DNA of 64,000 nucleotides. Source: Albidovulum sediminicola (GTDB taxonomy: Bacteria > Pseudomonadota > Alphaproteobacteria > Rhodobacterales > Rhodobacteraceae). The notes under the pieces were generated by a model. That model worked only from the letters and a program-made list of their open reading frames with translations. It made no database searches and was not told where the DNA came from. Positions 1 to 64,000 of the stretch are shown here, piece after piece (position 1 is the first letter of the stretch; every line of letters starts with the position of its first letter). Both the position numbers and the translations under genes were made by a program. The stretch is from positions 1 through 64,000 of the forward strand of contig NZ_JAOWLA010000016.1 of assembly GCF_025751575.1 (NCBI RefSeq), given 5' to 3'.

Positions 1-133
1 TCTCGCACTTGAAGAACAGCTGACAGCCCGCCAGCTCGTTCAGATAATCCGACGTCCGAACCGGCGTCCGACGAATGTGCGGCACAATCCGATCATGCGC
101 CAAAAGCATGTCCTCATAGCTCGGGATATACAT
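1..133 (-). CDS. bhcB: beta-hydroxyaspartate dehydratase, N-terminal fragment
   Basis: The first 44 residues of a PLP-dependent serine/threonine-dehydratase-fold protein run off the left edge of the window. The visible part starts MYIPSYEDMLLAHDRI, contains the substrate-domain start RRTPVRTSDYLNELAG, and ends in FFKCE, the strand just before the Lys-bearing loop of this family; the catalytic lysine itself lies outside the window. The position directly after bhcA (16-nt gap, same strand) with a divergent bhcR matches the bhc operon of Paracoccus, in which BhcB converts beta-hydroxyaspartate to iminosuccinate. A biosynthetic threonine dehydratase is the alternative if context is ignored. Confidence 0.82.
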   Translation of the reverse strand, partial: MYIPSYEDMLLAHDRIVPHIRRTPVRTSDYLNELAGCQLFFKCE

Positions 134-149
134 CACATCGCCCCTCACC

Positions 150-1340
150 CTACGCCGCCGCCTTCGCGGCGATACCGGCGGTTTTCCGGTAGTAGTCCTG
201 CGCCGCCGCGACACCGGACCCGAGCGTGATCGGATAGCCGAGGTCAGCCATGCACATCTCTGCCGTGGCCAATCCCGACAGCATCATCGCATCCGTCAGG
301 CTGCCCAGATGGCCGATGCGGAAGACCTTGCCCGCGACCTCGCCCAGGCCGACGCCGAAGGCCATGCCGTATTTCTGCGCCGCGAGGGTGACGATGTCGG
401 TGCCGTTGAACCCCTCGGGAACGACGACGGCCGTGACCGTGTCGGAGTAAAGCTCGGGCGAGGCCGCGCAGGGCCGCATGCCCCAGGCGGCAACCGCGCG
501 GCGCACGCCCTCGGCGATGCGGTGGTGGCGGGCATAGACATTCTCCAGCCCCTCGTCCTGAAGCATCTCGACCGCGGTGGCGAGCCCGTTGATCAGCCCG
601 GCCGCCGGCGTATAGGGATAGCCGCCGCCCGCGTAGCTTTTCTGCATGTCGCGGAAGTCGAAGAAGGTGCGGGGCAGGGTGGCGGTCTCCATCGCCGCAA
701 GCGCCCGGGGCGACAGGCCCAGGATCGCCAGGCCCGCCGGCAGCATGAAGCCCTTCTGGCTGCCCGCGACGGCGATATCGACGCCCCAGCGGTCCATTTC
801 GAACGGCATCGACCCGATCGAGGAGACGCCATCGACGAACAGCATCGCGGGGTGGCGCGTCCGCTCCATCGCGCGGCGGATGCCAGCGATGTCGCTTCTG
901 ACGCCCGTCGCGGTTTCATTGTGCGTGGACAGAACCGCGCGGATGCGATGCGAGGCATCGGCGGCCAGAGCGGCCTCGATGGCCGCGAGAGGCGCGCCCT
1001 CCCCCCAGGGGGTCTCGATGATCTGGACGTTCAGGCCGTGGCGCTGGCAGAGGTCGATCCAGCGGTGGCTGAACATCCCGAACCGCCCGACCAGGACCGT
1101 GTCGCCCGGCGACAGCGTGTTGGTGATCGCCGCTTCCCAGCCACCGGTGCCGGTCGAGGGAAACAGGATGACCTCGCCCTCCCGCGTTCCCAGGACGGTC
1201 TTCACGCCCGCCACCGCCGGCTTGAAGATCCGCGCGAAGGCGGGCGAGCGATGGTCGATCGTCGGCATGTCGCAAGCCTTGCGGATGACCTCCGGGATAT
1301 TGGTCGGGCCAGGTATGAAGACCGGGTTCTGATAGGACAT
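150..1340 (-). CDS. bhcA: L-aspartate--glyoxylate aminotransferase (beta-hydroxyaspartate cycle)
   Basis: A 396-residue class V aminotransferase that would transfer the amino group of aspartate to glyoxylate, giving glycine and oxaloacetate, in the cytosolic beta-hydroxyaspartate cycle. The start MSYQNPVFIPGPTNIPE is chosen because this is the conserved family N terminus and a GGGGGAAG purine run precedes the ATG; the frame stays open upstream to 1418 but that extension runs into the operator region. Visible motifs are FPSTGTGGWE (cofactor phosphate loop), THNETATGV, FVDGVSSIGS, and the Schiff-base lysine in GSQKGF (Lys196 from this start). The length is normal for the family. It is often annotated as serine--glyoxylate or alanine--glyoxylate aminotransferase; the bhcR/bhcB neighbours favour BhcA. 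Confidence 0.9.
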   Translation of the reverse strand: MSYQNPVFIPGPTNIPEVIRKACDMPTIDHRSPAFARIFKPAVAGVKTVLGTREGEVILFPSTGTGGWEAAITNTLSPGDTVLVGRFGMFSHRWIDLCQRHGLNVQIIETPWGEGAPLAAIEAALAADASHRIRAVLSTHNETATGVRSDIAGIRRAMERTRHPAMLFVDGVSSIGSMPFEMDRWGVDIAVAGSQKGFMLPAGLAILGLSPRALAAMETATLPRTFFDFRDMQKSYAGGGYPYTPAAGLINGLATAVEMLQDEGLENVYARHHRIAEGVRRAVAAWGMRPCAASPELYSDTVTAVVVPEGFNGTDIVTLAAQKYGMAFGVGLGEVAGKVFRIGHLGSLTDAMMLSGLATAEMCMADLGYPITLGSGVAAAQDYYRKTAGIAAKAAA

Positions 1341-1396
1341 GACTTCCCCCAAATTCGGAATGACATGACGGTAGCTTGGGGGTGCCTTCGGTGCAA

Positions 1397-1430
1397 TTTT
1401 TTCGAAATCAAATTTCAAATGGCGAAAAAA
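1397..1430. promoter_or_regulatory. Candidate operator in the bhcA-bhcR divergent promoter region
   Basis: The stretch between bhcA and bhcR (1341-1516) is AT-rich against a high-GC background. It holds an 8-bp inverted repeat TTTTTTCG (1397-1404) / CGAAAAAA (1423-1430) with an 18-bp spacer, and nested in it GAAAT-CAA-ATTTC (1404-1416). IclR-family regulators usually bind short palindromes between divergent genes, so this is the best candidate for the BhcR site that controls bhcA. The assignment is inferred from sequence symmetry only. Confidence 0.45.
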
Positions 1431-1483
1431 TATGACAAGGAGCTGAATAATAATAAATATTTTATTTTCATTGAGCGGAATTG

Positions 1484-1501
1484 ATTTTCAGAATAGAAAA
1501 T
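1484..1501. promoter_or_regulatory. Candidate second palindrome next to bhcR start
   Basis: ATTTTC (1484-1489), a 6-bp spacer, then GAAAAT (1496-1501) form a perfect inverted repeat just upstream of the bhcR ribosome binding site (CGGAGG, 1505-1510). Its place over the start of the bhcR transcript fits autoregulation. No independent evidence. Confidence 0.35.
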
Positions 1502-1516
1502 ATTCGGAGGTTTCAC

Positions 1517-2329
1517 ATGGCCGAGCCAAGACTGCGGGGGCGTCCCCGGAGCTTTCATGACCGAACGGATCAGAACACGATCCAGTCGCTGGATCGGGCG
1601 CTCATGATCCTCAAGGTGGTCAGCGAGGCCGGCGGCCTTACCCTGTCGGAGCTTGCGGCGCGCAGCGGGCAATCCGCCCCCACGGTCTACCGCGTCCTGA
1701 CCACCTTCCAGTCCCACGGCTTCGTCGAGGTCGAGGAGCCGGGGCAGCTTTGGCACGTCGGCGGCGGCGCCTTCCGCGTGGGCTCCGAATTCCTGCGCCG
1801 GACCAAGGTTGTCGAACGTGCGCGCCAGCCGATGGACCAGCTGATGCGCGCGACGGGGGAGACCTCGAACCTCGGCGTGGAACACCGCGACAGGGTGTTG
1901 TTTCTCAGCCAGGTCGAAACGCATGAGGCGATCCGCGCCTTCTTCCCGCCCGGCACGCTGTCGGACATGCATATTTCCGGGATCGGCAAGGCGCTTCTGG
2001 CCTGGTATCCGGAGGCGCGGGTGCGCCGGATCGCCGCGCAGGGGTTGCAGGCGCTGACCGCTCGGTCGCTGGCGACCGAGCCCGCGCTGATGGCGGACCT
2101 CGCGGCGACCCGCGCGCGCGGCTTCGCCATCGACGACCAGGAACGGGCAGAGGGCATGCGCTGTGTTGCCGCCCCGATCTTCAACGCGCATGGCGAACCC
2201 GTGGCGGGCCTCTCCGTCTCCGGCCCCGCCTTCCGCATGTCGCTGGAGGATGCCCCGCAGCTGGGCGCTCGCGTCAAGGCGGCGGCAGATGAGGTGACGC
2301 AGGCGACCGGCGGACGTCTTCCAGCCTAG
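1517..2329 (+). CDS. bhcR: IclR-family regulator of the beta-hydroxyaspartate cycle
   Basis: A 270-residue IclR-family transcription factor, transcribed away from bhcA. The ATG at 1517 is preferred because CGGAGG lies 6 nt upstream; the frame is open to a TTG at 1481 but that would overlap the palindrome. The N-terminal winged HTH covers about residues 18-80 (TLSELAARSGQSAPTVYRVL is the recognition region) and the C-terminal effector domain about 95-265 (LSDMHISGIGKALLAWYP, EGMRCVAAPIFN, AGLSVSGPAFRM). In Paracoccus the homologue senses glyoxylate and controls bhcABCD; that role is inferred here from identical gene order. Confidence 0.85.
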   Translation: MAEPRLRGRPRSFHDRTDQNTIQSLDRALMILKVVSEAGGLTLSELAARSGQSAPTVYRVLTTFQSHGFVEVEEPGQLWHVGGGAFRVGSEFLRRTKVVERARQPMDQLMRATGETSNLGVEHRDRVLFLSQVETHEAIRAFFPPGTLSDMHISGIGKALLAWYPEARVRRIAAQGLQALTARSLATEPALMADLAATRARGFAIDDQERAEGMRCVAAPIFNAHGEPVAGLSVSGPAFRMSLEDAPQLGARVKAAADEVTQATGGRLPA

Positions 2330-2399
2330 GCGGAAAGCCGTTTACACCGCCGCCCCGGGGCGCGATAGTCGTCTCAGGACGCGCGCCAAGGAGGAAGCC

Positions 2400-2720
2400 A
2401 TGCCCACGATTTCCAAGGAATTTTCCGGCCAGACCGTCATCACGACCTTCGAGATGACCCCGGGCACGGCGCAAGACCTGATGGATGAGCTTCGTGACGC
2501 CTACGACCAGTTCATCTCGCGCCAGCCGGGGTTCCTCGGCGCCGGATTGCACATGAACGACGCTCAGACGCGCATCGCCAACTATTCGAAATGGCAGCGG
2601 CGGGAAGATTTCCAGGCCATGCTGCGCACGCCCGAGATGCGGGAACGCAACCGCCGCCTTTCTGCGCTCTGTTCCCGGTTCGAGCCGGTGATGTACGAGG
2701 TGATGGCCAGCTACGACTGA
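2400..2720 (+). CDS. ABM-domain (antibiotic biosynthesis monooxygenase-like) protein
   Basis: A 106-residue single-domain protein of the dimeric alpha/beta-barrel ABM fold: the core reads TTFEMTPGTAQDLMDELRDA, QPGFLGAGLHMN and IANYSKWQRREDFQAMLRT, the usual strand/helix pattern with the W-x3-E/D-F motif. AAGGAGG at 2388-2394 gives a very strong ribosome binding site 5 nt before ATG. Members act as small cofactor-free oxygenases or degrade reactive carbonyls, but many are uncharacterised, so no substrate is assigned. It lies 70 nt after bhcR on the same strand and may be cotranscribed. A 12-nt direct repeat, CGCGCCCCCGTC, follows the stop (2721-2732 and 2739-2750). Confidence 0.75.
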   Translation: MPTISKEFSGQTVITTFEMTPGTAQDLMDELRDAYDQFISRQPGFLGAGLHMNDAQTRIANYSKWQRREDFQAMLRTPEMRERNRRLSALCSRFEPVMYEVMASYD

Positions 2721-2748
2721 CGCGCCCCCGTCGTTTGGCGCGCCCCCG

Positions 2749-3645
2749 TCAGGGCGCTGCGTTTAGACAGTCGCGGATGGTTTCGGCCGTATGGCGCAGC
2801 ACTTGGACGTAAAGCTCCGGGCCCGGCTCCATCGCGCGCCCTTCGGGGTCGAGCGCGCCGCCGATACGGGCCGGGGTGCCTTGGGCCAGCGTCTCGATGG
2901 TCTTTGGGTCGGTCCCGGCCTCGGGGAAGACGCAGGCCGCCTCTCCGGCTTGCAGGCGCGCGCGGACCTCCGACAGATGGCCAGCGCCGGGCGCGGCGGC
3001 GTCCCCGGTCGCCACGCTCGCCGCGATGATCAGCCCGAAACGGTCGGCGAAATACCCCAAAGCGTCATGGGCGACCACGATGGGGGCGCGCGGCGCGCCG
3101 TCCAGCTCTGCCGCGATCTCTGCGGCAAGGCCTTGGATCGCCACCTTGGCCGCCGCGGCATTGGCAAGGTAGGCGCCGGAATTTGCACCGTCCTGCCGGG
3201 TCAGCGCCTCCGCAATGGCGTCGAGCCAGACCACGGCATTGTCGGGGTCGAGCCAGGCATGCGGGTCGATTGCGCCGTGGTCATGGCTATCGGCGTGGCT
3301 GTCGCCCTCCGTCCCGTCCCATTCGCGTAGCCGGGTGCCCGCGACCGCCAGCAGGGCCACGGTCTGGTCGGGCGTCGCGGCCTGCAGCGCCCGCTCCAGC
3401 CAGGGCGTGAATTCCGGCCCGACCCAGAACACGATCTCCGCATCACCCAGCGCCGCCCGTTGCGAGGGGCGAAGCTGGAAGTCATGGGCATCCGCGCCCG
3501 GGTCCAAGAGCAATCCGGGCGCGCCGAGGTCCCCCATGACCGCCGCGGCGAGCGACTGGACCAACGGCGTATCGGCGACAACGCGGGGCACATCGGCAAG
3601 CGCGGGCTGGGCCAGCAGGGCGACAAGGAAAGGAAGGGCGCGCAT
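2749..3645 (-). CDS. znuA: Zinc ABC transporter periplasmic binding protein
   Basis: A 298-residue cluster A-I substrate-binding protein that captures Zn(II) in the periplasm and delivers it to ZnuBC. The start at 3645 (MRALPFLVALLAQPALA) gives a clean signal peptide cleaved before DVPRV; a GGAG lies upstream, and the open extension to 3675 would spoil the signal sequence. Zinc ligands are visible as the His in DPGADAHDFQLRPSQ, the His in AIDPHAWLDPDN and the His in IVVAHDALGYF, and the flexible loop near residue 110-120 is His-rich (DSHADSHDHG) as in ZnuA rather than MntC. Divergent from zur-znuCB across a Zur box. Confidence 0.93.
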   Translation of the reverse strand: MRALPFLVALLAQPALADVPRVVADTPLVQSLAAAVMGDLGAPGLLLDPGADAHDFQLRPSQRAALGDAEIVFWVGPEFTPWLERALQAATPDQTVALLAVAGTRLREWDGTEGDSHADSHDHGAIDPHAWLDPDNAVVWLDAIAEALTRQDGANSGAYLANAAAAKVAIQGLAAEIAAELDGAPRAPIVVAHDALGYFADRFGLIIAASVATGDAAAPGAGHLSEVRARLQAGEAACVFPEAGTDPKTIETLAQGTPARIGGALDPEGRAMEPGPELYVQVLRHTAETIRDCLNAAP

Positions 3646-3681
3646 GGGAACTCCGCTTGCTCGGTCTGAGGGCATATCTTA

Positions 3682-3696
3682 TGTTATACCATAACA
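3682..3696. promoter_or_regulatory. Zur box between znuA and zur-znuCB
   Basis: TGTTAT-ACC-ATAACA is a perfect 6+6 inverted repeat lying centrally between the divergent znuA and zur starts, 36 nt upstream of znuA and 15 nt upstream of the zur ATG. It matches the alphaproteobacterial Zur operator core (ATGTTATA-n-TATAACAT type). Zinc-loaded Zur would repress both directions from it. Confidence 0.85.
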
Positions 3697-3711
3697 GTCA
3701 AGGGGCGAATC

Positions 3712-4215
3712 ATGACCGATGCGAAAGAGGGGGCCGCGCTGGCCTTTGCCGAGCACGACCACGGCCATTGTGCCGGTGACGTGCTGGCCCGGGCCGAGGC
3801 GCTGGCCGATGAACGGGGCGCACGCCTGACCCCCGTCCGGCGGCGTGTGCTCGAAATCCTGCTGGAGGCGCATCGCGCGATGGGCGCCTACGAGGTGCTG
3901 GACCGTCTTGCCGCCGAAGGCTTCGGCAACAAGCCCCCCGTCGCTTACCGCGCGCTGGAGTTCCTGGTGGAGCAGGGGCTCGCGCACCGTATCCGGCGCC
4001 TCAACGCCTTTGCGGCCTGCATGCATCCGGGCGAGGCCCACGCGCCCGCGTTCTTCATCTGCACCGCCTGCGGCGGCGTGGCCGAGGCCCCGGCAGAGGC
4101 CGTGCGCGCGGCGATGGAAACGGCTGCGCGGGCCGCGGGTTTCACCATCGAACGGATGAACGCGGAAGCGGTGGGCCTGTGCTCCGCCTGTGCGGAGGCC
4201 GCGCGATGCAGCTGA
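3712..4215 (+). CDS. zur: Fur-family zinc uptake regulator
   Basis: A 167-residue Fur-superfamily repressor. The N-terminal segment is His/Asp-rich (FAEHDHGHCAGD), followed by the winged helix (LTPVRRRVLEILLEAHRAMG, residues about 40-59, and KPPVAYRALEFLVEQGLAHR), and a dimerisation domain with the structural-zinc cysteine pairs FICTACGGV and LCSACAEAARC. These, plus AFAACMHPGEAHA, fit Zur rather than iron-sensing Fur. It is first in an operon with znuC (10-nt overlap) and znuB and is expected to repress itself through the Zur box immediately upstream. Confidence 0.9.
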   Translation: MTDAKEGAALAFAEHDHGHCAGDVLARAEALADERGARLTPVRRRVLEILLEAHRAMGAYEVLDRLAAEGFGNKPPVAYRALEFLVEQGLAHRIRRLNAFAACMHPGEAHAPAFFICTACGGVAEAPAEAVRAAMETAARAAGFTIERMNAEAVGLCSACAEAARCS

Positions 4216-5003
4216 TCACCGCGCGGGGGCTGACCGTCAGGCATGGCGGGCAGGTCGTCCTTGCGGGGGTCGATTTCACGATCGCCAAGGGGGAAATCGT
4301 CACCGTTGTCGGCCCCAACGGGTCGGGCAAGTCGACGCTTCTGAAGGCCCTGATCGGGCTTGAGCATTCGGTCGAGGGGCAAATCACACGGGCGGCGGGG
4401 CTCAGCATCGGCTATGTTCCGCAACGCCTGCACATGGACGCGCGGATTCCGATGACTGTGCGGCGGTTCCTGTCGCTCCCGCGCCGGGTCGCCGACGCGG
4501 CGGCCGAGGCCGAGCTTGCACGCACCGGCGTGGCGGGGATCGGCCCGCGCCCGATGTCGGCGCTTTCGGGCGGGCAGTTCCAGCGGGTCCTTCTGGCGCG
4601 CGCGCTTCTGGCCCGGCCGGAGATCCTGATCCTCGACGAACCGACGCAGGGGCTGGACCAGCCCGGCGTCGCCGCCTTCTACCGCCTGATCGAGGAGGTG
4701 CGCGCCGAAACCGGCGTGGCCGTCCTGATGGTCAGCCATGACCTGCATGTGGTGATGAGCGCGACCGACCGGGTGATCTGCCTGAACGGCCATGTCTGCT
4801 GCGAAGGCGCGCCCCGCGTGGTCTCCGAGGCGCCAGAGTACCGCGCGCTTTTCGGGCTGGGCACGGGCGGTGCGCTCGCGCTTTACCAGCACGTCCACGA
4901 CCACGGCCACGATCACGATCAGGCTACCGGGCACGCCCCCGGTCATGGCCACGGCCATTCAGGGCACGCCCATCACCACCATCACGAGGGCACCGATGCC
5001 TGA
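4206..5003 (+). CDS. znuC: Zinc ABC transporter ATP-binding protein with His-rich tail
   Basis: A 265-residue ABC ATPase that powers Zn(II) import through ZnuB. Walker A is GPNGSGKST (about residue 37), the signature is LSGGQFQRVLLARALL, and Walker B is ILILDEPTQGLD. The start at 4206 overlaps the end of zur by 10 nt, indicating translational coupling. The last 37 residues are extraordinarily His/Asp-rich (HVHDHGHDHD, then GHGHGHSGHAHHHHHEGTDA), a metal-binding extension absent from E. coli ZnuC, which may act as a cytosolic zinc buffer or sensor; that role is inference. Confidence 0.92.
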   Translation: MQLITARGLTVRHGGQVVLAGVDFTIAKGEIVTVVGPNGSGKSTLLKALIGLEHSVEGQITRAAGLSIGYVPQRLHMDARIPMTVRRFLSLPRRVADAAAEAELARTGVAGIGPRPMSALSGGQFQRVLLARALLARPEILILDEPTQGLDQPGVAAFYRLIEEVRAETGVAVLMVSHDLHVVMSATDRVICLNGHVCCEGAPRVVSEAPEYRALFGLGTGGALALYQHVHDHGHDHDQATGHAPGHGHGHSGHAHHHHHEGTDA

Positions 5004-5781
5004 GGATTTCCTGATCCGGGCAGCACTTGCGGGGCTTGGCCTGACGCTCGCGACGGGCCCCTTGGGGGCTTTCGTGGTCTGGCGGCGGATGGCCTTCTTC
5101 GGCGATGCGACGGCCCATGCGGCGATCCTGGGCGTGGCGCTGGCGCTGGCGACGGACTTGCCGGTCTATGCCGGGACGCTGGCGGTCGCGCTGGCCATGG
5201 GGCTCGCGGTCTCGGCGCTGGCCGGGCGCGGGCAAGCGGCGGATTCGGCGCTGGGGGTGCTTGCCCATTCGGCGCTGGCGCTGGGGCTGATCGCGGTGTC
5301 GTTCCTGCCGGGTGTCCGGGCGGACCTTTCGGCCTACCTCTTCGGAGACATCCTGGCCGTGACCGGGGGCGACCTGGTCTGGATCTGGGCCGGGGCGGCT
5401 CTGGTGCTGGCGCTGATCGCCTGGCGCTGGCAGGCGCTTTTGACCGCGACGGTGGACGAGGCGCTGGCCCAGGCGTCCGGCATCGATCCGCGCCGCGAAA
5501 GGCTGGTCCTGACGCTGGCGCTGGCCTTGGTTGTCGCGGTCGCGGTCAAGATCGTAGGTGCGCTGCTGATCGCGGCGATGCTGATCATTCCGGCCGCCGC
5601 CGCGCGGGGGCCGTCGCGCTCACCCGAGGCGATGGCGGGCTTTGCCGTGCTTTTCGGGGCGCTTTCGGTCCTCGGCGGGCTCGCGCTTTCGCTGCGGCTC
5701 GACACGCCGGCCGGCCCCTCCATCGTGGCGACGGCCGCGGCGATCTTCGCGCTCAGCCTCCTCCCCCGCCGCGCCGGGTAG
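4996..5781 (+). CDS. znuB: Zinc ABC transporter permease
   Basis: A 261-residue ABC-3 family integral membrane protein, with about seven to eight hydrophobic segments beginning at LIRAALAGLGLTLATGPLGAF. MPEDFLIRAALAG is taken as the N terminus (ATG 4996), overlapping the znuC stop by 8 nt; the frame upstream of it is a shadow of znuC. Conserved family features include the RRMAFFGDATAHAAILGVAL segment near residue 30 and KIVGALLIAAMLIIPAAAA near the C terminus. It forms the inner-membrane channel of ZnuABC. Confidence 0.92.
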   Translation: MPEDFLIRAALAGLGLTLATGPLGAFVVWRRMAFFGDATAHAAILGVALALATDLPVYAGTLAVALAMGLAVSALAGRGQAADSALGVLAHSALALGLIAVSFLPGVRADLSAYLFGDILAVTGGDLVWIWAGAALVLALIAWRWQALLTATVDEALAQASGIDPRRERLVLTLALALVVAVAVKIVGALLIAAMLIIPAAAARGPSRSPEAMAGFAVLFGALSVLGGLALSLRLDTPAGPSIVATAAAIFALSLLPRRAG

Positions 5782-5835
5782 ATTTCCCTCCGGGCCGCGG
5801 CTATGTCCGTTCCAAGACCGGGACAGGGGGCGGAG

Positions 5836-7347
5836 ATGACGAACCACCTTTACGACGCGCTTTTCGGACGCCATGCGGACAGCGAGGCGACCTTCCTCAT
5901 CCTTCCCGACGGGCAAAGCCTGGCGTATCGCGCCTTCCTGGCCGAGGCGGCCCGCTATGCCCATGCCCTGCGCGCGGCGGGACTTGCCCCCGGCGATCGC
6001 GTGGCGATGCAGCTTGAAAAAAGCCCGGCCATGCTGGCGGTGATCGCCGGCGCGATCCGTGCCGGGATCGTCTTTCTGCCGCTCAACACCGCCTACACGG
6101 CGGCCGAGGTGGCGTATTTCGTCGCGAACTCGGGTGCGAAGCTGCTTCTGGCCGATGGCGCGCGGGCCGAGGCGCTTGGCCCCGTCGCCCGCGATTGCGG
6201 CGCGACGCTGCAAACCCTGAACGCGGACGGCACCGGCAGCTTCGCCGATGCGGCGGCGGGGCAGAACGATGACTATCCGACCGAGGCCTGCGGGCCCGAT
6301 ACGCTCGCGGCCTTCCTTTACACCTCCGGGACCACCGGGCGGTCGAAGGGGGCCATGATGACGCATGACAACCTTCTGTCGAACGCGCGGGTGCTGGTGG
6401 ATTACTGGCGGTTCACCGCCGAGGACGTGCTGCTTCATGCGCTGCCGATTTTCCACACGCACGGGCTTTTCGTGGCCACCAACGTGGCGCTTCTGGCGGG
6501 CTGCCCGATGATCTTCCTGCCGAAGTTCGACGCCGAGGCAGTCATTGGGTTGCTGCCACGCGCCACCGCGATGATGGGGGTGCCGACATTCTACACCCGG
6601 CTGCTGGACGATCCGCGCCTGACCCGTGACCTGGTCGCCGGAATGCGGCTCTTCATCTCCGGCTCGGCGCCGCTATTGGCTGAGACCCACGTCGCCTGGG
6701 AGGAGTGGACCGGCCACCGCATCCTTGAACGCTATGGCATGACAGAGACCAACATGAACACCTCCAACCCCTACGAGGGCGCGCGGCGCGCGGGCACCGT
6801 GGGCTTCCCCCTGCCGGGGGTGGAGCTGAAGATCCGGGACACCGAAGGCGCGGAGGTCGCCCAAGGCGAGATCGGCGTGATCGAGGTGCGCGGCCCCAAT
6901 GTCTTCAAGGGCTACTGGCAGATGCCTGAAAAGACCCGCGAGGAGTTGAGGGAGGACGGGTTCTTCATCACCGGCGACCTTGGCCGGATCGACGCCGAGG
7001 GCTACGTGACCATCGTCGGGCGCGCCAAGGACCTGATCATCTCGGGCGGGTTCAACGTCTACCCGAAAGAGGTGGAAATGGCGCTGGACGACCAGCCGGG
7101 TGTCCTCGAAAGCGCCGTGATCGGGGTGCACCATCCCGATTTCGGCGAGGGCGTGGTGGCCGTGGTCGTGGCCGAAAAGGGTGCGGCGCTTGACCCCGAG
7201 CGGCTCCGGCAAGGGATCGCCGCGGAGCTCGCCGCCTTCAAACGGCCGAAGCACATCGCCGTGGTCGCGGAACTGCCGCGCAATACCATGGGCAAGGTGC
7301 AGAAGAACCTGCTGCGCAACAGCTACGCAGACCTGTTCCGCGCCTAG
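5836..7347 (+). CDS. matB: Malonyl-CoA synthetase (acyl-adenylate family)
   Basis: A 503-residue AMP-binding enzyme (ANL family) that would activate malonate to malonyl-CoA with ATP. The N terminus MTNHLYDALFGRH and overall length are typical of MatB. The phosphate loop is YTSGTTGRSKGAMMTHDN (about residue 157), the A5 motif is ERYGMTETNMNTSNPY, whose N-M-N-T-S signature is the MatB variant, the hinge is GRAKDLIISGGFNVYPKE, and the C-terminal catalytic lysine is in RNTMGKVQKNLL. The ATG at 5836 has GGGGGCGGAG just upstream. No malonate decarboxylase or transporter gene is adjacent, so malonyl-CoA may simply feed fatty-acid synthesis; a methylmalonyl-specific role is possible. Confidence 0.82.
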   Translation: MTNHLYDALFGRHADSEATFLILPDGQSLAYRAFLAEAARYAHALRAAGLAPGDRVAMQLEKSPAMLAVIAGAIRAGIVFLPLNTAYTAAEVAYFVANSGAKLLLADGARAEALGPVARDCGATLQTLNADGTGSFADAAAGQNDDYPTEACGPDTLAAFLYTSGTTGRSKGAMMTHDNLLSNARVLVDYWRFTAEDVLLHALPIFHTHGLFVATNVALLAGCPMIFLPKFDAEAVIGLLPRATAMMGVPTFYTRLLDDPRLTRDLVAGMRLFISGSAPLLAETHVAWEEWTGHRILERYGMTETNMNTSNPYEGARRAGTVGFPLPGVELKIRDTEGAEVAQGEIGVIEVRGPNVFKGYWQMPEKTREELREDGFFITGDLGRIDAEGYVTIVGRAKDLIISGGFNVYPKEVEMALDDQPGVLESAVIGVHHPDFGEGVVAVVVAEKGAALDPERLRQGIAAELAAFKRPKHIAVVAELPRNTMGKVQKNLLRNSYADLFRA

Positions 7348-7964
7348 CGGCGCGGCGGGCGCGACCGGTAGACCGGAAGCTGCCAGCCGAACAGCAGGCT
7401 GCCCGCGCGCAGCACCAGCGTCACCGCGGCACAGACCAGAAGCGCGGCCCCCTGCGGCATCACCTGCGCCGCCACAAGCGCGGCCGCGGCGCCGGCAAAC
7501 GCCGCCGTCACGTAAAGCTCCCCCTGTTTCAGGACCAGGGGCACCTCGTTGCAGACCACATCGCGCATGAGCCCACCCAGGCAACCGGTCGCCACCCCCA
7601 TCAGCAACACGACCGCCGCGCCGTGACCGAGCGTCATCGCGACGCCGGTTCCCGCCGGAACCGCCACGGCCAGCGCCAGCGCATCGAGCCAGGTCAGGAC
7701 CCTGAGCCGGCTCTCAAGCAGATGGGCGGAGAAGAAGACGACCGCCGACGCGGCCACCGCCACGGCGATGAACCCGGGCTCGGCCACCCAGAACACCGGG
7801 TTGCGGTCGAGGATCACGTCGCGCACCGTGCCCCCGCCCGTCGCGGTCAGCGCCGCGACGAAGGCAAAGCCCACGATGTCAAGCTGCGCGCGGCTCGCGA
7901 CCAGCGCCCCGGTCAGCGCGAAGACGAAGACCGAGGCGTAGTCGAGCAGCTCAAGCAGGGTCAT
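7344..7964 (-). CDS. UPF0126/TRIC-like membrane channel protein
   Basis: A 206-residue polytopic membrane protein with two repeated UPF0126 units of three helices each. The unit signatures are visible as [20 protein letters not shown] (about 41-60) and [19 protein letters not shown] (about 128-146). Bacterial homologues are structurally related to trimeric intracellular cation (TRIC) channels, giving monovalent cation conduction as a likely activity. It is the last gene of a minus-strand operon, its start overlapping rnhA by 14 nt, and its stop overlaps the convergent matB stop by 4 nt. Confidence 0.8.
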
Positions 7965-8430
7965 CGGGTCGCGCCTTCTTTGGCTTGAAGGGTTTCATCC
8001 CAGCCCTCGCCAGCTCGTCGGCGCGCTCATTCTCGGGGTGCCCGGCATGGCCCTTGATCCATTCCCAGTTCACCTCGTGACGCGCCTGTGCCGCTTCGAG
8101 CCGCTGCCAGAAATCCACGTTCTTGACCGGTTTCTTGTCCGCAGTGCGCCAGCCGTTGCGCTTCCAGCCGTAGATCCAGGCGGTCACGCCGTTCTTCACA
8201 TAGGCGCTGTCGGTGACGACGGTGATCCGCGAAGGGCGGCTCAGCGCCTCCAGCGCCGAGATCGCCGCCAGAAGCTCCATCCGGTTGTTGGTGGTCTCCG
8301 GCTCGCCGCCGTTGAGCTCGCGCGTCTTGACGACCGCCTCGCCCTCGCGCGCGATCATGAGGACGCCCCAGCCGCCCGGGCCGGGATTGCCGGAGCATGC
8401 CCCGTCGGTATAGGCGAACAGCTCAGGCAC
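7951..8430 (-). CDS. rnhA: Ribonuclease HI
   Basis: A 159-residue RNase H1 that cleaves RNA in RNA:DNA hybrids. All core elements are present: [16 protein letters not shown] with catalytic Asp9, [15 protein letters not shown] with Glu52, [12 protein letters not shown] with Asp74, and the C-terminal [15 protein letters not shown] with the fourth metal ligand. The start codon is GTG at 8430, overlapping the preceding methyltransferase gene by 8 nt, so translation is probably coupled. Normal family length. Confidence 0.95.
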
Positions 8431-9016
8431 GGGCGGTCAGGATCGCGAAGGGGTCATCGGTGCCGGCAAGGCCACGCTCTTGGCCTACGAAACAGGAAGC
8501 GACGGTGAAGCCCGCCCCGGTCAGAAGGGCGCGAAGCTCTGCCACGCTGTAGTAGCTGTAGTAACGGTCGAGCGGGTCGCGCGCCTCGCCCGCGCCGGTC
8601 TTCATCCCGAGATGAAGCAGCCCGCCGGGCTTGAGCGCCCGGTGAAGGGCCGCAAGGTGGCGGGGCAGGTCCGCGCGGGGTGCGTGAAGCAGCGCGAAGT
8701 TCGCCCAGACGCCGTCGTATTCGGCAACGGCGGCGATGTCGTCGAAGGTGCCGATCCGCGCGCCGATGTCATGGCGGGCGTTGGCAAGCGCCACCATCGC
8801 GGCGGACGCGTCGACCGGGTCCGGCCGGTGCCCCGCCGCGCGCAGGAAGGCCGAGGCGGTTCCCGGCCCGCAGCCGAGATCGAGCACGCGGGCGCCTTCG
8901 GGCAGGGCGGCGATGAAGGCCGCCAGATGCCGGTCCGGCAGGTCCGCGGCGAAGCGGTCGGCGTAATCGCCCGCCTTCGCGTCATAGACGGCGATGGTGC
9001 GCGGGTCGGCGCTCAT
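8423..9016 (-). CDS. Class I SAM-dependent methyltransferase
   Basis: A 197-residue Rossmann-fold methyltransferase of the Methyltransf_11/25 type. The SAM loop is [15 protein letters not shown] (about residues 42-56), followed by the acidic ribose-binding strand ([11 protein letters not shown]) and motif IV region [16 protein letters not shown]. The substrate cannot be told; small-molecule or quinone-like targets are common. ATG at 9016 overlaps the ispH stop as ATGA, and the end overlaps rnhA by 8 nt, placing it firmly in the ispH-rnhA operon. This order is shared by several rhodobacterial genomes as far as I recall, which suggests a housekeeping role. Confidence 0.82.
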
Positions 9017-9960
9017 GCAGGCTCTCGCAGTACGCGGGGCACCTTGAATTCGACCCGCTCGCGCGCGGTCTCGACCATCTCGACGGTAACGGCGTAGCGG
9101 GCGCGGAAGGCGTCGATCACCTCGTTGACCAGCACCTCGGGGGCAGAGGCCCCGGCCGTCAGCCCGATCGCGCGCACACCTTCCAGCGCCCGCCAGTCGA
9201 TATCGGCCGCGCGCTCGACCAGCTGCGCGTGCGCGCATCCGGCGGCCCGGCCCACTTCGACCAACCGGCGGGAGTTCGACGAGTTTGGCGCCCCGATCAC
9301 CAGCAGCGCGCCAATGCGGGGGGCGATCGCCTTGACCGCCTCCTGGCGGTTGGTGGTGGCGTAACAGATGTCTTCCTTGTGCGGGCCGATGATCGCCGGG
9401 AAACGGGCCTTCAGCGCCGCGACGATGCCGGCGGTGTCATCGACCGACAGGGTCGTCTGGGTGATGAAGGCCAGCCGTTCGGGATTGCGGGGGGCGATGC
9501 GCGCGACATCCTCCACCGTCTCGACCAGGATGACCTCGCCCTCCGGCAGCTGGCCCATGGTGCCCAGCGTCTCCGGGTGGCCGGCATGGCCGATCATCAC
9601 CATTTGCAGCCCGTTCTCGTGATGGCGCTCGGCCTCGATATGCACCTTGGAGACGAGGGGGCAGGTGGCATCCACATAGACCATCTCGCGCCGCGCGGCC
9701 TCGGCGGGGACGGATTTCGGCACGCCATGGGCGGAAAAGATCACCGGCCGATCGTCGGGACAGTCGGCCAGTTCCTCGACGAAGACGGCGCCCTTGGCGC
9801 GCAGCCCGTCGACGACATAGCGGTTGTGGACGATCTCGTGGCGCACATAGACCGGCGCCCCCCATTTTTCGAGCGCGAGTTCCACGATGCGGATCGCGCG
9901 GTCCACGCCCGCGCAGAAGCCGCGCGGGGCGGCGAGATATAGCGTTAGTTCCTGGGTCAT
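9013..9960 (-). CDS. ispH: 4-hydroxy-3-methylbut-2-enyl diphosphate reductase
   Basis: A 315-residue [4Fe-4S] enzyme making IPP and DMAPP in the last step of the MEP isoprenoid pathway. The three cluster cysteines are Cys16 ([12 protein letters not shown]), Cys100 ([12 protein letters not shown]) and Cys199 ([14 protein letters not shown]); the catalytic Glu region, HAGHPETLG, is also visible. The start at 9960 ([15 protein letters not shown]) has a GAGG site upstream and avoids a 9-residue extension with no homology. It is transcribed after the NYN gene (84-nt gap) and overlaps the methyltransferase gene by 4 nt. Confidence 0.95.
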
Positions 9961-10044
9961 CGCATCCTCGGCAGTGCGCCGGGACATTATGCCAGCGCGG
10001 GGGACGACACAACCGTGCCCGCCCCGCGCCGCGTCGCGCCGGAT

Positions 10045-10620
10045 CTAGCGGCCGCCGCCGACGGTCTCTTCCTCGCGCTCGAAGCGGGGTTCGCGCGGCG
10101 GGCGCCCGATCACTTCGCGCAGCGCGTCAAGCTCAATGAAGTTGTCGGCCTGGCGGCGCAGCTCGTCGGCGATCATCGGCGGCTGAGAACGGATGGTCGA
10201 GACCACCGAAACCCGCACGCCCTGCCGCTGCAGGCTTTCGACCAGCGGCCGGAAATCCCCGTCGCCCGAGAACAGGACAATGTGATCGACCCGGGGCGCA
10301 AGCTCCATCGCGTCCACGGTCAGCTCGATGTCCATGTTGCCCTTGACCTTCCGGCGCCCCTGGCTGTCGGTGTATTCCTTGGCGGGCTTCGTCACCATGC
10401 AGAAGCCGTTGTAGTGCAGCCAGTCGACCAGTGGCCGGATGGGGGAATATTCGTCGTTTTCCAGAAGTGCGGTGTAGTAGAAAGCGCGCAGCAACTTGCC
10501 GCGACGCTCGAATTCCTGACGCAACAGCTTGTAGTCGATGTCGAACCCGAGCGCCTTGGCCGCCGCGTAGAGGTTGGAGCCATCGATGAAAAGTGCGAGC
10601 CGTTCATCCTTGTAGAACAT
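10045..10620 (-). CDS. NYN-domain (LabA/DUF88) putative ribonuclease
   Basis: A 191-residue PIN-like NYN-domain protein. Acidic metal-binding positions are seen in LALFIDGSNLYAAAK (near residue 13), in KVKGNMDIELTVDAM and in HIVLFSGDGDFRPLVESLQR, the three standard NYN motifs. The short C-terminal tail is charged and ends in GGGR. The ATG at 10620 has AGGGAGC 6 nt upstream; an extension to 10665 has no such site. Family members are predicted Mg-dependent RNases or RNA-processing factors; the target is unknown. First gene of the minus-strand operon leading to ispH and divergent from folK. Confidence 0.82.
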   Translation of the reverse strand: MFYKDERLALFIDGSNLYAAAKALGFDIDYKLLRQEFERRGKLLRAFYYTALLENDEYSPIRPLVDWLHYNGFCMVTKPAKEYTDSQGRRKVKGNMDIELTVDAMELAPRVDHIVLFSGDGDFRPLVESLQRQGVRVSVVSTIRSQPPMIADELRRQADNFIELDALREVIGRPPREPRFEREEETVGGGR

Positions 10621-10746
10621 CAATAGCTCCCTTCGAGAATACAATGCGTCAACGAAGTCGAACACACGACTGGTAAGACCGGACGACTTGGCTCAAAAAT
10701 AGGCGAGAGCGCAGATTTGGCAACGGCAACAATGGTATCTGCACAT

Positions 10747-11313
10747 ATGCAAAAGTATAAGTTTGCTCTGATTGCGCTGGGTGGCAACCTGCCCACGGAG
10801 GCCGGAGACCCCGCCGAACTGCTGCGCGCGGCGCTTCGCGACATGGCGGCGGCGGGCTGCGTGCTGGTGGCGGTCAGCCGGTTTTTCGCGACACCGGCCT
10901 ACCCGCCGGGCTCCGGCCCCGATTTCGTCAATGCGGCGGCGGTGGTTTCCTCGGACCTCGCGCCCGGGGCGTTGCTGGACCTGCTGCACGAGATCGAGGC
11001 GCGGCACGGGCGCGAACGGTTGCAGCGCTGGGGCGCGCGCACGCTTGACCTCGACCTTCTGGCGGTGGGCGATACCGTGCTGCCGGACGCGCAGACGCAG
11101 GACCACTGGCGCGCGCTCGCGCCCGAGGCGCAGCAGGCGCTTGCGCCCGACCGGCTGATCCTGCCCCATCCCCGGCTTCAGGACCGGGGATTCGTCCTGG
11201 TCCCGCTGATGGATGTGGCACCGCTCTGGACCCATCCCCGGACCGGGAATACGGTCGCGGCGATGGTCCAGGCCCTGCCGGAGGAGGACAAAGCGGCGAT
11301 CCGGCCGCTCTGA
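10747..11313 (+). CDS. folK: 2-amino-4-hydroxy-6-hydroxymethyldihydropteridine diphosphokinase
   Basis: A 188-residue HPPK, pyrophosphorylating 6-hydroxymethyl-dihydropterin in folate synthesis. Signature segments are [10 protein letters not shown] at the N terminus, [21 protein letters not shown], the substrate/ATP motif [12 protein letters not shown] (about residues 99-110), and [18 protein letters not shown]. None of the three possible starts (TTG 10717, ATG 10732, ATG 10747) has a convincing ribosome binding site; 10747 is chosen because [14 protein letters not shown] is the family N terminus. folP is not adjacent. Confidence 0.9.
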
Positions 11314-11327
11314 CCGGGATTCCGCGC

Positions 11328-11356
11328 TTGTCAAGCCCGGACATAGGGCATACATA
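11328..11356 (+). promoter_or_regulatory. Candidate sigma70-type promoter for rpoZ-rsh
   Basis: TTGTCA (11328-11333), a 17-nt spacer and TACATA (11351-11356) form a near-consensus housekeeping promoter in the 79-nt gap between folK and rpoZ, placing the transcript start about 30 nt before the rpoZ ATG. Confidence 0.55.
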
Positions 11357-11392
11357 GCGACTTCCACCTTCCCATTCGGATTGGAGTTGCCG

Positions 11393-11746
11393 ATGGCCCG
11401 CGTGACGGTCGAAGATTGCGTTGACAAGGTTCCGAACCGGTTCGAGCTCGTGATGCTCGCGTCGCATCGTGCGCGCGAAATCGCGTCGGGCTCGCCGCTG
11501 ACGATCGACCGCGACAACGACAAGAACGCCGTCGTTGCCCTGCGCGAAATCGCGGACGAAACCCAGACCGCGGCCGATCTGCGCGAACGCATGATCGAAA
11601 GCAACCAGACCCAGATCGAGGTGGACGAGCCCGAGGACGACGCCATGGCGCTTCTCATGGGTGGCGAGGTCGATCGTCCTGCGCAAGACGACATGGACGA
11701 GGAACGCCTGCTGCGCCAGCTCATGGAAGCCCAGGGTCAGGGTTAA
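11393..11746 (+). CDS. rpoZ: RNA polymerase omega subunit
   Basis: A 117-residue omega subunit that helps beta-prime folding and holds a ppGpp-binding interface of RNA polymerase. The N terminus [20 protein letters not shown] and [20 protein letters not shown] are characteristic, followed by the usual alphaproteobacterial acidic C-terminal extension ([12 protein letters not shown]). GGAG lies 8 nt before the ATG. It sits 28 nt upstream of rsh, the common rpoZ-spoT pairing. Confidence 0.96.
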
Positions 11747-11774
11747 GGACGAGCCCTGAGGCGAGCGGATCACC

Positions 11775-13895
11775 ATGATCGAAGTCGAAGACCTGATCGC
11801 GCTGGTCCGCAACTACAACCCCCGAACCAACGCTGACCTGATCCGGCGCGCCTATGCCTATGGGCGCCAGATGCATGACGGGCAGAAGCGGCACTCGGGG
11901 GAGGACTACTTCACCCATCCCGTCGCCGTCGCCGCGATCCTGACCGAGCAGCGGCTGGACGATGCCTCGATCGTGACCGCGCTCCTGCACGATACGATCG
12001 AAGACACGAAGTCCACCTATTCCGAGGTGACGCGCCAGTTCGGAGCAGAGATCGCGGAACTGGTCGATGGCGTCACCAAGCTGACCAACCTGCAACTGTC
12101 CTCCACCGCCTCCAAGCAGTCGGAAAACTTCCGCAAGCTCTTCATGGCGATGTCGAAGGACCTGCGGGTGATCCTCGTGAAGCTCGCCGACCGGCTGCAC
12201 AACATGCGCACGATCAAGTCGTTGCCGTATGACAAGCAGGCCCGCAAGGCGCGCGAGACGATGGACATCTTCGCCCCGCTTGCCGGCCGCATGGGCATGC
12301 AGTGGATGCGCGAGGAGCTTGAGGACCTGTCCTTCCGCGTCCTGAACCCGGAGGCGCGATCCTCGATCATCCGCCGCTTCATCACGCTTCAGAAGGAAAC
12401 CGGCGACGTGATCCAGAAGATCACCGCCGACATCCGCCTGGAACTGGAGGCGGAATCGGTCGAGGCCGACGTCTTCGGGCGGGCGAAGAAGCCCTACTCG
12501 ATCTGGCGCAAGATGCAGGAAAAGCGGCTTGCCTTCTCGCGCCTGTCGGACATCTACGGCTTTCGCGTCATCTGCCAGACGGAGCAGGACTGCTACCGCA
12601 TCCTGGGCGCGATCCATCGCCGCTGGCGCGCCGTGCCGGGGCGGTTCAAGGACTACATCAGCCAGCCGAAATCGAACGGCTACCGCTCGATCCACACGAC
12701 CGTGTCGGGCCGCGACGGCAAGCGCGTCGAGGTGCAGATCCGCACCCGCCAGATGCATGAGGTCGCCGAGGCCGGGGTTGCCGCGCATTGGTCATACCGC
12801 GATGGCGAACGGGCGCAGAACCCCTTCGCCGTCGATCCGGCGAGGTGGATCGCCACGCTGACGGAGCGGTTCGAAAGCGGCGACGACCATGACGAGTTCC
12901 TCGAGAACGTGAAGCTCGAGATGTATTCGGACCAGGTCTTCTGCTTCACGCCCAAGGGCGATGTGGTGCAGTTGCCCAAGGGGGCGACGCCGATCGACTT
13001 CGCCTATGCGATCCATACGCGAATCGGCAACTCCTGCGTCGGCGCCAAGGTCGACGGGATTCGCGTACCGCTCTGGACACGGCTCAAGAACGGTCAGTCG
13101 GTGGAGGTGATCACCGCCACCGGCCAGCGCCCGCAGGCGACCTGGATCGACATCGTCGTGACCGGCCGGGCGAAGTCCGCGATCCGGCGCAGCCTGCGCG
13201 AAGAGGACCGCGAACGCTTCGTCAAGCTCGGCCAGGAACTGGCGCGCGTGGCCTTCGAGCATGTCGGGCGCAAGGTGACGGAAAAGGCGCTGAAGATCGC
13301 GGCGAAGAACTTGGCGCTGGCCGACGAAAAGGAAGTCCTGGCGCGGGTCGGTTCCGCGGAGCTGACGGCGAGCGAGGTGCTGGCCGCGATCTATCCCGAA
13401 CTGGCGCAGCAGGCGGCCGAAGAGGTCGATTCGCGCCGCGCCGTCGTGGGGCTGACCGCGGATCAGAACTTCCGCCGCGCCAACTGCTGCCAGCCGGTGC
13501 CGGGCGAACGCATCGTCGGCATCACCTATCGCGGTCAGGGCGTGGTCGTTCACGCCATCGATTGCCCCGCCCTGGCCGAGTTCGAGGAACAGCCCGGGCG
13601 CTGGATCGACCTGCATTGGCATTCCGGCCGCCACCCCGCCGTCTACACGATCAGCCTGAACCTCACGATCTCGAACGATGCGGGTGTGCTGGGACGAATC
13701 TGCACCTTGATCGGCGTGCAGAAGGCCAATATCTCCGATCTGACTTTCGTTGACCGCAAACCGGATTTCTACCGGCTGATCGTCGAGGTCGATTTGCGGG
13801 ACGCGGAGCATTTGCATGCCCTGCTGACCGCGCTCGAAGCGGAACCGGATGTCGCCCAGGTGGAGCGCTACCGGGACCTCAACCGCAAGCCCTGA
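11775..13895 (+). CDS. rsh: Bifunctional (p)ppGpp synthetase/hydrolase (RelA/SpoT homologue)
   Basis: A 706-residue long RSH enzyme, cytosolic. Domains in order: HD hydrolase (about 25-180, with HSGEDYFTHPV and ALLHDTIEDT containing His72-Asp73), synthetase (about 235-350, with KPYSIWRKMQEK, LSDIYGFRVI and GYRSIHTTV), TGS (about 380-445, with FTPKGDVVQLPKGATPIDFA), helical/zinc-finger region (RRANCCQPVPGERIVGI) and ACT (about 625-702, NLTISNDAGVLGRICTLIG). The hydrolase motifs are intact, so the protein should both make and degrade the alarmone, as expected for the single long RSH of alphaproteobacteria. Confidence 0.95.
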   Translation: MIEVEDLIALVRNYNPRTNADLIRRAYAYGRQMHDGQKRHSGEDYFTHPVAVAAILTEQRLDDASIVTALLHDTIEDTKSTYSEVTRQFGAEIAELVDGVTKLTNLQLSSTASKQSENFRKLFMAMSKDLRVILVKLADRLHNMRTIKSLPYDKQARKARETMDIFAPLAGRMGMQWMREELEDLSFRVLNPEARSSIIRRFITLQKETGDVIQKITADIRLELEAESVEADVFGRAKKPYSIWRKMQEKRLAFSRLSDIYGFRVICQTEQDCYRILGAIHRRWRAVPGRFKDYISQPKSNGYRSIHTTVSGRDGKRVEVQIRTRQMHEVAEAGVAAHWSYRDGERAQNPFAVDPARWIATLTERFESGDDHDEFLENVKLEMYSDQVFCFTPKGDVVQLPKGATPIDFAYAIHTRIGNSCVGAKVDGIRVPLWTRLKNGQSVEVITATGQRPQATWIDIVVTGRAKSAIRRSLREEDRERFVKLGQELARVAFEHVGRKVTEKALKIAAKNLALADEKEVLARVGSAELTASEVLAAIYPELAQQAAEEVDSRRAVVGLTADQNFRRANCCQPVPGERIVGITYRGQGVVVHAIDCPALAEFEEQPGRWIDLHWHSGRHPAVYTISLNLTISNDAGVLGRICTLIGVQKANISDLTFVDRKPDFYRLIVEVDLRDAEHLHALLTALEAEPDVAQVERYRDLNRKP

Positions 13896-13920
13896 GGAGG
13901 GGCAGGAAGGAAGCGGACCC

Positions 13921-14577
13921 TTGGTCTTCAAGCGGCGTAACCCGCGGACCTACCTCCAGATCATCGCAGAGGCGTTCTGGCCGCGCGGTGGATGGACCCG
14001 CGCTTTCCATTACGTCAAGCACCGCATCCGCCGCCTGCCCGATAACCCCAAGAGCATCGCGCGCGGCGTGGCCGCCGGGGTCTTCGTCAGTTTCACGCCG
14101 CTCTTCGGCCTGCATTTCATCTCCGCCTTCATCGCGGCCCGCATCGTGCGCGGCAACGTGCTGGCGGCGCTCTTGGGGACCTTCTTCGGCAATCCCGTGA
14201 GCTTCCCGATCATCGCCTTCAGTTCGCTTCAGATCGGGCACTTCATCCTGGGGACGCATTTCGACCTTGCCGGCCATTCCACGCTTGTCAGCGAATTCGT
14301 GGGCGCGGGCCACGACCTCAAGCACAATCTCTTTGCGCTTTTCACCGATGAGGTCACGCATTGGGGCAATCTCATCGGCTTCTTCAAGCGTGTCTTCCTC
14401 CCTTACCTCGTGGGGGGGATCGCCCCCGGCCTTATCGCGGCGGTGGTCAGCTACTGGCTCTCGGAGCCGGTGATCGCGGCTTACCAGAAACGGCGGCGCA
14501 AGCGGCTGAAGGAGCGGCTTGAGAAACTCAAGGCCAAGCTTCATGCCCGCGCCGAGGAACGGCGCGAAAAAGGCTGA
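13921..14577 (+). CDS. DUF2062 membrane protein
   Basis: A 218-residue membrane protein of the DUF2062 family. The start is taken as TTG at 13921, giving [13 protein letters not shown], because AGGAAGGAAG lies upstream and no ATG/GTG occurs nearby in frame; an open extension into the rsh gene has no homology. The family core [18 protein letters not shown], the helix after it, [15 protein letters not shown], and a further C-terminal hydrophobic segment ([19 protein letters not shown]) are seen, followed by a highly basic tail rich in Lys/Arg/Glu. Function is unknown; it follows rsh by 25 nt. Confidence 0.8.
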
Positions 14578-14668
14578 GGGGAATTGTGCCGGTGACGATT
14601 CCGCCGTTCACAGCGCCCGCCCGCCCGGTCTAAGTTTCACCCAACAGCAGAAGAACGGAGCTTTCCAG

Positions 14669-15409
14669 GTGACCAGACTCAGGCTTGGCGTGAACATCGA
14701 CCATGTCGCGACCGTCCGCAACGCGCGCGGCTCGGCCTATCCCGATCCGGTGCGCGCGGCCCTGCTTGCCGAGAAGGCCGGCGCCGACGGGATCACCGCG
14801 CATCTTCGCGAGGACCGCCGTCACATCGTCGATGCCGATATCGAGCGGTTGATGGCCGCGCTCTCGACGCCGCTGAACTTCGAGATGGCGGCGACCGCCG
14901 AGATGCAGGCGATCGCGCTGCGCCACCGCCCCCACGCCGTCTGCATCGTCCCCGAGAAGCGCGAGGAGCGCACGACCGAAGGCGGTCTCGACGTGGCGGG
15001 CGACATCGCGCGGCTGACCGACTACATCGCCCCCCTGCGCGAAGGCGGCTGCCGCGTCTCGATGTTCATCGGCCACGATGCGCGCCAGATCGAGGCCTCT
15101 GCCCGGATCGGCGCGGCGGTCGTTGAACTGCACACCGGGCATTACTGCGACCTTCACTACGAAGGGCGCATCGCCGAACGCGACGCGGAACTCGCGGCGC
15201 TCGTCGAAGGCGCGCGGCTGGCCCATTCGCTGGGACTGGAGGTCCATGCGGGCCATGGCCTGACCTATGAGACCGTGGCCCTGATCGCTGTCCTGCCGGG
15301 GGTCCGGGAACTCAACATCGGGCATTTCCTGATCGCGGAGGCGATCTTCACCGGCCTCGGTCCCGCGATCGACGAGATGCGCCAGCGGATGGATGCGGCG
15401 CGGGCATGA
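14669..15409 (+). CDS. pdxJ: Pyridoxine 5'-phosphate synthase
   Basis: A 246-residue TIM-barrel enzyme condensing 1-deoxyxylulose 5-phosphate with 3-amino-2-oxopropyl phosphate to pyridoxine phosphate. The start is GTG at 14669 ([20 protein letters not shown]) with GGAG 8 nt upstream. Active-site segments are [39 protein letters not shown] and [10 protein letters not shown]. Its last 4 nt (ATGA) overlap the acpS start, so the two are coupled. Confidence 0.95.
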
Positions 15410-15837
15410 TCCTCGGCATCGGAACCGACCTTGCGAATATCGAGCGTATCGCCGCGACGCTCGACCGCTTCGGGGACCGGTTCCGCCAACGGGTCTTCAC
15501 CGAGGTCGAGCAGGCCAAGGCCGAACGCCGCAAGGACGTCGCCGGCACCTACGCCAAGCGCTGGGCGGCGAAGGAGGCCTGTTCCAAGGCGCTGGGCACC
15601 GGGCTCAGCATGGGGATATCCTGGAAGGACATGGCGGTGGCGAACCTGCCCTCCGGTCAGCCGGTCATGCACCTCACGGGCTGGGCCGCCGACCGGCTGG
15701 CGCAGATGACGCCCCCGGGGCACGAGGCGATCGTGCATGTCACACTGACCGACGATCACCCCTGGGCGCAGGCCTTCGTGGTGATCGAGGCCCGCCCCGT
15801 TGCCGACGCCAACGGGTCTTTGCCCAAGGAAACTTGA
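15406..15837 (+). CDS. acpS: Holo-[acyl-carrier-protein] synthase
   Basis: A 143-residue phosphopantetheinyl transferase activating ACP for fatty-acid synthesis. Mg-binding residues are in [15 protein letters not shown] (Asp8) and [16 protein letters not shown] (Glu in WAAKEA). The C-terminal strand [20 protein letters not shown] is typical. Overlaps pdxJ by ATGA; the stop codon lies inside the candidate promoter -35 of lepB. Confidence 0.95.
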
Positions 15838-15862
15838 CACTTGCGGCATGCAGGCCCATGAA
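15834..15862 (+). promoter_or_regulatory. Candidate promoter for lepB-rnc
   Basis: A perfect TTGACA (15834-15839) overlaps the acpS stop and is followed after 17 nt by CATGAA (15857-15862), a weak -10. It would give lepB-rnc expression independent of the upstream operon. Confidence 0.35.
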
Positions 15863-15889
15863 GCGGGCGCAATGATGACAGGACGGATC

Positions 15890-16672
15890 ATGTCGAGCAA
15901 AGCCAGCGACGGTATCGTCGAAACCTTCAAGACGATCGTCTACGCCCTTCTGATCGCCGGGGTGTTCCGCACGCTCTTCTTCCAGCCGTTCTGGATCCCC
16001 TCGGGGTCGATGAAGGACACGCTGCTGATCGGCGACTTCCTCTTCGTCAACAAGATGGCCTATGGCTATTCGCGCTATTCCTGCCCCTTCGCCATCTGCC
16101 CGATCTCTGGCCGTATCCTGGGCTCGGAGCCCGAGCGTGGTGATGTCGTGGTCTTCCGCCACCCGGCCAACGGGCGCGACTTCATCAAGCGTCTGATCGG
16201 CCTTCCCGGCGACACGATCCAGGTGCTGGACGGCGTGCTTTACATCAACGGTACTGTCGCGCCCCAGGTTCCTGCGACCACGTTCGAGGAGATCAAGGAA
16301 CCGCAGGGCTCCGAAGGGCTGGTGCCGCGCTGCTCCAATGATCCGGTCGGCAAGGGCGGCATCTGCGAAAAGCAGCGTTTCACCGAGACGCTGCCGAACG
16401 GCGTCAGCCACGACGTGCTCAACATCACCGACAACTGGGGGGCAGACAACACGCCGATCTTCTCGGTCCCGGCGGGTCACTACTTCTTCATGGGCGACAA
16501 CCGCGACAACAGCCAGGACAGCCGCATCGCCGTGCAGTCCGGCGGCGTCGGTCTGGTGCCGGCCGAATACCTGATCGGGCGGGCGGAACGGATCATGTTC
16601 TCCTCCGCGGGGCGTTCGCTCTTCGCGTTCTGGACCTGGCGCGGGGATCGTTTCTTCAAGGCGATCGAGTGA
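15890..16672 (+). CDS. lepB: Signal peptidase I
   Basis: A 260-residue type I leader peptidase that cleaves secretory signal peptides on the periplasmic side of the inner membrane. An N-terminal transmembrane anchor ([17 protein letters not shown]) precedes the serine motif [20 protein letters not shown]; the general-base lysine is in [17 protein letters not shown], and the final box is [14 protein letters not shown]. The ATG at 15890 ([15 protein letters not shown]) has AGGA 6 nt upstream and matches the family start; ATGs at 15872/15875 are alternatives. A Cys-containing insert ([15 protein letters not shown]) and a Cys pair near [18 protein letters not shown] are typical of alphaproteobacterial enzymes. 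Confidence 0.94.
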
Positions 16673-17358
16673 AGCTGGCGGCCGATCTTCAGGCCTTCGC
16701 GGCCAGGATCGGGCACGACTTCCGCCGTCCCGAGCTGCTGTTGCGCGCGCTGACGCATGGATCGATCGCGACGCCCACGCGGCCCGACAACCAGCGGCTC
16801 GAATTCCTGGGCGACCGGGTGCTGGGCCTCGTGATGGCCGAGGCGCTGCTGGCCGCCGACAAGGGCGCGAGCGAGGGCCAGCTTGCCCCCCGTTTCAACG
16901 CCCTGGTGCGCAAGGAAACCTGCGCCGAGGTCGCGGCCAGCGTTTCCCTGGGCGATGTGCTCAAGCTTGGCCGGTCGGAGATGATGACGGGTGGGCGCCG
17001 CAAGCAGGCGCTGCTTGGCGATGCGATGGAGGCGGTGATCGCCGCCGTCTATCTCGACGCGGGCTTCGAGGCGGCCAAGGCGATGGTGCTCCGGCTCTGG
17101 GGCGGGCGCATCGGCGAGGTCGCCGAGGACGCACGCGACGCCAAGACCGCGCTTCAGGAATGGGCGCAGGCCCGCGGCATGCCGCCCCCCGCCTATGTCG
17201 AGATCGCCCGCGAAGGCCCGCCCCACCAGCCGGTCTTCACGGTCGAGGCGCGCATCGCCACGGGCGAGGCGGCGCAGGCCAGGGCCGGCGCCAAGCGCCA
17301 GGCCGAACAGGCCGCCGCCAAGGCGCTGCTGGAACGGATGGAAACCGGCGCGGCCTAG
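16669..17358 (+). CDS. rnc: Ribonuclease III
   Basis: A 229-residue double-strand-specific endoribonuclease for rRNA and mRNA processing. The catalytic signature is [20 protein letters not shown] (about residues 43-62), with the second acidic cluster in [20 protein letters not shown], and a C-terminal dsRNA-binding domain ([14 protein letters not shown] through AAKALLERM). The start is GTG at 16669, overlapping the lepB stop codon, so translation is coupled. Confidence 0.95.
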
Positions 17359-17473
17359 GTGCGACAGGGCTGCTGCGCCAGTCTGGCGCGGGCACCGCAC
17401 CCTTCGACAAGTCAACTGGTGTTTTGGACGCGCTTCGTCTATTGCACATGCGTTCTGCAATGAGGACCCATCC

Positions 17474-18385
17474 ATGGCTGAGACGCGCGCGGGCTTCGTC
17501 GCCCTGATCGGAGAGCCCAACGCCGGCAAGTCGACGCTTCTGAACCAGATGGTCGGGGCCAAGGTCTCGATCGTCACGCACAAGGTGCAAACCACGCGCG
17601 CCCGCATTCGCGGCATCGCGATGGAGGGCGCGGCGCAGATCGTCTTCGTGGATACGCCGGGTCTCTTCCGCCCGCGCCGCAGGCTGGACCGGGCGATGGT
17701 CGCCGCCGCCTGGGGCGGGGCCGCGGATGCCGACATCGTCGTCCTGCTGGTCGAGGCGCACCGCGGCCTGACCGAGGGCGTCAAGGGCATCATCGAGGCG
17801 CTGCGCGACAAGCTTCCCGCGGCGACGCGGGTGGCGCTCGCGATCAACAAGATCGATCGCGTGAAGGCCGAGGAACTCCTGGGGCTTTCGCAGACCATGA
17901 ACGAGGCCTATGCGTTCGAGCGGACCTTCATGATCTCGGCCGAAAAGGGCTATGGGGTCCAGGACCTGAAGGAATGGCTTGCCGCCGAACTGCCCGAAGG
18001 CCCCTGGTTCTATCCGGAGGATCAGATCGCAGACTTGCCCATGCGCATGATCGCAGCGGAGGTCACGCGTGAAAAGCTGACGCTGCGCCTGCACGAGGAA
18101 TTGCCCTATCAGCTGACGGTTGAGACCGAACGCTGGGAAGAGCGCAAGGACGGATCGGCCCGGATCGACCAGATCGTCTATGTCGCGCGTGACGGCCACA
18201 AGGGCATCGTGCTCGGCAACCGGGGCGAGACCATCAAGGCCGTCGGCAAGGCGGCGCGCGAAGAGCTGACGGAGTTTCTTGGCCGGCCGGTGCACCTGTT
18301 CCTGAACGTGAAGGTGCGGCCGAACTGGCTTGAGGAAAGCGAACGCTATTCCGAGATGGGGCTCGAATTCCGGGATGGCGACTGA
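17474..18385 (+). CDS. era: GTPase Era
   Basis: A 303-residue ribosome-assembly GTPase that binds the 3' end of 16S rRNA. G1 is IGEPNAGKSTLLNQ, G2 KVQTTRARIRG, G3 VDTPGLF, G4 AINKIDRVK, and the KH RNA-binding domain lies in the last 100 residues (IVLGNRGETIKAVGKAAREE). The ATG at 17474 follows a GAGG. The gene follows rnc after 115 nt; recO, a frequent third partner, is not in this window. Confidence 0.96.
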   Translation: MAETRAGFVALIGEPNAGKSTLLNQMVGAKVSIVTHKVQTTRARIRGIAMEGAAQIVFVDTPGLFRPRRRLDRAMVAAAWGGAADADIVVLLVEAHRGLTEGVKGIIEALRDKLPAATRVALAINKIDRVKAEELLGLSQTMNEAYAFERTFMISAEKGYGVQDLKEWLAAELPEGPWFYPEDQIADLPMRMIAAEVTREKLTLRLHEELPYQLTVETERWEERKDGSARIDQIVYVARDGHKGIVLGNRGETIKAVGKAAREELTEFLGRPVHLFLNVKVRPNWLEESERYSEMGLEFRDGD

Positions 18386-18716
18386 GCCGCGCCTGACGGC
18401 GGATTTCTGGGTGCGGGCCTATCTTGCGCGCCTGCAAAGCGCCGCGATCCCGGCCTATGTGACCTGTCGGGGCGACCCCACGGCCGGGGCGGTGCTGGTC
18501 AAGCTTGCCACGCTCGACGGCGCGGCGCGGCTCTATCAGCGCAGTTTCGATCTGATGACGGGTGCCCGTGCCTGGGTCACGCTGGCCGAGGGGGCCGAGG
18601 CGGAGGTCGATGCAGCGGCCCGCCGCCAGCGCCAGATGGACCCCGACCTCTGGGTGATCGAGGTCGAAAGCCGCGAGGGGCGCACACTCCTCGACGAGGA
18701 GGGGCTGGCGGGATGA
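18375..18716 (+). CDS. DUF1491 family protein
   Basis: A 113-residue protein starting MATEPRLTADFWVRAYLARL, typical of DUF1491, a small alphaproteobacterial family of unknown function. The core includes GDPTAGAVLVKLATLDG and the C-terminal DPDLWVIEVESREGRTLL. It overlaps the end of era by 11 nt, so it is translated from the same transcript. No catalytic residues can be named; a ribosome- or RNA-related role is suggested only by the neighbours. Confidence 0.78.
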   Translation: MATEPRLTADFWVRAYLARLQSAAIPAYVTCRGDPTAGAVLVKLATLDGAARLYQRSFDLMTGARAWVTLAEGAEAEVDAAARRQRQMDPDLWVIEVESREGRTLLDEEGLAG

Positions 18717-18797
18717 TCGAAGCGGTGCGCGGTCCCAAGGGACCGCGCAAGCGATCTCTCGCGCCGCCTGCACGGCAGGCGTCACTCGGGGTCATGG

Positions 18798-18842
18798 GTA
18801 TTTGGGCAATGAAGAAATGTCCGTTCATTCTGGCCCAAATAC
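18798..18842. repeat. Head-to-head pair of dispersed repeat tails
   Basis: GTATTTGGGC (18798-18807) and its exact reverse complement GCCCAAATAC (18833-18842) flank AATGAA (18808-18813) and TTCATT (18824-18829), so two copies of the same repeat tail face each other and could fold into a long hairpin. The same tail occurs at 25827-25874 (inside xdhB) and 63764-63828. The rest of 18717-18961 holds no credible gene. Confidence 0.75.
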
Positions 18843-18920
18843 TTCCGCCGGAGGCAGGCCGCACGAAGTGCCAGAAGGCTTGTGCGCGCGCCATGGCGCG
18901 GGCACGCAACTGAGAACGGG

Positions 18921-18947
18921 AAGGGCCCCGCGGACGGCGGGGCCCTT
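18921..18947 (-). terminator. Stem-loop terminator downstream of the purine operon
   Basis: AAGGGCCCCGC (18921-18931) and GCGGGGCCCTT (18937-18947) form a perfect 11-bp stem with loop GGACG, 15 nt after the stop of the minus-strand binding-protein gene. There is only a short T run, so the efficiency is uncertain. Confidence 0.7.
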
Positions 18948-18961
18948 AAAGCGCGGTGCGC

Positions 18962-20056
18962 TTATTGCGGAATGTCGCCGGTGACGCCTTCGATGTAGAA
19001 GCCCATGCCCAGCAGGTCGCCGTCGGGCGCGGTCTGGCCTTCGGCCAGCCAGGGAGAGCCGTCCTGCTTGTTGATCGGGCCGGTGAACGGGTGATAGCTG
19101 CCCGCCGCAATGGCGTCGCGTAGCGCCTCGGCCTCGGCCTTCACCTCGGCGGGGACGGCCTCGGTGATTTCTCCGATCAGGACTTCGCCGCCGGAGATGC
19201 CTTCCCAGGCGTCGACCTGTTCATAGCTGCCGTCCAGCAGGGCCCCAACGCGCTTCACGTAGTAGGGTGCCCAGTTGTCGATGATCGAGGCCACCCGCGG
19301 CGAGGGCTTGTACTCGGCCATGTCGGAGGCCTGCCCGAAGCCGATCACCGCGCCGTTCGACTTCGCCGCTTCCGCGAGCGGTGCGGTCGAATCGGTGTGG
19401 GAGGCGACGACATCCACGCCCTGTTCGATCATGGCCTTGGCGGCGTCGGCCTCTTTCGCCGGGTCGAACCAAGTATAGGCCCAGATCACGGTCAGTTCGA
19501 CATCCGGGTTCACCTGCTTGGCGTGGTGGAAGTAGGAGTTGATGCCCATCACCACTTCCGGGATCGGGAAGGATGCGATGTAGCCGATCTTGTTCGACTT
19601 GGTCATGCGGCCAGCGATCAGGCCCTCGATCGCACGCCCCTCGTAGAAGCGGGCGTTGTAGGTCGAGACATTGGCGCTGTCGCGTTTGAAGCCGGTCGCA
19701 TGTTCGAACATCACGTTGGAGAACTTCGCCGCGACGGCATTGGTCGCGTCCATGTAGCCGAAGGAGGTCGTGAAGATGATGTTGCAGCCACCGAGCGCCA
19801 TCTGGGTCAGGACGCGTTCGGCGTCCGCGCCTTCGGGTACGCTCTCCTGCCACTGGATCTCGACCTTGTCGCCATAGGTTTCCTGCACGGCCAGCGCGCC
19901 CTGGTGGTGCTGGAAGGTCCAGCCGCCGTCGCCGATCGGGCCGACATAGACGAAGCATGCCTTGACGTGGTCCATCGGCTCTCCGGCCATGGCGGTGCCG
20001 CCCAGGGCAAGCGCGAAGCCGGCGGCGGCCGTGGTCATGAGGGTTCTTCTGATCAT
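18962..20056 (-). CDS. BMP-family nucleoside/purine ABC transporter binding protein
   Basis: A 364-residue PnrA/BMP-type periplasmic binding protein. The mature protein begins after a signal peptide ending GGTAMAG, with no lipobox cysteine, so it is probably soluble. Visible family motifs are FVYVGPIGDGGWTFQHHQGA (ligand pocket), IIFTTSFGYMD, NKIGYIASFPIPEVVMGINS, and GVDVVASHTDSTAPLAEA. AGGAG directly abuts an ATG at 20062 but lies 6 nt before the ATG at 20056, so the latter is chosen. It is the last gene of the xdhABC-transporter cluster, 69 nt after the permease, and a hairpin terminator follows. Guanosine, xanthine or related purines are likely ligands by context. Confidence 0.85.
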   Translation of the reverse strand: MIRRTLMTTAAAGFALALGGTAMAGEPMDHVKACFVYVGPIGDGGWTFQHHQGALAVQETYGDKVEIQWQESVPEGADAERVLTQMALGGCNIIFTTSFGYMDATNAVAAKFSNVMFEHATGFKRDSANVSTYNARFYEGRAIEGLIAGRMTKSNKIGYIASFPIPEVVMGINSYFHHAKQVNPDVELTVIWAYTWFDPAKEADAAKAMIEQGVDVVASHTDSTAPLAEAAKSNGAVIGFGQASDMAEYKPSPRVASIIDNWAPYYVKRVGALLDGSYEQVDAWEGISGGEVLIGEITEAVPAEVKAEAEALRDAIAAGSYHPFTGPINKQDGSPWLAEGQTAPDGDLLGMGFYIEGVTGDIPQ

Positions 20057-20125
20057 TCTCATCTCCTGTTGGTGGGGCGGTGGCCCCGTTGAGGTACCCG
20101 TTTCGGGCTTTGGGTTTGCGCCGCC

Positions 20126-21058
20126 CTAACGGGCGGCGTGGAAATTCTGACCGAGAGATGCGGGTGCGTTCAGGCTTGCCCGGCCGCGGCCGGACGACAT
20201 GATCACCAGCACGACGATCGTTACCAGATACGGCGACATCGACAAGTACTCCACCGGAATGCCGGAGCCCGCCGCCTGCAGGTTGAGTTGCAGGACCGAG
20301 ATGCCGCCGAACAGGTAGGCACCGATCAGCACGCGCCAGGGGCGCCAGCTGGCGAAGACGACGATCGCGAGCGCGATCCAGCCGGCACCGGCCGTGATGC
20401 CGTCGACCCATTGCGGGACGCGCACCAGGCTCACATAGGCGCCGCCAAGGCCCGCCATCGCGCCGCCGAAGGCGATGCAGCCCAGGCGGATGCGGTTGAC
20501 CTTGTAGCCCAGCGCATGGGCAGCCTCGTGGCTTTCGCCGACCGCGCGGATGATCAGGCCAAGCCGGGTCGCGCGCAGCACCCACCAAACGCAAGCGACC
20601 AGCGCGATCGAGGCATAGACCATCCAGTCATGGCCGAAGACGATCGGGCCCAGGACCGGAATCTCGGCGAGCGGGCCGAAGGGAACCTTGGCCGTGACCG
20701 GCGGCTTGATGCCGTTGTAGCCCTGCCCCATGAGCGAGGAGAGGCCAAGCCCGAAGAGCGTCAGCGCAAGCCCGGTCGCCACCTGGTTGGCCAGCATGAC
20801 CTGGGTCAGGAAGGCGAAGACCAGGCTCAGCACCGCGCCCCCCGCCGCCCCCGCGGCGAAACCCGCGACCGGGCTTTGGGTGCCCACCGCGGCGATGAAG
20901 CCGCAGATTGCGCCGACGATCATCATCCCCTCGACCCCGAGGTTCAGGACGCCCGATTTCTCCACCACCAGTTCGCCGAGTGCTGCGAGCATGATCGGAA
21001 CCGCCGCCACCATCAGCGACGCGACGAGGATGACAGGATTGATGCCGCCGATATCCAT
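20126..21058 (-). CDS. Nucleoside/purine ABC transporter permease (second)
   Basis: A 310-residue BPD_transp_2-type permease with eight to ten hydrophobic segments, beginning MDIGGINPVILVASLMVAAV. The conserved ELVVEKSGVLNLGVEGMMIV and a later RVPQWVDGITAGAGWIALAI segment are typical of the YufQ/NupQ branch. Translation probably starts at the ATG at 21058, 6-7 nt after GGGGGT, overlapping the upstream stop; a GTG at 21061 is the alternative. It pairs with the preceding permease to form the channel. Confidence 0.88.
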   Translation of the reverse strand: MDIGGINPVILVASLMVAAVPIMLAALGELVVEKSGVLNLGVEGMMIVGAICGFIAAVGTQSPVAGFAAGAAGGAVLSLVFAFLTQVMLANQVATGLALTLFGLGLSSLMGQGYNGIKPPVTAKVPFGPLAEIPVLGPIVFGHDWMVYASIALVACVWWVLRATRLGLIIRAVGESHEAAHALGYKVNRIRLGCIAFGGAMAGLGGAYVSLVRVPQWVDGITAGAGWIALAIVVFASWRPWRVLIGAYLFGGISVLQLNLQAAGSGIPVEYLSMSPYLVTIVVLVIMSSGRGRASLNAPASLGQNFHAAR

Positions 21059-22146
21059 CACTTGACCCCCAGCAATGTGGTGCGGATGCGGAAGTTCGTC
21101 AGAACGTCAACGCCCAGCAGGAAGAACAGAAGCATGCCCTGGAAGACCTGGATGGCAGCCGAGGGCAGGCCGAGGTTGGTTGCCGCCATCTCGCCGCCGA
21201 CATAGGTCAGCGCCATGATGAAGCCCGCCAGCACGATGCCCAGCGGATTGAGGCGCCCGAGGAAGGCCACGATGATCGCGGTGAAGCCGTAGCCCACGTT
21301 GAAGTCGATGGAGATCTTGCCCGCCGGGCCCGTTACCTCGAACATTCCAGCGAGGCCCGCGAGCGCCCCCGAAAGCCCCATGCACAGCAAGACCAGACGC
21401 TCGGGCTTCACCCCGTGGAAGCGGGCGGCGCGCGGCGCTTGTCCGGCCAGCTTGATCTGGAAGCCCAGGATGTGCCGTTGCAGCAGGATATAGGCGGCAA
21501 CACCCATCAGCAGGGCGAAGACGCCGCCCCAGTGCAGCCCGCTGCCCGCGATCAGCTCGGGGTTCGACGCCGCCGGGAAGGAAGAACCCGAAAAGCTGCG
21601 GCTTCCGGGGAAGCCCGCGCCTTCAGGGTTCCTCAGGAACCCGGTCGAGGCCTTCGCCAGGATCGTTTCGGCCACATAGACCAGCATCAGCGACACGAGG
21701 ATCTCATTCGTGTTGAAGCGCGTCTTCAGGATCGCGGGGATCATCGCCCAGGCCCAGCCACCGAGCGCACCCGCGAGGATCATCACCGGGAAGATCAGGC
21801 GGCTTTCGGTCGGGTAGAGCGCCAGGCCCACCCCCGCGCCGCAGATGGCGCCCATGATGTACTGGCCCTCGGCGCCGATGTTCCAGATCCCGGCGCGGAA
21901 GCCCAGCGACAGGCCGATCGCGATCAGGATCAGCGGCCCCGCCTTCACAAGAAGCTGACCGCGCAGATACCAGGCGAATTCACCGAAAAGTGGGTCCCAG
22001 AAGATCGTCTTGATCACCGTGGCCGGGTTCTTGCCCAGAAGTGCAAACAGCAGGCCACCTGCGATCATCGTCAGCAGAACGGCAACGACCGGGGTCGCAT
22101 AAAGCCAGAAGCGCGAGGGGATGGGTCGTTTTTCAAGCCTCAACAT
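21058..22146 (-). CDS. Nucleoside/purine ABC transporter permease (first)
   Basis: A 362-residue BPD_transp_2-type permease of the YufP/NupP branch. The N terminus MLRLEKRPIPSRFWLYATPV is followed by about nine hydrophobic segments; the conserved GLSLGFRAGIWNIGAEGQYI segment sits near residue 105. GGAGGTGG precedes the ATG at 22146, which lies 14 nt inside the end of the ATPase gene, indicating coupled translation. Confidence 0.88.
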   Translation of the reverse strand: MLRLEKRPIPSRFWLYATPVVAVLLTMIAGGLLFALLGKNPATVIKTIFWDPLFGEFAWYLRGQLLVKAGPLILIAIGLSLGFRAGIWNIGAEGQYIMGAICGAGVGLALYPTESRLIFPVMILAGALGGWAWAMIPAILKTRFNTNEILVSLMLVYVAETILAKASTGFLRNPEGAGFPGSRSFSGSSFPAASNPELIAGSGLHWGGVFALLMGVAAYILLQRHILGFQIKLAGQAPRAARFHGVKPERLVLLCMGLSGALAGLAGMFEVTGPAGKISIDFNVGYGFTAIIVAFLGRLNPLGIVLAGFIMALTYVGGEMAATNLGLPSAAIQVFQGMLLFFLLGVDVLTNFRIRTTLLGVK

Positions 22147-23662
22147 GATGCGCCACCTCCATCCCGTGGGCACCGCCCATCATCAGTCCGATCTGGTCTA
22201 TGGTCAGGCCCTCGACCGGGCGGGGCTTGGTCAGGCGGCCCTCGTTCAGGACCGCGAACATGTCCGCGATCTCCAGCAGTTCGTCGAGGTCCTGGCTGAT
22301 CACCACCACCCCGGCGCCCTCGGCCGCGCGGTTCAGGATCGCCTGCCGGATCGCCGCCGCCGCCGCCGCATCCACGCCCCAGGTGGGCTGGTTGATCACG
22401 ATGACCTCGGGGCTCTGGTCAAGCTCGCGCCCGATCAGGAACTTTTGCAGGTTGCCGCCGGAGAGCGCCCGCGCGGCGACGTGGCTGCCGGGGGTGCGCA
22501 CGTCGTAGGTCTGGATCACCTCCTCGGCGAAGCCGCGCGTGGCGGCCCAGTCGATGAAGCCCCTGTGCGTCAGGTTCCGCCGGATCGCGCCGGTCAGAAG
22601 CGCGTTTTCCACCAGTGACATGTCCGGGGCCGCGGCATGGCCGTAGCGATCCTCGGGAGCGGCGACCAAGCCCGCCCGGCGGCGTTCGCCCGGTCCAAGG
22701 TCGCCCGCAGCGCGGCCATTGATGCGGATCTTGTCCGAGGCCACGCGCAATTCACCTGACAGGGCCAGCAGCAGTTCGTCCTGCCCGTTGCCCGCGACAC
22801 CCGCGATGCCCAGGACCTCGCCCCGCGCCACGGTGAAGGAGATGCCCTTGAGCGTCGTGCCGAAGGGAATGGGCGAGGCGGCCGACAGGTCCGTCACCCC
22901 CAGCACCACCTCGCCCTTGGCGCCCGCGCGGCGTTCCGGGGGCGTCAGGGTCGCGCCGACCATCAGTTCCGCCATCTCCCGCGCCGTGGTTTCGCGGGGC
23001 ACGCAACTGCCCACCACCTTGCCGCGCCTGAGGATCGTGGCCCCGTCGCAGAGCGTGCGGATCTCCTCAAGCTTGTGGGAGATGTAGAGGATCGCCGTCC
23101 CCTCGGATGAAAGCTGGCGCAGCGTCTTGAAGAGGATCTCCACCTCTTGCGGGGTGAGCACGCTGGTCGGCTCGTCCATGATCAGCAGCTTCGGGTCTTG
23201 AAGCAGGCAGCGGATGATCTCCACCCGCTGGCGTTCGCCCGCTGACAGGTCCCCCACCATGCGCGCGGGATCAAGCGGCAGGCCGTATTCCTCGGACACG
23301 GCGCGGATGCGCGCGGCCAGTTCCCGCATCGGTGGCGGGTTTTCCATGCCAAGCGCCACGTTTTCCGCGACGTTCAGCGCTTCGAACAGCGAGAAGTGCT
23401 GGAACACCATCGCCACGCCCGCCGCCCGCGCCTCGGACGGTTCCGACGGCGCGAAGGGCTTTCCGCGGAAGGTCAGCGTGCCCTCGTCGGGTTTGACGAG
23501 CCCGTAGATCATCTTGACCAGCGTCGACTTGCCCGCGCCGTTTTCCCCCAGCAGCGCGTGCACCTCGCCCACGCCGATCGAGAACGACACGTCCTCGTTG
23601 GCTTTCACGCCGGGATAGGACTTGCTTATCCCGTCGATCTTCAAAAGCGTTTCCCTTGTCAT
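22133..23662 (-). CDS. Nucleoside/purine ABC transporter ATPase (two ABC domains)
   Basis: A 509-residue double ABC ATPase resembling RbsA/YufO. The first domain has Walker A LLGENGAGKSTL, signature LSAGERQRVEIIRCLL and Walker B LLIMDEPTSVLTPQEVE; the second domain has a degenerate Walker A (GIAGVAGNGQDELLLALSG), signature ALSGGNLQKFLIGREL and Walker B EVIVINQPTWGVDAAA, where the usual Asp-Glu is Asn-Gln. Such asymmetry is normal for this family. The start at 23662 overlaps the xdhC stop as ATGA, which ties purine import to xanthine dehydrogenase on one transcript. Confidence 0.9.
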   Translation of the reverse strand: MTRETLLKIDGISKSYPGVKANEDVSFSIGVGEVHALLGENGAGKSTLVKMIYGLVKPDEGTLTFRGKPFAPSEPSEARAAGVAMVFQHFSLFEALNVAENVALGMENPPPMRELAARIRAVSEEYGLPLDPARMVGDLSAGERQRVEIIRCLLQDPKLLIMDEPTSVLTPQEVEILFKTLRQLSSEGTAILYISHKLEEIRTLCDGATILRRGKVVGSCVPRETTAREMAELMVGATLTPPERRAGAKGEVVLGVTDLSAASPIPFGTTLKGISFTVARGEVLGIAGVAGNGQDELLLALSGELRVASDKIRINGRAAGDLGPGERRRAGLVAAPEDRYGHAAAPDMSLVENALLTGAIRRNLTHRGFIDWAATRGFAEEVIQTYDVRTPGSHVAARALSGGNLQKFLIGRELDQSPEVIVINQPTWGVDAAAAAAIRQAILNRAAEGAGVVVISQDLDELLEIADMFAVLNEGRLTKPRPVEGLTIDQIGLMMGGAHGMEVAHHVEA

Positions 23663-24627
23663 CCCGCGCTATCCTTCCCGGTTCCGGCCTTCTCTGTTCG
23701 GGCCTTGGCGGTTTTCAGTGTGATCAGTTCGGCGGCGACCCCCAGGGCGATGGCCTGCGGATGCTTGCCAAGCCGCGGGTCGCCGATCGGGCAGCGGATA
23801 TCTGCGATCCGTTGCGGCGTATGGCCCAGAGCCGAAAGACGGGAGCGGAAGCGCGCCCATTTCGTCTCCGACCCGATCAGGCCCAGGCTCGCGAACCCAT
23901 GGGCCAGCAGCCGGTGGCAAAGGTCGAGATCGAGCGTGTGCGAGAATGTTAGGACCAGATGGTCGGCGTCCTCAGGCGCCTCCGCCACAAGCTCGGCGGG
24001 GTTGGTCGCGATCCTCTGCACCACGCCCCCGGGCAGGTCGGGAAACCGGCTGGCATCGGTGTCGATCCAGGTTAGCCGGAACCCCGGCAGGGGGCGCATG
24101 ACCTCCACGATGGCGCGGCCGACATGGCCTGCGCCCCAGATCCAGATCTCGCGCAGCGGGCGCGTTACGGGCTCCACGAACCAACCCTGCACGATGCGCG
24201 GGACGGGGGTGAAGCCCTCGCCGCGCGCGCGCTTCAGGATGCGCGCGACCGCCATGTGCAGGACGCCCTCGGTCCCGGGCAAGGGCCGGGCGATGACGCT
24301 TTCACCGGCTGTGTGCGCCAGCCGGGACGCATCCCAGCGCTCGGACAAAAGCGTGACGGCCCCGCCGCAACACTGGTTCAGTGCCGGGCCAAGCGGCATC
24401 CGGTCCAGCCGCGCCACCTTGCTCTCGGCCAGCATCGCGCGGGCCCGTGCGGCGGCCTCGAACTCCAGCGCGCCGCCGCCGACCGTTCCCGCCTGCCCGC
24501 CGGCCCAGACCAGCATCGCCGCGCCCACCTCGCGCGGGGCCGATCCGGCGACCTCGGCCACAACGACCCGGACCACCGGCCCATGAGCCGCGATCACGCG
24601 GGCCAGGTCTTCCCGATCGAAGCTCAT
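23659..24627 (-). CDS. xdhC: Xanthine dehydrogenase accessory protein
   Basis: A 322-residue XdhC-type chaperone that binds molybdenum cofactor, promotes its sulfuration and inserts it into Xdh[17 protein letters not shown], the AEVAGSAPREVGAAMLVW strand, GTVGGGALEFEA and the cysteine pair in ALNQCCGGAVTLL (Moco-binding family feature) are visible, followed by a C-terminal Rossmann-like domain (IWIWGAGHVGRAIVEVM). The start at 24627 overlaps the xdhB stop as ATGA. Third gene of xdhABC. Confidence 0.93.
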   Translation of the reverse strand: MSFDREDLARVIAAHGPVVRVVVAEVAGSAPREVGAAMLVWAGGQAGTVGGGALEFEAAARARAMLAESKVARLDRMPLGPALNQCCGGAVTLLSERWDASRLAHTAGESVIARPLPGTEGVLHMAVARILKRARGEGFTPVPRIVQGWFVEPVTRPLREIWIWGAGHVGRAIVEVMRPLPGFRLTWIDTDASRFPDLPGGVVQRIATNPAELVAEAPEDADHLVLTFSHTLDLDLCHRLLAHGFASLGLIGSETKWARFRSRLSALGHTPQRIADIRCPIGDPRLGKHPQAIALGVAAELITLKTAKARTEKAGTGKDSAG

Positions 24628-27014
24628 GCCAGCCCCCGTGCGCGCTTGACGGCGGCCAGGACCGCCTCGGCGGTCGCGGGTGCCTGAAGGTCGGGGTAGT
24701 GCGGCCCGCAGGCCGCGCAAGCCTGTGACAGCGCCATGAAGACCGAGATGCCATGCATGAACGGCGGCTCGCCCACGGCTTTCGAGCGGTAGATCGTCTC
24801 CTCCCGGTTCGCGCCGTCGTAAAGGGCGACGTTGAAGACGCGCGGCCGGTCCGAACAGGCCGGGATCTTGTAGGTCGAGGGCGCGTGTGTCCTGAGCCGC
24901 CCCTTCTCGTCCCAGACCAGTTCCTCGGTCGTCAGCCACCCCGCGCCCTGGACATAGGCGCCCTCGACCTGCCCGATGTCGATCGCCGGGTTCAGGCTGG
25001 CGCCCGCGTCGTGCAGGATGTCGGTGCGCAGGATGCGGTTCTCGCCCGTCAGCGTGTCGATCACGACCTCGGAGACGGAGGCCCCGTAGGAGAAGTAGTA
25101 GAACGGCCGCCCGCGCCCGGCCTTGCGGTCCCAGGTGATCTTGGGCGTGGCGTAAAACCCGGTCTGCGACAGGCTGACCCGTCCCATGTAGCAGCGCGCG
25201 GCGGCCTCGGCGAAGCTCATGTCCTCGCCGCCGACCAACACGCGGCCCCCCTCGAAACGCACCGCGGCGGGCGCGCTCTGATGTTGCTGGGCCAGGTATT
25301 CCGCCATCCGGGCCCGGATGCGGTCGCAGGCATCCTTGACCGCCATCCCGTTCAGGTCCGACCCCGAGGACGCCGCCGTGGCCGAGGTGTTCGGGACCTT
25401 CGCGGTGTCGGTCGCGGTGATCATCACGGCGTCCACGTCGACCCCGAAGGCGGCCGCCGCGACCTGGCTGACCTTGCGGAACAGACCCTGTCCCATCTCG
25501 GTCCCGCCATGGTTCAGATGGATCGACCCGTCCTGGTAGACATGGACCAGCGCGCCCGCCTGGTTCAGATGCGTCAGCGTGAAGGAGATGCCGAACTTGA
25601 CCGGGGTCAACGCGATCCCACGCTTCAGGATCGGGCTCTGCCGGTTCCAGGCCGTGATCTCATCACGGCGCGCGGCCAGCCCCGCCTCGGCCTCAAGCCG
25701 CGCGACAAGGCCGTTCAGGATGAAATCCTCGACCGGCATGTGGTAGGGCGTCGTCTGCGTGAGGCCCGCGGACCCGTCCGGCACGAACCCCTCCGCCCCT
25801 TCCGAGGTCAGATCGACCCGTCCGCCCTTCATTCTGGCCGAAGTACTCCGGGGGTCCGGGGGCAGAGCCCCCGGCATCTCCGCATAGAAATTGCGCTTGC
25901 GCACCTCGGTCGGGGCAAGGCCCATAGCATGGGCGATGTGGTCCATCACCCGCTCGATCCCGATCATCCCCTGCGGGCCGCCGAAGCCGCGGTAGGCTGT
26001 CGCGGACTGGGTGTTGGTCCTCAGCCGGTGGCTCTCGATCCGGACGTGGTCGAGGTTGTAGGCGTTGTCGGCATGCAGCATCGCCCGGTCCGCGACCGGC
26101 AGGCTCAGATCCATCGACCAGCCGCAGCGGGCCAGTTGCAGGAACTCGATCCCCTGGATCTTCCCCCCGGCATCGACGCCCACGCGGTAGTCGATCCGGA
26201 AATCATGGCGCTTTCCGGTGATCGTCATGTCGTCGTCGCGGTCGTAGCGCATCTTTGCCGGGCGCCCCAGCAGACGCGCCACCAGCGCGCAGGACACCGC
26301 CAGCGCGTTGCCCTGGCTTTCCTTGCCGCCAAAGCCGCCGCCCATGCGGCGGATCTCGACGCGCACGGCATTCATCGGCAAGCCCAACGCCTCGGCCACC
26401 TTGTGCTGGATCTCGGTCGGGTGCTGGGTCGAGGACTGGACGATCACGCCGCCCTCGGCGGGCAGCGCCAGCGCCGCCTGGCCCTCCAGGTAGAAATGTT
26501 CCTGCCCGCCCATGGTGAAGGATCCCTCGATCACCTGGGGTGCGCCCGCGATGGCCGTGGCCGCATCGCCCTTGGACCAGACCACCGGCCCGCCCTCGAA
26601 GCGGCTGTCCGCCGCCAGCGCCTGGTCCACCGTCAGGATCGCGGGCTTCTCGCGGTAGTCGATCCGTGCCTTGCGTGCGGCCTTGCGCGCCTGAAGGTGG
26701 CTTTCGGCCACGACAAGGAAGATCGGCTGGCCGACGTAGTGCACCGTGCCCGTCGCCAGAAGCGGCTCATCATGGGCCGAGGGGGAGACATCGTTGGCAA
26801 ACGGCAGGTCCTCGGCGGTCCAGACCGCGACCACGCCCGGCGCGGCCTTCACCGCCGACAGGTCCATCGCGGTGATGTCGCCATGCGCGGCGGAGGAAAG
26901 CCCGAAGGCCAGGTGCAGCGCGTTCGCCGGCAGCGCCACGTCGTCGATGTAGCGGGCCGCGCCGGTTACATGCAGTTCGGCGCTGTCGTGGGGGACGGGT
27001 TTCGCGACGCTCAT
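24624..27014 (-). CDS. xdhB: Xanthine dehydrogenase molybdopterin-binding subunit, with in-frame repeat insertion
   Basis: A 796-residue Moco subunit that hydroxylates hypoxanthine and xanthine to urate. Active-site residues match the Rhodobacter capsulatus numbering I recall: Glu232 (GGKESQG), Arg310 (PVADR) and, near the C terminus, the catalytic Glu in [10 protein letters not shown], here Glu749 instead of 730. The 19-residue shift arises between 310 and the C terminus, exactly where residues 381-396 ([16 protein letters not shown]) are encoded by a copy of the dispersed repeat (25827-25874). The reading frame is kept, so the enzyme may still work. The start at 27014 overlaps the xdhA stop as ATGA. 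Confidence 0.93.
25827..25874 (-). repeat. Dispersed rhodobacterial repeat inside xdhB
   Basis: Read on the minus strand, the element has a GGGGGCTCTGCCCCC palindrome, then a CCCCCGGAGTACTT box and a GGCCAGAATGAAG tail, the layout of the repeat at 63764-63828 and at 18798-18842. Such elements normally sit between genes; here the copy lies in the xdhB coding frame and adds residues 381-396. Confidence 0.75.
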
Positions 27015-28375
27015 GCCTGCACCTCCAGCACTGAGGCGACGGCCCCCTGGCTTTCGTGGAAATAACGGACCAGCATGTTCCGTGCCGTTTCCAGCCGGTA
27101 GGCCGCCGAGGCGCGCATGTCGGTCATGGGGGTGAAGTCCTGCGCGAAGGCGGGCAATGCCGCCTCGACCGTCGCCAGCGTCCAGTCGCGACCGCTCAGC
27201 GCGGCCTCGACCGCCGCCGCGCGCTTGGGGATGCCCGCCATGCCGCCGAAGGCGATCCGCGCAGCCGTCACCCGGCCGCCCTCCCGCATGATGTTGAAAC
27301 AGCCGCAGACGGCCGAGATGTCCTGGTCGAAGCGCTTGGACAGCTTGTAGCAGGCGAGGTCCGGCACGCCGGCGGGGATCGTCACGGCCTCGACGAATTC
27401 GCCGGGCTGGCGGTCCTGCTTGCGGTAATCGAGGAAGAAGGCCTCCAACGGCAGGTCGCGCCGGGCATTGCCCTTGCGCAGGTGCAGGGTCGCGCCCATC
27501 GCGATCAGCGCTGGCGGCGTATCCCCGATGGGCGAGCCGTTGGCGATGTTGCCGCCAAGGGTCGCGGCCCCGCGCACCTGTTCCGAGGCAAAGCGGCGCA
27601 GAAGTTCGGCCAGTGCGGGGTGGAAGGGGGCGACGGCCTCGCGTAGCGCGGCAATCGTGACACCCGCGCCGACGCGCAGCCCGCCCTGCACCGCCTCGAT
27701 CTGCTGAAGGTCCTCGCAGGCATGCAGGAACGCGACCTCGGGCAGGTCGCGCAGATCCTTGTTGACCCATAGGCCCACGTCGGTGGCGCCTGCGATCAGC
27801 GTGGCTTCGGGATGCGCTTCATACCAGGTTGCGAGCTCGTCCGCCGTTGCCGGGGCGCAGGGGGCGGGACCATCAAGCGACGTCGGCCGGTCCTGTACCC
27901 AGGCAGGAACGGGCTCGCCCGCCACGGCTTCCGCCGCGCGCACGATCGGGGCGTAGCCGGTGCAGCGGCAGAGGTTCCCCGCCAGGTAGCCGTCGTGATC
28001 GGTGGCCCCGTTGCGGTGCGCAGTGGCCATCGACATCACGAAGCCCGGGGTGCAGAAGCCGCACTGGCTGCCGTGCTTGTCGATCATCGCCTTCTGGACC
28101 GGGTGCAGCTCGCCCTTGGGGCCGGTCAGCCCCTCGACCGTGCGCACCGCCTTGCCGTGCAACTGCGGCAGGAACAGGATGCAGGCATTCAGTGCCCGGG
28201 TGCCGTCGGCGTCGGTCACCATCACGGTGCAGGCGCCGCAGTCGCCCTCGTTGCAACCCTCCTTTGTGCCCTTGAGACCGCGATCGTCGCGCAGCCAATC
28301 CAACAGTGTCCGCGTCGGGTTGTCGGCCGACACGCGGACAGGCGTTCCATTCAACAGAAACGCGATGTCGTTCAT
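27011..28375 (-). CDS. xdhA: Xanthine dehydrogenase FeS/FAD subunit
   Basis: A 454-residue small subunit carrying two [2Fe-2S] clusters and FAD. The N-terminal ferredoxin cysteines are Cys41, 46, 49 and 65 ([11 protein letters not shown]); the second cluster uses Cys105, 108, 136 and 138 ([12 protein letters not shown] and NLCRCTG). The FAD domain begins near [14 protein letters not shown] and contains [19 protein letters not shown]. The start at 28375 ([15 protein letters not shown]) is the family start, although its ribosome binding site is weak; the 38-residue open extension lacks homology. First gene of the xdhABC-importer operon. Confidence 0.94.
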
Positions 28376-28650
28376 CCTGTGGTCCCGCCGCGTTCTCTTC
28401 GGTCGGGTTTGCGCGTGTCCGCCCGATGCGGCGTAAAGCGGGACACGCCCCGTATTCTGTTTGCAATCAAGCCTGCATGACGCACGCAAGGCAAGAACTA
28501 TGTTTCATGATAACCCGAATGGTATTTCAAGAAAGTGCATAAAATGACCCGGCGTCGCTGCAACTGCATTTTCCGGACGCGGGCCGCTGTAAAATCTGAA
28601 AACCAAGGCATAATGAGCGCTTGGGTGGCAGGATAGAGACCCCGGGGGCA

Positions 28651-29469
28651 ATGTCAATGAACGCGATCGTGCTGAGTTCGGCGGCTCTGCTCGCCGCTCT
28701 TGCTGCAGCGCAGCTTTTCCTGGCGTCCGCGTTTTCGCGGCGGATCGCCGCGCGCGTGGCGCGGATTCGTGCCGGGCGGGCGGCGTCGGGCGGGGCCGAC
28801 CTTCCCGCGCCGGTGCGCGACTTTGCCCTGCGTTGCGGGGCGGCATCCGGCGGGCGCGCCGCGCGGTTCACCCAGGCGGCGGACCTGCGCCTGAAGCCGG
28901 GTGCGCCGTTCCAGGCCATCCTTGCGACCCAGCATGTGGCCCTGGGCGAGGCCGGTTTCGCCTGGGATGCCGTCCGGCCCATCGGGCCGCTTCCCCTCTT
29001 TCGGGTGATCGATGCCTATGACGGCACCGGCGGCCTGCTGGAGGCGCGCTTCCTTGGCGCCGTCCCGCTGGCCGCCAGGTCGGGGCAAGACATCGCCCTG
29101 GGCGAGGCGCTGCGCTACCTCGCGGAATTGCCCTGGGCGCCGGATGCGATCCTCGGCAATCCCGACATCGGCTGGCGGATGACCGACGCGACCCATGTCG
29201 AGGCCTCCTTGCCCGTGGGGAACGCCATGGCGCGCGTTACCTTCAGCCTCGATGCCCAGGGCGACTTCGTAACCGTCGAGGCGAAGGATCGCCCGGCCTT
29301 CGATGCGCAGGGGCGCGCGGTGGCTTACGACTGGCGGGGGCATTTCCGCGACTACCGCCGGATCGGCGACCGCCGCGTGCCGGAAAGGGGAGAGGTGGGA
29401 TATGTCTACCCTGAGGGGTACGAGGTCTATTTCCGCGGCCGCATTCTGAGCTACGAGGTCCTGGCCTGA
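28651..29469 (+). CDS. DUF6544-like protein with N-terminal membrane anchor
   Basis: A 272-residue protein with one N-terminal hydrophobic helix (AIVLSSAALLAALAAAQLFL) and a long soluble domain. The middle and C-terminal part (DLRLKPGAPFQAILATQH, GEALRYLAELPWAPDAIL, DRRVPERGEVGYVYPEG, YEVYFRGRILSYEV) resembles the DUF6544 family, whose function is unknown. Starts at 28651 and 28657 are both possible. It is divergent from xdhA and 47 nt upstream of dnaE. The 275-nt gap to xdhA is comparatively AT-rich but shows no convincing operator. Confidence 0.6.
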   Translation: MSMNAIVLSSAALLAALAAAQLFLASAFSRRIAARVARIRAGRAASGGADLPAPVRDFALRCGAASGGRAARFTQAADLRLKPGAPFQAILATQHVALGEAGFAWDAVRPIGPLPLFRVIDAYDGTGGLLEARFLGAVPLAARSGQDIALGEALRYLAELPWAPDAILGNPDIGWRMTDATHVEASLPVGNAMARVTFSLDAQGDFVTVEAKDRPAFDAQGRAVAYDWRGHFRDYRRIGDRRVPERGEVGYVYPEGYEVYFRGRILSYEVLA

Positions 29470-29516
29470 GCCGGGCCCCGCTTCCGCTCTCCCGCCCGCT
29501 CCGCTAGTCTGGCCGC

Positions 29517-32500
29517 ATGACCCGTGCCCCCCGATTCATCCATCTTCGCGTCCACACCGAATATTCGCTGCTGGAGGGCGCCGTCCCCGTAAAGAAGCTT
29601 CCCGGCCTGGCCGAGAAGATGGGGATGCCCGCCGTCGCCGTGACCGACACGAACAACATGTTCGCGGCGCTGGAGTTCTCCGTGGGCGCCTCGGGCGCCG
29701 GGCTTCAGCCCATCGTCGGTTGCCAGATCTCGCTGGACTTCGACCCCGTCCAGCCCGGCGAACGTGCGCGCCCGCCCGCGCCCATCGTCCTGCTGGCGCA
29801 GTCCGAGGCGGGCTACATGAACCTGATGAAGCTCAACTCCTGCCTTTACCTGCGCGGCGACGGGTCGCTGCCGCATGTGACCCCGGAGGAGGTGGAGGCC
29901 CATTCCGGCGGCCTGATCTGCCTGACCGGCGGGCCGGACGGGCCGATCGGGCGGCTTTTGCAGACCGGACAGGGCGCCAAGGCCGAGGCGCTGTTGCGAC
30001 GTCTGGCCATGGCCTTCCCGACACGGACCTATGTCGAACTGCAACGCCACCCCGGCGAGGGCGGCCGCCTGACCGAGGCCGAGCAGCTGACCGAGCGCGG
30101 CCATGTCGAGATGGCCTATGACCTGGGCCTGCCGCTGGTCGCAACAAACGATGTCTATTTCCCCAAGCCCGGCATGTACGAGGCCCATGACGCGATGATC
30201 TGCATCGCGGAGGGCGCCTATGTCGATCAGCAGGAATCCCGCCGCCGCTTGACCCCGCAGCACTATCTGAAGACGCCGGAGGAGATGGCGGCGCTTTTCG
30301 CCGACCTGCCCGAAGCGCTGGAAAACACCGTCGAGATCGCGCGACGCTGCGCCTTCAAGGCGACGAAGCGCAAGCCGATCCTGCCGCGCTTCGCCGACGA
30401 CGAGGTCGAGGAACTGCGCCGCCAGGCCTGGGCGGGGCTGCGCGCCCGCCTCGCCGTCATCCCCCATTCCGCCCCGGTGGAGGAGTACGAGGCGCGGCTG
30501 AAATTCGAACTCGACATCATCGAGCAGATGGGCTTCCCCGGCTACTTCCTGATCGTTGCCGACTTCATCAAATGGGGCAAGGACCACGATATCCCGGTGG
30601 GACCGGGCCGGGGGTCGGGCGCGGGCTCGCTCGTTGCCTATGCGCTGACGATCACCGACCTTGACCCCTTGCGCTATTCGCTGCTCTTCGAACGCTTTCT
30701 GAACCCTGAACGCGTCTCGATGCCGGACTTCGACATCGACTTCTGCATGGATCGCCGCGAAGAGGTCATCGAATACGTCCAGCAACGCTACGGGCGCGAG
30801 AAGGTGGCCCAGATCATCACCTTTGGCGCGCTCTTGTCCAAGGCCGCGGTGCGCGACGTGGGCCGGGTGTTGCAGATGCCCTATGGACAGGTGGACAAGC
30901 TCTCGAAGCTGATCCCGGTCGAGGGGGTCAAGCCCGTCTCCATCGAAAAGGCGCTGGCCGACGAGCCGCGCCTGCGTGAGGCCGCCCGCGCCGAGGAGGT
31001 GGTCAAGCGCCTTCTGGATTACGGCCAGCAGATCGAGGGGCTTTTGCGCAACGCCTCGACCCACGCGGCGGGGGTGGTGATCGGCGATCGTCCGCTGGAC
31101 GAGTTGGTGCCGCTCTACCAGGACCCGCGCTCGACCATGCCCGCGACCCAGTTCAACATGAAATGGGTCGAACAGGCGGGTCTGGTGAAGTTCGACTTCC
31201 TCGGCCTCAAGACCCTGACGGTGATCCAGAACGCGGTTGACCTGATCCGCGATGGCGGGCGGCATCTGCACATCGCCGCCGACGGGCGGGAGCTTTACGC
31301 CCCGCCGGAGGGGGCGGTCGATCAGATCAACGCCATCCCGCTGGAGGACGCGCCCACCTACGAACTTTACGCCCGCGCCCAGACGGTGGCGGTGTTCCAG
31401 GTGGAAAGCACGGGCATGATGGATGCGCTCCGGCGCATGAAGCCCACCTGCATCGAGGACATCGTGGCGCTGGTGGCGCTATACCGCCCCGGCCCGATGG
31501 AGAACATCCCCGTTTACTGCGAGGTCAAGAACGGCCTGCGCGAGATCGAGTCGATCCACCCGACCATCGATCACATCCTGAAGGAAACCCAAGGCATCAT
31601 CGTCTACCAGGAACAGGTGATGGAGATCGCCAAGGTCATGGCGGGCTATTCGCTTGGCGGCGCCGACCTTCTGCGCCGCGCCATGGGCAAGAAGATCAAG
31701 GAGGAGATGGATAAGGAACGCCCGAAGTTCATCGAGGGCGCCAAGAAGACCCACAACGTCGATGCAAAGAAGGCCGGAGAGGTCTTCGATCTTCTGGAGA
31801 AATTCGCCAATTACGGCTTCAACAAGTCGCACGCGGCCGCCTATGCCGTCGTCAGCTACCAGACCGCCTGGCTGAAGGCCAACCACCCGGTGGAGTTCAT
31901 GGCGGCGGTCATGAACTGCGATATCCACCTGACCGACAAGCTCGCCATCTACAAGCGCGAGGTCGACCGCATGGGGATCGCGACGGTGGCGCCCTGCGTC
32001 AACCGGTCCTTCGCGACCTTCACGGTCAAGGACGGCAAGGTCGTCTACGCGCTTGGCGCGCTGAAGAACGTCGGCGTCGAGGCGATGCGGATGATCGTCG
32101 CGGCGCGGGGGGATCGGCCCTTCGTCTCGCTTTTCGATTTTGCGCGGCGGGTGGACCTGAAGCGGCTCGGCAAGCGGCCGTTGGAGATGCTCGCGCGCGC
32201 CGGGGCCTTCGACGTGCTGGACGCCAACCGCCGCCGGGTCTTCGACAGCCTCGACGCGCTTTCGGCCTGGTCGGCGGCGGTGCATGAGGCGTCCTCGTCC
32301 AGCCAGGTCTCTCTTTTCGGGGATGCGGGTGATGACCTGCCGGAGCCGCGGCTGGCGCCGGTCGATGACTGGCTGCCGGTGGAGCGGCTGGCAGAGGAGC
32401 ACCAGGCGGTGGGCTTCTACCTGTCGGGCCACCCGCTGGACGATTACATGCCCGCCCTCAAGCGCAAGAAGGTGATGACGCTGAGCGAGGTGACAGAGGC

Positions 32501-33020
32501 CGCAGAGCGCGGGCCGCTGGTCGCGAAGATGGCCGGTACCGTGTCGAACCGGCAGGAACGCAAGTCCGCGCGCGGCAACCGCTTTGCCTTTGTCGGGCTT
32601 TCCGATCCCACCGGGCTTTACGAGGTCACGGTGTTCTCCGACACGCTGGAAACCGCGCGCCAGCACCTGGAGCCCGGGAACGCCGTCGTCCTGACGGTCG
32701 AGGCCAACCTTGAGGGCGAGACGCTGAAGCTGCTGGCGCGGGCGGCGCAGCCGGTCGACAGCGTGGCCGCCGATGCCGGGGGCGCGGGCCTGCGCATTCA
32801 TGTGGAGACGGAGGCCGCCGTCGCCTCCGTCGCGGGTCTTCTGGCGCGCATGCAGCAGGAGGCGAAGATCCGGTCGCGCGGTCCGGTCAGCTTCCTTGTC
32901 GCCGACCGCGCCACCGGGACCGAAGTCGAGGTCGAGACCGGCCGCGACTTCCCGGTCAATCCGCAGATCAAGGGCGCGATCAAAGCCATGTCCGGCGTCG
33001 TGCTGGTCGAAGAGGTATGA
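29517..33020 (+). CDS. dnaE: DNA polymerase III alpha subunit
   Basis: A 1167-residue replicative polymerase (DnaE1). The PHP domain starts FIHLRVHTEYSLLEGA; the polymerase aspartates are in MPDFDIDFCMDRR (about 403-409); the fingers/HhH region includes LRRAMGKKIKEEMDKERPKF and NYGFNKSHAAAYAVVSYQTA; the C-terminal OB fold begins near VAKMAGTVSNRQERKSARGN. Length and order are standard for the main replicase rather than the error-prone DnaE2/ImuC. The stop overlaps the next gene as ATGA. Confidence 0.96.
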   Translation: MTRAPRFIHLRVHTEYSLLEGAVPVKKLPGLAEKMGMPAVAVTDTNNMFAALEFSVGASGAGLQPIVGCQISLDFDPVQPGERARPPAPIVLLAQSEAGYMNLMKLNSCLYLRGDGSLPHVTPEEVEAHSGGLICLTGGPDGPIGRLLQTGQGAKAEALLRRLAMAFPTRTYVELQRHPGEGGRLTEAEQLTERGHVEMAYDLGLPLVATNDVYFPKPGMYEAHDAMICIAEGAYVDQQESRRRLTPQHYLKTPEEMAALFADLPEALENTVEIARRCAFKATKRKPILPRFADDEVEELRRQAWAGLRARLAVIPHSAPVEEYEARLKFELDIIEQMGFPGYFLIVADFIKWGKDHDIPVGPGRGSGAGSLVAYALTITDLDPLRYSLLFERFLNPERVSMPDFDIDFCMDRREEVIEYVQQRYGREKVAQIITFGALLSKAAVRDVGRVLQMPYGQVDKLSKLIPVEGVKPVSIEKALADEPRLREAARAEEVVKRLLDYGQQIEGLLRNASTHAAGVVIGDRPLDELVPLYQDPRSTMPATQFNMKWVEQAGLVKFDFLGLKTLTVIQNAVDLIRDGGRHLHIAADGRELYAPPEGAVDQINAIPLEDAPTYELYARAQTVAVFQVESTGMMDALRRMKPTCIEDIVALVALYRPGPMENIPVYCEVKNGLREIESIHPTIDHILKETQGIIVYQEQVMEIAKVMAGYSLGGADLLRRAMGKKIKEEMDKERPKFIEGAKKTHNVDAKKAGEVFDLLEKFANYGFNKSHAAAYAVVSYQTAWLKANHPVEFMAAVMNCDIHLTDKLAIYKREVDRMGIATVAPCVNRSFATFTVKDGKVVYALGALKNVGVEAMRMIVAARGDRPFVSLFDFARRVDLKRLGKRPLEMLARAGAFDVLDANRRRVFDSLDALSAWSAAVHEASSSSQVSLFGDAGDDLPEPRLAPVDDWLPVERLAEEHQAVGFYLSGHPLDDYMPALKRKKVMTLSEVTEAAERGPLVAKMAGTVSNRQERKSARGNRFAFVGLSDPTGLYEVTVFSDTLETARQHLEPGNAVVLTVEANLEGETLKLLARAAQPVDSVAADAGGAGLRIHVETEAAVASVAGLLARMQQEAKIRSRGPVSFLVADRATGTEVEVETGRDFPVNPQIKGAIKAMSGVVLVEEV

Positions 33021-34594
33021 GGCCGAGGCCCGGCAGGCTGGTCCGCGCGCTGCGCAACCTGGCGGCGTTTGGGGCACTTGTCGTGTCGGCGGTTCTGGGC
33101 CTGCGCGCCTTCTACGCCCTCCCTTCGCTTGATGCGCGGACCGTCAGCGCGGCGATACCCGCCTCTGCCGAAACCACGCTTGGCGCGGCGATCCTGCCCG
33201 ATGCCGCGCGCCATCCGGGGCTTTCAGGTGTCTTCGCGCTTGAAAACGGGATCGACGCCTTTGCCGCGCGCATGTCCCTTGCGCTTGCGGCGGAGCATTC
33301 GATCGACGCGCAATACTACATCTGGCAGGACGACCTGACCGGCCTCAGGCTTCTGTCGGAACTGTCCGCCGCGGCCACCCGCGGGGTGCGCGTGCGGCTC
33401 CTGGTCGATGACAACGGCACGCCCGCGCTTGATCAGGAACTTCTGGCGCTTTCGGCCCTACCCTCGGCAGAGGTCCGCATCTTCAATCCCTTCGTCCTGC
33501 GTGCGCCGCGCGGGTTGAACTACATGTTCGACTTCAGCCGGCTGAACCGACGGATGCACAACAAGTCCTTTACGGTGGACGGTGTCGTGACCATCGTCGG
33601 CGGCCGCAACATCGGCAATCTCTATTTCGAGACGGGCAGCGGGCATCTCTACTCCGACCTCGATGTGATGGCCTTCGGCCCCGCCGCCGCCGATGTGGGC
33701 GCCGATTTCGACCGCTACTGGAACAGCCATTCGGCCTATCCGGTGGAACTTCTGGTCAAGCCGGAACCCGGCGGCGGCACCCGTCTGGCCGCGCGCGATG
33801 CGGCCCTTCGCGAGACGGCGCAGGCCGAACTCTACGGCCAGGCGGTGCGGTCCTCGCGTCTGTCCGCGCTGATCCGGGACCGCAGCCTTCCGATCGAATG
33901 GACGAGGGTGCGGCTCTTCAGCGACGATCCGGCCAAGGCGCTCGGGCAGGTGAACGGCGAGGCACTGATGTTTAGCCTGCTGATGGCGGAGATCGAGCGC
34001 CCCGCGCACAGCTTCGACAGCGTTTCGGCCTATTTCGTACCGGGTCGGCAGGCGACGCGGATGCTGGCCGGGATGGCGCAGAGGGGCATCAAGCTCAGGA
34101 CGCTCACCAATGCGCTTGAGTCGACCGACGTGGCGCCGGTGCACTCGGGCTATATCGGCTATCGGGACGCGCTCGTCGATGCGGGGGTCGAGGTCTGGGA
34201 GCTGAAAAGCGAGGGTGGCGAGCGCAAGTCGGTCGATGATTTCGGGATCATCGGCATTTCCCGCACTGCCCTTCACGCCAAGACGTTTCAGATCGATGGG
34301 CGCCGGGCCTTTGTCGGCTCGTTCAACTTCGATCCCCGCTCGAAACGCCTGAACTGTGAAATGGGCCTGATGATCGACAGTCCCGCGCTTGCGGGGCTGA
34401 TTTCGGGATGGCTCGACCGGGAATTGCCCCGGCTCGCCTACCGCGTGCTGCGGGATGCCTCGGGCGGGTTGGTCTGGATCGATCGCAGCGGCGCGGGCGA
34501 GGAAACTGTCTGGACGCACGAGCCGAACACCACCTGGCCCTTGCGCACGGCGGTCTGGATGATCGGGTTTCTGCCGGTCGAGTGGCTGCTTTAG
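33017..34594 (+). CDS. Phospholipase D-family (cardiolipin synthase-like) protein
   Basis: A 525-residue protein with an N-terminal membrane segment (LAAFGALVVSAVLGLRAFYAL) and two PLD catalytic domains. The HKD motifs are HNKSFTVDGVVTIVGGRNIG (near residue 181) and HAKTFQIDGRRAFVGSFNFD (near residue 420), both intact, so a phosphatidyl transfer or hydrolysis at the inner membrane is likely. The type matches the periplasm-facing PLD/ClsC-like group more than classical Cls, which has two N-terminal helices. It starts within the dnaE stop codon (ATGA). Confidence 0.85.
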   Translation: MRPRPGRLVRALRNLAAFGALVVSAVLGLRAFYALPSLDARTVSAAIPASAETTLGAAILPDAARHPGLSGVFALENGIDAFAARMSLALAAEHSIDAQYYIWQDDLTGLRLLSELSAAATRGVRVRLLVDDNGTPALDQELLALSALPSAEVRIFNPFVLRAPRGLNYMFDFSRLNRRMHNKSFTVDGVVTIVGGRNIGNLYFETGSGHLYSDLDVMAFGPAAADVGADFDRYWNSHSAYPVELLVKPEPGGGTRLAARDAALRETAQAELYGQAVRSSRLSALIRDRSLPIEWTRVRLFSDDPAKALGQVNGEALMFSLLMAEIERPAHSFDSVSAYFVPGRQATRMLAGMAQRGIKLRTLTNALESTDVAPVHSGYIGYRDALVDAGVEVWELKSEGGERKSVDDFGIIGISRTALHAKTFQIDGRRAFVGSFNFDPRSKRLNCEMGLMIDSPALAGLISGWLDRELPRLAYRVLRDASGGLVWIDRSGAGEETVWTHEPNTTWPLRTAVWMIGFLPVEWLL

Positions 34595-35667
34595 CGGGCG
34601 AAACGCCGGGCGAAGATCCGGGCCACCGACACCGCCAGGATGATGCGCAGCAGATGGTGCGCCGTCACGTAAAGGATCGACAGCTTCAGGCTGAGCGCGA
34701 TCAACCCCATCTCCACCAGGCCGCCGGGGGCGAAGGCCAGGAAGACCGCCGGGGTGGTTTCGCCGACCGCGCCCGCCAGGCCCCAGGCGATCAGGCCCGC
34801 GCCCCCCATCATGAGAGAGACGCTGATCAACGAGAGCCGCAGGGCCTCAAGGATGCGCCGCTTCGGCATCCCGCTGAAACGCACGCCCAAGGAGGTGCCG
34901 ATCACGACCTGGGTCGCCCAGACGGCGGCTTGCGGCGGGACGGCCGCGGTAAGCCCGGTGAGATGGGCCGCCCCCGACAGGACGATCGGTCCCAGCACAT
35001 GCCCCGCCGGCAGGTTCAGCTTCAGCCCCAAGATCGCGCCCGCCACGCCCGCGACGACCAGGACCGCCAGGTCCACAAGCCCCATCTCGCTGCCCGCCAC
35101 GGCAGCGCCGCTGGCAGATCCGACCGCGTGCCCGACCATCCAGGTGAAGAAGAGCGGAATGAACATGATCGTCAGGATCAGCCGCAGGAACTGCAGCATG
35201 ATCAGCATCTGCATGTCGGCGCCAGCCTCTTCGCCCATCTGCACGGTCTCGACCAGCCCACCCGGCGCCGTTGCGAACAACGCGGTGACCCGGTCGACAC
35301 GGCCGGAGGCCACAAGCACGCGGAAGCCGGCGTAATGCACGGCTGGGATGAAAAGCGTGAGGATGGCGAGCGAGGGTAGCCAGGCCGCCGCCTCCTGCAA
35401 AAGCCCCGGTTGCACCGCCCCGCCGATCGCCACGCCGACCACCGGAATGAAGAGCATCCGCAGCCGCTGCGGCGCCTCTGGTAGCCTGCCCAGGGGGCGC
35501 AGGCCGAGAAGAGCGGCCGCGCCGACGCCGAGAAGCGAGCCCAGCAGCATGGGCAGCGGCAGGTGCAGCAGCATGGCGGCGGCCCCGCCCAGGGTGCCGA
35601 TCGCATAGGTCGCGGCCACGGTCGGCCAGTGCGGTGCGCCGAAAAAGGCGGACAGTCGGGAGGTCAT
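34591..35667 (-). CDS. AbrB-type (PF05145) polytopic membrane protein
   Basis: A 358-residue protein with about ten transmembrane helices in two homologous halves. The repeat signature appears as ALFATAPGGLVETVQMGEEA (about 128-147) and VFLAFAPGGLVEMGLIALSL (about 305-324). Databases often name it 'ammonia monooxygenase' or AbrB regulator, but the topology indicates a transporter-like membrane protein; the substrate is unknown. The stop overlaps the convergent PLD gene by 4 nt. Confidence 0.82.
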   Translation of the reverse strand: MTSRLSAFFGAPHWPTVAATYAIGTLGGAAAMLLHLPLPMLLGSLLGVGAAALLGLRPLGRLPEAPQRLRMLFIPVVGVAIGGAVQPGLLQEAAAWLPSLAILTLFIPAVHYAGFRVLVASGRVDRVTALFATAPGGLVETVQMGEEAGADMQMLIMLQFLRLILTIMFIPLFFTWMVGHAVGSASGAAVAGSEMGLVDLAVLVVAGVAGAILGLKLNLPAGHVLGPIVLSGAAHLTGLTAAVPPQAAVWATQVVIGTSLGVRFSGMPKRRILEALRLSLISVSLMMGGAGLIAWGLAGAVGETTPAVFLAFAPGGLVEMGLIALSLKLSILYVTAHHLLRIILAVSVARIFARRFAR

Positions 35668-35712
35668 CGCGCTTGGTCTAAGAATATCCGGAGGAGGATC
35701 TTGCCCGCGAGC

Positions 35713-35730
35713 CTGACACCAACCTGTCAG
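35713..35730. repeat. Short inverted repeat between slyX and the AbrB-type gene
   Basis: CTGACA (35713-35718), spacer CCAACC, then TGTCAG (35725-35730). It lies 22 nt after the slyX stop and 46 nt before the AbrB-type start. No T run follows, so it could be a weak terminator or an operator. Confidence 0.35.
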
Positions 35731-35751
35731 CCGCCGGGCGTCGGCAAATGC

Positions 35752-35958
35752 TTACCAGTGCGGGGGCTTCTGATCGGCAAGGGGGATCGTGCCGGTGCGT
35801 TCGGCCTCCGCCTCTGCGGCGCGTTCCATCAGCAGGGCGACGCGGCGGTTCAGAAGGTCGAGTTCCCGCGATTGGCGTGCCACGACCTCGGACAGGTCAT
35901 CGACGATGCGGCGCAGATGGGCAAGCTCTTCCTCGGCCCTGTTCAATCTCTCGCTCAT
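35752..35958 (-). CDS. slyX: SlyX-family coiled-coil protein
   Basis: A 68-residue protein that is almost entirely a heptad-repeat coiled coil (MSERLNRAEEELAHLRRIVD, then LSEVVARQSRELDLLNRRVA) and ends with the family tail DQKPPHW. Length and both ends match SlyX. Function is unknown. The ATG at 35958 follows an AGAGG. Confidence 0.8.
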   Translation of the reverse strand: MSERLNRAEEELAHLRRIVDDLSEVVARQSRELDLLNRRVALLMERAAEAEAERTGTIPLADQKPPHW

Positions 35959-36117
35959 GCCTCTGTCCGCCTCCTTGCCGGTCTCGCGCAGGGGGGGTGT
36001 CCCCACCCCCTTATCGGGGTTTCCAGGTCCGCGCACCAGATCGCATCTCCGCGCGAAATCACTTGACCGGAACCGGCCTGATACCGAAGTCTGAAGCCCT
36101 TCCGGTAGCGTAGTCGG

Positions 36118-36812
36118 GTGGGGTCTTGGCGAATGCAGGGCGAGCCTTGCGAAAGCGGGTCGGGTCGTGGGCGCCAAGACCGTGCCATCTGGCGGTCCGT
36201 CCCGGTGTTCGGCGGGTTGGAAGACGAAGTCCAGGCCGACATCGAGGCGCGGGCGAACTGGCGCAACTGGCGCGCGCGAGAGATGGTGTTTGCCCGGGGC
36301 GACAAGGGCAATCACCTGTTTGTCGTTCTGGAAGGGCGGCTGAAGCTCTCGATCCTATCGCCCGCCGGGCGGGAGTTGCCGATCCGCGTCGCCGCGCCTG
36401 GTGACCTGGCGGGCGAGATCGCCTGTTTCGACGGCGGTCTGCGCAGCGCCGATGCAGTCGCGATGGAGCCGGTGCGCGCCGTGGTGCTGTCACGCGCGGA
36501 TCTGCGCGCGATCGCGGCGCGCCATCCCAGCTTGCATGAGGCGATGATCGCCTACCTCGGGGCGTTGCTTCGCGGAACAAACGACAGGCCGGAGGCGCTG
36601 GCGCTGCGCAGCCTTCAGGAGCGGCGCGCCCGCTATATCCTTTTCGCGCCGGATACCCAGCACGCGAGCCCGACCGGGGCAGCGCCCCATCTCGCGCTGA
36701 ACTTGACGCAGGCGACCTCAGCCTGTTCCTCGGCGCGAGCCGTCCGAGGGTCAACCGTCTACTTCCCGAGTTCCGCACGGCGTTGCGCGCGATGGCCGAG
36801 GCGCTGGAATGA
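36118..36812 (+). pseudogene. Crp/Fnr-family regulator with frameshift in the helix-turn-helix
   Basis: The frame open from GTG 36118 (or ATG 36133) encodes a cyclic-nucleotide-binding-type effector domain (WRSVPVFGGLEDEVQADIEA, FARGDKGNHLFVVLEGRLKL, APGDLAGEIACFDGG) and a dimerisation helix, then reaches ALNLTQ, the start of the DNA-binding domain. From about 36711 the conserved sequence continues in another frame as GDLSLFLGASRPRVNRLLPE and ends at the TGA at 36810-36812 after RAMAEALE. One missing G in the CAGGCGACC stretch (36709-36717) explains the shift. As written, the product loses its recognition helix and reads on to 36861. It is a pseudogene or an assembly error. Confidence 0.72.
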
Positions 36813-37080
36813 TCCTCTACCCGGGTGTTCCGACCCATGGGCGCAGATTGCCGGGCTGTAACCTGGGTAACAGCAGCGGCGGGACGAACCGCTCATCTTG
36901 ACCTCATCGCGCGATGTGTATGCGACACGTCAGTATCGATGGAGATTCCCGATGATTGCGCTCAGCACCGCTGCTTGCCTGATCCTGCGCCTTGAGCGGA
37001 ATCGTGCCCCTCTTGGCGCAGGATCTCAACGCCGATCAAGCGACCGCGAAGATCGCGTGGGGCAGGCCCGGCATCATCGT

Positions 37081-38094
37081 TCAGCCGGTGGGATGTTCGC
37101 GCACCGACGCCGCCGCGCTTGGCGGCATGCCGCCCGTCGCACGGTCGTTGGCGGAGATCACCATCGAGACGACCTCTGGCGAAATTGCGGTCCAGCGGCC
37201 GGCGAGAAGCTGGTGGAAGACCGAGATCAACCGCTCGGCGACGCGGGGTTGCAGGTCCGCCAGCGCATCCTGATCGCCCAGCAGGAAGAAGGCGCGCCGG
37301 TGATCCGAGGGGCAGGGACAGATGTCCAGATCGCGCAGCGCCCCGGGCGACTGGAACAGGCAGAATGCCGATGTGACGGCCCAGCCATATCCGGCCTGAA
37401 CGAAGCGCAGCAGACTTTGGGTGGAATCGAAGCTGAAACGGGGTGGCTCCGTTGCCCCGAGTTCGGAGGCGATTGCCGCCGTTGTCGTTCCGAACTTCGA
37501 GTTGCGCCCGAAGGCGACCTGGGGCTTCTCGGTGGACAGGCGCTCGAACGGAAGGTCCGCCATCGCGCGCGGCCGGACCACAAGATAGGGGTCGTGGAAG
37601 AGTTCAAGGCGGTGGGCGCGGGTTTCGGGGTTGAACGGCGGGCAGTCGATGGCCAGATCGCAGCGCCGCGCCTGAAGGGATTCCTCGATCCAGGGCGAGA
37701 TCCCCGAGCGCAGTTCCAGCGACCGGGCGAGCTTGCCCGCCGCGATCAGGAATTCCGCCCCCATGATACAGGACAGGCTGTCGGGCATCACGATGCGGAG
37801 CACGTCGGGCGGCGCCTGCCGCGACGCGCTGACCCGATCGAGCAGGGAGTCGAGCGCGGCGATCCTGTCCGGAAGCTCCCGCGCCAAGGTCTCGGCCGGC
37901 TGGGTCAGGCCAAGCGGTCGCGAGGAACGCAGCAGAAGCGGAACCCCGAGGAGCGATTCAAGCCGCTGGATGTGCTGTGTCACCGTCGGCTGCGAAAGGC
38001 CAAGCGCCTGGGCCGCAAGCGAGATGTTCCGCGTCTGCGCGACCGCCAGAAAGCTTCGCAGCAAGACCAGTTCAGCGGCGCCATCATTGCCCAA
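37081..38094 (-). CDS. LysR-family transcriptional regulator
   Basis: A 337-residue LTTR, divergent from the FAD/GcvT dehydrogenase gene and probably its regulator. The HTH is in LLRSFLAVAQTRNISLAAQA followed by LGLSQPTVTQHIQRLESLLG (about 8-48); the substrate-binding domain begins near DVLRIVMPDS. The start is TTG at 38094, because a full GGAGGT (38101-38106) lies 6 nt upstream and the family N terminus begins directly after; nearby ATGs are out of frame. The C-terminal tail beyond VFHQLLAGRW is longer than usual and may be read-through into decayed sequence. Confidence 0.85.
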   Translation of the reverse strand: MGNDGAAELVLLRSFLAVAQTRNISLAAQALGLSQPTVTQHIQRLESLLGVPLLLRSSRPLGLTQPAETLARELPDRIAALDSLLDRVSASRQAPPDVLRIVMPDSLSCIMGAEFLIAAGKLARSLELRSGISPWIEESLQARRCDLAIDCPPFNPETRAHRLELFHDPYLVVRPRAMADLPFERLSTEKPQVAFGRNSKFGTTTAAIASELGATEPPRFSFDSTQSLLRFVQAGYGWAVTSAFCLFQSPGALRDLDICPCPSDHRRAFFLLGDQDALADLQPRVAERLISVFHQLLAGRWTAISPEVVSMVISANDRATGGMPPSAAASVREHPTG

Positions 38095-38193
38095 CGCAAT
38101 ACCTCCGATCGGCAGATGCAATAGTATAGATAGATATGGATTCGTCTGCAAACCTCGCCATTTTGGCCGCGCACATCGGCTTTGGGGCAAATC

Positions 38194-40614
38194 ATGAAAA
38201 CACATGCGCAAGCGGTCGTCATCGGCGGCGGTCTGGTTGGCTGTTCGATCCTCTATCATCTCGCCAAGCTGGGCTGGACCGACGTCGTCCTGCTGGAGCG
38301 CGATGAGCTGACCTCGGGCTCGACCTGGCACGCGGCCGCGAACATCCACGGCCTGCATGACAACAACAACATCTCGAAGATCCAGTACTACACGATGAAG
38401 CTCTACAAGGAGCTTGAGGCCGAGACCGGACAGGGCTGCGGCGTGTTCCAGCCCGGGTCGCTCTACCTTGCGCAGACCGAGGCGCGCGAACACCAGCTGC
38501 GCCTTCAGGAAGCGAAGGCCCGCTATTTCAAGGCCGATTTCCACAACATCAGCCGCGACGAGGCCGAGCGGCTGCACCCGCTCGTCGATTTCGACGGCAT
38601 CCGCTGCATCATGTACGAACCCGACGGCGGCAACGTGGACCCCTCTGGCGTGACGCAGGCCTATGCCGCCGGCGCCCGCAAGATGGGGGCGGAGATCCAC
38701 CGCTTTACCCCCGTCACCGCCACCATCCAGCAACCCGACGGGAGCTGGATCGTCGAGACACCGAACGGCAATATCCATACCCAATGGGTGGTGAACGCCG
38801 CCGGCCTCTGGGGGCGCGAGGTGGCGCGCATGGCCGGGATCGAGCTTCCGCTGCAACCGACCGAACACCAGTATTTCGTCACCGAGACGATCGCGGAGAT
38901 CGCGGCGCTGGGCCGTCGCCTGCCGTCGGTCGCCGACCGGGACGGCGAATACTACCTGCGCCAGGAGGGCAACGGCCTGCTGGTCGGCGCCTACGAGAAG
39001 GACATGCGTTTCTGGGCCGAGGACGGCACCCCGCAGGGCTTCGGGCATGAGCTTTTCGCCGACGACCTTGAGCGCATCGAGGAAAACATGATGCGCGCCA
39101 TCGCGCGGGTTCCCGCCGTGGGTTCGGCCGGCATCAAGCGCGTCATCAACGGGCCGATGATCTGGTCGCCCGACAGCGCCGCCCTTTACGGCCCGGTGCC
39201 CGAACTCCGGAACTACTTCTGCTGCACCGGCATCATCCCCGGCTTCTCGCAGTCGGGCGGTCTGGGCCTGATGAGCGCGCAGTGGATCGTTCAGGGCGAG
39301 CCGCAGTACGACATGTTCGCCTGGGACCTTGCCCGCTTCGGCGACTGGGCCGACAAGGCCTTCACCAAGGCGCGCGTTCAGGATCAATACGCCAACCGCT
39401 TCAAGATCCACTTCCCCTATGAAGAGCGGGCGGCCGGGCGCCCGGTCCGCACCCGCCCCGCCTTCCAGATGCAGAAGGACCTGGGCGCGGTCTTCGGCCT
39501 CAACTACGGCTGGGAACATCCGCTGTGGTTCGCGCCGAAAGGCGTGGAGCCGAAAGAGACCTACGGCTTCACCCGCCAGCCCTGGTTCGACCATGTCGGG
39601 GCCGAGGTGAAGGCGCTGCGCAGCGGTGTCGGCGTCATCGACATCTCGAACTTCGCGAAATACGAGGTCAAGGGTGCGGGCGCGGGCGACTGGCTTGACC
39701 GGATCATCGCGAACCGGGTCCCGTCCGAGGTGGGGCGGTCCTGCCTGACGCCCCTGATCGGCAAGCGCGGCGGCATCGCGGGCGACTTCACGGTGACGAA
39801 GCTCGGCGAAGATCACTTCTTCATGGTCGGCTCAGGCATGGCCGAGCGCTATCACCAGCGCTACTTCTACGCGGTGCCGCGCCCGGAAACCGTCTCCTTC
39901 CGAAGCCTCACCGTCGATCTCTGCGGCGTCAATGTCGCGGGTCCGGAAGCACGCAGGCTGCTGTCGCGGCTGACGCAGGAAGACCTGTCGAACGCGGCCT
40001 TCCCCTTCATGCGGTCGCGCCGGATCACCATCGCGGGCGTCGAGGCGATCGCGATCCGTGTGTCCTTCACCGGCGACCTGGGCTGGGAGCTTTATGTCGC
40101 GGAGGCCGATCAGGTGAAGCTTTACGCCGCCCTCCTTGAGGCCGGGCGCGACCTTGGCGTCTGCCCGGTCGGCAGCCGCGCGCTGCTCTCGCTCCGGGTC
40201 GAGAAGGGCTATGGCTCCTGGGGCCGTGAGTATAGCCCCGAATACTGGCCGCAAGAGGTTGGCCTCGACCGCCTGATCAAGATGGACAAGCCCGACTTCC
40301 TCGGCAAGGACGCCTATGCCGCGCTGGCCGGACAGGCCCCGCGCGAGAAGCTGGTGATGATCGAGGTCGAAGCCGACATCGCCGACGCGACCGGCGGTGA
40401 GCCGATCTTCCTGCCCGACGGCACCCCGGTCGGCCGGGTCAGCTCCGGCGCCTACGGCTACTCGGTCGGCAAGTCGCTGGCGATCGGCTTCATCAAGACC
40501 GTGCATGCGCAAGCCGGAACCGAACTGTCGGTCGCGATCCTTGGCAGGGACCACCGGGGCGTGATCCTGGCCGAGCCCGCCTTCGACCCCACGGGGGAAC
40601 GGCTGCGGGGTTGA
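38194..40614 (+). CDS. FAD-dependent dimethylglycine/sarcosine dehydrogenase-type protein with GcvT domain
   Basis: An 806-residue two-part enzyme: N-terminal DAO-type flavoprotein (1 to about 370; VVIGGGLVGCSILYHLAKLG, and SGSTWHAAANIHG, whose His46 is at the covalent FAD position of dimethylglycine dehydrogenases) and C-terminal GcvT-like folate domain (about 420-800; GVGVIDISNFAKYEVKG, VSFTGDLGWELYVAEAD, SLRVEKGYGSWGREYSPEY). Such proteins oxidatively demethylate N-methylated amines and pass the C1 unit to tetrahydrofolate. Dimethylglycine, sarcosine or another osmolyte derivative are possible substrates. The ATG at 38194 is preceded by GGGG. A strong terminator follows; the gene is monocistronic and opposite a LysR regulator. 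Confidence 0.8.
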   Translation: MKTHAQAVVIGGGLVGCSILYHLAKLGWTDVVLLERDELTSGSTWHAAANIHGLHDNNNISKIQYYTMKLYKELEAETGQGCGVFQPGSLYLAQTEAREHQLRLQEAKARYFKADFHNISRDEAERLHPLVDFDGIRCIMYEPDGGNVDPSGVTQAYAAGARKMGAEIHRFTPVTATIQQPDGSWIVETPNGNIHTQWVVNAAGLWGREVARMAGIELPLQPTEHQYFVTETIAEIAALGRRLPSVADRDGEYYLRQEGNGLLVGAYEKDMRFWAEDGTPQGFGHELFADDLERIEENMMRAIARVPAVGSAGIKRVINGPMIWSPDSAALYGPVPELRNYFCCTGIIPGFSQSGGLGLMSAQWIVQGEPQYDMFAWDLARFGDWADKAFTKARVQDQYANRFKIHFPYEERAAGRPVRTRPAFQMQKDLGAVFGLNYGWEHPLWFAPKGVEPKETYGFTRQPWFDHVGAEVKALRSGVGVIDISNFAKYEVKGAGAGDWLDRIIANRVPSEVGRSCLTPLIGKRGGIAGDFTVTKLGEDHFFMVGSGMAERYHQRYFYAVPRPETVSFRSLTVDLCGVNVAGPEARRLLSRLTQEDLSNAAFPFMRSRRITIAGVEAIAIRVSFTGDLGWELYVAEADQVKLYAALLEAGRDLGVCPVGSRALLSLRVEKGYGSWGREYSPEYWPQEVGLDRLIKMDKPDFLGKDAYAALAGQAPREKLVMIEVEADIADATGGEPIFLPDGTPVGRVSSGAYGYSVGKSLAIGFIKTVHAQAGTELSVAILGRDHRGVILAEPAFDPTGERLRG

Positions 40615-40945
40615 CGTCAGCCTGATCCGGGGTGCCCCCTTTGACCTGCGCGATAACCGGGAAAACGGCCACCTCGGCCGTTTTCTTGTTTTGCAGGCTT
40701 CATCTACCGTCCTGCTTGGCGAAGCCGCCTGCGGTTTCGCGCCACCGAAAGTCTGGCGGCGAATGGCTTCATGTCTCATCGGGTCGAGCAGGATGCGACC
40801 ATCCGCAGAAGATCGAAACTCGCGCGGCATCAGCCGCGCGAGATCATATTTTTTCTTTCAATAATATGTGCTTGACCTCCTCTTGATCTCTGCCAGAGTG
40901 CGCGGCGGAGGGGCTTGTTAATCTCAATCTAGACAAGGATTAGAA
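40615..40945. other. Gene-free 331-nt stretch after the FAD/GcvT gene
   Basis: It holds the terminator at 40662-40690 and then a progressively AT-rich leader (ATATTTTTTCTTTCAATAAT near 40850) to the small lipoprotein gene. I see no convincing gene, tRNA or repeat in the remainder. Confidence 0.6.
40662..40690 (+). terminator. Rho-independent terminator
   Basis: AAAACGGCC (40662-40670), loop ACCTC, GGCCGTTTT (40676-40684), followed by CTTGTT and more T. A 9-bp perfect stem with U-rich tail, 48 nt after the dehydrogenase stop. Confidence 0.88.
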
Positions 40946-41203
40946 ATGAAATTTGCGACCGCAACTATTCTAGCTTTCACATTGCTATCGGGCTGCGTGG
41001 CAAACACCGCCACCGTCAGCGACTACAACGGCGCCAGTGTCAAGGTGCAGACAACGAACTTGGTTCCCGTGAAGGACCAGATTGAAGTGGCCAAGAAAGA
41101 GGCGGATCGCATCTGTGCTCTGGGCACCAGCAAGCGGGCTGAATATGCCTCGACACGGCAACTGCCGGACTACTCCGCCGAACACCTGTTCCTTTGCCTT
41201 TAG
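40946..41203 (+). CDS. Small outer-membrane-type lipoprotein
   Basis: An 85-residue predicted lipoprotein. The signal peptide MKFATATILAFTLLSGCVAN has the lipobox LSGC with Cys17 as the lipidated residue, leaving a mature protein of 69 residues with two further cysteines (RICALG and LFLCL). AAGGA lies 6 nt before the ATG. Base composition is lower in GC than the neighbours, hinting at relaxed selection or transfer. No function can be assigned; similar short lipoproteins occur in Rhodobacterales. Confidence 0.68.
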   Translation: MKFATATILAFTLLSGCVANTATVSDYNGASVKVQTTNLVPVKDQIEVAKKEADRICALGTSKRAEYASTRQLPDYSAEHLFLCL

Positions 41204-41215
41204 GCCGGCAATCGA

Positions 41216-41246
41216 CATGGAGGTGCGACCAGGTCGCATCTCCATG
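41216..41246. repeat. 31-bp near-perfect palindrome between convergent genes
   Basis: CATGGAGGTGCGACC (41216-41230) and GGTCGCATCTCCATG (41232-41246) pair over 15 positions with a single G/T wobble and one central base. It lies between the stops of the lipoprotein gene and ettA. There is no T run, so it is either a transcription barrier or an unrelated palindromic element. Confidence 0.6.
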
Positions 41247-41263
41247 CGCGTCGGGCCCGCTGC

Positions 41264-42919
41264 CTAGCGGGTGAACTTCTTGTATTTTACCCGCTTCGGT
41301 TCCACCGAATCCGGGCCAAGGCGGCGGATCTTGTCCTGTTCGTAGGCTTCGAAGTTGCCCTCGAACCATTCGACATGGGCCTCGCCCTCAAACGCCAGGA
41401 TGTGCGTGCAGAGGCGGTCGAGGAAGAAGCGATCGTGCGAGATGATGACCGCGCAGCCCGCGAAGTCGTCGAGAGCGGCTTCGAGCGCCTGCAAGGTCTC
41501 CACGTCCAGGTCGTTTGTCGGTTCGTCGAGCAGCAGGACGTTGCCACCGGATTTCAGAAGCTTGGCCATGTGGACGCGGTTGCGCTCACCGCCTGAAAGC
41601 AGGCCAACCTTCTTCTGCTGGTCGCCGCCCTTGAAGTTGAAGGAGGAGCAGTAGGCGCGCGAGTTGACGGTCACGTCGCCCAGTTCGATCTGTTCGGCGC
41701 CGCCCGAGATCTCCTCCCACACCGTCTTGTTCGCATCGAGCGCGTCGCGCGACTGGTCGACGTAGGACAGTTTCACCGTGTCGCCATAGCTGACTTCGCC
41801 CGCGTCGGGCTGTTCCTGCCCGGTGAGCATCCGGAAGAGCGTGGTTTTCCCCGCGCCGTTCGGGCCAATGACGCCGACGATGCCGCCGGGGGGCAGCGCG
41901 AACGAGAGGTCCTCGATCAACTGCTTGTCGCCCATGTGCTTCTTCAGCCCCTCGACCTCGATCACCTTGCCGCCAAGGCGCGGGCCGTTGGGGATGACGA
42001 TCTGGGCGGAGGTGATTTTTTCGCGTTCGGACTTCGATGCCATCTCTTCGTAGGCGTTGATACGCGCCTTCTGCTTGGCCTGGCGGGCCTTGGCGCCCGC
42101 GCGGATCCATTCGAGTTCCTTTTCCAGAACCTTCTGGCGGGCCTTGTCCTCGCGCGCTTCCTGCTCGAGTCGCTTGGCCTTCTGTTCGAGCCAGGCGGAA
42201 TAGTTGCCCTCGTAGGGAATGCCCCGGCCCCGGTCGAGTTCGAGGATCCAGCCGGTGATGTCATCGAGGAAGTAGCGGTCGTGGGTGACGATCAGGATCG
42301 TGCCCTTGTATTCGATCAGGTGCTTTTGCAGCCAGGCGATGGTTTCGGCGTCCAGGTGGTTGGTCGGTTCGTCGAGCAGCAGCATGTCGGGTGCTTCCAG
42401 AAGCAGCTTGCAGAGCGCGACCCGGCGCTTCTCGCCGCCCGAAAGGCTGTCGACCTGCGCGTCGTCCGGCGGGCAGCGCAGCGCCTCCATCGCGATATCG
42501 ACCTGGCTATCGAGATCCCAGAGGTTCTCTGCGTCGATCTCGTCCTGAAGCTGCGCCATCTCCTCGGCGGTTTCGTCCGAGTAGTTCATGGCCAGTTCGT
42601 TGTAGCGCTCCAGCTTGGCCTGCTTGGCCTTCACCCCTTCCATCACGTTGCCGCGCACGGTCAGGCTTTCGTCAAGCTGGGGTTCCTGGGGCAGGTAGCC
42701 GACGGTCGCGCCCTTGGCGGCCCAAGCCTCGCCGGTGAAATCCTTGTCGATGCCGGCCATGATGCGCAGAAGCGTCGATTTACCCGCGCCGTTGACGCCG
42801 ACGACGCCGATCTTGACGCCCGGCAGGAAGTTCAGGCGGATGTTCTCGAAACACTTCTTGCCGCCGGGATAGGTCTTGGAAACGCCATCCATGTGATAGA
42901 CGAACTGGTAAGATGCCAT
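41264..42919 (-). CDS. ettA: Energy-dependent translational throttle protein
   Basis: A 551-residue ABC-F ATPase that binds the ribosomal E site and gates the first peptide bond according to ATP/ADP. Two ABC domains are intact: Walker A GVNGAGKSTLLRI and GPNGAGKTTLFRM, signatures DSLSGGEKRRVALCKLL and LLSGGERNRVHMAKLL, Walker B MLLLDEPTNHLD and VLLLDEPTNDLD. The EttA-type arm and the charged inter-domain linker (LEQKAKRLEQEAREDKARQK) are present. MASYQFVYHMDGVSKTYPGG at 42919 is the family start; the long open extension upstream is not. Confidence 0.94.
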   Translation of the reverse strand: MASYQFVYHMDGVSKTYPGGKKCFENIRLNFLPGVKIGVVGVNGAGKSTLLRIMAGIDKDFTGEAWAAKGATVGYLPQEPQLDESLTVRGNVMEGVKAKQAKLERYNELAMNYSDETAEEMAQLQDEIDAENLWDLDSQVDIAMEALRCPPDDAQVDSLSGGEKRRVALCKLLLEAPDMLLLDEPTNHLDAETIAWLQKHLIEYKGTILIVTHDRYFLDDITGWILELDRGRGIPYEGNYSAWLEQKAKRLEQEAREDKARQKVLEKELEWIRAGAKARQAKQKARINAYEEMASKSEREKITSAQIVIPNGPRLGGKVIEVEGLKKHMGDKQLIEDLSFALPPGGIVGVIGPNGAGKTTLFRMLTGQEQPDAGEVSYGDTVKLSYVDQSRDALDANKTVWEEISGGAEQIELGDVTVNSRAYCSSFNFKGGDQQKKVGLLSGGERNRVHMAKLLKSGGNVLLLDEPTNDLDVETLQALEAALDDFAGCAVIISHDRFFLDRLCTHILAFEGEAHVEWFEGNFEAYEQDKIRRLGPDSVEPKRVKYKKFTR

Positions 42920-43062
42920 GAGAGTGCCTCGTCGCGCTGAAATCCGGGTCTGGGGCGTTCTATCCGGGCGAAGGGGGCGGCGCAACGGGGCTAAGTTGGC
43001 CCTTGTTTTGCCGCAGGGCGCCCTTTGCCCTACACTGGGTCCATCAGAGGGAGGGTATGGTG

Positions 43063-43998
43063 ATGAAACTTGCCGTGGTGCAGGTTCCGCCGGTCTATCT
43101 CGACAAGGCCGCATCGCTTGAGCGGGCGGTGGAGCTTGTCGGGCAGGCTGCGGCTGAGGGCTGCCGGATGATCGTCTTCCCCGAGGTTTGGCTGCCGGGA
43201 TATCCAAGCTATGTCTGGCGTCTGAAGCCGGGCGCGGGGATGTTGGCCACGGACACGCTCTTCGCGCGATCCCAGGCCAATTCGGTCGATCTGGAGCGCG
43301 ATGACCTGGCGCCGCTGCGAGAGGCGGCGGCCGAACATGGCGTCGTGGTGGTGATGGGGCACCAGGAGGTCGACGGGCGCTTCAGCGGCAGCACGCTGTT
43401 CAACAGCGTGGCGATCATCGACGCGGATGGCCGCATCCTCAACAATCACCGCAAGCTGATGCCGACCAACCCCGAGCGCATGGTCTGGGGGTTTGGCGAC
43501 GGCTCCACCCTCAATGTCGTGGAGACCGCGGTGGGCCGGGTCGGTGCCCTGATCTGCTGGGAAAACTACATGCCGCTCGCACGGTTCGCGCTTTATGCGC
43601 AGAACATCGACATCTACCTGGCCCCGACTTGGGACAGCGGCGACACCTGGCTGGCCACCATGCAGCACATCGCGCGTGAAGGCGGGTGCTGGGTCGTCGG
43701 TTGCGCCACCGCGCTGGAACTGTCGGATATTCCGGCCGACCTGCCGTTCCGCGAGGAGCTGTTCCAGGAGGCCGAGGGCTGGATCAATCCCGGGGATGCC
43801 GTGGTCTACCGGCCCTTCGGCGGATGTCTTGCGGGACCTATGCGGCGTGAAAAGGGGCTTCTGACCGCAGAGATCGATGTCGCGCAGGCGCGCGCCTCGC
43901 GCCGGAAGTTTGATGTCGCGGGCCATTATGCCCGGCCCGACGTGTTCACGCTTGAGGTCCATCGCGCGCGCCAGGTGCCGGTGCGCTTCGAAGGGTAG
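43063..43998 (+). CDS. Nitrilase-family carbon-nitrogen hydrolase
   Basis: A 311-residue member of the nitrilase branch. The Glu-Lys-Cys triad is intact: Glu41 (VFPEVWLPGYP), Lys131 (NHRKLMPTNPER) and Cys165 (ALICWENYMPLARF). The CWENYMPLAR motif is typical of true nitrilases (R-CN to acid plus ammonia) rather than amidases. The start at 43063 is favoured because GAGGGAGGG lies 7 nt upstream; the ATG at 43057 is too close. Divergent from ettA; the natural substrate is unknown. Confidence 0.87.
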   Translation: MKLAVVQVPPVYLDKAASLERAVELVGQAAAEGCRMIVFPEVWLPGYPSYVWRLKPGAGMLATDTLFARSQANSVDLERDDLAPLREAAAEHGVVVVMGHQEVDGRFSGSTLFNSVAIIDADGRILNNHRKLMPTNPERMVWGFGDGSTLNVVETAVGRVGALICWENYMPLARFALYAQNIDIYLAPTWDSGDTWLATMQHIAREGGCWVVGCATALELSDIPADLPFREELFQEAEGWINPGDAVVYRPFGGCLAGPMRREKGLLTAEIDVAQARASRRKFDVAGHYARPDVFTLEVHRARQVPVRFEG

Positions 43999-44104
43999 GC
44001 GCGCGGTGGGCAGCCCCCGCGCGCCAGCCGTTGGCTCGGCGCACAAGCATCTTGACCTCGGCACTGGCGGGCGACAGTAAGGTTGCGCGCAAATCGAGGC
44101 GGGG

Positions 44105-44713
44105 ATGAGGGCCGGATTTCCAACAGCCGTTGCGGGCCAGACCATCGGCCTTCTGGGCGGGTCCTTCGACCCGGCCCATGCCGGTCATGCCCATATCACG
44201 CGCGAGGCGATCAAGCGCATTGGTCTTGACCGGGTCTGGTGGCTGGTCTCGCCGGGCAATCCGCTGAAGGCGCGCCAGCCGGCGCCGATGGCGGACCGGA
44301 TCGCGCAGGCGCGGGCGGTGATGGACGATCCGCGCGTCGTCATCAGCGATCTCGAGGCGCGGCTTGGGACAAGGTTCACGGCCCAGACGCTGCGGCGGCT
44401 CAAGGCGCTCTATCCGGGGGTGCGCTTCGTCTGGCTGATGGGCGCGGATAACCTGGTGCAGTTCGACCGCTGGCAGGACTGGGAATGGATCATGCGCAAC
44501 GTGCCCGTCGGGGTCTTTGCCCGACCGGGCGCGAGGCTTGCCGCGCGTGGCGCCCGCGCGGCCGAGGAATACGACCGCTTCCGCCTGCCCGGAGAGGCCG
44601 CGCGCCTGCTTCCCGGTCTTCATCCGCCGGTCTGGTGTTTTCTGGATGTGCCGATGGTCGATATCTCCTCCAGTGCGATCCGGGAGCGGGGCGATTGGCG
44701 GCAGGGGGCTTGA
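44105..44713 (+). CDS. nadD: Nicotinate-nucleotide adenylyltransferase
   Basis: A 202-residue enzyme making deamido-NAD from nicotinate mononucleotide and ATP. The nucleotidyltransferase motif is [16 protein letters not shown] (about 16-31), followed by [11 protein letters not shown] and the C-terminal [29 protein letters not shown] is a NadD-specific block. In many bacteria it is next to rsfS; here it is followed 70 nt later by a PBP4-type gene. Confidence 0.94.
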
Positions 44714-44783
44714 ACGCGGGCGCGGGCGGGGGGATAGTGCGGGAAGGGTGGAACGGGCGCTAGGCCGGGGAGGGGCTGTGCGC

Positions 44784-46247
44784 ATGGATCGCAGGCATTT
44801 CGTCGGACTGCTGGCCTCGGGTCTTGCGACCCGCGGATGGGCCGACGCGCCGCTGACGCAGATCCGTCCGGTCGCGCGGCCGGCGGTGGCCCGGCAGGGC
44901 ACGCTGGTCGGGGACGCTTCCGATCTGATCACCAAGGCCAAGCTTGGCGGGCACAGTTCCTATGCGCTTCTGGACCTGAAATCGGGACAGGTGATCGAGG
45001 CGATCGACCCCGCCCGCCCCATGCCACCGGCAAGCACCGCGAAGGCCATCACCTCGCTTTACGCGCTGGAGCATCTGGGCGCGGGGTATCGCTTCACGAC
45101 CCGGCTGATCGCGACGGGTCCGCTGAAGGACCGCGTAATCGCGGGCGACCTGGTTCTGGCGGGCGGGGGCGACCCGACGCTGACGACCGACCGGCTGGCA
45201 GAGATGGCCTATGCGCTGGCGAAGCTGGGCGTGCGCGGCATTCAGGGGCGGTTTCTGGTCTGGGGCGGGGCCCTGCCCTATGTGAGGGAGATCGACCCCG
45301 ACCAGCCCGACTGGCTGGGCTATAACCCGGCGGTCGCGGGGCTCAACCTCAACTTCAACCGCGTGAATTTCACCTGGAAGCGCGAGGGGCAGGGCTATTC
45401 GGTCGGCATGAACGCCGAGGATCGCCGCTTCGTCCCGCCCGTGACGGTGGCGCGCGTCCGGCTGGCGGAGCGGGATCTGCCGGTCTACGCCTATGACGAA
45501 AAGGGTGGGTTCGAGGATTGGAGCGTGTCGCGCCAGGCGCTTGGCGGCGGCGGCAGCCGCTGGCTTCCGGTGCGTCACCCCGATCTTTACGCGGGCGACG
45601 TGTTCCGCGCTCTGGCCGCAGGGGCCGGCATGAAACTTCCCGCGCCCGAGCAGACTGCCACGGCCCCCAGGGGTACGGTTCTTGTGGAGAGCGGCAGCGA
45701 CGATCTGACCGAGGTCCTGCGCCAGATGATGCGCTATTCCACGAACATGACGGCGGAGGCCGTCGGCATGTCGGCGTCCCTTCGGCGCGGGGTGGCGCAG
45801 CACGACGCCTCGGGTCGGGAGATGTCGGACTGGCTCGCGGATCGCTCCGGGGTGAAGGGCGCGCGGTTTGTCGATCACTCCGGTCTGGGCGGCGCCTCGC
45901 GCATCTCGGCCGAGGCGATGGCGGGCGCGCTGGCGCGTTTAGGGCCGGGCGCGCGGCTTGCTGCGCTGATGAAGGACGTCGGCGTCGAGCAGGACGGCCA
46001 GAAGCTGCCCGCGACGGTGAAGGCGAAGACCGGCACGCTGAACTTCGTGTCCGCCCTCACGGGCTATTTCACCGCCCCGAACGGGCGCGAACTGGTCTTC
46101 GCGATCCTGTCGGCCGACACCAAGCGGCGCGACGCGCTGAGCGAGGGCGAGCGCGAACGGCCCAAGGGCGGCAAGGCCTGGGTGAAGCGCGCGCGCGCGC
46201 TTCAGCACGAGCTGATCGCGCGCTGGTCCAAGGTGCATGGCGCCTGA
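44784..46247 (+). CDS. D-alanyl-D-alanine carboxypeptidase/endopeptidase (PBP4 type)
   Basis: A 487-residue class C penicillin-binding protein of the S13 family acting on peptidoglycan cross-links in the periplasm. The N terminus (MDRRHFVGLLASGLATRGWA) looks like an export signal. Serine motifs are S84-T-A-K87 (PPASTAKAITSL), the SxN motif in MMRYSTNMTAEAVG, and KTG in VKAKTGTLNFVSALTGYF. GGGGAGGGG precedes the ATG at 44784; a GTG at 44778 is an alternative. Confidence 0.88.
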   Translation: MDRRHFVGLLASGLATRGWADAPLTQIRPVARPAVARQGTLVGDASDLITKAKLGGHSSYALLDLKSGQVIEAIDPARPMPPASTAKAITSLYALEHLGAGYRFTTRLIATGPLKDRVIAGDLVLAGGGDPTLTTDRLAEMAYALAKLGVRGIQGRFLVWGGALPYVREIDPDQPDWLGYNPAVAGLNLNFNRVNFTWKREGQGYSVGMNAEDRRFVPPVTVARVRLAERDLPVYAYDEKGGFEDWSVSRQALGGGGSRWLPVRHPDLYAGDVFRALAAGAGMKLPAPEQTATAPRGTVLVESGSDDLTEVLRQMMRYSTNMTAEAVGMSASLRRGVAQHDASGREMSDWLADRSGVKGARFVDHSGLGGASRISAEAMAGALARLGPGARLAALMKDVGVEQDGQKLPATVKAKTGTLNFVSALTGYFTAPNGRELVFAILSADTKRRDALSEGERERPKGGKAWVKRARALQHELIARWSKVHGA

Positions 46248-46251
46248 GGTG

Positions 46252-47511
46252 TCAGAGCCCGTATCGCGCCGCCGTCAGGCCCTCGAAACTGATCTCGGGC
46301 TTGCGTCCGAGGACGAGGTCGGCCACCGCGCGGCCGGAGCCTGCGGCCATCGTCCAGCCCAGCGTGCCGTGGCCGGTGTTCAGAAACAGGTTCGGATAGC
46401 GCGTCGGGCCAAGGATCGGCGTCCCGTCGGGCGTCATCGGCCGGAGACCGGTCCAGCCCTCGGCCCGTTCCAGGTCGCCGCCATGGGGAAAAAGGTCGCC
46501 GATCACATGGCGCACCGTGGCCGTGGCATTGGGACCAAGCCGGTCTGAATAGCCCGCGATCTCGGCCGTGCCGGCCACGCGGATGCGGTCCCCCAGACGG
46601 GTGATCGCGACCTTGTGGGTTTCGTCCATGATCGTCGATTGCGGGGCACCCGCGTCATCGGTGACCGGGAGCGTGACGGAGTATCCCTTGACCGGGTAGA
46701 CCGGCAGGCGCAGGTCGATCGGGTCCAGAAGCCGCGGCCCGAAGCTGCCGAGCGCGCAGACATAGGCGTCGCCCGTCACCAGGCCGAGCTTGTCGGTCTT
46801 GACGCCTTTCACCCGGTCGCCCTCGATCCGGATCATCTCGATCTTCTGGCCGTAGTGGAAGCGCGCGCCAAGCGCGGCCGCCTTTTCGGCCAGCGCCATG
46901 GTGAACATCCGGCAATCGCCGGTGCGGTCGGCGGTCAGGCGCAGGCCCCCCACGAATTTGTCACGGACGTGGGCGAGCGCCGGTTCGGCGGCGATGCAGC
47001 CGTCGGGGTCGAGAACTTCGAACGGGCTGTCGAACTCGGCCAGGATGTCCTGATCCGCCTTCGAGGCCTTCATCTGCTTCTCGGTACGGAAAAGCTGGAG
47101 CGTGCCCTGCGCGCGCCCGTCGTAGTCGATGCCCGTCTCGGCGATGAGGTCGGGCATCACGTCGCGTGAGTAGTTGGAGACGCGCACCATCCGCGACTTG
47201 TTGACCGCATAGGCGGCGTCGTTGCAGTTCATCAGCATCTGCGCGCCCCATTTCCACATGCGCGGGCTGATGAGCGGCCAGATGAAAAGCGGGCGGCGCT
47301 TCATGAAGAGCCACTTGAGCGCCTTCATCGGAACGCCGGGCGCGGCCCAGGGCGAGGTCATGCCATAGGACAGCTCGCCCGCGTTGGCGTAGCTGGTCTC
47401 AAGGCCCGGGCCCGGCTGGCGGTCCAACACGATGACCTCGGCCCCGGCCTTGGCAAGGAAATAGGCAGTGGTCACACCGATAACACCGGCGCCCATCACG
47501 ACGATTTTCAT
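46252..47511 (-). CDS. dadA: D-amino acid dehydrogenase small subunit-type flavoprotein
   Basis: A 419-residue FAD oxidoreductase that would deaminate D-amino acids (chiefly D-alanine) and feed electrons to the membrane quinone pool. The dinucleotide fold is VVMGAGVIGVTTAYFLAKAG; other DadA blocks are LETSYANAGELSYGMTSPWA, LRLTADRTGDCRMF, and the C-terminal GLRPMTPDGTPILGPTRYPN with NTGHGTLGWTMAAGSG. AGGA lies 7 nt before the ATG. It sits tail-to-tail with the D-Ala carboxypeptidase gene, 4 nt apart, which suggests use of peptidoglycan-derived D-alanine but does not prove coregulation. Confidence 0.9.
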   Translation of the reverse strand: MKIVVMGAGVIGVTTAYFLAKAGAEVIVLDRQPGPGLETSYANAGELSYGMTSPWAAPGVPMKALKWLFMKRRPLFIWPLISPRMWKWGAQMLMNCNDAAYAVNKSRMVRVSNYSRDVMPDLIAETGIDYDGRAQGTLQLFRTEKQMKASKADQDILAEFDSPFEVLDPDGCIAAEPALAHVRDKFVGGLRLTADRTGDCRMFTMALAEKAAALGARFHYGQKIEMIRIEGDRVKGVKTDKLGLVTGDAYVCALGSFGPRLLDPIDLRLPVYPVKGYSVTLPVTDDAGAPQSTIMDETHKVAITRLGDRIRVAGTAEIAGYSDRLGPNATATVRHVIGDLFPHGGDLERAEGWTGLRPMTPDGTPILGPTRYPNLFLNTGHGTLGWTMAAGSGRAVADLVLGRKPEISFEGLTAARYGL

Positions 47512-47621
47512 GGCTTTGTCCTGTTCACGCGTTGCCCGCCGCTAGCATAGCACAACCATCGCGGCAATCGAGCGGATGCGCTGGACCTAGCGATCGGAGG
47601 TGGCTGGCCTGATCGCCGCTA

Positions 47622-48044
47622 TCAGAGCGTCAGGTGCCGCGCCCGCGCACCGCGTTCGATCGCGGCGGCGTGCAGGCGGTCGATGTTCAACTCATGGCGC
47701 ACTTCGGCCAGCAGGCGCAGTTCATCCTGCCCAAGCGAGCCATCTGCCGCCGCCACGTCGCAGGCCAGCGCATAGGCCGTCTCCCAAAGCCGCTCGGGCA
47801 GCGCATCGCGCACCATCGCAAAGAGCGTGTCGAGGCCGTCTTCCTCTTCCATCAGCTTGTAGACGGTCTGCGCGACCTCCTTGACCGCGTCGATGTCGTA
47901 GTCGGCGAAGATCGGAAGGTGGTTCACCTGGCGCTCGATGGCGACAAGTTCCGAGGTGCGGATGTTCTCGTCCGAGACCGAGACGGTGACCATGATCGCG
48001 ACAAGCGCATCCTGGGGGGTGAAGGCGGGAAGGGTATGGGGCAC
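47622..48044 (-). CDS. TerB-family protein
   Basis: A 140-residue all-helical protein of the tellurite-resistance TerB type. Two antiparallel helical repeats are seen with the acidic motifs VSVSDENIRTSELVAIER (about 22-39) and DVAAADGSLGQDELRLLAEV (about 96-115). The start codon is GTG at 48044 with AAGGACCAGGA upstream. No other ter genes are nearby, so tellurite resistance should not be assumed; such orphan TerB proteins are common in alphaproteobacteria. Confidence 0.82.
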   Translation of the reverse strand: MPHTLPAFTPQDALVAIMVTVSVSDENIRTSELVAIERQVNHLPIFADYDIDAVKEVAQTVYKLMEEEDGLDTLFAMVRDALPERLWETAYALACDVAAADGSLGQDELRLLAEVRHELNIDRLHAAAIERGARARHLTL

Positions 48045-48079
48045 TGTCCTGGTCCTTGTCTCGTTTGGCAGGCAAATTA

Positions 48080-48108
48080 TTGACGATCCTGCCCCCGTTC
48101 AATAGGAG
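48080..48108 (+). promoter_or_regulatory. Candidate promoter for the lysyl-tRNA synthetase gene
   Basis: TTGACG (48080-48085), 17-nt spacer and TAGGAG (48103-48108) upstream of the ATG at 48157. The -35 is good and the -10 is poor. Confidence 0.35.
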
Positions 48109-48156
48109 ACGAGCCTTGCGGCACGACGGGTGCCGCCCTTTCGGATGGTGTGACCC

Positions 48157-49737
48157 ATGTCTTCTCTACGCGATGCCGCGATGAACTCCAAAGCCTGGCC
48201 TTTCGAGGAAGCGCGCCGCGTTCTCAAACGTTATGAGAAAAAGGCACCGGAAAAGGGTTACGTTCTGTTCGAGACCGGCTATGGCCCCTCGGGCCTGCCA
48301 CATATCGGCACCTTCGGCGAGGTGCAGCGCACGACAATGATCCGCCGCGCGTTCGAGATGATCTCGGACATCCCGACCAAGCTTATCTGCTTCTCGGATG
48401 ACCTCGACGGGATGCGCAAGGTTCCCGAAAACGTGCCCGAGCAGGCAATGCTGAAGGAGAACCTTCAGCGTCCGCTGACCTCGGTCCCCGATCCGTTTGG
48501 GGAATACGAAAGCTTCGGGCATCACAACAACGCGATGTTGCGCCGGTTCCTCGACACCTTCGGGTTCGAGTACGAGTTCATCAGCGCGACCGATTTCTAC
48601 AAATCGGGACGTTTCGACGAAATCCTGCTGCGCTGCTGTGAACGTTATGACGCGATCATGAAGATCATGCTGGCCTCCCTGCGGGAAGAGCGCCAGCAGA
48701 CCTATTCCTGCTTCCTCCCGATCCACCCCGAAACGGGGCGCGTTCTTTACGTTCCGATGAAGAACGTCGATGCGGCGAAGGGCGAGATCACCTTCGATGA
48801 CGAGGACGGGCGCGAATGGACGCTTCCGGTGACGGGCGGCAACGTCAAGCTCCAGTGGAAGCCCGACTTCGGCGCGCGCTGGGCGGCCCTTGGCGTCGAT
48901 TTCGAAATGTATGGCAAGGATCATTCCACCAATACGCCGATCTATGACGGCATCTGCGAGGCGCTCGGCGCGAAGGCGCCGGAACACTTCACCTACGAGC
49001 TGTTCCTGGACGAACATGGCCAAAAGATCTCGAAGTCGAAGGGCAACGGGCTGACGATCGACGAATGGCTGACCTATGCCTCGACCGAGAGCCTAGGCTA
49101 CTTCATGTACCAGAAGCCCAAGACGGCAAAGCGGCTCTGGTGGGACGTGATCCCGAAGGCCGTCGATGAATACCACCAGCAACTGCGCGCCTTCCCCGAT
49201 CAGGACGAAGCGGCCAGGCTCGCCAACCCGGTCTGGCACATTCACAACGGCAACCCGCCGGCCTCCGACATGGTGGTGCCCTTCGCGATGCTTCTGAACC
49301 TTGCGAGCGTCGCGGGCGCCAAGGACAAGTCGGGGCTCTGGGGCTTCATCCAGCGCTACGCGCCCGAGGCGACGCCCGAGGCCAATCCGCAGCTCGACCA
49401 GGCCGCGGAATTCGCGGTGCGCTATTTCAACGCCTTCGTGGCGCCCTCGCGCAGCTTCCGGGTGCCAAGCGAGAAGGAGCGCGCGGCGATGGAGGACCTC
49501 GTGGCCCGGTTGAAGGTCTGGGACGGCGGCCTCGATGCCGAGGCGCTTCAGTCCATGGTCTTCGCCGTCGGCAAGGAGCACGGGTTCGAGCCGCTGCGCG
49601 ACTGGTTCACCGCGCTTTACGAGGTGCTTCTGGGGGCCTCCCAAGGGCCGCGTTTCGGGGGGTTCATCGCGCTTTACGGTGTCGGTGAAACCGTTGCCCT
49701 GATCGAAAGGGCGCTGGCCGGAGAGATGGCGGGCTAG
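48157..49737 (+). CDS. lysK: Lysyl-tRNA synthetase, class I
   Basis: A 526-residue class I aminoacyl-tRNA synthetase charging tRNA-Lys. Its class is shown by the HIGH-type motif [13 protein letters not shown] (HIGT at 49-52) and the KMSKS-type motif [13 protein letters not shown] (near residue 290), a Rossmann catalytic core quite unlike the class II LysS of most bacteria. The class I form is typical of archaea and also of many alphaproteobacteria. No class II gene is in this window. Confidence 0.93.
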
Positions 49738-50612
49738 GCCCGCCAGAGCTTCCACCAGCCGCGCCAGCGGCGCGACAGCCCCTCGGCGGGCTCGCTGAAG
49801 AAACGCGCACCAAGGGTGCGGGCGTCGGAGAGCAGGCGCTCCTTCTCTTCCCGCGCGGCGGCGATGAAATCCTTGCCGCCGCCGGCACTTTCGCCTGCGC
49901 GTTCCAGGGCCTCGATCAGGAAGGCCAGGTCGCGCGCCTCGCCCAGGCGTTCGCCCAGGGCGTCGGCGGCGGCGACGTGATGGGCCGTCATTTCGGGCCA
50001 GATGGGCGTCAGCAGGCGGGCGTGATACCAGTGATCCTTCGTCCGCTTGCGCCATTGGTGCAGTGCCTCCCCTGTCGGGTCGGCTGCGGCCTGATGCATC
50101 GCGCGGCGCGCGGCGGTCCAGGTGCGTTCGAGTCCAGGCGCCAGCGCATCGAACCCGGAGCCCGCGATCTTCCAGCCACGCAGGCGCTCGGCGATCTCCT
50201 GCACCAGCCGCCCGTGTTCGGTCAGGGCGGCGGCTGCGGCATCTTCGGCCGGCGGCTCGTGCGGTGTCAGCGTCGCCTCGCGCAGCGCCGCGCGCGCATC
50301 GAGCGGCAGGTAGACACGCCGCGCGAGGGCATCGAAGGAGTCGCGCAGCGCATCGCGGTCCCTGAGATCCGCGACGACGCGCCCGGCCGTGCGCAGGGCG
50401 TCGTTCTCGCGCTCATACCCCTTGAAGTTCGGCCGTACGAGGCGGATCAGCGCGCGGGTCTTCTTGATGTTCTTGCGCAGCTCGCGCACGCGCTCGCCCT
50501 GCGGGCGCTCGGCCTCGGCGATCAGGGCAAGGGACGCCTCCAGGCGGTTGCGCGCAAGTTTGCGGACCGATTTGGCGATGGGCTGGTCCCGATCCGGGAA
50601 AGTGAATGGCAT
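49734..50612 (-). CDS. CHAD-domain protein
   Basis: A 292-residue protein consisting of one CHAD (conserved histidine alpha-helical) domain without the CYTH triphosphatase domain that often accompanies it. Conserved basic/His positions appear in [20 protein letters not shown] (about 41-60) and [20 protein letters not shown] (about 181-200). CHAD domains are known to bind inorganic polyphosphate. A tandem CTGTCAT Pho box lies 59-76 nt upstream of the ATG, consistent with phosphate-responsive control. The stop overlaps the convergent lysK stop by 4 nt. Confidence 0.88.
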
Positions 50613-50659
50613 TTCGTACCTGTCGTGAATGTCGCCGAGTCATGCGGCGGTGACATCAG

Positions 50660-50688
50660 ACAACAGTTCGATGACAGGGGCATGACAG
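50660..50688 (-). promoter_or_regulatory. Pho box (PhoB operator) upstream of the CHAD gene
   Basis: Read on the minus strand, CTGTCAT (50688-50682), GCCC, CTGTCAT (50677-50671) is an exact two-copy Pho box with the canonical 11-nt period; a third, weaker unit CTGTTGT follows at the same period (50666-50660). It ends 48 nt before the CHAD ATG at 50612, and is also 204 nt upstream of the divergent beta-helix gene. Confidence 0.75.
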
Positions 50689-50892
50689 CCAAGGTGTTGC
50701 CGCCCCCCGCGCTGCGGCGCACGGCCTGTTCACGCGCTGCTCAAAGCTCTGGGATAGCCGTTCCCCCGAGGGCCGATGGCCCTGCCACCCGGCATGAGCA
50801 CCCAACCGCGCCCCGTCTTCGAGGGGGCGCAGTTCCCGTGATGGGACATCGGGCGCTTGCCGGGTGGCTGGCAATCACAAGGGGTTCACGGA

Positions 50893-53190
50893 ATGAACAA
50901 GGCGATTACGGACGGGCTGGTGCTGATGCCGGCGGCTTTCGAAAGCGGGCTTGGCATGTGGTCGAGCGGCGACGGCACGCCGGGCTCGGCCACCTATGAG
51001 GGGGCCGCGAACGCGGCGCTGGTCACGGCGGATCAGGACTTCGGCAGCTGTCTGGAGATGATCAAGACCGAGGCCACGCAGAAGCTGCGCTACATGGGGG
51101 AAACGCCGATCCTGCCGGGCTGCTACCTGCGCGTCACCGCGCGGGTGAAGGCGATCAGCGGCAACCTGCCTTCGGTCCGTATCGCGGCCTGGGCCGGGGC
51201 TGCGGGCAACACGCATCTTGCGGGCGTGGTCGAAACCGGCCCTCTCGTCGCGCTGACCGCCTATGGCAAGGTCGAGACGGTGCAGGCGATCATCGGCACC
51301 GGGGCGCGGCAGGGCGTGGACATGGCCTGGGGCACTGCCGCGATCTATGCCCATGTCGGGCTCGATCTGAACGGGGCGCTTGGCGGGGTCGTGCGGATTG
51401 ATGATATCGAGGTCGAGGATATTACCTCGGCCTTCCTGCGCGACCTGATCGACTGGGTGGATGTGCGCGACTACGGGGCGAAGGGCGACGGGGTGACCGA
51501 TGACGCGGCGGCATTCGACGCGGCCGACGCCGCGGCCGCCGCGACGGGGCGGTCGCTTCTGGTGTCGTCCGGGACCTATTTCCTTAATGCCGACGTGACC
51601 CTTGAAGCGCCGGTGCGGTTCGAGGGGACGCTCACCATGCCCGTCAACCGGCGCCTCGCCATCACGCGCAACTATACGCTCGACGCCTATATCGACGCCT
51701 TCGGCGACGAGGAGGAGGGGTTCCGCAAGGCGTTCCAGGCGCTGATCAACTTTACCGACCATGATTCGCTCGACATGGGCGGGCGGCGCGTGAACGTCAC
51801 CGCGCCGATCGACATGCAGGCCGCCGTCAACAACAAGACGACGTTCTATACCCGCCGGGTGATCCGCAACGGCCAGTTCGAGGTGGAAAGCGGGCCCGCC
51901 TGGGACCCGACGGTCGTGACCTCGATCGCGACCTATTCCGCCTCCAGCGACACGACGCTGACCGCGGTTGCAAACATCGCCAACATCCTGCCGGGGTCGC
52001 TGGTGGAGGGCAACGGCGTGGGGCGCGAGGTCTATGTCACCTCGGTCAACGTCGGGGCGGGGACGCTGCGGCTGAGCAAGCCGCTCCACGATGCGCTCGG
52101 GACCCAGACCTTCACCTTCACGCGGTTCAAGTACGTGCTCGATTTCTCGGGCTTCGCGGCGCTCGACAAGATGTCGCTGGCGGAGGTGGAGATCCAGTGC
52201 AACGCCGAGGCCAACGGCATCCTGCTGCCACCCGCGGGCAAGAACTTCCTGATCCGGGACTGCGCGATCAACCAGCCGAAGAACCGCGGCATCACCTCCC
52301 ACGGGGACGGCTGCCAGGGGATGGAGATCGACCGCTGCCAGTTCCTGTCGGCGGAGGTGTCGCTGCCCGCCCCTGACCGCGTCTCGATCCTGTTCAACAC
52401 CAACGGCAATGACGTGAAGGTTCGCGAATGCCGCGCGGTGCGGTTCCGCCACTTCGGGGTTCTGGGCGGGAACAACAATCTGATCATCGGCAACCACTTC
52501 TTCCAAGGGGACAACCAGTCCAATGGCGTGCGGCAGGCGGGCCTTGTCCTGGCCGGCAGCAACCTTTCCACGACACTGACCGGCAACTACATCGACAATT
52601 GCTTCCTTGAGATCACGAATGAGTACGAGGCCGATCCGGGCTTTGCCAACCAGTATTCGTTCGGCGGGCTGACGATCACCGGGAATACCTTCGTGGCCTC
52701 CGACGTAGCGGGCTGGTTCAGCTGGATCGTTTTCAAACCCTACGGTGCCGGGCATTTCATCGAGGGCCTGAACCTGACCGGGAACGCCTTCAAGGTCTTC
52801 AACGGCTCCATCGACCGGGTGGACAAGGTGGACACGACCTATGCCGCGCTCGACAATGCGCGGATGGTCAATATCCTGGTGCAGGGCAACACCTTCCGAT
52901 CGGTCAACCAGCCGATCGCGAACCCGGTGACGATCGAGCATGTCCAGGCGACGGCGGCCACGACCTGGACCATCGACCCCTCGGCCTTCCTGCCGTTCGG
53001 GGGCTGGGCGCGCAATGTGGACTCGGTCGTCGCCGAGGGGATGATCACTGGCAACCTGGGCGAAAGGCGGTCCGACATGCCCTTCGTCAACGTCGAGCAG
53101 GGGGCCGCGAAGCAGCAGGTGACGCTGAACTGGGCGAACATCTCCAAGGGGCGGACCCATGTCCGGGTGCGCATGGACAACCCGCGCTGA
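50893..53190 (+). CDS. Right-handed beta-helix (pectate-lyase-like) protein, candidate GTA head spike
   Basis: A 765-residue protein with no signal peptide. Residues 1 to about 185 form an unassigned N-terminal domain starting MNKAITDGLVLMPAAFESGL; near 188 the pectate-lyase/glycosidase-28 entry motif VRDYGAKGDGVTDDAAAFDA begins a right-handed beta-helix with repeated N-rich turns (GVLGGNNNLIIGNHFFQGDN, TLTGNYIDNCF, LTITGNTFVAS, GLNLTGNAFKVF). The N terminus resembles, from memory, rhodobacterial proteins encoded with gene-transfer-agent head spikes (ghsB type) that bind capsule. No other GTA gene is nearby. A tail-spike or polysaccharide lyase of prophage origin is the alternative. A strong terminator follows. 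Confidence 0.62.
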   Translation: MNKAITDGLVLMPAAFESGLGMWSSGDGTPGSATYEGAANAALVTADQDFGSCLEMIKTEATQKLRYMGETPILPGCYLRVTARVKAISGNLPSVRIAAWAGAAGNTHLAGVVETGPLVALTAYGKVETVQAIIGTGARQGVDMAWGTAAIYAHVGLDLNGALGGVVRIDDIEVEDITSAFLRDLIDWVDVRDYGAKGDGVTDDAAAFDAADAAAAATGRSLLVSSGTYFLNADVTLEAPVRFEGTLTMPVNRRLAITRNYTLDAYIDAFGDEEEGFRKAFQALINFTDHDSLDMGGRRVNVTAPIDMQAAVNNKTTFYTRRVIRNGQFEVESGPAWDPTVVTSIATYSASSDTTLTAVANIANILPGSLVEGNGVGREVYVTSVNVGAGTLRLSKPLHDALGTQTFTFTRFKYVLDFSGFAALDKMSLAEVEIQCNAEANGILLPPAGKNFLIRDCAINQPKNRGITSHGDGCQGMEIDRCQFLSAEVSLPAPDRVSILFNTNGNDVKVRECRAVRFRHFGVLGGNNNLIIGNHFFQGDNQSNGVRQAGLVLAGSNLSTTLTGNYIDNCFLEITNEYEADPGFANQYSFGGLTITGNTFVASDVAGWFSWIVFKPYGAGHFIEGLNLTGNAFKVFNGSIDRVDKVDTTYAALDNARMVNILVQGNTFRSVNQPIANPVTIEHVQATAATTWTIDPSAFLPFGGWARNVDSVVAEGMITGNLGERRSDMPFVNVEQGAAKQQVTLNWANISKGRTHVRVRMDNPR

Positions 53191-53221
53191 CCCGCTTCCC
53201 GTTTCAAGATTGACCAGACCC

Positions 53222-53249
53222 GGTCCGCGCCCCAGGGCGCGGACCTTTT
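53222..53249 (+). terminator. Rho-independent terminator, possibly bidirectional
   Basis: GGTCCGCGCC (53222-53231), loop CCAG, GGCGCGGACC (53236-53245), then TTTT. A perfect 10-bp stem between the beta-helix gene and the convergent PNPOx-like gene whose stop is at 53251. Confidence 0.92.
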
Positions 53250-53250
53250 G

Positions 53251-53739
53251 CTATCCGAGGTCCTCAGGCCCGAGGGCAAAGGCCTTGCCGAAGCCCGCGT
53301 TCAGCGCCGCGCGGGTAATGTCGAAGCGGACGAAGTGAAAGTCGGCGAAGTCGGCGTAAAGCCCGGACTTCGGATGATCGGCCAGCCAGCGGGCGCGGAT
53401 CGTGTCATGTTCCGCGGTGCCGCGCCCCACGAACCGCGCGGCGACCGAGAGGGTCAGCCGCGGATGGGTCAGCGGATCACCGCGCGACCCGGGCTCGCCC
53501 ACCAGCACCGACGCCCGAGGATCGGCAGAGAGCGCGCGCGTGTGGAGCGCCAGGTCAGAGACGAGCGTGACCGGCGCGCCATCGGGCGACAGGCCGAAGC
53601 CGATGCGGGTGACGTGGGGTGCGCCGGTATCGGGATGCAGGACCGCGAGCGCCGCAAAGCGCGCGTCGCGCAGAAGCGCCGCGGCCAGCGCCCGCGCCTC
53701 ATCGTTCGTTTCGCGGATCGGAGAGGGTTTGTCGGTCAT
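53251..53739 (-). CDS. Pyridoxamine-phosphate-oxidase-fold (HugZ-like) protein
   Basis: A 162-residue split-barrel flavin-binding-type protein. The core is ALLRDARFAALAVLHPDTGA, PHVTRIGFGLSPDGAPVTLV, DPRASVLVGEPGSRGDPLTH and a C-terminal FADFHFVRFDITRAALNAGF. It resembles the N-terminal domain of HugZ heme-degrading proteins but lacks the C-terminal part, so heme oxygenase activity is uncertain; an FMN reductase or general stress role is possible. GAGG lies 8 nt before the ATG at 53739. Confidence 0.8.
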   Translation of the reverse strand: MTDKPSPIRETNDEARALAAALLRDARFAALAVLHPDTGAPHVTRIGFGLSPDGAPVTLVSDLALHTRALSADPRASVLVGEPGSRGDPLTHPRLTLSVAARFVGRGTAEHDTIRARWLADHPKSGLYADFADFHFVRFDITRAALNAGFGKAFALGPEDLG

Positions 53740-54162
53740 CGCCGCGACCTCGCTTCCTTTTCTGCACCGGGACCAAGCGACCTGCACGGGGCGCCAGCCT
53801 GCCGCGAATCACTGATTCGTTGAGATCGCTAACAGGGGCTGCGACCTTTGACGTGCTTTCAAGACCCCTCGGAGTCGGAAACTTCTCAAGATTCCGCGAC
53901 CCGGCGGCAATCCGCCGAAATCCCTTCAATGCCGCAACAGGCATGCTTCGGGAAATCCAACGAGATTTTCGCGCGCAGTCAATAAATTTACAGAAACGCG
54001 TTACTGTTTGTGAAATAATTTACAGAAATATGCAATCAATAAAATGGGTTACGGAAAATCGAAGAATTGGTTTACAATGCCTCCTGACACACCGCGCCCG
54101 GCACCGAGCGAGCGGCGAGGCGGGGTGTCCCTGTAGGTGAACGCTAAGCGAAGGAGCATACG
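53740..54162. other. Intergenic region upstream of acs
   Basis: A 423-nt non-coding stretch, strongly AT-rich between 53980 and 54080. It contains the phased repeats listed separately, a TACAAT -10 candidate (54073-54078) without a good -35, and in the leader an imperfect stem GACAC-a-CCGC (54086-54095) / GCGG-g-GTGTC (54120-54129). AAGGAG sits 9 nt before the acs ATG. No gene is supported. Confidence 0.6.
53987..54057. promoter_or_regulatory. Three phased direct repeats upstream of acs (candidate activator sites)
   Basis: TTTACAGAAA occurs at 53987-53996 and, with two extra matching bases on its 5' side (AATTTACAGAAA), again at 54019-54028, exactly 32 nt later; a degenerate copy GTTACGGAAA follows at 54048-54057. 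The spacing of about three helical turns and the position just upstream of a TACAAT box without a -35 suggest binding of an activator. The cognate regulator cannot be named. Confidence 0.6.
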
Positions 54163-56136
54163 ATGGCGGGTAAAGATCAGGGTACGGCCGAGGCGGCTTC
54201 AAAGCATCCCATCCCGCCCGGCTTCGAGAATGCACTGGTCTCGCCGGAAGCCTACAAGGAAATGTACGCAGCCTCGATGGCCGACCCCGACGCGTTCTGG
54301 GGTGAGCAGGGCAAGCGGATCGACTGGATCAAGCCCTACACCAAGGTGAAGAACACCAACTTCAACTTCGGCGAAGTGTCGATCAAGTGGTTCGAGGATG
54401 GCGAACTGAACGTCGCCGCCAACTGCATCGACCGCCATCTGGCGACCCGCGGCGATCAGGTCGCGATCATCTGGGAACCCGATGGGCCCGAGACGCCCGC
54501 GAAGCACATCACCTACCGTGAATTGCACGACAAGGTGTGCCGCATGGCCAACGTCCTGAAAGATCAGGGCATCCAGCGCGGCGATCGCGTCGTGATCTAC
54601 CTGCCGATGATCCCCGAGGCCGCCTACGCGATGCTGGCCTGTGCGCGGATCGGCGCCATCCACTCCATCGTCTTCGCGGGCTTCTCGCCCGACGCGCTCG
54701 CCAACCGGATCAACGACAGCGAAGCCAAGGCGGTCATCACGGCCGACACCGCCCCGCGCGGCGGCCGGCGCACACCGCTGAAGGCCAACGCGGATGCCGC
54801 GCTGTTGCACTGCAAGGACTCGGTGCGTTGCCTGGTCGTCAAGCACACCGGCGACCAGACCACCTGGACCGAAGGCCGCGACATCGACGTGCTGGCCCTC
54901 ATGGGGGCCGCCTCCGCCGATTGCCCCGCAGAGGCCATGAACGCCGAGGACCCGCTGTTCATCCTCTACACCTCCGGCTCGACCGGCAAGCCGAAGGGCG
55001 TCGTTCATAGCTCGGGCGGCTACCTCGTCTATGCCTCGATGACCCAGCAGATGACCTTCGACTACAAGGACGGCGACATCTTCTGGTGCACGGCGGACGT
55101 GGGCTGGGTCACGGGGCACAGCTATATCGTCTACGGCCCGCTGGCGAACGGCGCCACGACCGTCATGTTCGAGGGCGTGCCGACCTATCCGGACGCGGGC
55201 CGCTTCTGGGCCGTCTGCGAAAAGCACAAGGTCAACCAGTTCTACACCGCCCCGACCGCGATCCGCGCGCTGATGGGCCAGGGACCGGAGTGGGTCGAGA
55301 AGTACGATCTGTCCTCGCTGCGCGTGCTGGGGTCGGTCGGCGAGCCGATCAACCCGGAAGCCTGGGTCTGGTATGACAAGCATGTCGGCAAGGGCCGCTG
55401 CCCGATCGTCGATACCTTTTGGCAGACCGAGACGGGTGGTCACATGATCACCTCGCTGCCCGGCGCGATCGAGACGAAGCCGGGCGCGGCGACGCTGCCC
55501 TTCTTCGGGGTGAAGCCCGTGGTCCTGACCGCAGAGGGCGGACAGGTTGTCGAAGGCAACGGCGTCGATGGCGTGCTGTGCATCGGCGACAGCTGGCCGG
55601 GCCAGATGCGCACCGTCTGGGGCGATCACCAGCGCTTCCAGGAAACCTACTTCCAGCAGTACAAGGGCTACTACTTCACCGGTGACGGTTGCCGCCGGGA
55701 CGAGGACGGCTACTACTGGATCACCGGCCGCGTCGATGACGTCATCAACGTCTCGGGCCACCGTATGGGCACCGCCGAGGTCGAAAGCGCGCTTGTCGCC
55801 CATGCCAAGGTCGCGGAGGCCGCTGTCGTAGGCTACCCGCACGAGATCAAGGGCCAGGGCATCTACGCCTATGTCACGCTGATGAACGGGGTTGAGCCGA
55901 CCGAGGACCTGCGCAAGGAACTGGTCAAGTGGGTGCGCACCGAGATCGGGCCGATCGCCTCGCCGGATCTCATCCAATGGGCGCCGGGCCTGCCCAAGAC
56001 CCGTTCGGGCAAGATCATGCGCCGCATCCTGCGCAAGATCGCCGAGAACGACTTCGGCGCGCTGGGCGATACCTCGACGCTGGCTGATCCGTCCGTCGTC
56101 GACGATCTGATCGACAACCGCATGAATCGGGGCTGA
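54163..56136 (+). CDS. acs: Acetyl-CoA synthetase (AMP-forming)
   Basis: A 657-residue acetate-activating ANL enzyme: acetate + ATP + CoA to acetyl-CoA + AMP + PPi. The phosphate loop is [19 protein letters not shown] (about 267-285), the W-hydroxamate block is [17 protein letters not shown], the TETG region is [12 protein letters not shown], and the regulatory/catalytic lysine is Lys617 in [11 protein letters not shown], the site that is acetylated in homologues. AAGGAG precedes the ATG. First gene of an operon-like series with adk (4-nt gap), DUF4212 and actP. Confidence 0.96.
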
Positions 56137-56140
56137 GGGC

Positions 56141-56818
56141 ATGGGCGCTTCGAACGCACCCGCCGTCGTGATCCTTCTTGGGCCGCCGGGCGCCGGGAAG
56201 GGCACGCAAGCCCGCATGCTGGAAGAGAAATTCGGCCTCGTCCAGCTGTCCACCGGGGACCTGCTGCGCGCGGCCGTCGCAGCGGGCACGCCCGCGGGTC
56301 TCGCCGCCAAGGCGGTGATGGAGGCCGGCGGCCTTGTCAGCGACGAGATCGTGCTGGCGATCCTCAAGGACCGCATGGCCGAGCCCGACACATCCCGTGG
56401 CGTCATCCTCGACGGGTTCCCGCGCACGGCGGGCCAGGCCGAGTCGCTCGACCGCCTGCTGGCCGAGGCCGGGGGCCGCGTCACCGCCGCCATCAGCCTG
56501 GAGGTCGATGACGCGGCGATGGTGGGCCGGGTTTCCGGCCGCTACACCTGCGCCGATTGCGGCGAAGGGTATCACGACGAATTCAAGCAGCCCGCCAATG
56601 CCGGCGCTTGTGACAAATGCGGCGGCACGGCGTTCAAGCGCCGCGCCGACGACAATGCCGAGACGGTGCGTGCGCGGCTTGAAGCCTACCACGCCCAGAC
56701 GGCGCCGCTGATCGCGCATTACGGGGCGATGGGTGTCCTTGAGACGATCGACGCGATGGGTTCCATCGAGGCGATCGCCGAGGGGCTAGGGACCATCGTC
56801 GGGCGCGTTTCGGCCTAG
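56141..56818 (+). CDS. Adenylate kinase, zinc-lid type
   Basis: A 225-residue long-form adenylate kinase. The P loop is GPPGAGKGTQARML, the AMP-binding region is STGDLLRAAV, and the DGFPRT motif is intact. The lid carries a Cys4 zinc site (YTCADCGEGYHDE and GACDKCGGTAFK). It lies 4 nt after acs and so can turn the AMP released by Acs into ADP (AMP + ATP). Rhodobacterales usually have another adk in the ribosomal-protein cluster, so this may be a pathway-specific paralogue, which cannot be checked here. Confidence 0.9.
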   Translation: MGASNAPAVVILLGPPGAGKGTQARMLEEKFGLVQLSTGDLLRAAVAAGTPAGLAAKAVMEAGGLVSDEIVLAILKDRMAEPDTSRGVILDGFPRTAGQAESLDRLLAEAGGRVTAAISLEVDDAAMVGRVSGRYTCADCGEGYHDEFKQPANAGACDKCGGTAFKRRADDNAETVRARLEAYHAQTAPLIAHYGAMGVLETIDAMGSIEAIAEGLGTIVGRVSA

Positions 56819-56880
56819 GGGAGGCCGGCTCCCCGCGAGGGGGGGCCGGAAATGAACGAGGGAGTTCAGGGAGTAACAAC

Positions 56881-57138
56881 ATGGCGGATAAATCTTCATC
56901 CAACGCCTATTGGGCCGCCAATATCCGGCTGATCAGGATCCTCCTGGTCGTCTGGGCCTTGGTGTCGTTCGGCTTCGGGATCCTGCTGCGCCCGATGCTG
57001 TCGGGTATCGCAGTCGGTGGGACCGATCTCGGGTTCTGGTTTGCCCAGCAGGGCTCCATCCTCGTGTTTCTGGTGCTGATCTTCGTTTATGCCGCGCGCA
57101 TGAACAAGCTCGACCGTGAACACGGCGTGGAAGAATAA
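56881..57138 (+). CDS. DUF4212 small subunit of sodium/solute symporter
   Basis: An 85-residue membrane protein with two transmembrane helices (IRILLVVWALVSFGFGILL and SILVFLVLIFVYAARMNKLD). The N-terminal YWAANIRLIRILL and the RMNKLDREHGV ending are the DUF4212 signature. It always precedes an actP-like symporter of the VC_2705 subgroup, as here (15 nt), and is assumed to be a partner subunit. AGGGAG is 7 nt upstream of the ATG. Confidence 0.9.
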   Translation: MADKSSSNAYWAANIRLIRILLVVWALVSFGFGILLRPMLSGIAVGGTDLGFWFAQQGSILVFLVLIFVYAARMNKLDREHGVEE

Positions 57139-57153
57139 GGGAGAGCGGGGATA

Positions 57154-58911
57154 ATGGATCAGTATACCCTTAACTTGCTGGTGGTCGGCGCGACCTTCGC
57201 GCTCTACATCGGCATCGCCATCTGGGCCCGCGCGGGCTCGACGAGCGAATTCTACGCCGCCGGACGCGGCGTTCACCCGGTGATGAACGGCATGGCGACC
57301 GGCGCGGACTGGATGTCGGCGGCTTCCTTCATCTCGATGGCCGGCCTCATCGCCTTCGGCGGCTACGACACTTCCGCCTACCTGATGGGCTGGACCGGCG
57401 GCTATGTGCTGCTTGCCCTGCTTCTTGCGCCATACCTGCGCAAGTTCGGCAAGTTCACCGTGCCGGAGTTCATCGGCGACCGCTTCTATTCGCCGACCGC
57501 GCGCCTCGTGGCCGTGATCTGCCTCATCACCGCGTCGCTGACCTATGTTATCGGCCAGATGACCGGCGTCGGCGTTGCGTTCTCGCGCTTCCTCGAAGTG
57601 TCGAACGCCACCGGCCTCTACATCGGCGCGGCCATCGTGTTCATGTACGCGGTTCTTGGCGGGATGAAGGGCATCACCTACACGCAGGTTGCCCAGTACG
57701 TCGTGCTGATCATCGCCTACACGATCCCGGCCGTGTTCATCTCGCTCCAGCTGACCGGTAACCCGATCCCGGGTCTGGGTCTGTTCTCCAACGACGCCGC
57801 CACGGGCCAGCCGCTCCTGTCGACGCTCGAAGGGCTCGTGACCGAGCTTGGCTTCAAGTCCTACCTGACGCAGTCCGACACCACGTTGAACATGTTCCTC
57901 TTCACGGTGTCGCTGATGATCGGGACCGCGGGTCTGCCCCACGTCATCGTGCGCTTCTTCACGGTGCCGAAGGTTGCCGACGCGCGTTCCTCGGCGGGCT
58001 GGGCACTGGTGTTCATCGCGCTTCTTTACCTGACCGCCCCGGCCGTCGCCGCGATGGCGCGCCTGAACCTGATCAACACCTTCTACCCGAACGGTGTGGG
58101 CGAAGCGACGCTGTCGCTCGCCGAGATCGAGGCTGGCGCTGACGCCCAGGGCAAGGACATCACCTGGGTGAACAACTGGGCCAAGACCGGTCTTCTGAAG
58201 TTCGAGGACAAGAACGGCGATGGCATGATCCAGTACGTCGGCGACAAGGAAGCCAACGAACTGACCGTGAACAACGACATCATGGTTCTGGCCAACCCGG
58301 AAATCGCGCATCTGCCGGGCTGGGTAATCGCGCTCGTCGCCGCCGGTGGTCTTGCCGCCGCGCTCTCGACGGCGGCCGGTCTCTTGATGGCGATCTCGTC
58401 CGCGGTGTCGCACGACCTGATCAAGGGTCAGATCAACCCGAACATCTCGGAAAAGAGCGAGCTGCTTGCGGCGCGTATCTCGATGGGTGTGGCGATCGCG
58501 GTCGCGACCTACCTTGGCCTCAACCCGCCGGGCTTCGCCGCCCAGACGGTTGCGCTGGCCTTCGGTCTGGCTGCCGCCTCGATCTTCCCGGCGCTGATGA
58601 TGGGCATTTTCTCGAAGCGCATCAACAACGCCGGCGCGGTGGCCGGGATGCTGGCGGGCCTCCTTGTGACGGTTGTCTACATCTTCCTTCACAAGGGCTG
58701 GTTCTTCATCCCCGAGACCAACAGCTTCACCGACGCGAACCCGCTGCTGCTGTCGATCAAGTCGACCTCGTTCGGCTCGGTTGGCGCGCTCATCAACTTC
58801 GCGGTGGCCTACGTCGTCTCGGGCGCCACGAAGGAGCCGCCGGTCGAGATCCAGGACCTCGTGGAATCGATCCGCGTCCCGAAGGGCGCTGGCGCGGCCA
58901 CGCACCACTGA
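57154..58911 (+). CDS. actP: Cation/acetate-type sodium:solute symporter
   Basis: A 585-residue SSS-family transporter with about 13 transmembrane helices. The start MDQYTLNLLVVGATFALYIG, GADWMSAASFISMAGLIAFG, TYVIGQMTGVGVAFSRF, and AGLPHVIVRFFTVPKVADAR are typical of the VC_2705 subgroup. A hydrophilic insert (about 325-365) separates the C-terminal helices. Gene context (acs, adk, DUF4212) supports acetate or another short-chain acid as substrate; the precise substrate of this subgroup is less certain than for E. coli ActP. Confidence 0.87.
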   Translation: MDQYTLNLLVVGATFALYIGIAIWARAGSTSEFYAAGRGVHPVMNGMATGADWMSAASFISMAGLIAFGGYDTSAYLMGWTGGYVLLALLLAPYLRKFGKFTVPEFIGDRFYSPTARLVAVICLITASLTYVIGQMTGVGVAFSRFLEVSNATGLYIGAAIVFMYAVLGGMKGITYTQVAQYVVLIIAYTIPAVFISLQLTGNPIPGLGLFSNDAATGQPLLSTLEGLVTELGFKSYLTQSDTTLNMFLFTVSLMIGTAGLPHVIVRFFTVPKVADARSSAGWALVFIALLYLTAPAVAAMARLNLINTFYPNGVGEATLSLAEIEAGADAQGKDITWVNNWAKTGLLKFEDKNGDGMIQYVGDKEANELTVNNDIMVLANPEIAHLPGWVIALVAAGGLAAALSTAAGLLMAISSAVSHDLIKGQINPNISEKSELLAARISMGVAIAVATYLGLNPPGFAAQTVALAFGLAAASIFPALMMGIFSKRINNAGAVAGMLAGLLVTVVYIFLHKGWFFIPETNSFTDANPLLLSIKSTSFGSVGALINFAVAYVVSGATKEPPVEIQDLVESIRVPKGAGAATHH

Positions 58912-58971
58912 TCGATCTGACTATCGGCGCGTCCCTTCGGGGGCGCGCCAACCCAGTTTGAGGAGGTTCGG

Positions 58972-60798
58972 TTGAGCGACAGCGTTGAGAGCATTGCAGC
59001 GTTTCTCGCAACCGTGCATCCCTACGACAGTCTGCCGCGGGACGAACTGGCGCGTGTCGCCGGTTCCTTCAGCCGCAGAGAACTTCCCGGCAAGACCGAG
59101 GTCTATGCCTTCGGCGACCCGCTTTCGGGACTTTTCCTGGTCGAGGCCGGCGGGGTCGAGATCCTGGATCGCAACGGCGGGCTCGTCTCGCTGCTGGGGC
59201 CGCGCAATTCCTTCGGCGAACGTGGGCTTCTGCGCGACGGTCTGGCCGTGACCTGCGCGCGGACGATCGAGGATAGCCGGCTCCTGCTGCTGCCCGTTGG
59301 CGAATTGCGCCGCCTGATCGCCGGGTTCCCGGCCTTCGAGCGGTTCTTCAACCGTGGCCGGGGTGGAGAGGCGCGCGCCAACGATCTGAGCGCGCGCAAG
59401 GTTGCCGACCTGATGGCGCGCGATCCGGTGTCCTGCGGCCCGGAAACCCCCGTGGCGGAAGCCGCGCGCCAGATGCGCGATACCCATGTCTCCAGCCTCG
59501 GCGTGACGGACGAGGGCGGGCGGCTTCTGGGCATCGTCACGACACGCGACCTGTCGAACCGCGTTCTGGCGGAGGGTTTGGACGGGACCACGCCGGTCAG
59601 TGCGGTGATGACCCCCGATCCGGTCACGCTGACGCCCGAGGCGCTGGGGACCGACATCCTGCACCTGATGCTTGAGCGCAAGATCGGCCATCTGCCGGTG
59701 GTGCGCGAGGGCAGGCTGGCGGGCATGGTCACCCAGACCGATTTGACCCGCTTCCAGGCCCTGTCCTCGGCCGTCCTGATCCGCGATCTCGCCGATGCCG
59801 CGACAGTTGCGGACATGGCGGCGGTCACGGCGCGCATCCCCTCGCTTCTGGTGCAACTGGTCGGCGGCCACAACGCGCATGAGGTCGTCACCCGGCTGAT
59901 CACCGACATCGCCGATGCGGTGACACGGCGGCTCTTGTCGATGGCGGAGGTCACGCTTGGCGCCCCGCCCGTGCCCTACCTCTGGCTCGCCTGCGGATCG
60001 CAGGGAAGGCAGGAACAGACGGGCGTGTCCGACCAGGACAACTGCCTGATGATCGACGACAGCGCGACCAACGACGACATGGCCTATTTCCGCGATCTGG
60101 CCAAGCTCGTCTCGGACGGTCTGGATGCCTGCGGCTATGTCTACTGCCCCGGCGACATGATGGCGACGAACCCGCGCTGGTGCCAACCGGTTCGCGTCTG
60201 GCGCGACTACTTCCGCGGCTGGATCGCGGCGCCCAACCCGGAGGCGCAGATGCTCGCCTCGGTCATGTTCGACCTGCGCCCGATCGGCGGCGCGGTCAGC
60301 CTCTTCGGCAACCTTCAGTCCGAGACGCTGGAGGCGGCGGCGAAGAACTCGATCTTCGTCGCGCACATGATCTCGAACTCTCTGAAACACACCCCGCCGC
60401 TCGGGCTCCTGCGCGGGTTCGCGACGATCCGGTCGGGCGAACACCGCAACCACATTGATCTGAAGCACAACGGCGTGGTTCCCGTCGCGGACCTGGCGCG
60501 CGTCTACGCACTGCAAGGGCGGCTGACGCCTGCGAACACGCGCGCGCGGCTTCTCGCGGCGGCCGGGGCCGAGGTGATCTCCGCCTCTGGCGCGCGCGAC
60601 CTGACCGAGGCCTATGACCTGATCGCGGAAACGCGGCTGGCCAACCAGGCCCGCCAGATCAAGGCCGGGCGCAAGCCCGACAATTATCTTGCCCCCTCCG
60701 ACCTGTCGGATTTCGAGCGCAGCCATCTGCGCGATGCCTTCGTGGTCGTGCGCACGATGCAGTCGGCGGTGGGGCAGGGCAAAGGCATGCTGGGATAG
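58972..60798 (+). CDS. cNMP-binding/CBS/DUF294 nucleotidyltransferase-like protein
   Basis: A 608-residue cytosolic regulatory protein. Domains: cyclic-nucleotide-binding fold (about 15-125, YAFGDPLSGLFLVEAGGVEI), two CBS domains (about 145-265, ending GRLAGMVTQTDLTRFQ), DUF294 nucleotidyltransferase core (about 300-430; LACGSQGRQEQTGVSDQDNC with the GS...D-x-D motif) and DUF294_C (about 470-605). The start is TTG at 58972 with AGGAGG 5 nt upstream. DUF294 resembles the GlnD uridylyltransferase domain, so it may modify a protein or sense adenylates; both are inference. It is regularly found beside DUF4212/actP genes. Confidence 0.87.
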   Translation: MSDSVESIAAFLATVHPYDSLPRDELARVAGSFSRRELPGKTEVYAFGDPLSGLFLVEAGGVEILDRNGGLVSLLGPRNSFGERGLLRDGLAVTCARTIEDSRLLLLPVGELRRLIAGFPAFERFFNRGRGGEARANDLSARKVADLMARDPVSCGPETPVAEAARQMRDTHVSSLGVTDEGGRLLGIVTTRDLSNRVLAEGLDGTTPVSAVMTPDPVTLTPEALGTDILHLMLERKIGHLPVVREGRLAGMVTQTDLTRFQALSSAVLIRDLADAATVADMAAVTARIPSLLVQLVGGHNAHEVVTRLITDIADAVTRRLLSMAEVTLGAPPVPYLWLACGSQGRQEQTGVSDQDNCLMIDDSATNDDMAYFRDLAKLVSDGLDACGYVYCPGDMMATNPRWCQPVRVWRDYFRGWIAAPNPEAQMLASVMFDLRPIGGAVSLFGNLQSETLEAAAKNSIFVAHMISNSLKHTPPLGLLRGFATIRSGEHRNHIDLKHNGVVPVADLARVYALQGRLTPANTRARLLAAAGAEVISASGARDLTEAYDLIAETRLANQARQIKAGRKPDNYLAPSDLSDFERSHLRDAFVVVRTMQSAVGQGKGMLG

Positions 60799-60806
60799 GG
60801 CAGGAC

Positions 60807-61310
60807 ATGATCTGGGAACTGGTTGCAATGGTGATCGCGGGCGTCGGAGCGGCGGGCGCCCTCTTGCTGGTCGCCCGGATCTTCCGCTGGAAGCTGCCGA
60901 AATGGGCGGTCCCGGCGACGGTTGGCCTGGCGATGTTCGCCTTCGCCGTCTGGAATGAATACGATTGGTATCCGCGCGTCCGCGATGAGCTGCCCGAAAG
61001 TGTCCGCATCGTTTCGGCCCCCGGCAGCTCGGCCGCCTACCAGCCCTGGACCTATGCCTTCCCGATCGTCCGGCGCTTCGTGGCGATCGATCTGGGCGCC
61101 GCGATCCACTCCGAAACCGCGCCGCGGCAATTCGTTGCCCCGGTGATGTTCGTCGAGCGTTGGGCGCCGATCAGACAGCTTCCCTTCGCCTTCGACTGCG
61201 AGGGCGGCCGCCGGTCCGACGTGTTCCCCGGCGGCAGGATCGAAGACACGGAATGGCTGACGCCGGGGCCGGAGGACGACCTCCTGGCTGCGGCCTGCGC
61301 GGGAGGGTGA
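60807..61310 (+). CDS. Membrane-anchored protein of unknown function
   Basis: A 167-residue protein with two N-terminal hydrophobic helices (WELVAMVIAGVGAAGALLLV and WAVPATVGLAMFAFAVWNEY) and a soluble domain of about 110 residues. A conserved-looking patch is DWYPRVRDELPESVRIVS and PWTYAFPIVRRFVAIDL. Two cysteines lie near the C terminus (FDCEGG and AACAGG). I do not recognise a family. It is located 8 nt after the DUF294 gene and 1 nt before the response regulator, so it belongs to the same operon. Confidence 0.65.
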   Translation: MIWELVAMVIAGVGAAGALLLVARIFRWKLPKWAVPATVGLAMFAFAVWNEYDWYPRVRDELPESVRIVSAPGSSAAYQPWTYAFPIVRRFVAIDLGAAIHSETAPRQFVAPVMFVERWAPIRQLPFAFDCEGGRRSDVFPGGRIEDTEWLTPGPEDDLLAAACAGG

Positions 61311-61311
61311 C

Positions 61312-61716
61312 ATGGCGGACAGCGCGACGAAACCGCGGGTTCTGGTTGTCGAGGATGAAGACAACATCGCCATCGCGCTCGACTACCTGCTGACGCGCGA
61401 AGGCTATGATCACGACCGGGTCGCCAATGGCGCCGAGGCCATGCCGCGCATCCGCTCCGATCGCCCCGATGTCGTGCTTCTGGACGTGATGCTGCCCGAG
61501 GTCTCGGGCTACGAGATCTGCCAGGACATCCGCATGGACCCCGACCTGCGCGGGGTGAAGATCCTGATGATGACCGCGCGCGGCTCCGCGATGGAACGGC
61601 GCAAGGGGTTGGCCCTGGGCGCAGACGGTTTCATCGCCAAGCCCTTTGAACTGAAGGAACTGCGCGAGGAACTGCGGCGGCTGATCGACGCCGAAGGGGG
61701 CAACAGCGATGCTTGA
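61312..61716 (+). CDS. Single-domain response regulator
   Basis: A 134-residue receiver domain with no output domain. Acidic pocket VLVVEDEDNI, phosphoacceptor Asp in DVVLLDVMLPEVSG (near residue 57), Thr in KILMMTARGS and Lys in FIAKPFELKEL are all present, so it can be phosphorylated. GGAGGG precedes the ATG. It overlaps the next gene, an apparently inactive kinase-like protein, by 8 nt, so its phosphodonor is probably elsewhere or the partner acts by binding only. Confidence 0.9.
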   Translation: MADSATKPRVLVVEDEDNIAIALDYLLTREGYDHDRVANGAEAMPRIRSDRPDVVLLDVMLPEVSGYEICQDIRMDPDLRGVKILMMTARGSAMERRKGLALGADGFIAKPFELKELREELRRLIDAEGGNSDA

Positions 61717-63763
61717 GAGACTGGGCCTCCGGCTCAGGGTCTTCCTGTTCTTCGCCTTCCTGGCCACGGCGGGCATCGCGGCCATCGTCCTCGGCCTCTG
61801 GGTCGGCTATCACCGGGTTGAAAGCGCGGGGATCGTGTCGGCCTTCGTCATGGCCGGGGCTGTCGGCGGGTTCGCGGTCCTGGGCCTGACCGCCTGGGTC
61901 TGGTTCCTGTTCGACGAGAACGTCGCCCGCGCCATCGGCCGTATCGCCGGCGGGATGCGGGCCGAGGCCCATGCGGGCGGCGCGGCGCTTAACGAAAACG
62001 CCGCGCGCTACCTGGGCGATCTGGCACCGGCGGCGGCGGCGGTCACGGAAACGCTTAGCGAAACCCGCAACGCCCTCGCTGAAGCCGTGCAGCGGGAAAC
62101 CGTGCGGCTGGCCGCGGAAAAGGCGCGGCTTGAAACGCTGCTGGCCGATGTGCCGGTGGGGGTGCTTTTGTGCTCCGCCGATCATCAACTCGTCTTCTAC
62201 AACGGTCAGGCGGTGGACCTTCTGGGCGCCGGCGCGGCCCCTGGCCTTGATCGCTCGATCTTCGCCTATCTGCGCGAAGGCCCGGTGCGGCAGGCGCATG
62301 ACAGGCTCATCGCCATCGGCGATGGCGAGGCGGCCTCGGACCTTTTGTGCGCAACGGTTTCAGGGGCGCGGGTGCTGGCGGCGCGGATGCGTCTTTTGTC
62401 GGACGGCGGCTATGTGCTGACGCTGCGCGATGTGACCGGCGATCTGGCCGCCCATGCGGCGCGCGAACGCCTTCTGGCGGAAATCTTCGACCGCATCCGG
62501 CGACCGGCGGCGAACCTGCAGACCGCGATCGGCGTGATGGCCGAGGGGAACCGGTCCCCCGAGGTCGCGGGCGCCATGGTGCATGAGGCGACGACGCTCG
62601 TGCACGCGGTCAACGATCTGGCCGCGCGCTACGACGCGGAGCGGGCGGGCTGGTGGCCCCTTCCGATGGTGCGCGCGGCGGACCTGACGGATTCGTTGCG
62701 CGCGCGCGCCGAGGCCGCGGGCCTGTCGATGACGACCGGGGCCGCCGACCTCATCCTGCGCTGCGACGGGTTCGAGATCGTGGCGCTGGTCGCGCATCTT
62801 GCCGAGGCGGTCGCGGAGGCGACCGGACAGCAGAGCTTCGCCCTGAGCCTTGCCGAGGACGGGGCCGGCGCGGTCATTGACCTTGAGTGGGAAGGCGATC
62901 CGATCGCCATCGGCCGCCTCGACGGCTGGCTTGCCGCCCCGGTCGATGCCGCGGCGCCCGATGTCACGGGACGCGCGGTGCTGGACACGCACGCGACGGA
63001 ATGCTGGCCCGAACGGCGGCCCGGCGGGCGGGCGGTGATCCGCCTGCCGCTGCGCGACGCCCGCCGGGCGGCCCGGCGCCCGGCGCCCATCTCGCGGGCG
63101 GTCGTCTATGATTTCGACCTCTTGTCGAAGGGCCGCAGCGCGGCGGTGATGGAGGCGGCGCTCGGCGATCTGACCTATGTCGTCTTCGACACCGAAACGA
63201 CGGGCCTTTTGCCCAGCCAGGGCGACGAGATCGTGCAGCTTGCCGCCGTCCGTATCGTCAACGGCCGCCGCGTGGAGCGCGAGGCGATGGACCTGCTCGT
63301 CAACCCGGGCCGTTCCATCCCGCCCCGCGCGACCGAGGTGCATGGCATCACCGAGGCGATGGTGGCCGATGCGCCCGGCATCGCCGAGGTCGGCCGGCGC
63401 TTCCACGACTTCGCCGAGGGCGCGGTACTGATCGCGCATAACGCGCCCTTCGACATGGAGTTCCTCCGCCGCCACGAGGCGGAGATCGGCGCGCGCTTCG
63501 ACAACCCGATCCTCGACACCGTCCTCCTGTCGGCCGTCGTCTTCGGTCAGGGGGAGACGCACAGCCTTGATGCGCTGACCCACCGCCTGGGCATCACCAT
63601 CCCGGAAGAGGCGCGCCATACCGCCATCGGTGACACGCTCGCCACCGCTGACGCTTTCCTCAAGCTCCTGCCGATGCTGGAGGCGCAGGGCATCCGCACC
63701 TTCGGCGATGTCCTGGCCGAGGTGAAGAAGCACGGGCGGCTGCTCAAGGACCTGAACGCCTGA
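61709..63763 (+). CDS. Membrane PAS/pseudo-histidine-kinase fused to DnaQ-type 3'-5' exonuclease
   Basis: A 684-residue fusion. Two transmembrane helices (about 11-33 and 41-68) are followed by a coiled coil (about 110-142), a PAS-like domain (about 143-245), a region aligned to HisKA/HATPase (about 251-455) and a C-terminal DEDDh exonuclease (about 488-660). In the kinase-like part, the H-box position reads IFDRIRRPAANL with Asp261 in place of His, and the N-box VALVAHLAEAVAEAT lacks the Asn, so it is probably not an active kinase. The exonuclease residues are intact: Asp494 and Glu496 (FDTETTGL), Asp582 (HNAPFD), His637 and Asp642 (HTAIGDT). Function is unknown. Confidence 0.85.
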   Translation: MLERLGLRLRVFLFFAFLATAGIAAIVLGLWVGYHRVESAGIVSAFVMAGAVGGFAVLGLTAWVWFLFDENVARAIGRIAGGMRAEAHAGGAALNENAARYLGDLAPAAAAVTETLSETRNALAEAVQRETVRLAAEKARLETLLADVPVGVLLCSADHQLVFYNGQAVDLLGAGAAPGLDRSIFAYLREGPVRQAHDRLIAIGDGEAASDLLCATVSGARVLAARMRLLSDGGYVLTLRDVTGDLAAHAARERLLAEIFDRIRRPAANLQTAIGVMAEGNRSPEVAGAMVHEATTLVHAVNDLAARYDAERAGWWPLPMVRAADLTDSLRARAEAAGLSMTTGAADLILRCDGFEIVALVAHLAEAVAEATGQQSFALSLAEDGAGAVIDLEWEGDPIAIGRLDGWLAAPVDAAAPDVTGRAVLDTHATECWPERRPGGRAVIRLPLRDARRAARRPAPISRAVVYDFDLLSKGRSAAVMEAALGDLTYVVFDTETTGLLPSQGDEIVQLAAVRIVNGRRVEREAMDLLVNPGRSIPPRATEVHGITEAMVADAPGIAEVGRRFHDFAEGAVLIAHNAPFDMEFLRRHEAEIGARFDNPILDTVLLSAVVFGQGETHSLDALTHRLGITIPEEARHTAIGDTLATADAFLKLLPMLEAQGIRTFGDVLAEVKKHGRLLKDLNA

Positions 63764-63828
63764 GAGGGGGGACTCTGCCCCCGTCGCCTTCCGGCGACTC
63801 CCCCGGGGTATTTTTGGCAATGAAGAAG
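63764..63828 (+). repeat. Dispersed rhodobacterial repeat
   Basis: It comprises a GGGGGGACTCTGCCCCC palindrome, a hairpin GTCGCC (63783-63788) / GGCGAC (63793-63798), a CCCCCGGGG box and the tail TATTTTTGGCAATGAAGAAG (63809-63828). It lies between the exonuclease fusion and truA, and may act as a mild terminator or mRNA-end structure. Confidence 0.75.
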
Positions 63829-63858
63829 AGAGGGGGGCTGGGGCCCCGGGGTGTGTAA

Positions 63859-64000
63859 TCAGGCGAAGGGATCTTCGGGGTAGCCGACGCCGGTCAGGTA
63901 GAGCCCCTGGGGCGGGCTGACCGGGCCGCAGCGGGCGCGGTCGCGCGCCTCCAGCGCGTCCCGGACCTGGTCGGGATGCCAGCCGCCGGCCCCGACCCGT
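63859..64000 (-). CDS. truA: tRNA pseudouridine synthase A, C-terminal fragment
   Basis: The last 46 residues of a protein running off the right edge; they read [16 protein letters not shown], then [20 protein letters not shown] and [10 protein letters not shown]. This matches the C terminus of TruA (ARDR-x2-CGP-x-APP-x-GLYL), which modifies U38-40 of tRNA anticodon arms. The active-site aspartate lies outside the window. Confidence 0.85.

Follow-up and report, generated by a model that had tools for sequence, protein, structure and literature searches.

A membrane-anchored DEDDh exonuclease with a pseudo-histidine-kinase module, encoded beside a single-domain receiver in an acetate operon of Albidovulum sediminicola

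Gene order and domain architecture

The window examined is a stretch of 64,000 nucleotides from Albidovulum sediminicola (RefSeq assembly GCF_025751575.1, contig NZ_JAOWLA010000016.1). It contains an operon, all on the forward strand, with the gene order acs, adk, DUF4212 subunit, VC_2705-type symporter, cNMP/CBS/DUF294 protein, 167-aa protein, receiver and exonuclease (Table 1). The stop of the receiver gene and the start of the exonuclease fusion reading frame overlap by 8 bases. Scans of the 167-aa protein against Pfam and NCBIfam gave no family match above cut-off. The membrane anchor, free-standing receiver and acetate operon described in the first-pass annotation were all confirmed, by hydropathy and the predicted model, by the Response_reg match and by the gene order respectively. 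Full-length relatives of the fusion protein exist, the closest named ones among the best 80 of 397 loci being Defluviimonas genomes, and the fusion of exonuclease and pseudo-kinase is real and widespread in its family. In eight plasmid records the protein is currently annotated as a 3'-5' exonuclease, as a hypothetical protein or not at all.

Table 1. Positions of the genes, domains and residues at the locus, numbered from the first nucleotide of the window.
Feature	Coordinates	Strand	Basis
Acetyl-CoA synthetase (acs)	54163..56136	+	named from sequence; relatives in same place
Adenylate kinase (adk)	56141..56818	+	Pfam ADK 3.6e-52
DUF4212 symporter small subunit	56881..57138	+	TIGR03647 above cut-off
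VC_2705-family sodium/solute symporter (acetate-type)	57154..58911	+	TIGR03648, E 6.2e-249, above cut-off
cNMP-binding/CBS/DUF294 nucleotidyltransferase, motif GS..R.E..DQD	58972..60798	+	Pfam
167-aa protein, kept in operon	60807..61310	+	upstream in most relatives
Single-domain receiver, 134 aa, phosphorylation site D58	61312..61716	+	Response_reg 4.3e-27
Exonuclease fusion protein (membrane/PAS/pseudo-histidine-kinase/DEDDh exonuclease), 684 aa	61709..63763	+	ORF list, Pfam, predicted model
Membrane helices of fusion protein (two), approximately residues 7-35 and 42-66	61727..61906	+	hydropathy, model
PAS-like domain, residues 139-241 of fusion protein	62123..62431	+	sub-threshold Pfam PAS; model strands and helices
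DHp-like two-helix region, residues 243-315	62435..62653	+	model helices 243-278, 284-315; kinase matches
D261 codon (phosphoacceptor position)	62489..62491	+	alignments, residue counts
HATPase-like fold lacking the N-box, the G1-box and a full G2-box, residues 316-455	62654..63073	+	alignment, model, fold matches
DEDDh exonuclease domain, residues 489-660 (D494, E496, D582, H637, D642)	63173..63688	+	RNase_T, PDB sequence matches

The hydropathy profile of the fusion protein gave peaks at residues 5-35 and 39-69, and the predicted model, with a mean pLDDT of 81.3 over the whole protein, placed helices at residues 7-35 and 42-89. Pfam PAS matches at residues 139-248 were below threshold only; together with the model they uphold the PAS-like region described previously. 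RNase_T (PF00929) matched residues 491-650 above cut-off with an E of 6.2e-37, and the PDB sequences closest to this domain were the exonuclease domains of PolC and DnaQ. The residues D494, E496, D582, H637 and D642 were kept in every aligned row with a letter at that column, both in the 116 relatives with a receiver and in the 49 short and 17 helix-truncated ones; the few gaps at these columns include contig-cut rows. The claim that all five DEDDh residues are intact therefore held, and the loss among relatives that had been named beforehand as its refutation was not seen. By profile and these five residues the window protein is a member of the DEDDh exonuclease family, with a predicted exonuclease activity. 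NCBIfam returned generic exonuclease models only, and TIGR00573 alone lay above its cut-off among the matches listed. Fusions of a receiver domain to the exonuclease were sought in the exonuclease frames and none was obtained at E ≤ 10. PADLOC matches to DEDDh, PDC-S48 and receiver-like models were read as shared domains, and a defence reading was rejected.

The relatives were drawn from the best 80 of 397 loci, from a homologue search, from 80 hand-picked places and from DUF294-anchored loci, and do not form a random sample. The 199 loci with an exonuclease frame of at least 440 aa were reduced to 186 non-redundant loci, to 180 after six contig-cut rows were dropped, and to 179 after removal of L216, where an exonuclease standing alone lies in an open frame of excessive length; L216 is still present in the tree and the gap measurements below. 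A larger tally of 288/296 includes weak PAS-type matches and is not usable as a count of relatives.

The kinase-like region and its association with the receiver

A HisKA/HATPase Pfam search of the window protein gave no match at E ≤ 1, and the same search with the excised region of 55 relatives gave none at E ≤ 0.1; a single distant relative matched HisKA at 0.0025, below cut-off. When a profile of the region was compared with PDB sequences there were four matches at E ≤ 0.1, all of them histidine kinases (best 0.017), and the alignment placed position 261 at the acceptor histidine. The AlphaFold model of residues 241-458 had a mean pLDDT of 87.4 and, among the best 50 of 711 structure matches, was matched to LvrB (2.0e-10), DivL (2.7e-10), HK853, ZraS and further kinases. 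The kinase structures in this set matched at 1e-7 to 1e-10 with TM-scores by query of 0.39-0.47, modest values that were read as differing placement of the two sub-domains. The kinase-like layout proposed in the first-pass annotation was thus supported by the predicted fold and not by the HisKA and HATPase profiles.

Position 261 in the receiver-bearing relatives is Asp in 75/116, Glu in 34/116 and Ala in 7/116, and His in none, which agrees with the earlier observation that Asp261 replaces the acceptor histidine. A histidine occurs somewhere within positions 250-275 in 16 of these 116 proteins, at scattered positions, so that the H-box alignment suggested as a check revealed no conserved acceptor. 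The N-box asparagine, also reported missing, is not conserved either, columns 363 and 366 being mixed, and the ATP-binding motifs are gone; the position aligned with the G1-box aspartate is Trp (W394) in 115/116. Judged from alignment and model, the region is a DHp and ATPase fold from which the kinase residues have been lost. Asp or Glu at position 261 may mimic histidine in a phosphorylated or deprotonated state, and the seven proteins with Ala indicate that the acidic residue is not essential throughout. Membrane-PAS-exonuclease proteins without any kinase-like part make up 48/179 relatives, indicating that this part is dispensable.

The product of the upstream gene has both a receiver fold match and the phosphorylation residues. 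Across 102 relatives including the window, D58 and K110 were each conserved in 101 and a Thr or Ser at position 88 in 100. The presence of a receiver, defined as a match (E<1e-5) to a profile of these receivers at most 2.5 kb upstream on the same strand, was compared with that of full-length DHp-like helices, defined as at least 60 residues within positions 245-316, a threshold fixed after the alignment was inspected. Among the 179 loci, 113 have both features, 63 have neither, three have helices only (L078, L174 and L187) and none has a receiver only. Of the loci with a receiver, L186 came closest to the threshold, with 61 helix residues. The Rhodobacter capsulatus locus, L065, carries a receiver and the full protein. 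A fourth exception, L095, has helices without an upstream receiver, but its gene is cut by the contig and it never entered the count, its frame being shorter than 440 aa. The 63 loci with neither feature comprise 48 without any kinase-like part and 15 that retain the ATPase-like part, and in these 15 the DHp-like helices are shortened or absent, indicating that the receiver follows the docking helices. This can be seen at close range in L228, where the receiver and some 70 helix residues are missing, while L223, L227, L229 and L230, of the same genus code, have both.

In a tree for which only the membrane/PAS and exonuclease columns were used, there were 12 changes of the receiver and nine of the helices. 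For pairs differing in helices, six were supported and the receiver was concordant in 5.4 on average and opposed in none (median p 0.0625); for pairs differing in receiver, eight were supported and the helices were concordant in 5.5 and opposed in none (median p 0.031). The ATPase-like part was concordant with the receiver in 2.6 of 8 pairs. The 167-aa gene and the exonuclease gene stand a median of 424 bp apart in receiver-bearing loci (based on the 101 of 113 in which the 167-aa gene was measured). The corresponding figure is 12 bp for short forms (39 of 48 loci) and 70 bp for helix-less ones (12 of 16 loci). The rest of the operon is mostly retained where the receiver is gone, DUF294 being upstream in 112/113 receiver-bearing, 45/48 short and 15/16 helix-less loci. 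With only 6-8 supported independent pairs, the joint occurrence of the receiver with DHp-like helices is suggestive but short of conclusive. The receiver had been linked to the protein by adjacency, and that link was strengthened by this shared presence and loss; the sensor-controlled nuclease envisaged at the same time was modified, the likely input to the kinase-like part being the receiver and not necessarily a sensor ligand.

Conserved neighbours and comparison with known systems

The near-constant partner of the exonuclease is the upstream DUF294 nucleotidyltransferase, a point that lay outside the first-pass interpretation. A DUF294_C search of 80 genomes of the phylum gave 47 places above cut-off, of which 43 were examined; the other four were a place at the end of a contig and three weak matches in frames of more than 1000 aa. 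The exonuclease was found within 4.5 kb of DUF294 in 41/43 places; in 38/43 it shared the strand of DUF294 and was no more than 3.3 kb away, often about 100 bp downstream of the DUF294 gene. At L232 the two are joined in a single protein with the order exonuclease-CBS-CBS-DUF294-DUF294_C, and L237 is the one DUF294 place without an exonuclease among the 43. Most DUF294-paired exonucleases are short stand-alone frames without a membrane part, and eleven distant loci encode the form with membrane, PAS, kinase-like and exonuclease parts, whole or shortened. The motif GS..R.E..DQD was present in 206/208 DUF294 proteins. DUF294_C has been grouped with GlnD/GlnE-type C-terminal domains, according to the available text of PMC3710099. 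The cAMP-binding/CBS/nucleotidyltransferase protein Pflu5625 of P. fluorescens has been studied as a CrbS/R-controlled gene and predicted to act by nucleotidylation, with no mutant phenotype in the passages available (PMC5715377).

An intact gene for an SLC5-type histidine kinase lies at most 183 bp downstream of the exonuclease gene in 4 of the 11 distant loci (L223, L224, L225 and L231), as detected with the L223 kinase fragment. A different kinase-type frame follows the exonuclease gene at L230, no SLC5-type kinase was found in at least 3.8 kb downstream at L226 and L227, and the remaining four loci end too soon downstream for a call. The symporter-like N-terminus of this kinase rests on weak tblastn matches, Pfam giving HisKA and HATPase_c only. 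A 42%-identical homologue is encoded elsewhere in the window genome (C70), and homologues were found in all 13 genus members examined. The SLC5-type kinase is therefore a candidate partner of the receiver, and only a candidate since it was not found downstream at L226 and L227, has its own nearby receiver at L242 and L243, and is present in genomes G005, G008 and G009, which offer nothing closer to the window protein than a generic DnaQ-like reading frame. At L028 a receiver stands beside an SLC5-type kinase and the exonuclease protein has no kinase-like part, indicating that such receivers have other roles. The available text of PMC9100948 places RpuS/R and CrbS/R in the alphaproteobacteria. 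These SLC5/STAC kinases share a physiological setting with the window protein, but they are active-looking, with HisKA and HATPase_c above cut-off, and the window protein is not.

DivL of Caulobacter resembles the kinase-like part, having a histidine-kinase fold without the acceptor histidine and being among the top structure matches. DivL has been described as lacking kinase and phosphatase activity and yet binding DivK~P, a single-domain receiver, in the available text of PMC4211667. It differs in having Tyr at the acceptor position, where Asp, Glu or Ala is found here, and in that the protein described here has an attached exonuclease and a putative receiver binding. The window protein was accordingly classed as an exonuclease with a pseudo-histidine-kinase module that would work like DivL, with putative receiver binding, and not as a histidine kinase. 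PolC and DnaQ-type exonucleases share the RNase_T domain and the five DEDDh residues with it, but not the membrane anchor, PAS domain, dead kinase and acetate-uptake context.

A comparable gene arrangement is pp_0354-pp_0353 of P. putida KT2440, in which a CBS-domain gene is followed by an RNase_T exonuclease gene in an operon controlled by the SSS/STAC kinase system MxtR/ErdR (CrbS/CrbR); homologues in P. aeruginosa PAO1 adjoin actP and yjcH. The comparison is by description only, and PP_0353 is described without a membrane or kinase-like part. Deletion of either gene had no effect on growth on 20 mM acetate, while growth on pyruvate was delayed by deletion of pp_0353, as by that of actP-I, and not by that of pp_0354. 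What pp_0353 does is unclear to the authors, who speculate on decay of mRNA from metabolic genes or transporters (all from the available passages of PMC9927547). The first-pass interpretation was supported in part, and in the same source a two-component system has already been paired with this nuclease gene in Pseudomonas, from data on transcription and growth. No description of an exonuclease/pseudo-histidine-kinase fusion was found among the titles listed from open-licence PMC, nor anything there on DUF294 with an exonuclease or on DnaQ with a CBS domain and nucleotidyltransferase, and the CrbS/R papers PMC8402216 and PMC5436829 contain none of the exonuclease terms searched for.

Possible roles of the receiver and the exonuclease

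The reading that best fits these observations, which we place just on the probable side, is that the dead kinase is a docking site for the receiver, in the manner of DivL for DivK~P, and that this docking sets the exonuclease. The kinase-like part, without phosphotransfer, would serve as a reader within a membrane-anchored exonuclease. The receiver would acquire its phosphate elsewhere, an SLC5/CrbS-like histidine kinase being a plausible source, and once phosphorylated would dock on the DHp-like helices. Docking would alter the activity, placement or access of the exonuclease at the membrane beside the acetate-type symporter, and the exonuclease would act on something made or modified by the DUF294 nucleotidyltransferase. 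The short forms, having no kinase-like part, would be ungated erasers. The physical docking, its direction of control, the cognate kinase and the action on a DUF294 product or target are all parts that we infer.

The kinase-like part could instead serve the membrane and PAS parts only as a dimeriser or as a linker that passes signals, with the receiver acting elsewhere and the co-loss reflecting coincidental trimming of the operon. The absence of this part from 48 of 179 relatives, the loss of the ATP-binding motifs, the small number of supported independent pairs, the four loci with helices and no receiver, and the receiver of L028 beside an exonuclease without a kinase-like part are all consistent with such a role. 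It is nevertheless rather unlikely, given that helices are missing in 0/113 receiver-bearing loci, that the receiver tracks the helices better than the ATPase-like part, and that the other upstream genes are mostly kept when the receiver is lost. That the protein still acts as a two-component kinase, with Asp or Glu in the acceptor role, is scarcely credible: an acidic residue does occupy the acceptor position in 109/116, but Ala occupies it in the other 7/116, the N-box asparagine is not conserved and Trp stands at the G1 aspartate position in nearly every protein.

The exonuclease might alternatively degrade RNA (mRNA, small RNA or nanoRNA) as a carbon-signal output with no special tie to a nucleotidyltransferase product; a dinucleotide, which the first-pass annotation named beside small RNA and nanoRNA, is likewise a candidate substrate. 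The RNase_T/DEDDh domain and the speculation of the PMC9927547 authors that pp_0353 degrades mRNA agree with this possible but doubtful role; a general function in RNA decay would leave the DUF294 pairing, within 4.5 kb in 41/43 places and in one fusion, unexplained. A replication or repair proofreading exonuclease placed in the operon by chance is very improbable. Its nearest characterised relatives are indeed the PolC and DnaQ proofreading domains, but in this family the protein is membrane-anchored, its position near acetate genes and DUF294 is conserved, and the same genome has a separate DnaQ-like reading frame (G000:C11:161275-161781, frame 238 aa).

Receiver docking on the dead kinase could form part of a nucleotidylation switch on monocarboxylate uptake in which DUF294 writes, the exonuclease erases and the eraser is gated by the receiver, a scheme offered here only tentatively. 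DUF294 would nucleotidylate a target (an RNA, the symporter or the small symporter subunit) and so lower uptake; the DEDDh exonuclease would remove the nucleotides and raise it, being membrane-seated and receiver-gated in this lineage. Such a switch would explain the asymmetry on pyruvate in P. putida, where loss of the eraser resembles loss of the symporter and loss of the writer is silent.

If these proposals are correct, two-component signalling would gain an exonuclease output through a kinase that phosphorylates nothing, and the DivL idea would extend past cell-cycle control. They would also explain, in a simple and testable way, why acetate/pyruvate symporter genes of many Pseudomonadota are accompanied by genes for a nucleotidyltransferase and an exonuclease, and would account for a published but unexplained growth phenotype of P. 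putida.

Neighbouring genes and a natural fusion

In another genome (locus L232), an RNase_T exonuclease shares one reading frame with a pair of CBS domains, DUF294 and DUF294_C. This frame is a natural fusion of two enzymes that are encoded by neighbouring genes elsewhere. Family scans of the 167-residue protein listed below returned nothing over cut-off. The start of this protein was judged by eye to be hydrophobic, and its gene is conserved after the DUF294 nucleotidyltransferase gene in loci with and without the single-domain receiver.

Coordinates and strand of the features
Feature	Location	Strand	Setting
167-aa protein	window 60807-61310		flanked by DUF294 on one side and by the receiver or exonuclease gene on the other
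Exonuclease-DUF294 frame	L232:6503-8638	-	

Distribution of the receiver

Locus L228 (genome:contig G400:C126) is without both the receiver gene and approximately 70 residues of the DHp-like helices; receiver and helices are both present in four loci sharing its genus code. The receiver is also absent from L078, which belongs to Alkalisalibacterium limincola, a gammaproteobacterium by NCBI taxonomy. The L078 protein is a close relative of the alphaproteobacterial window protein (62% over the N-terminal part), and this alphaproteobacterial-type gene may reflect transfer or contamination. Separately, the SLC5-type histidine kinase gene is preceded by a single-domain receiver of its own in two genus members (L242 and L243).

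Plasmid-borne relatives

Relatives were found on 35 plasmid records, 20 of them from Paracoccus, with other hosts including Ciceribacter, Neorhizobium, Rhizobium and Cupriavidus. This occurrence suggests horizontal movement.
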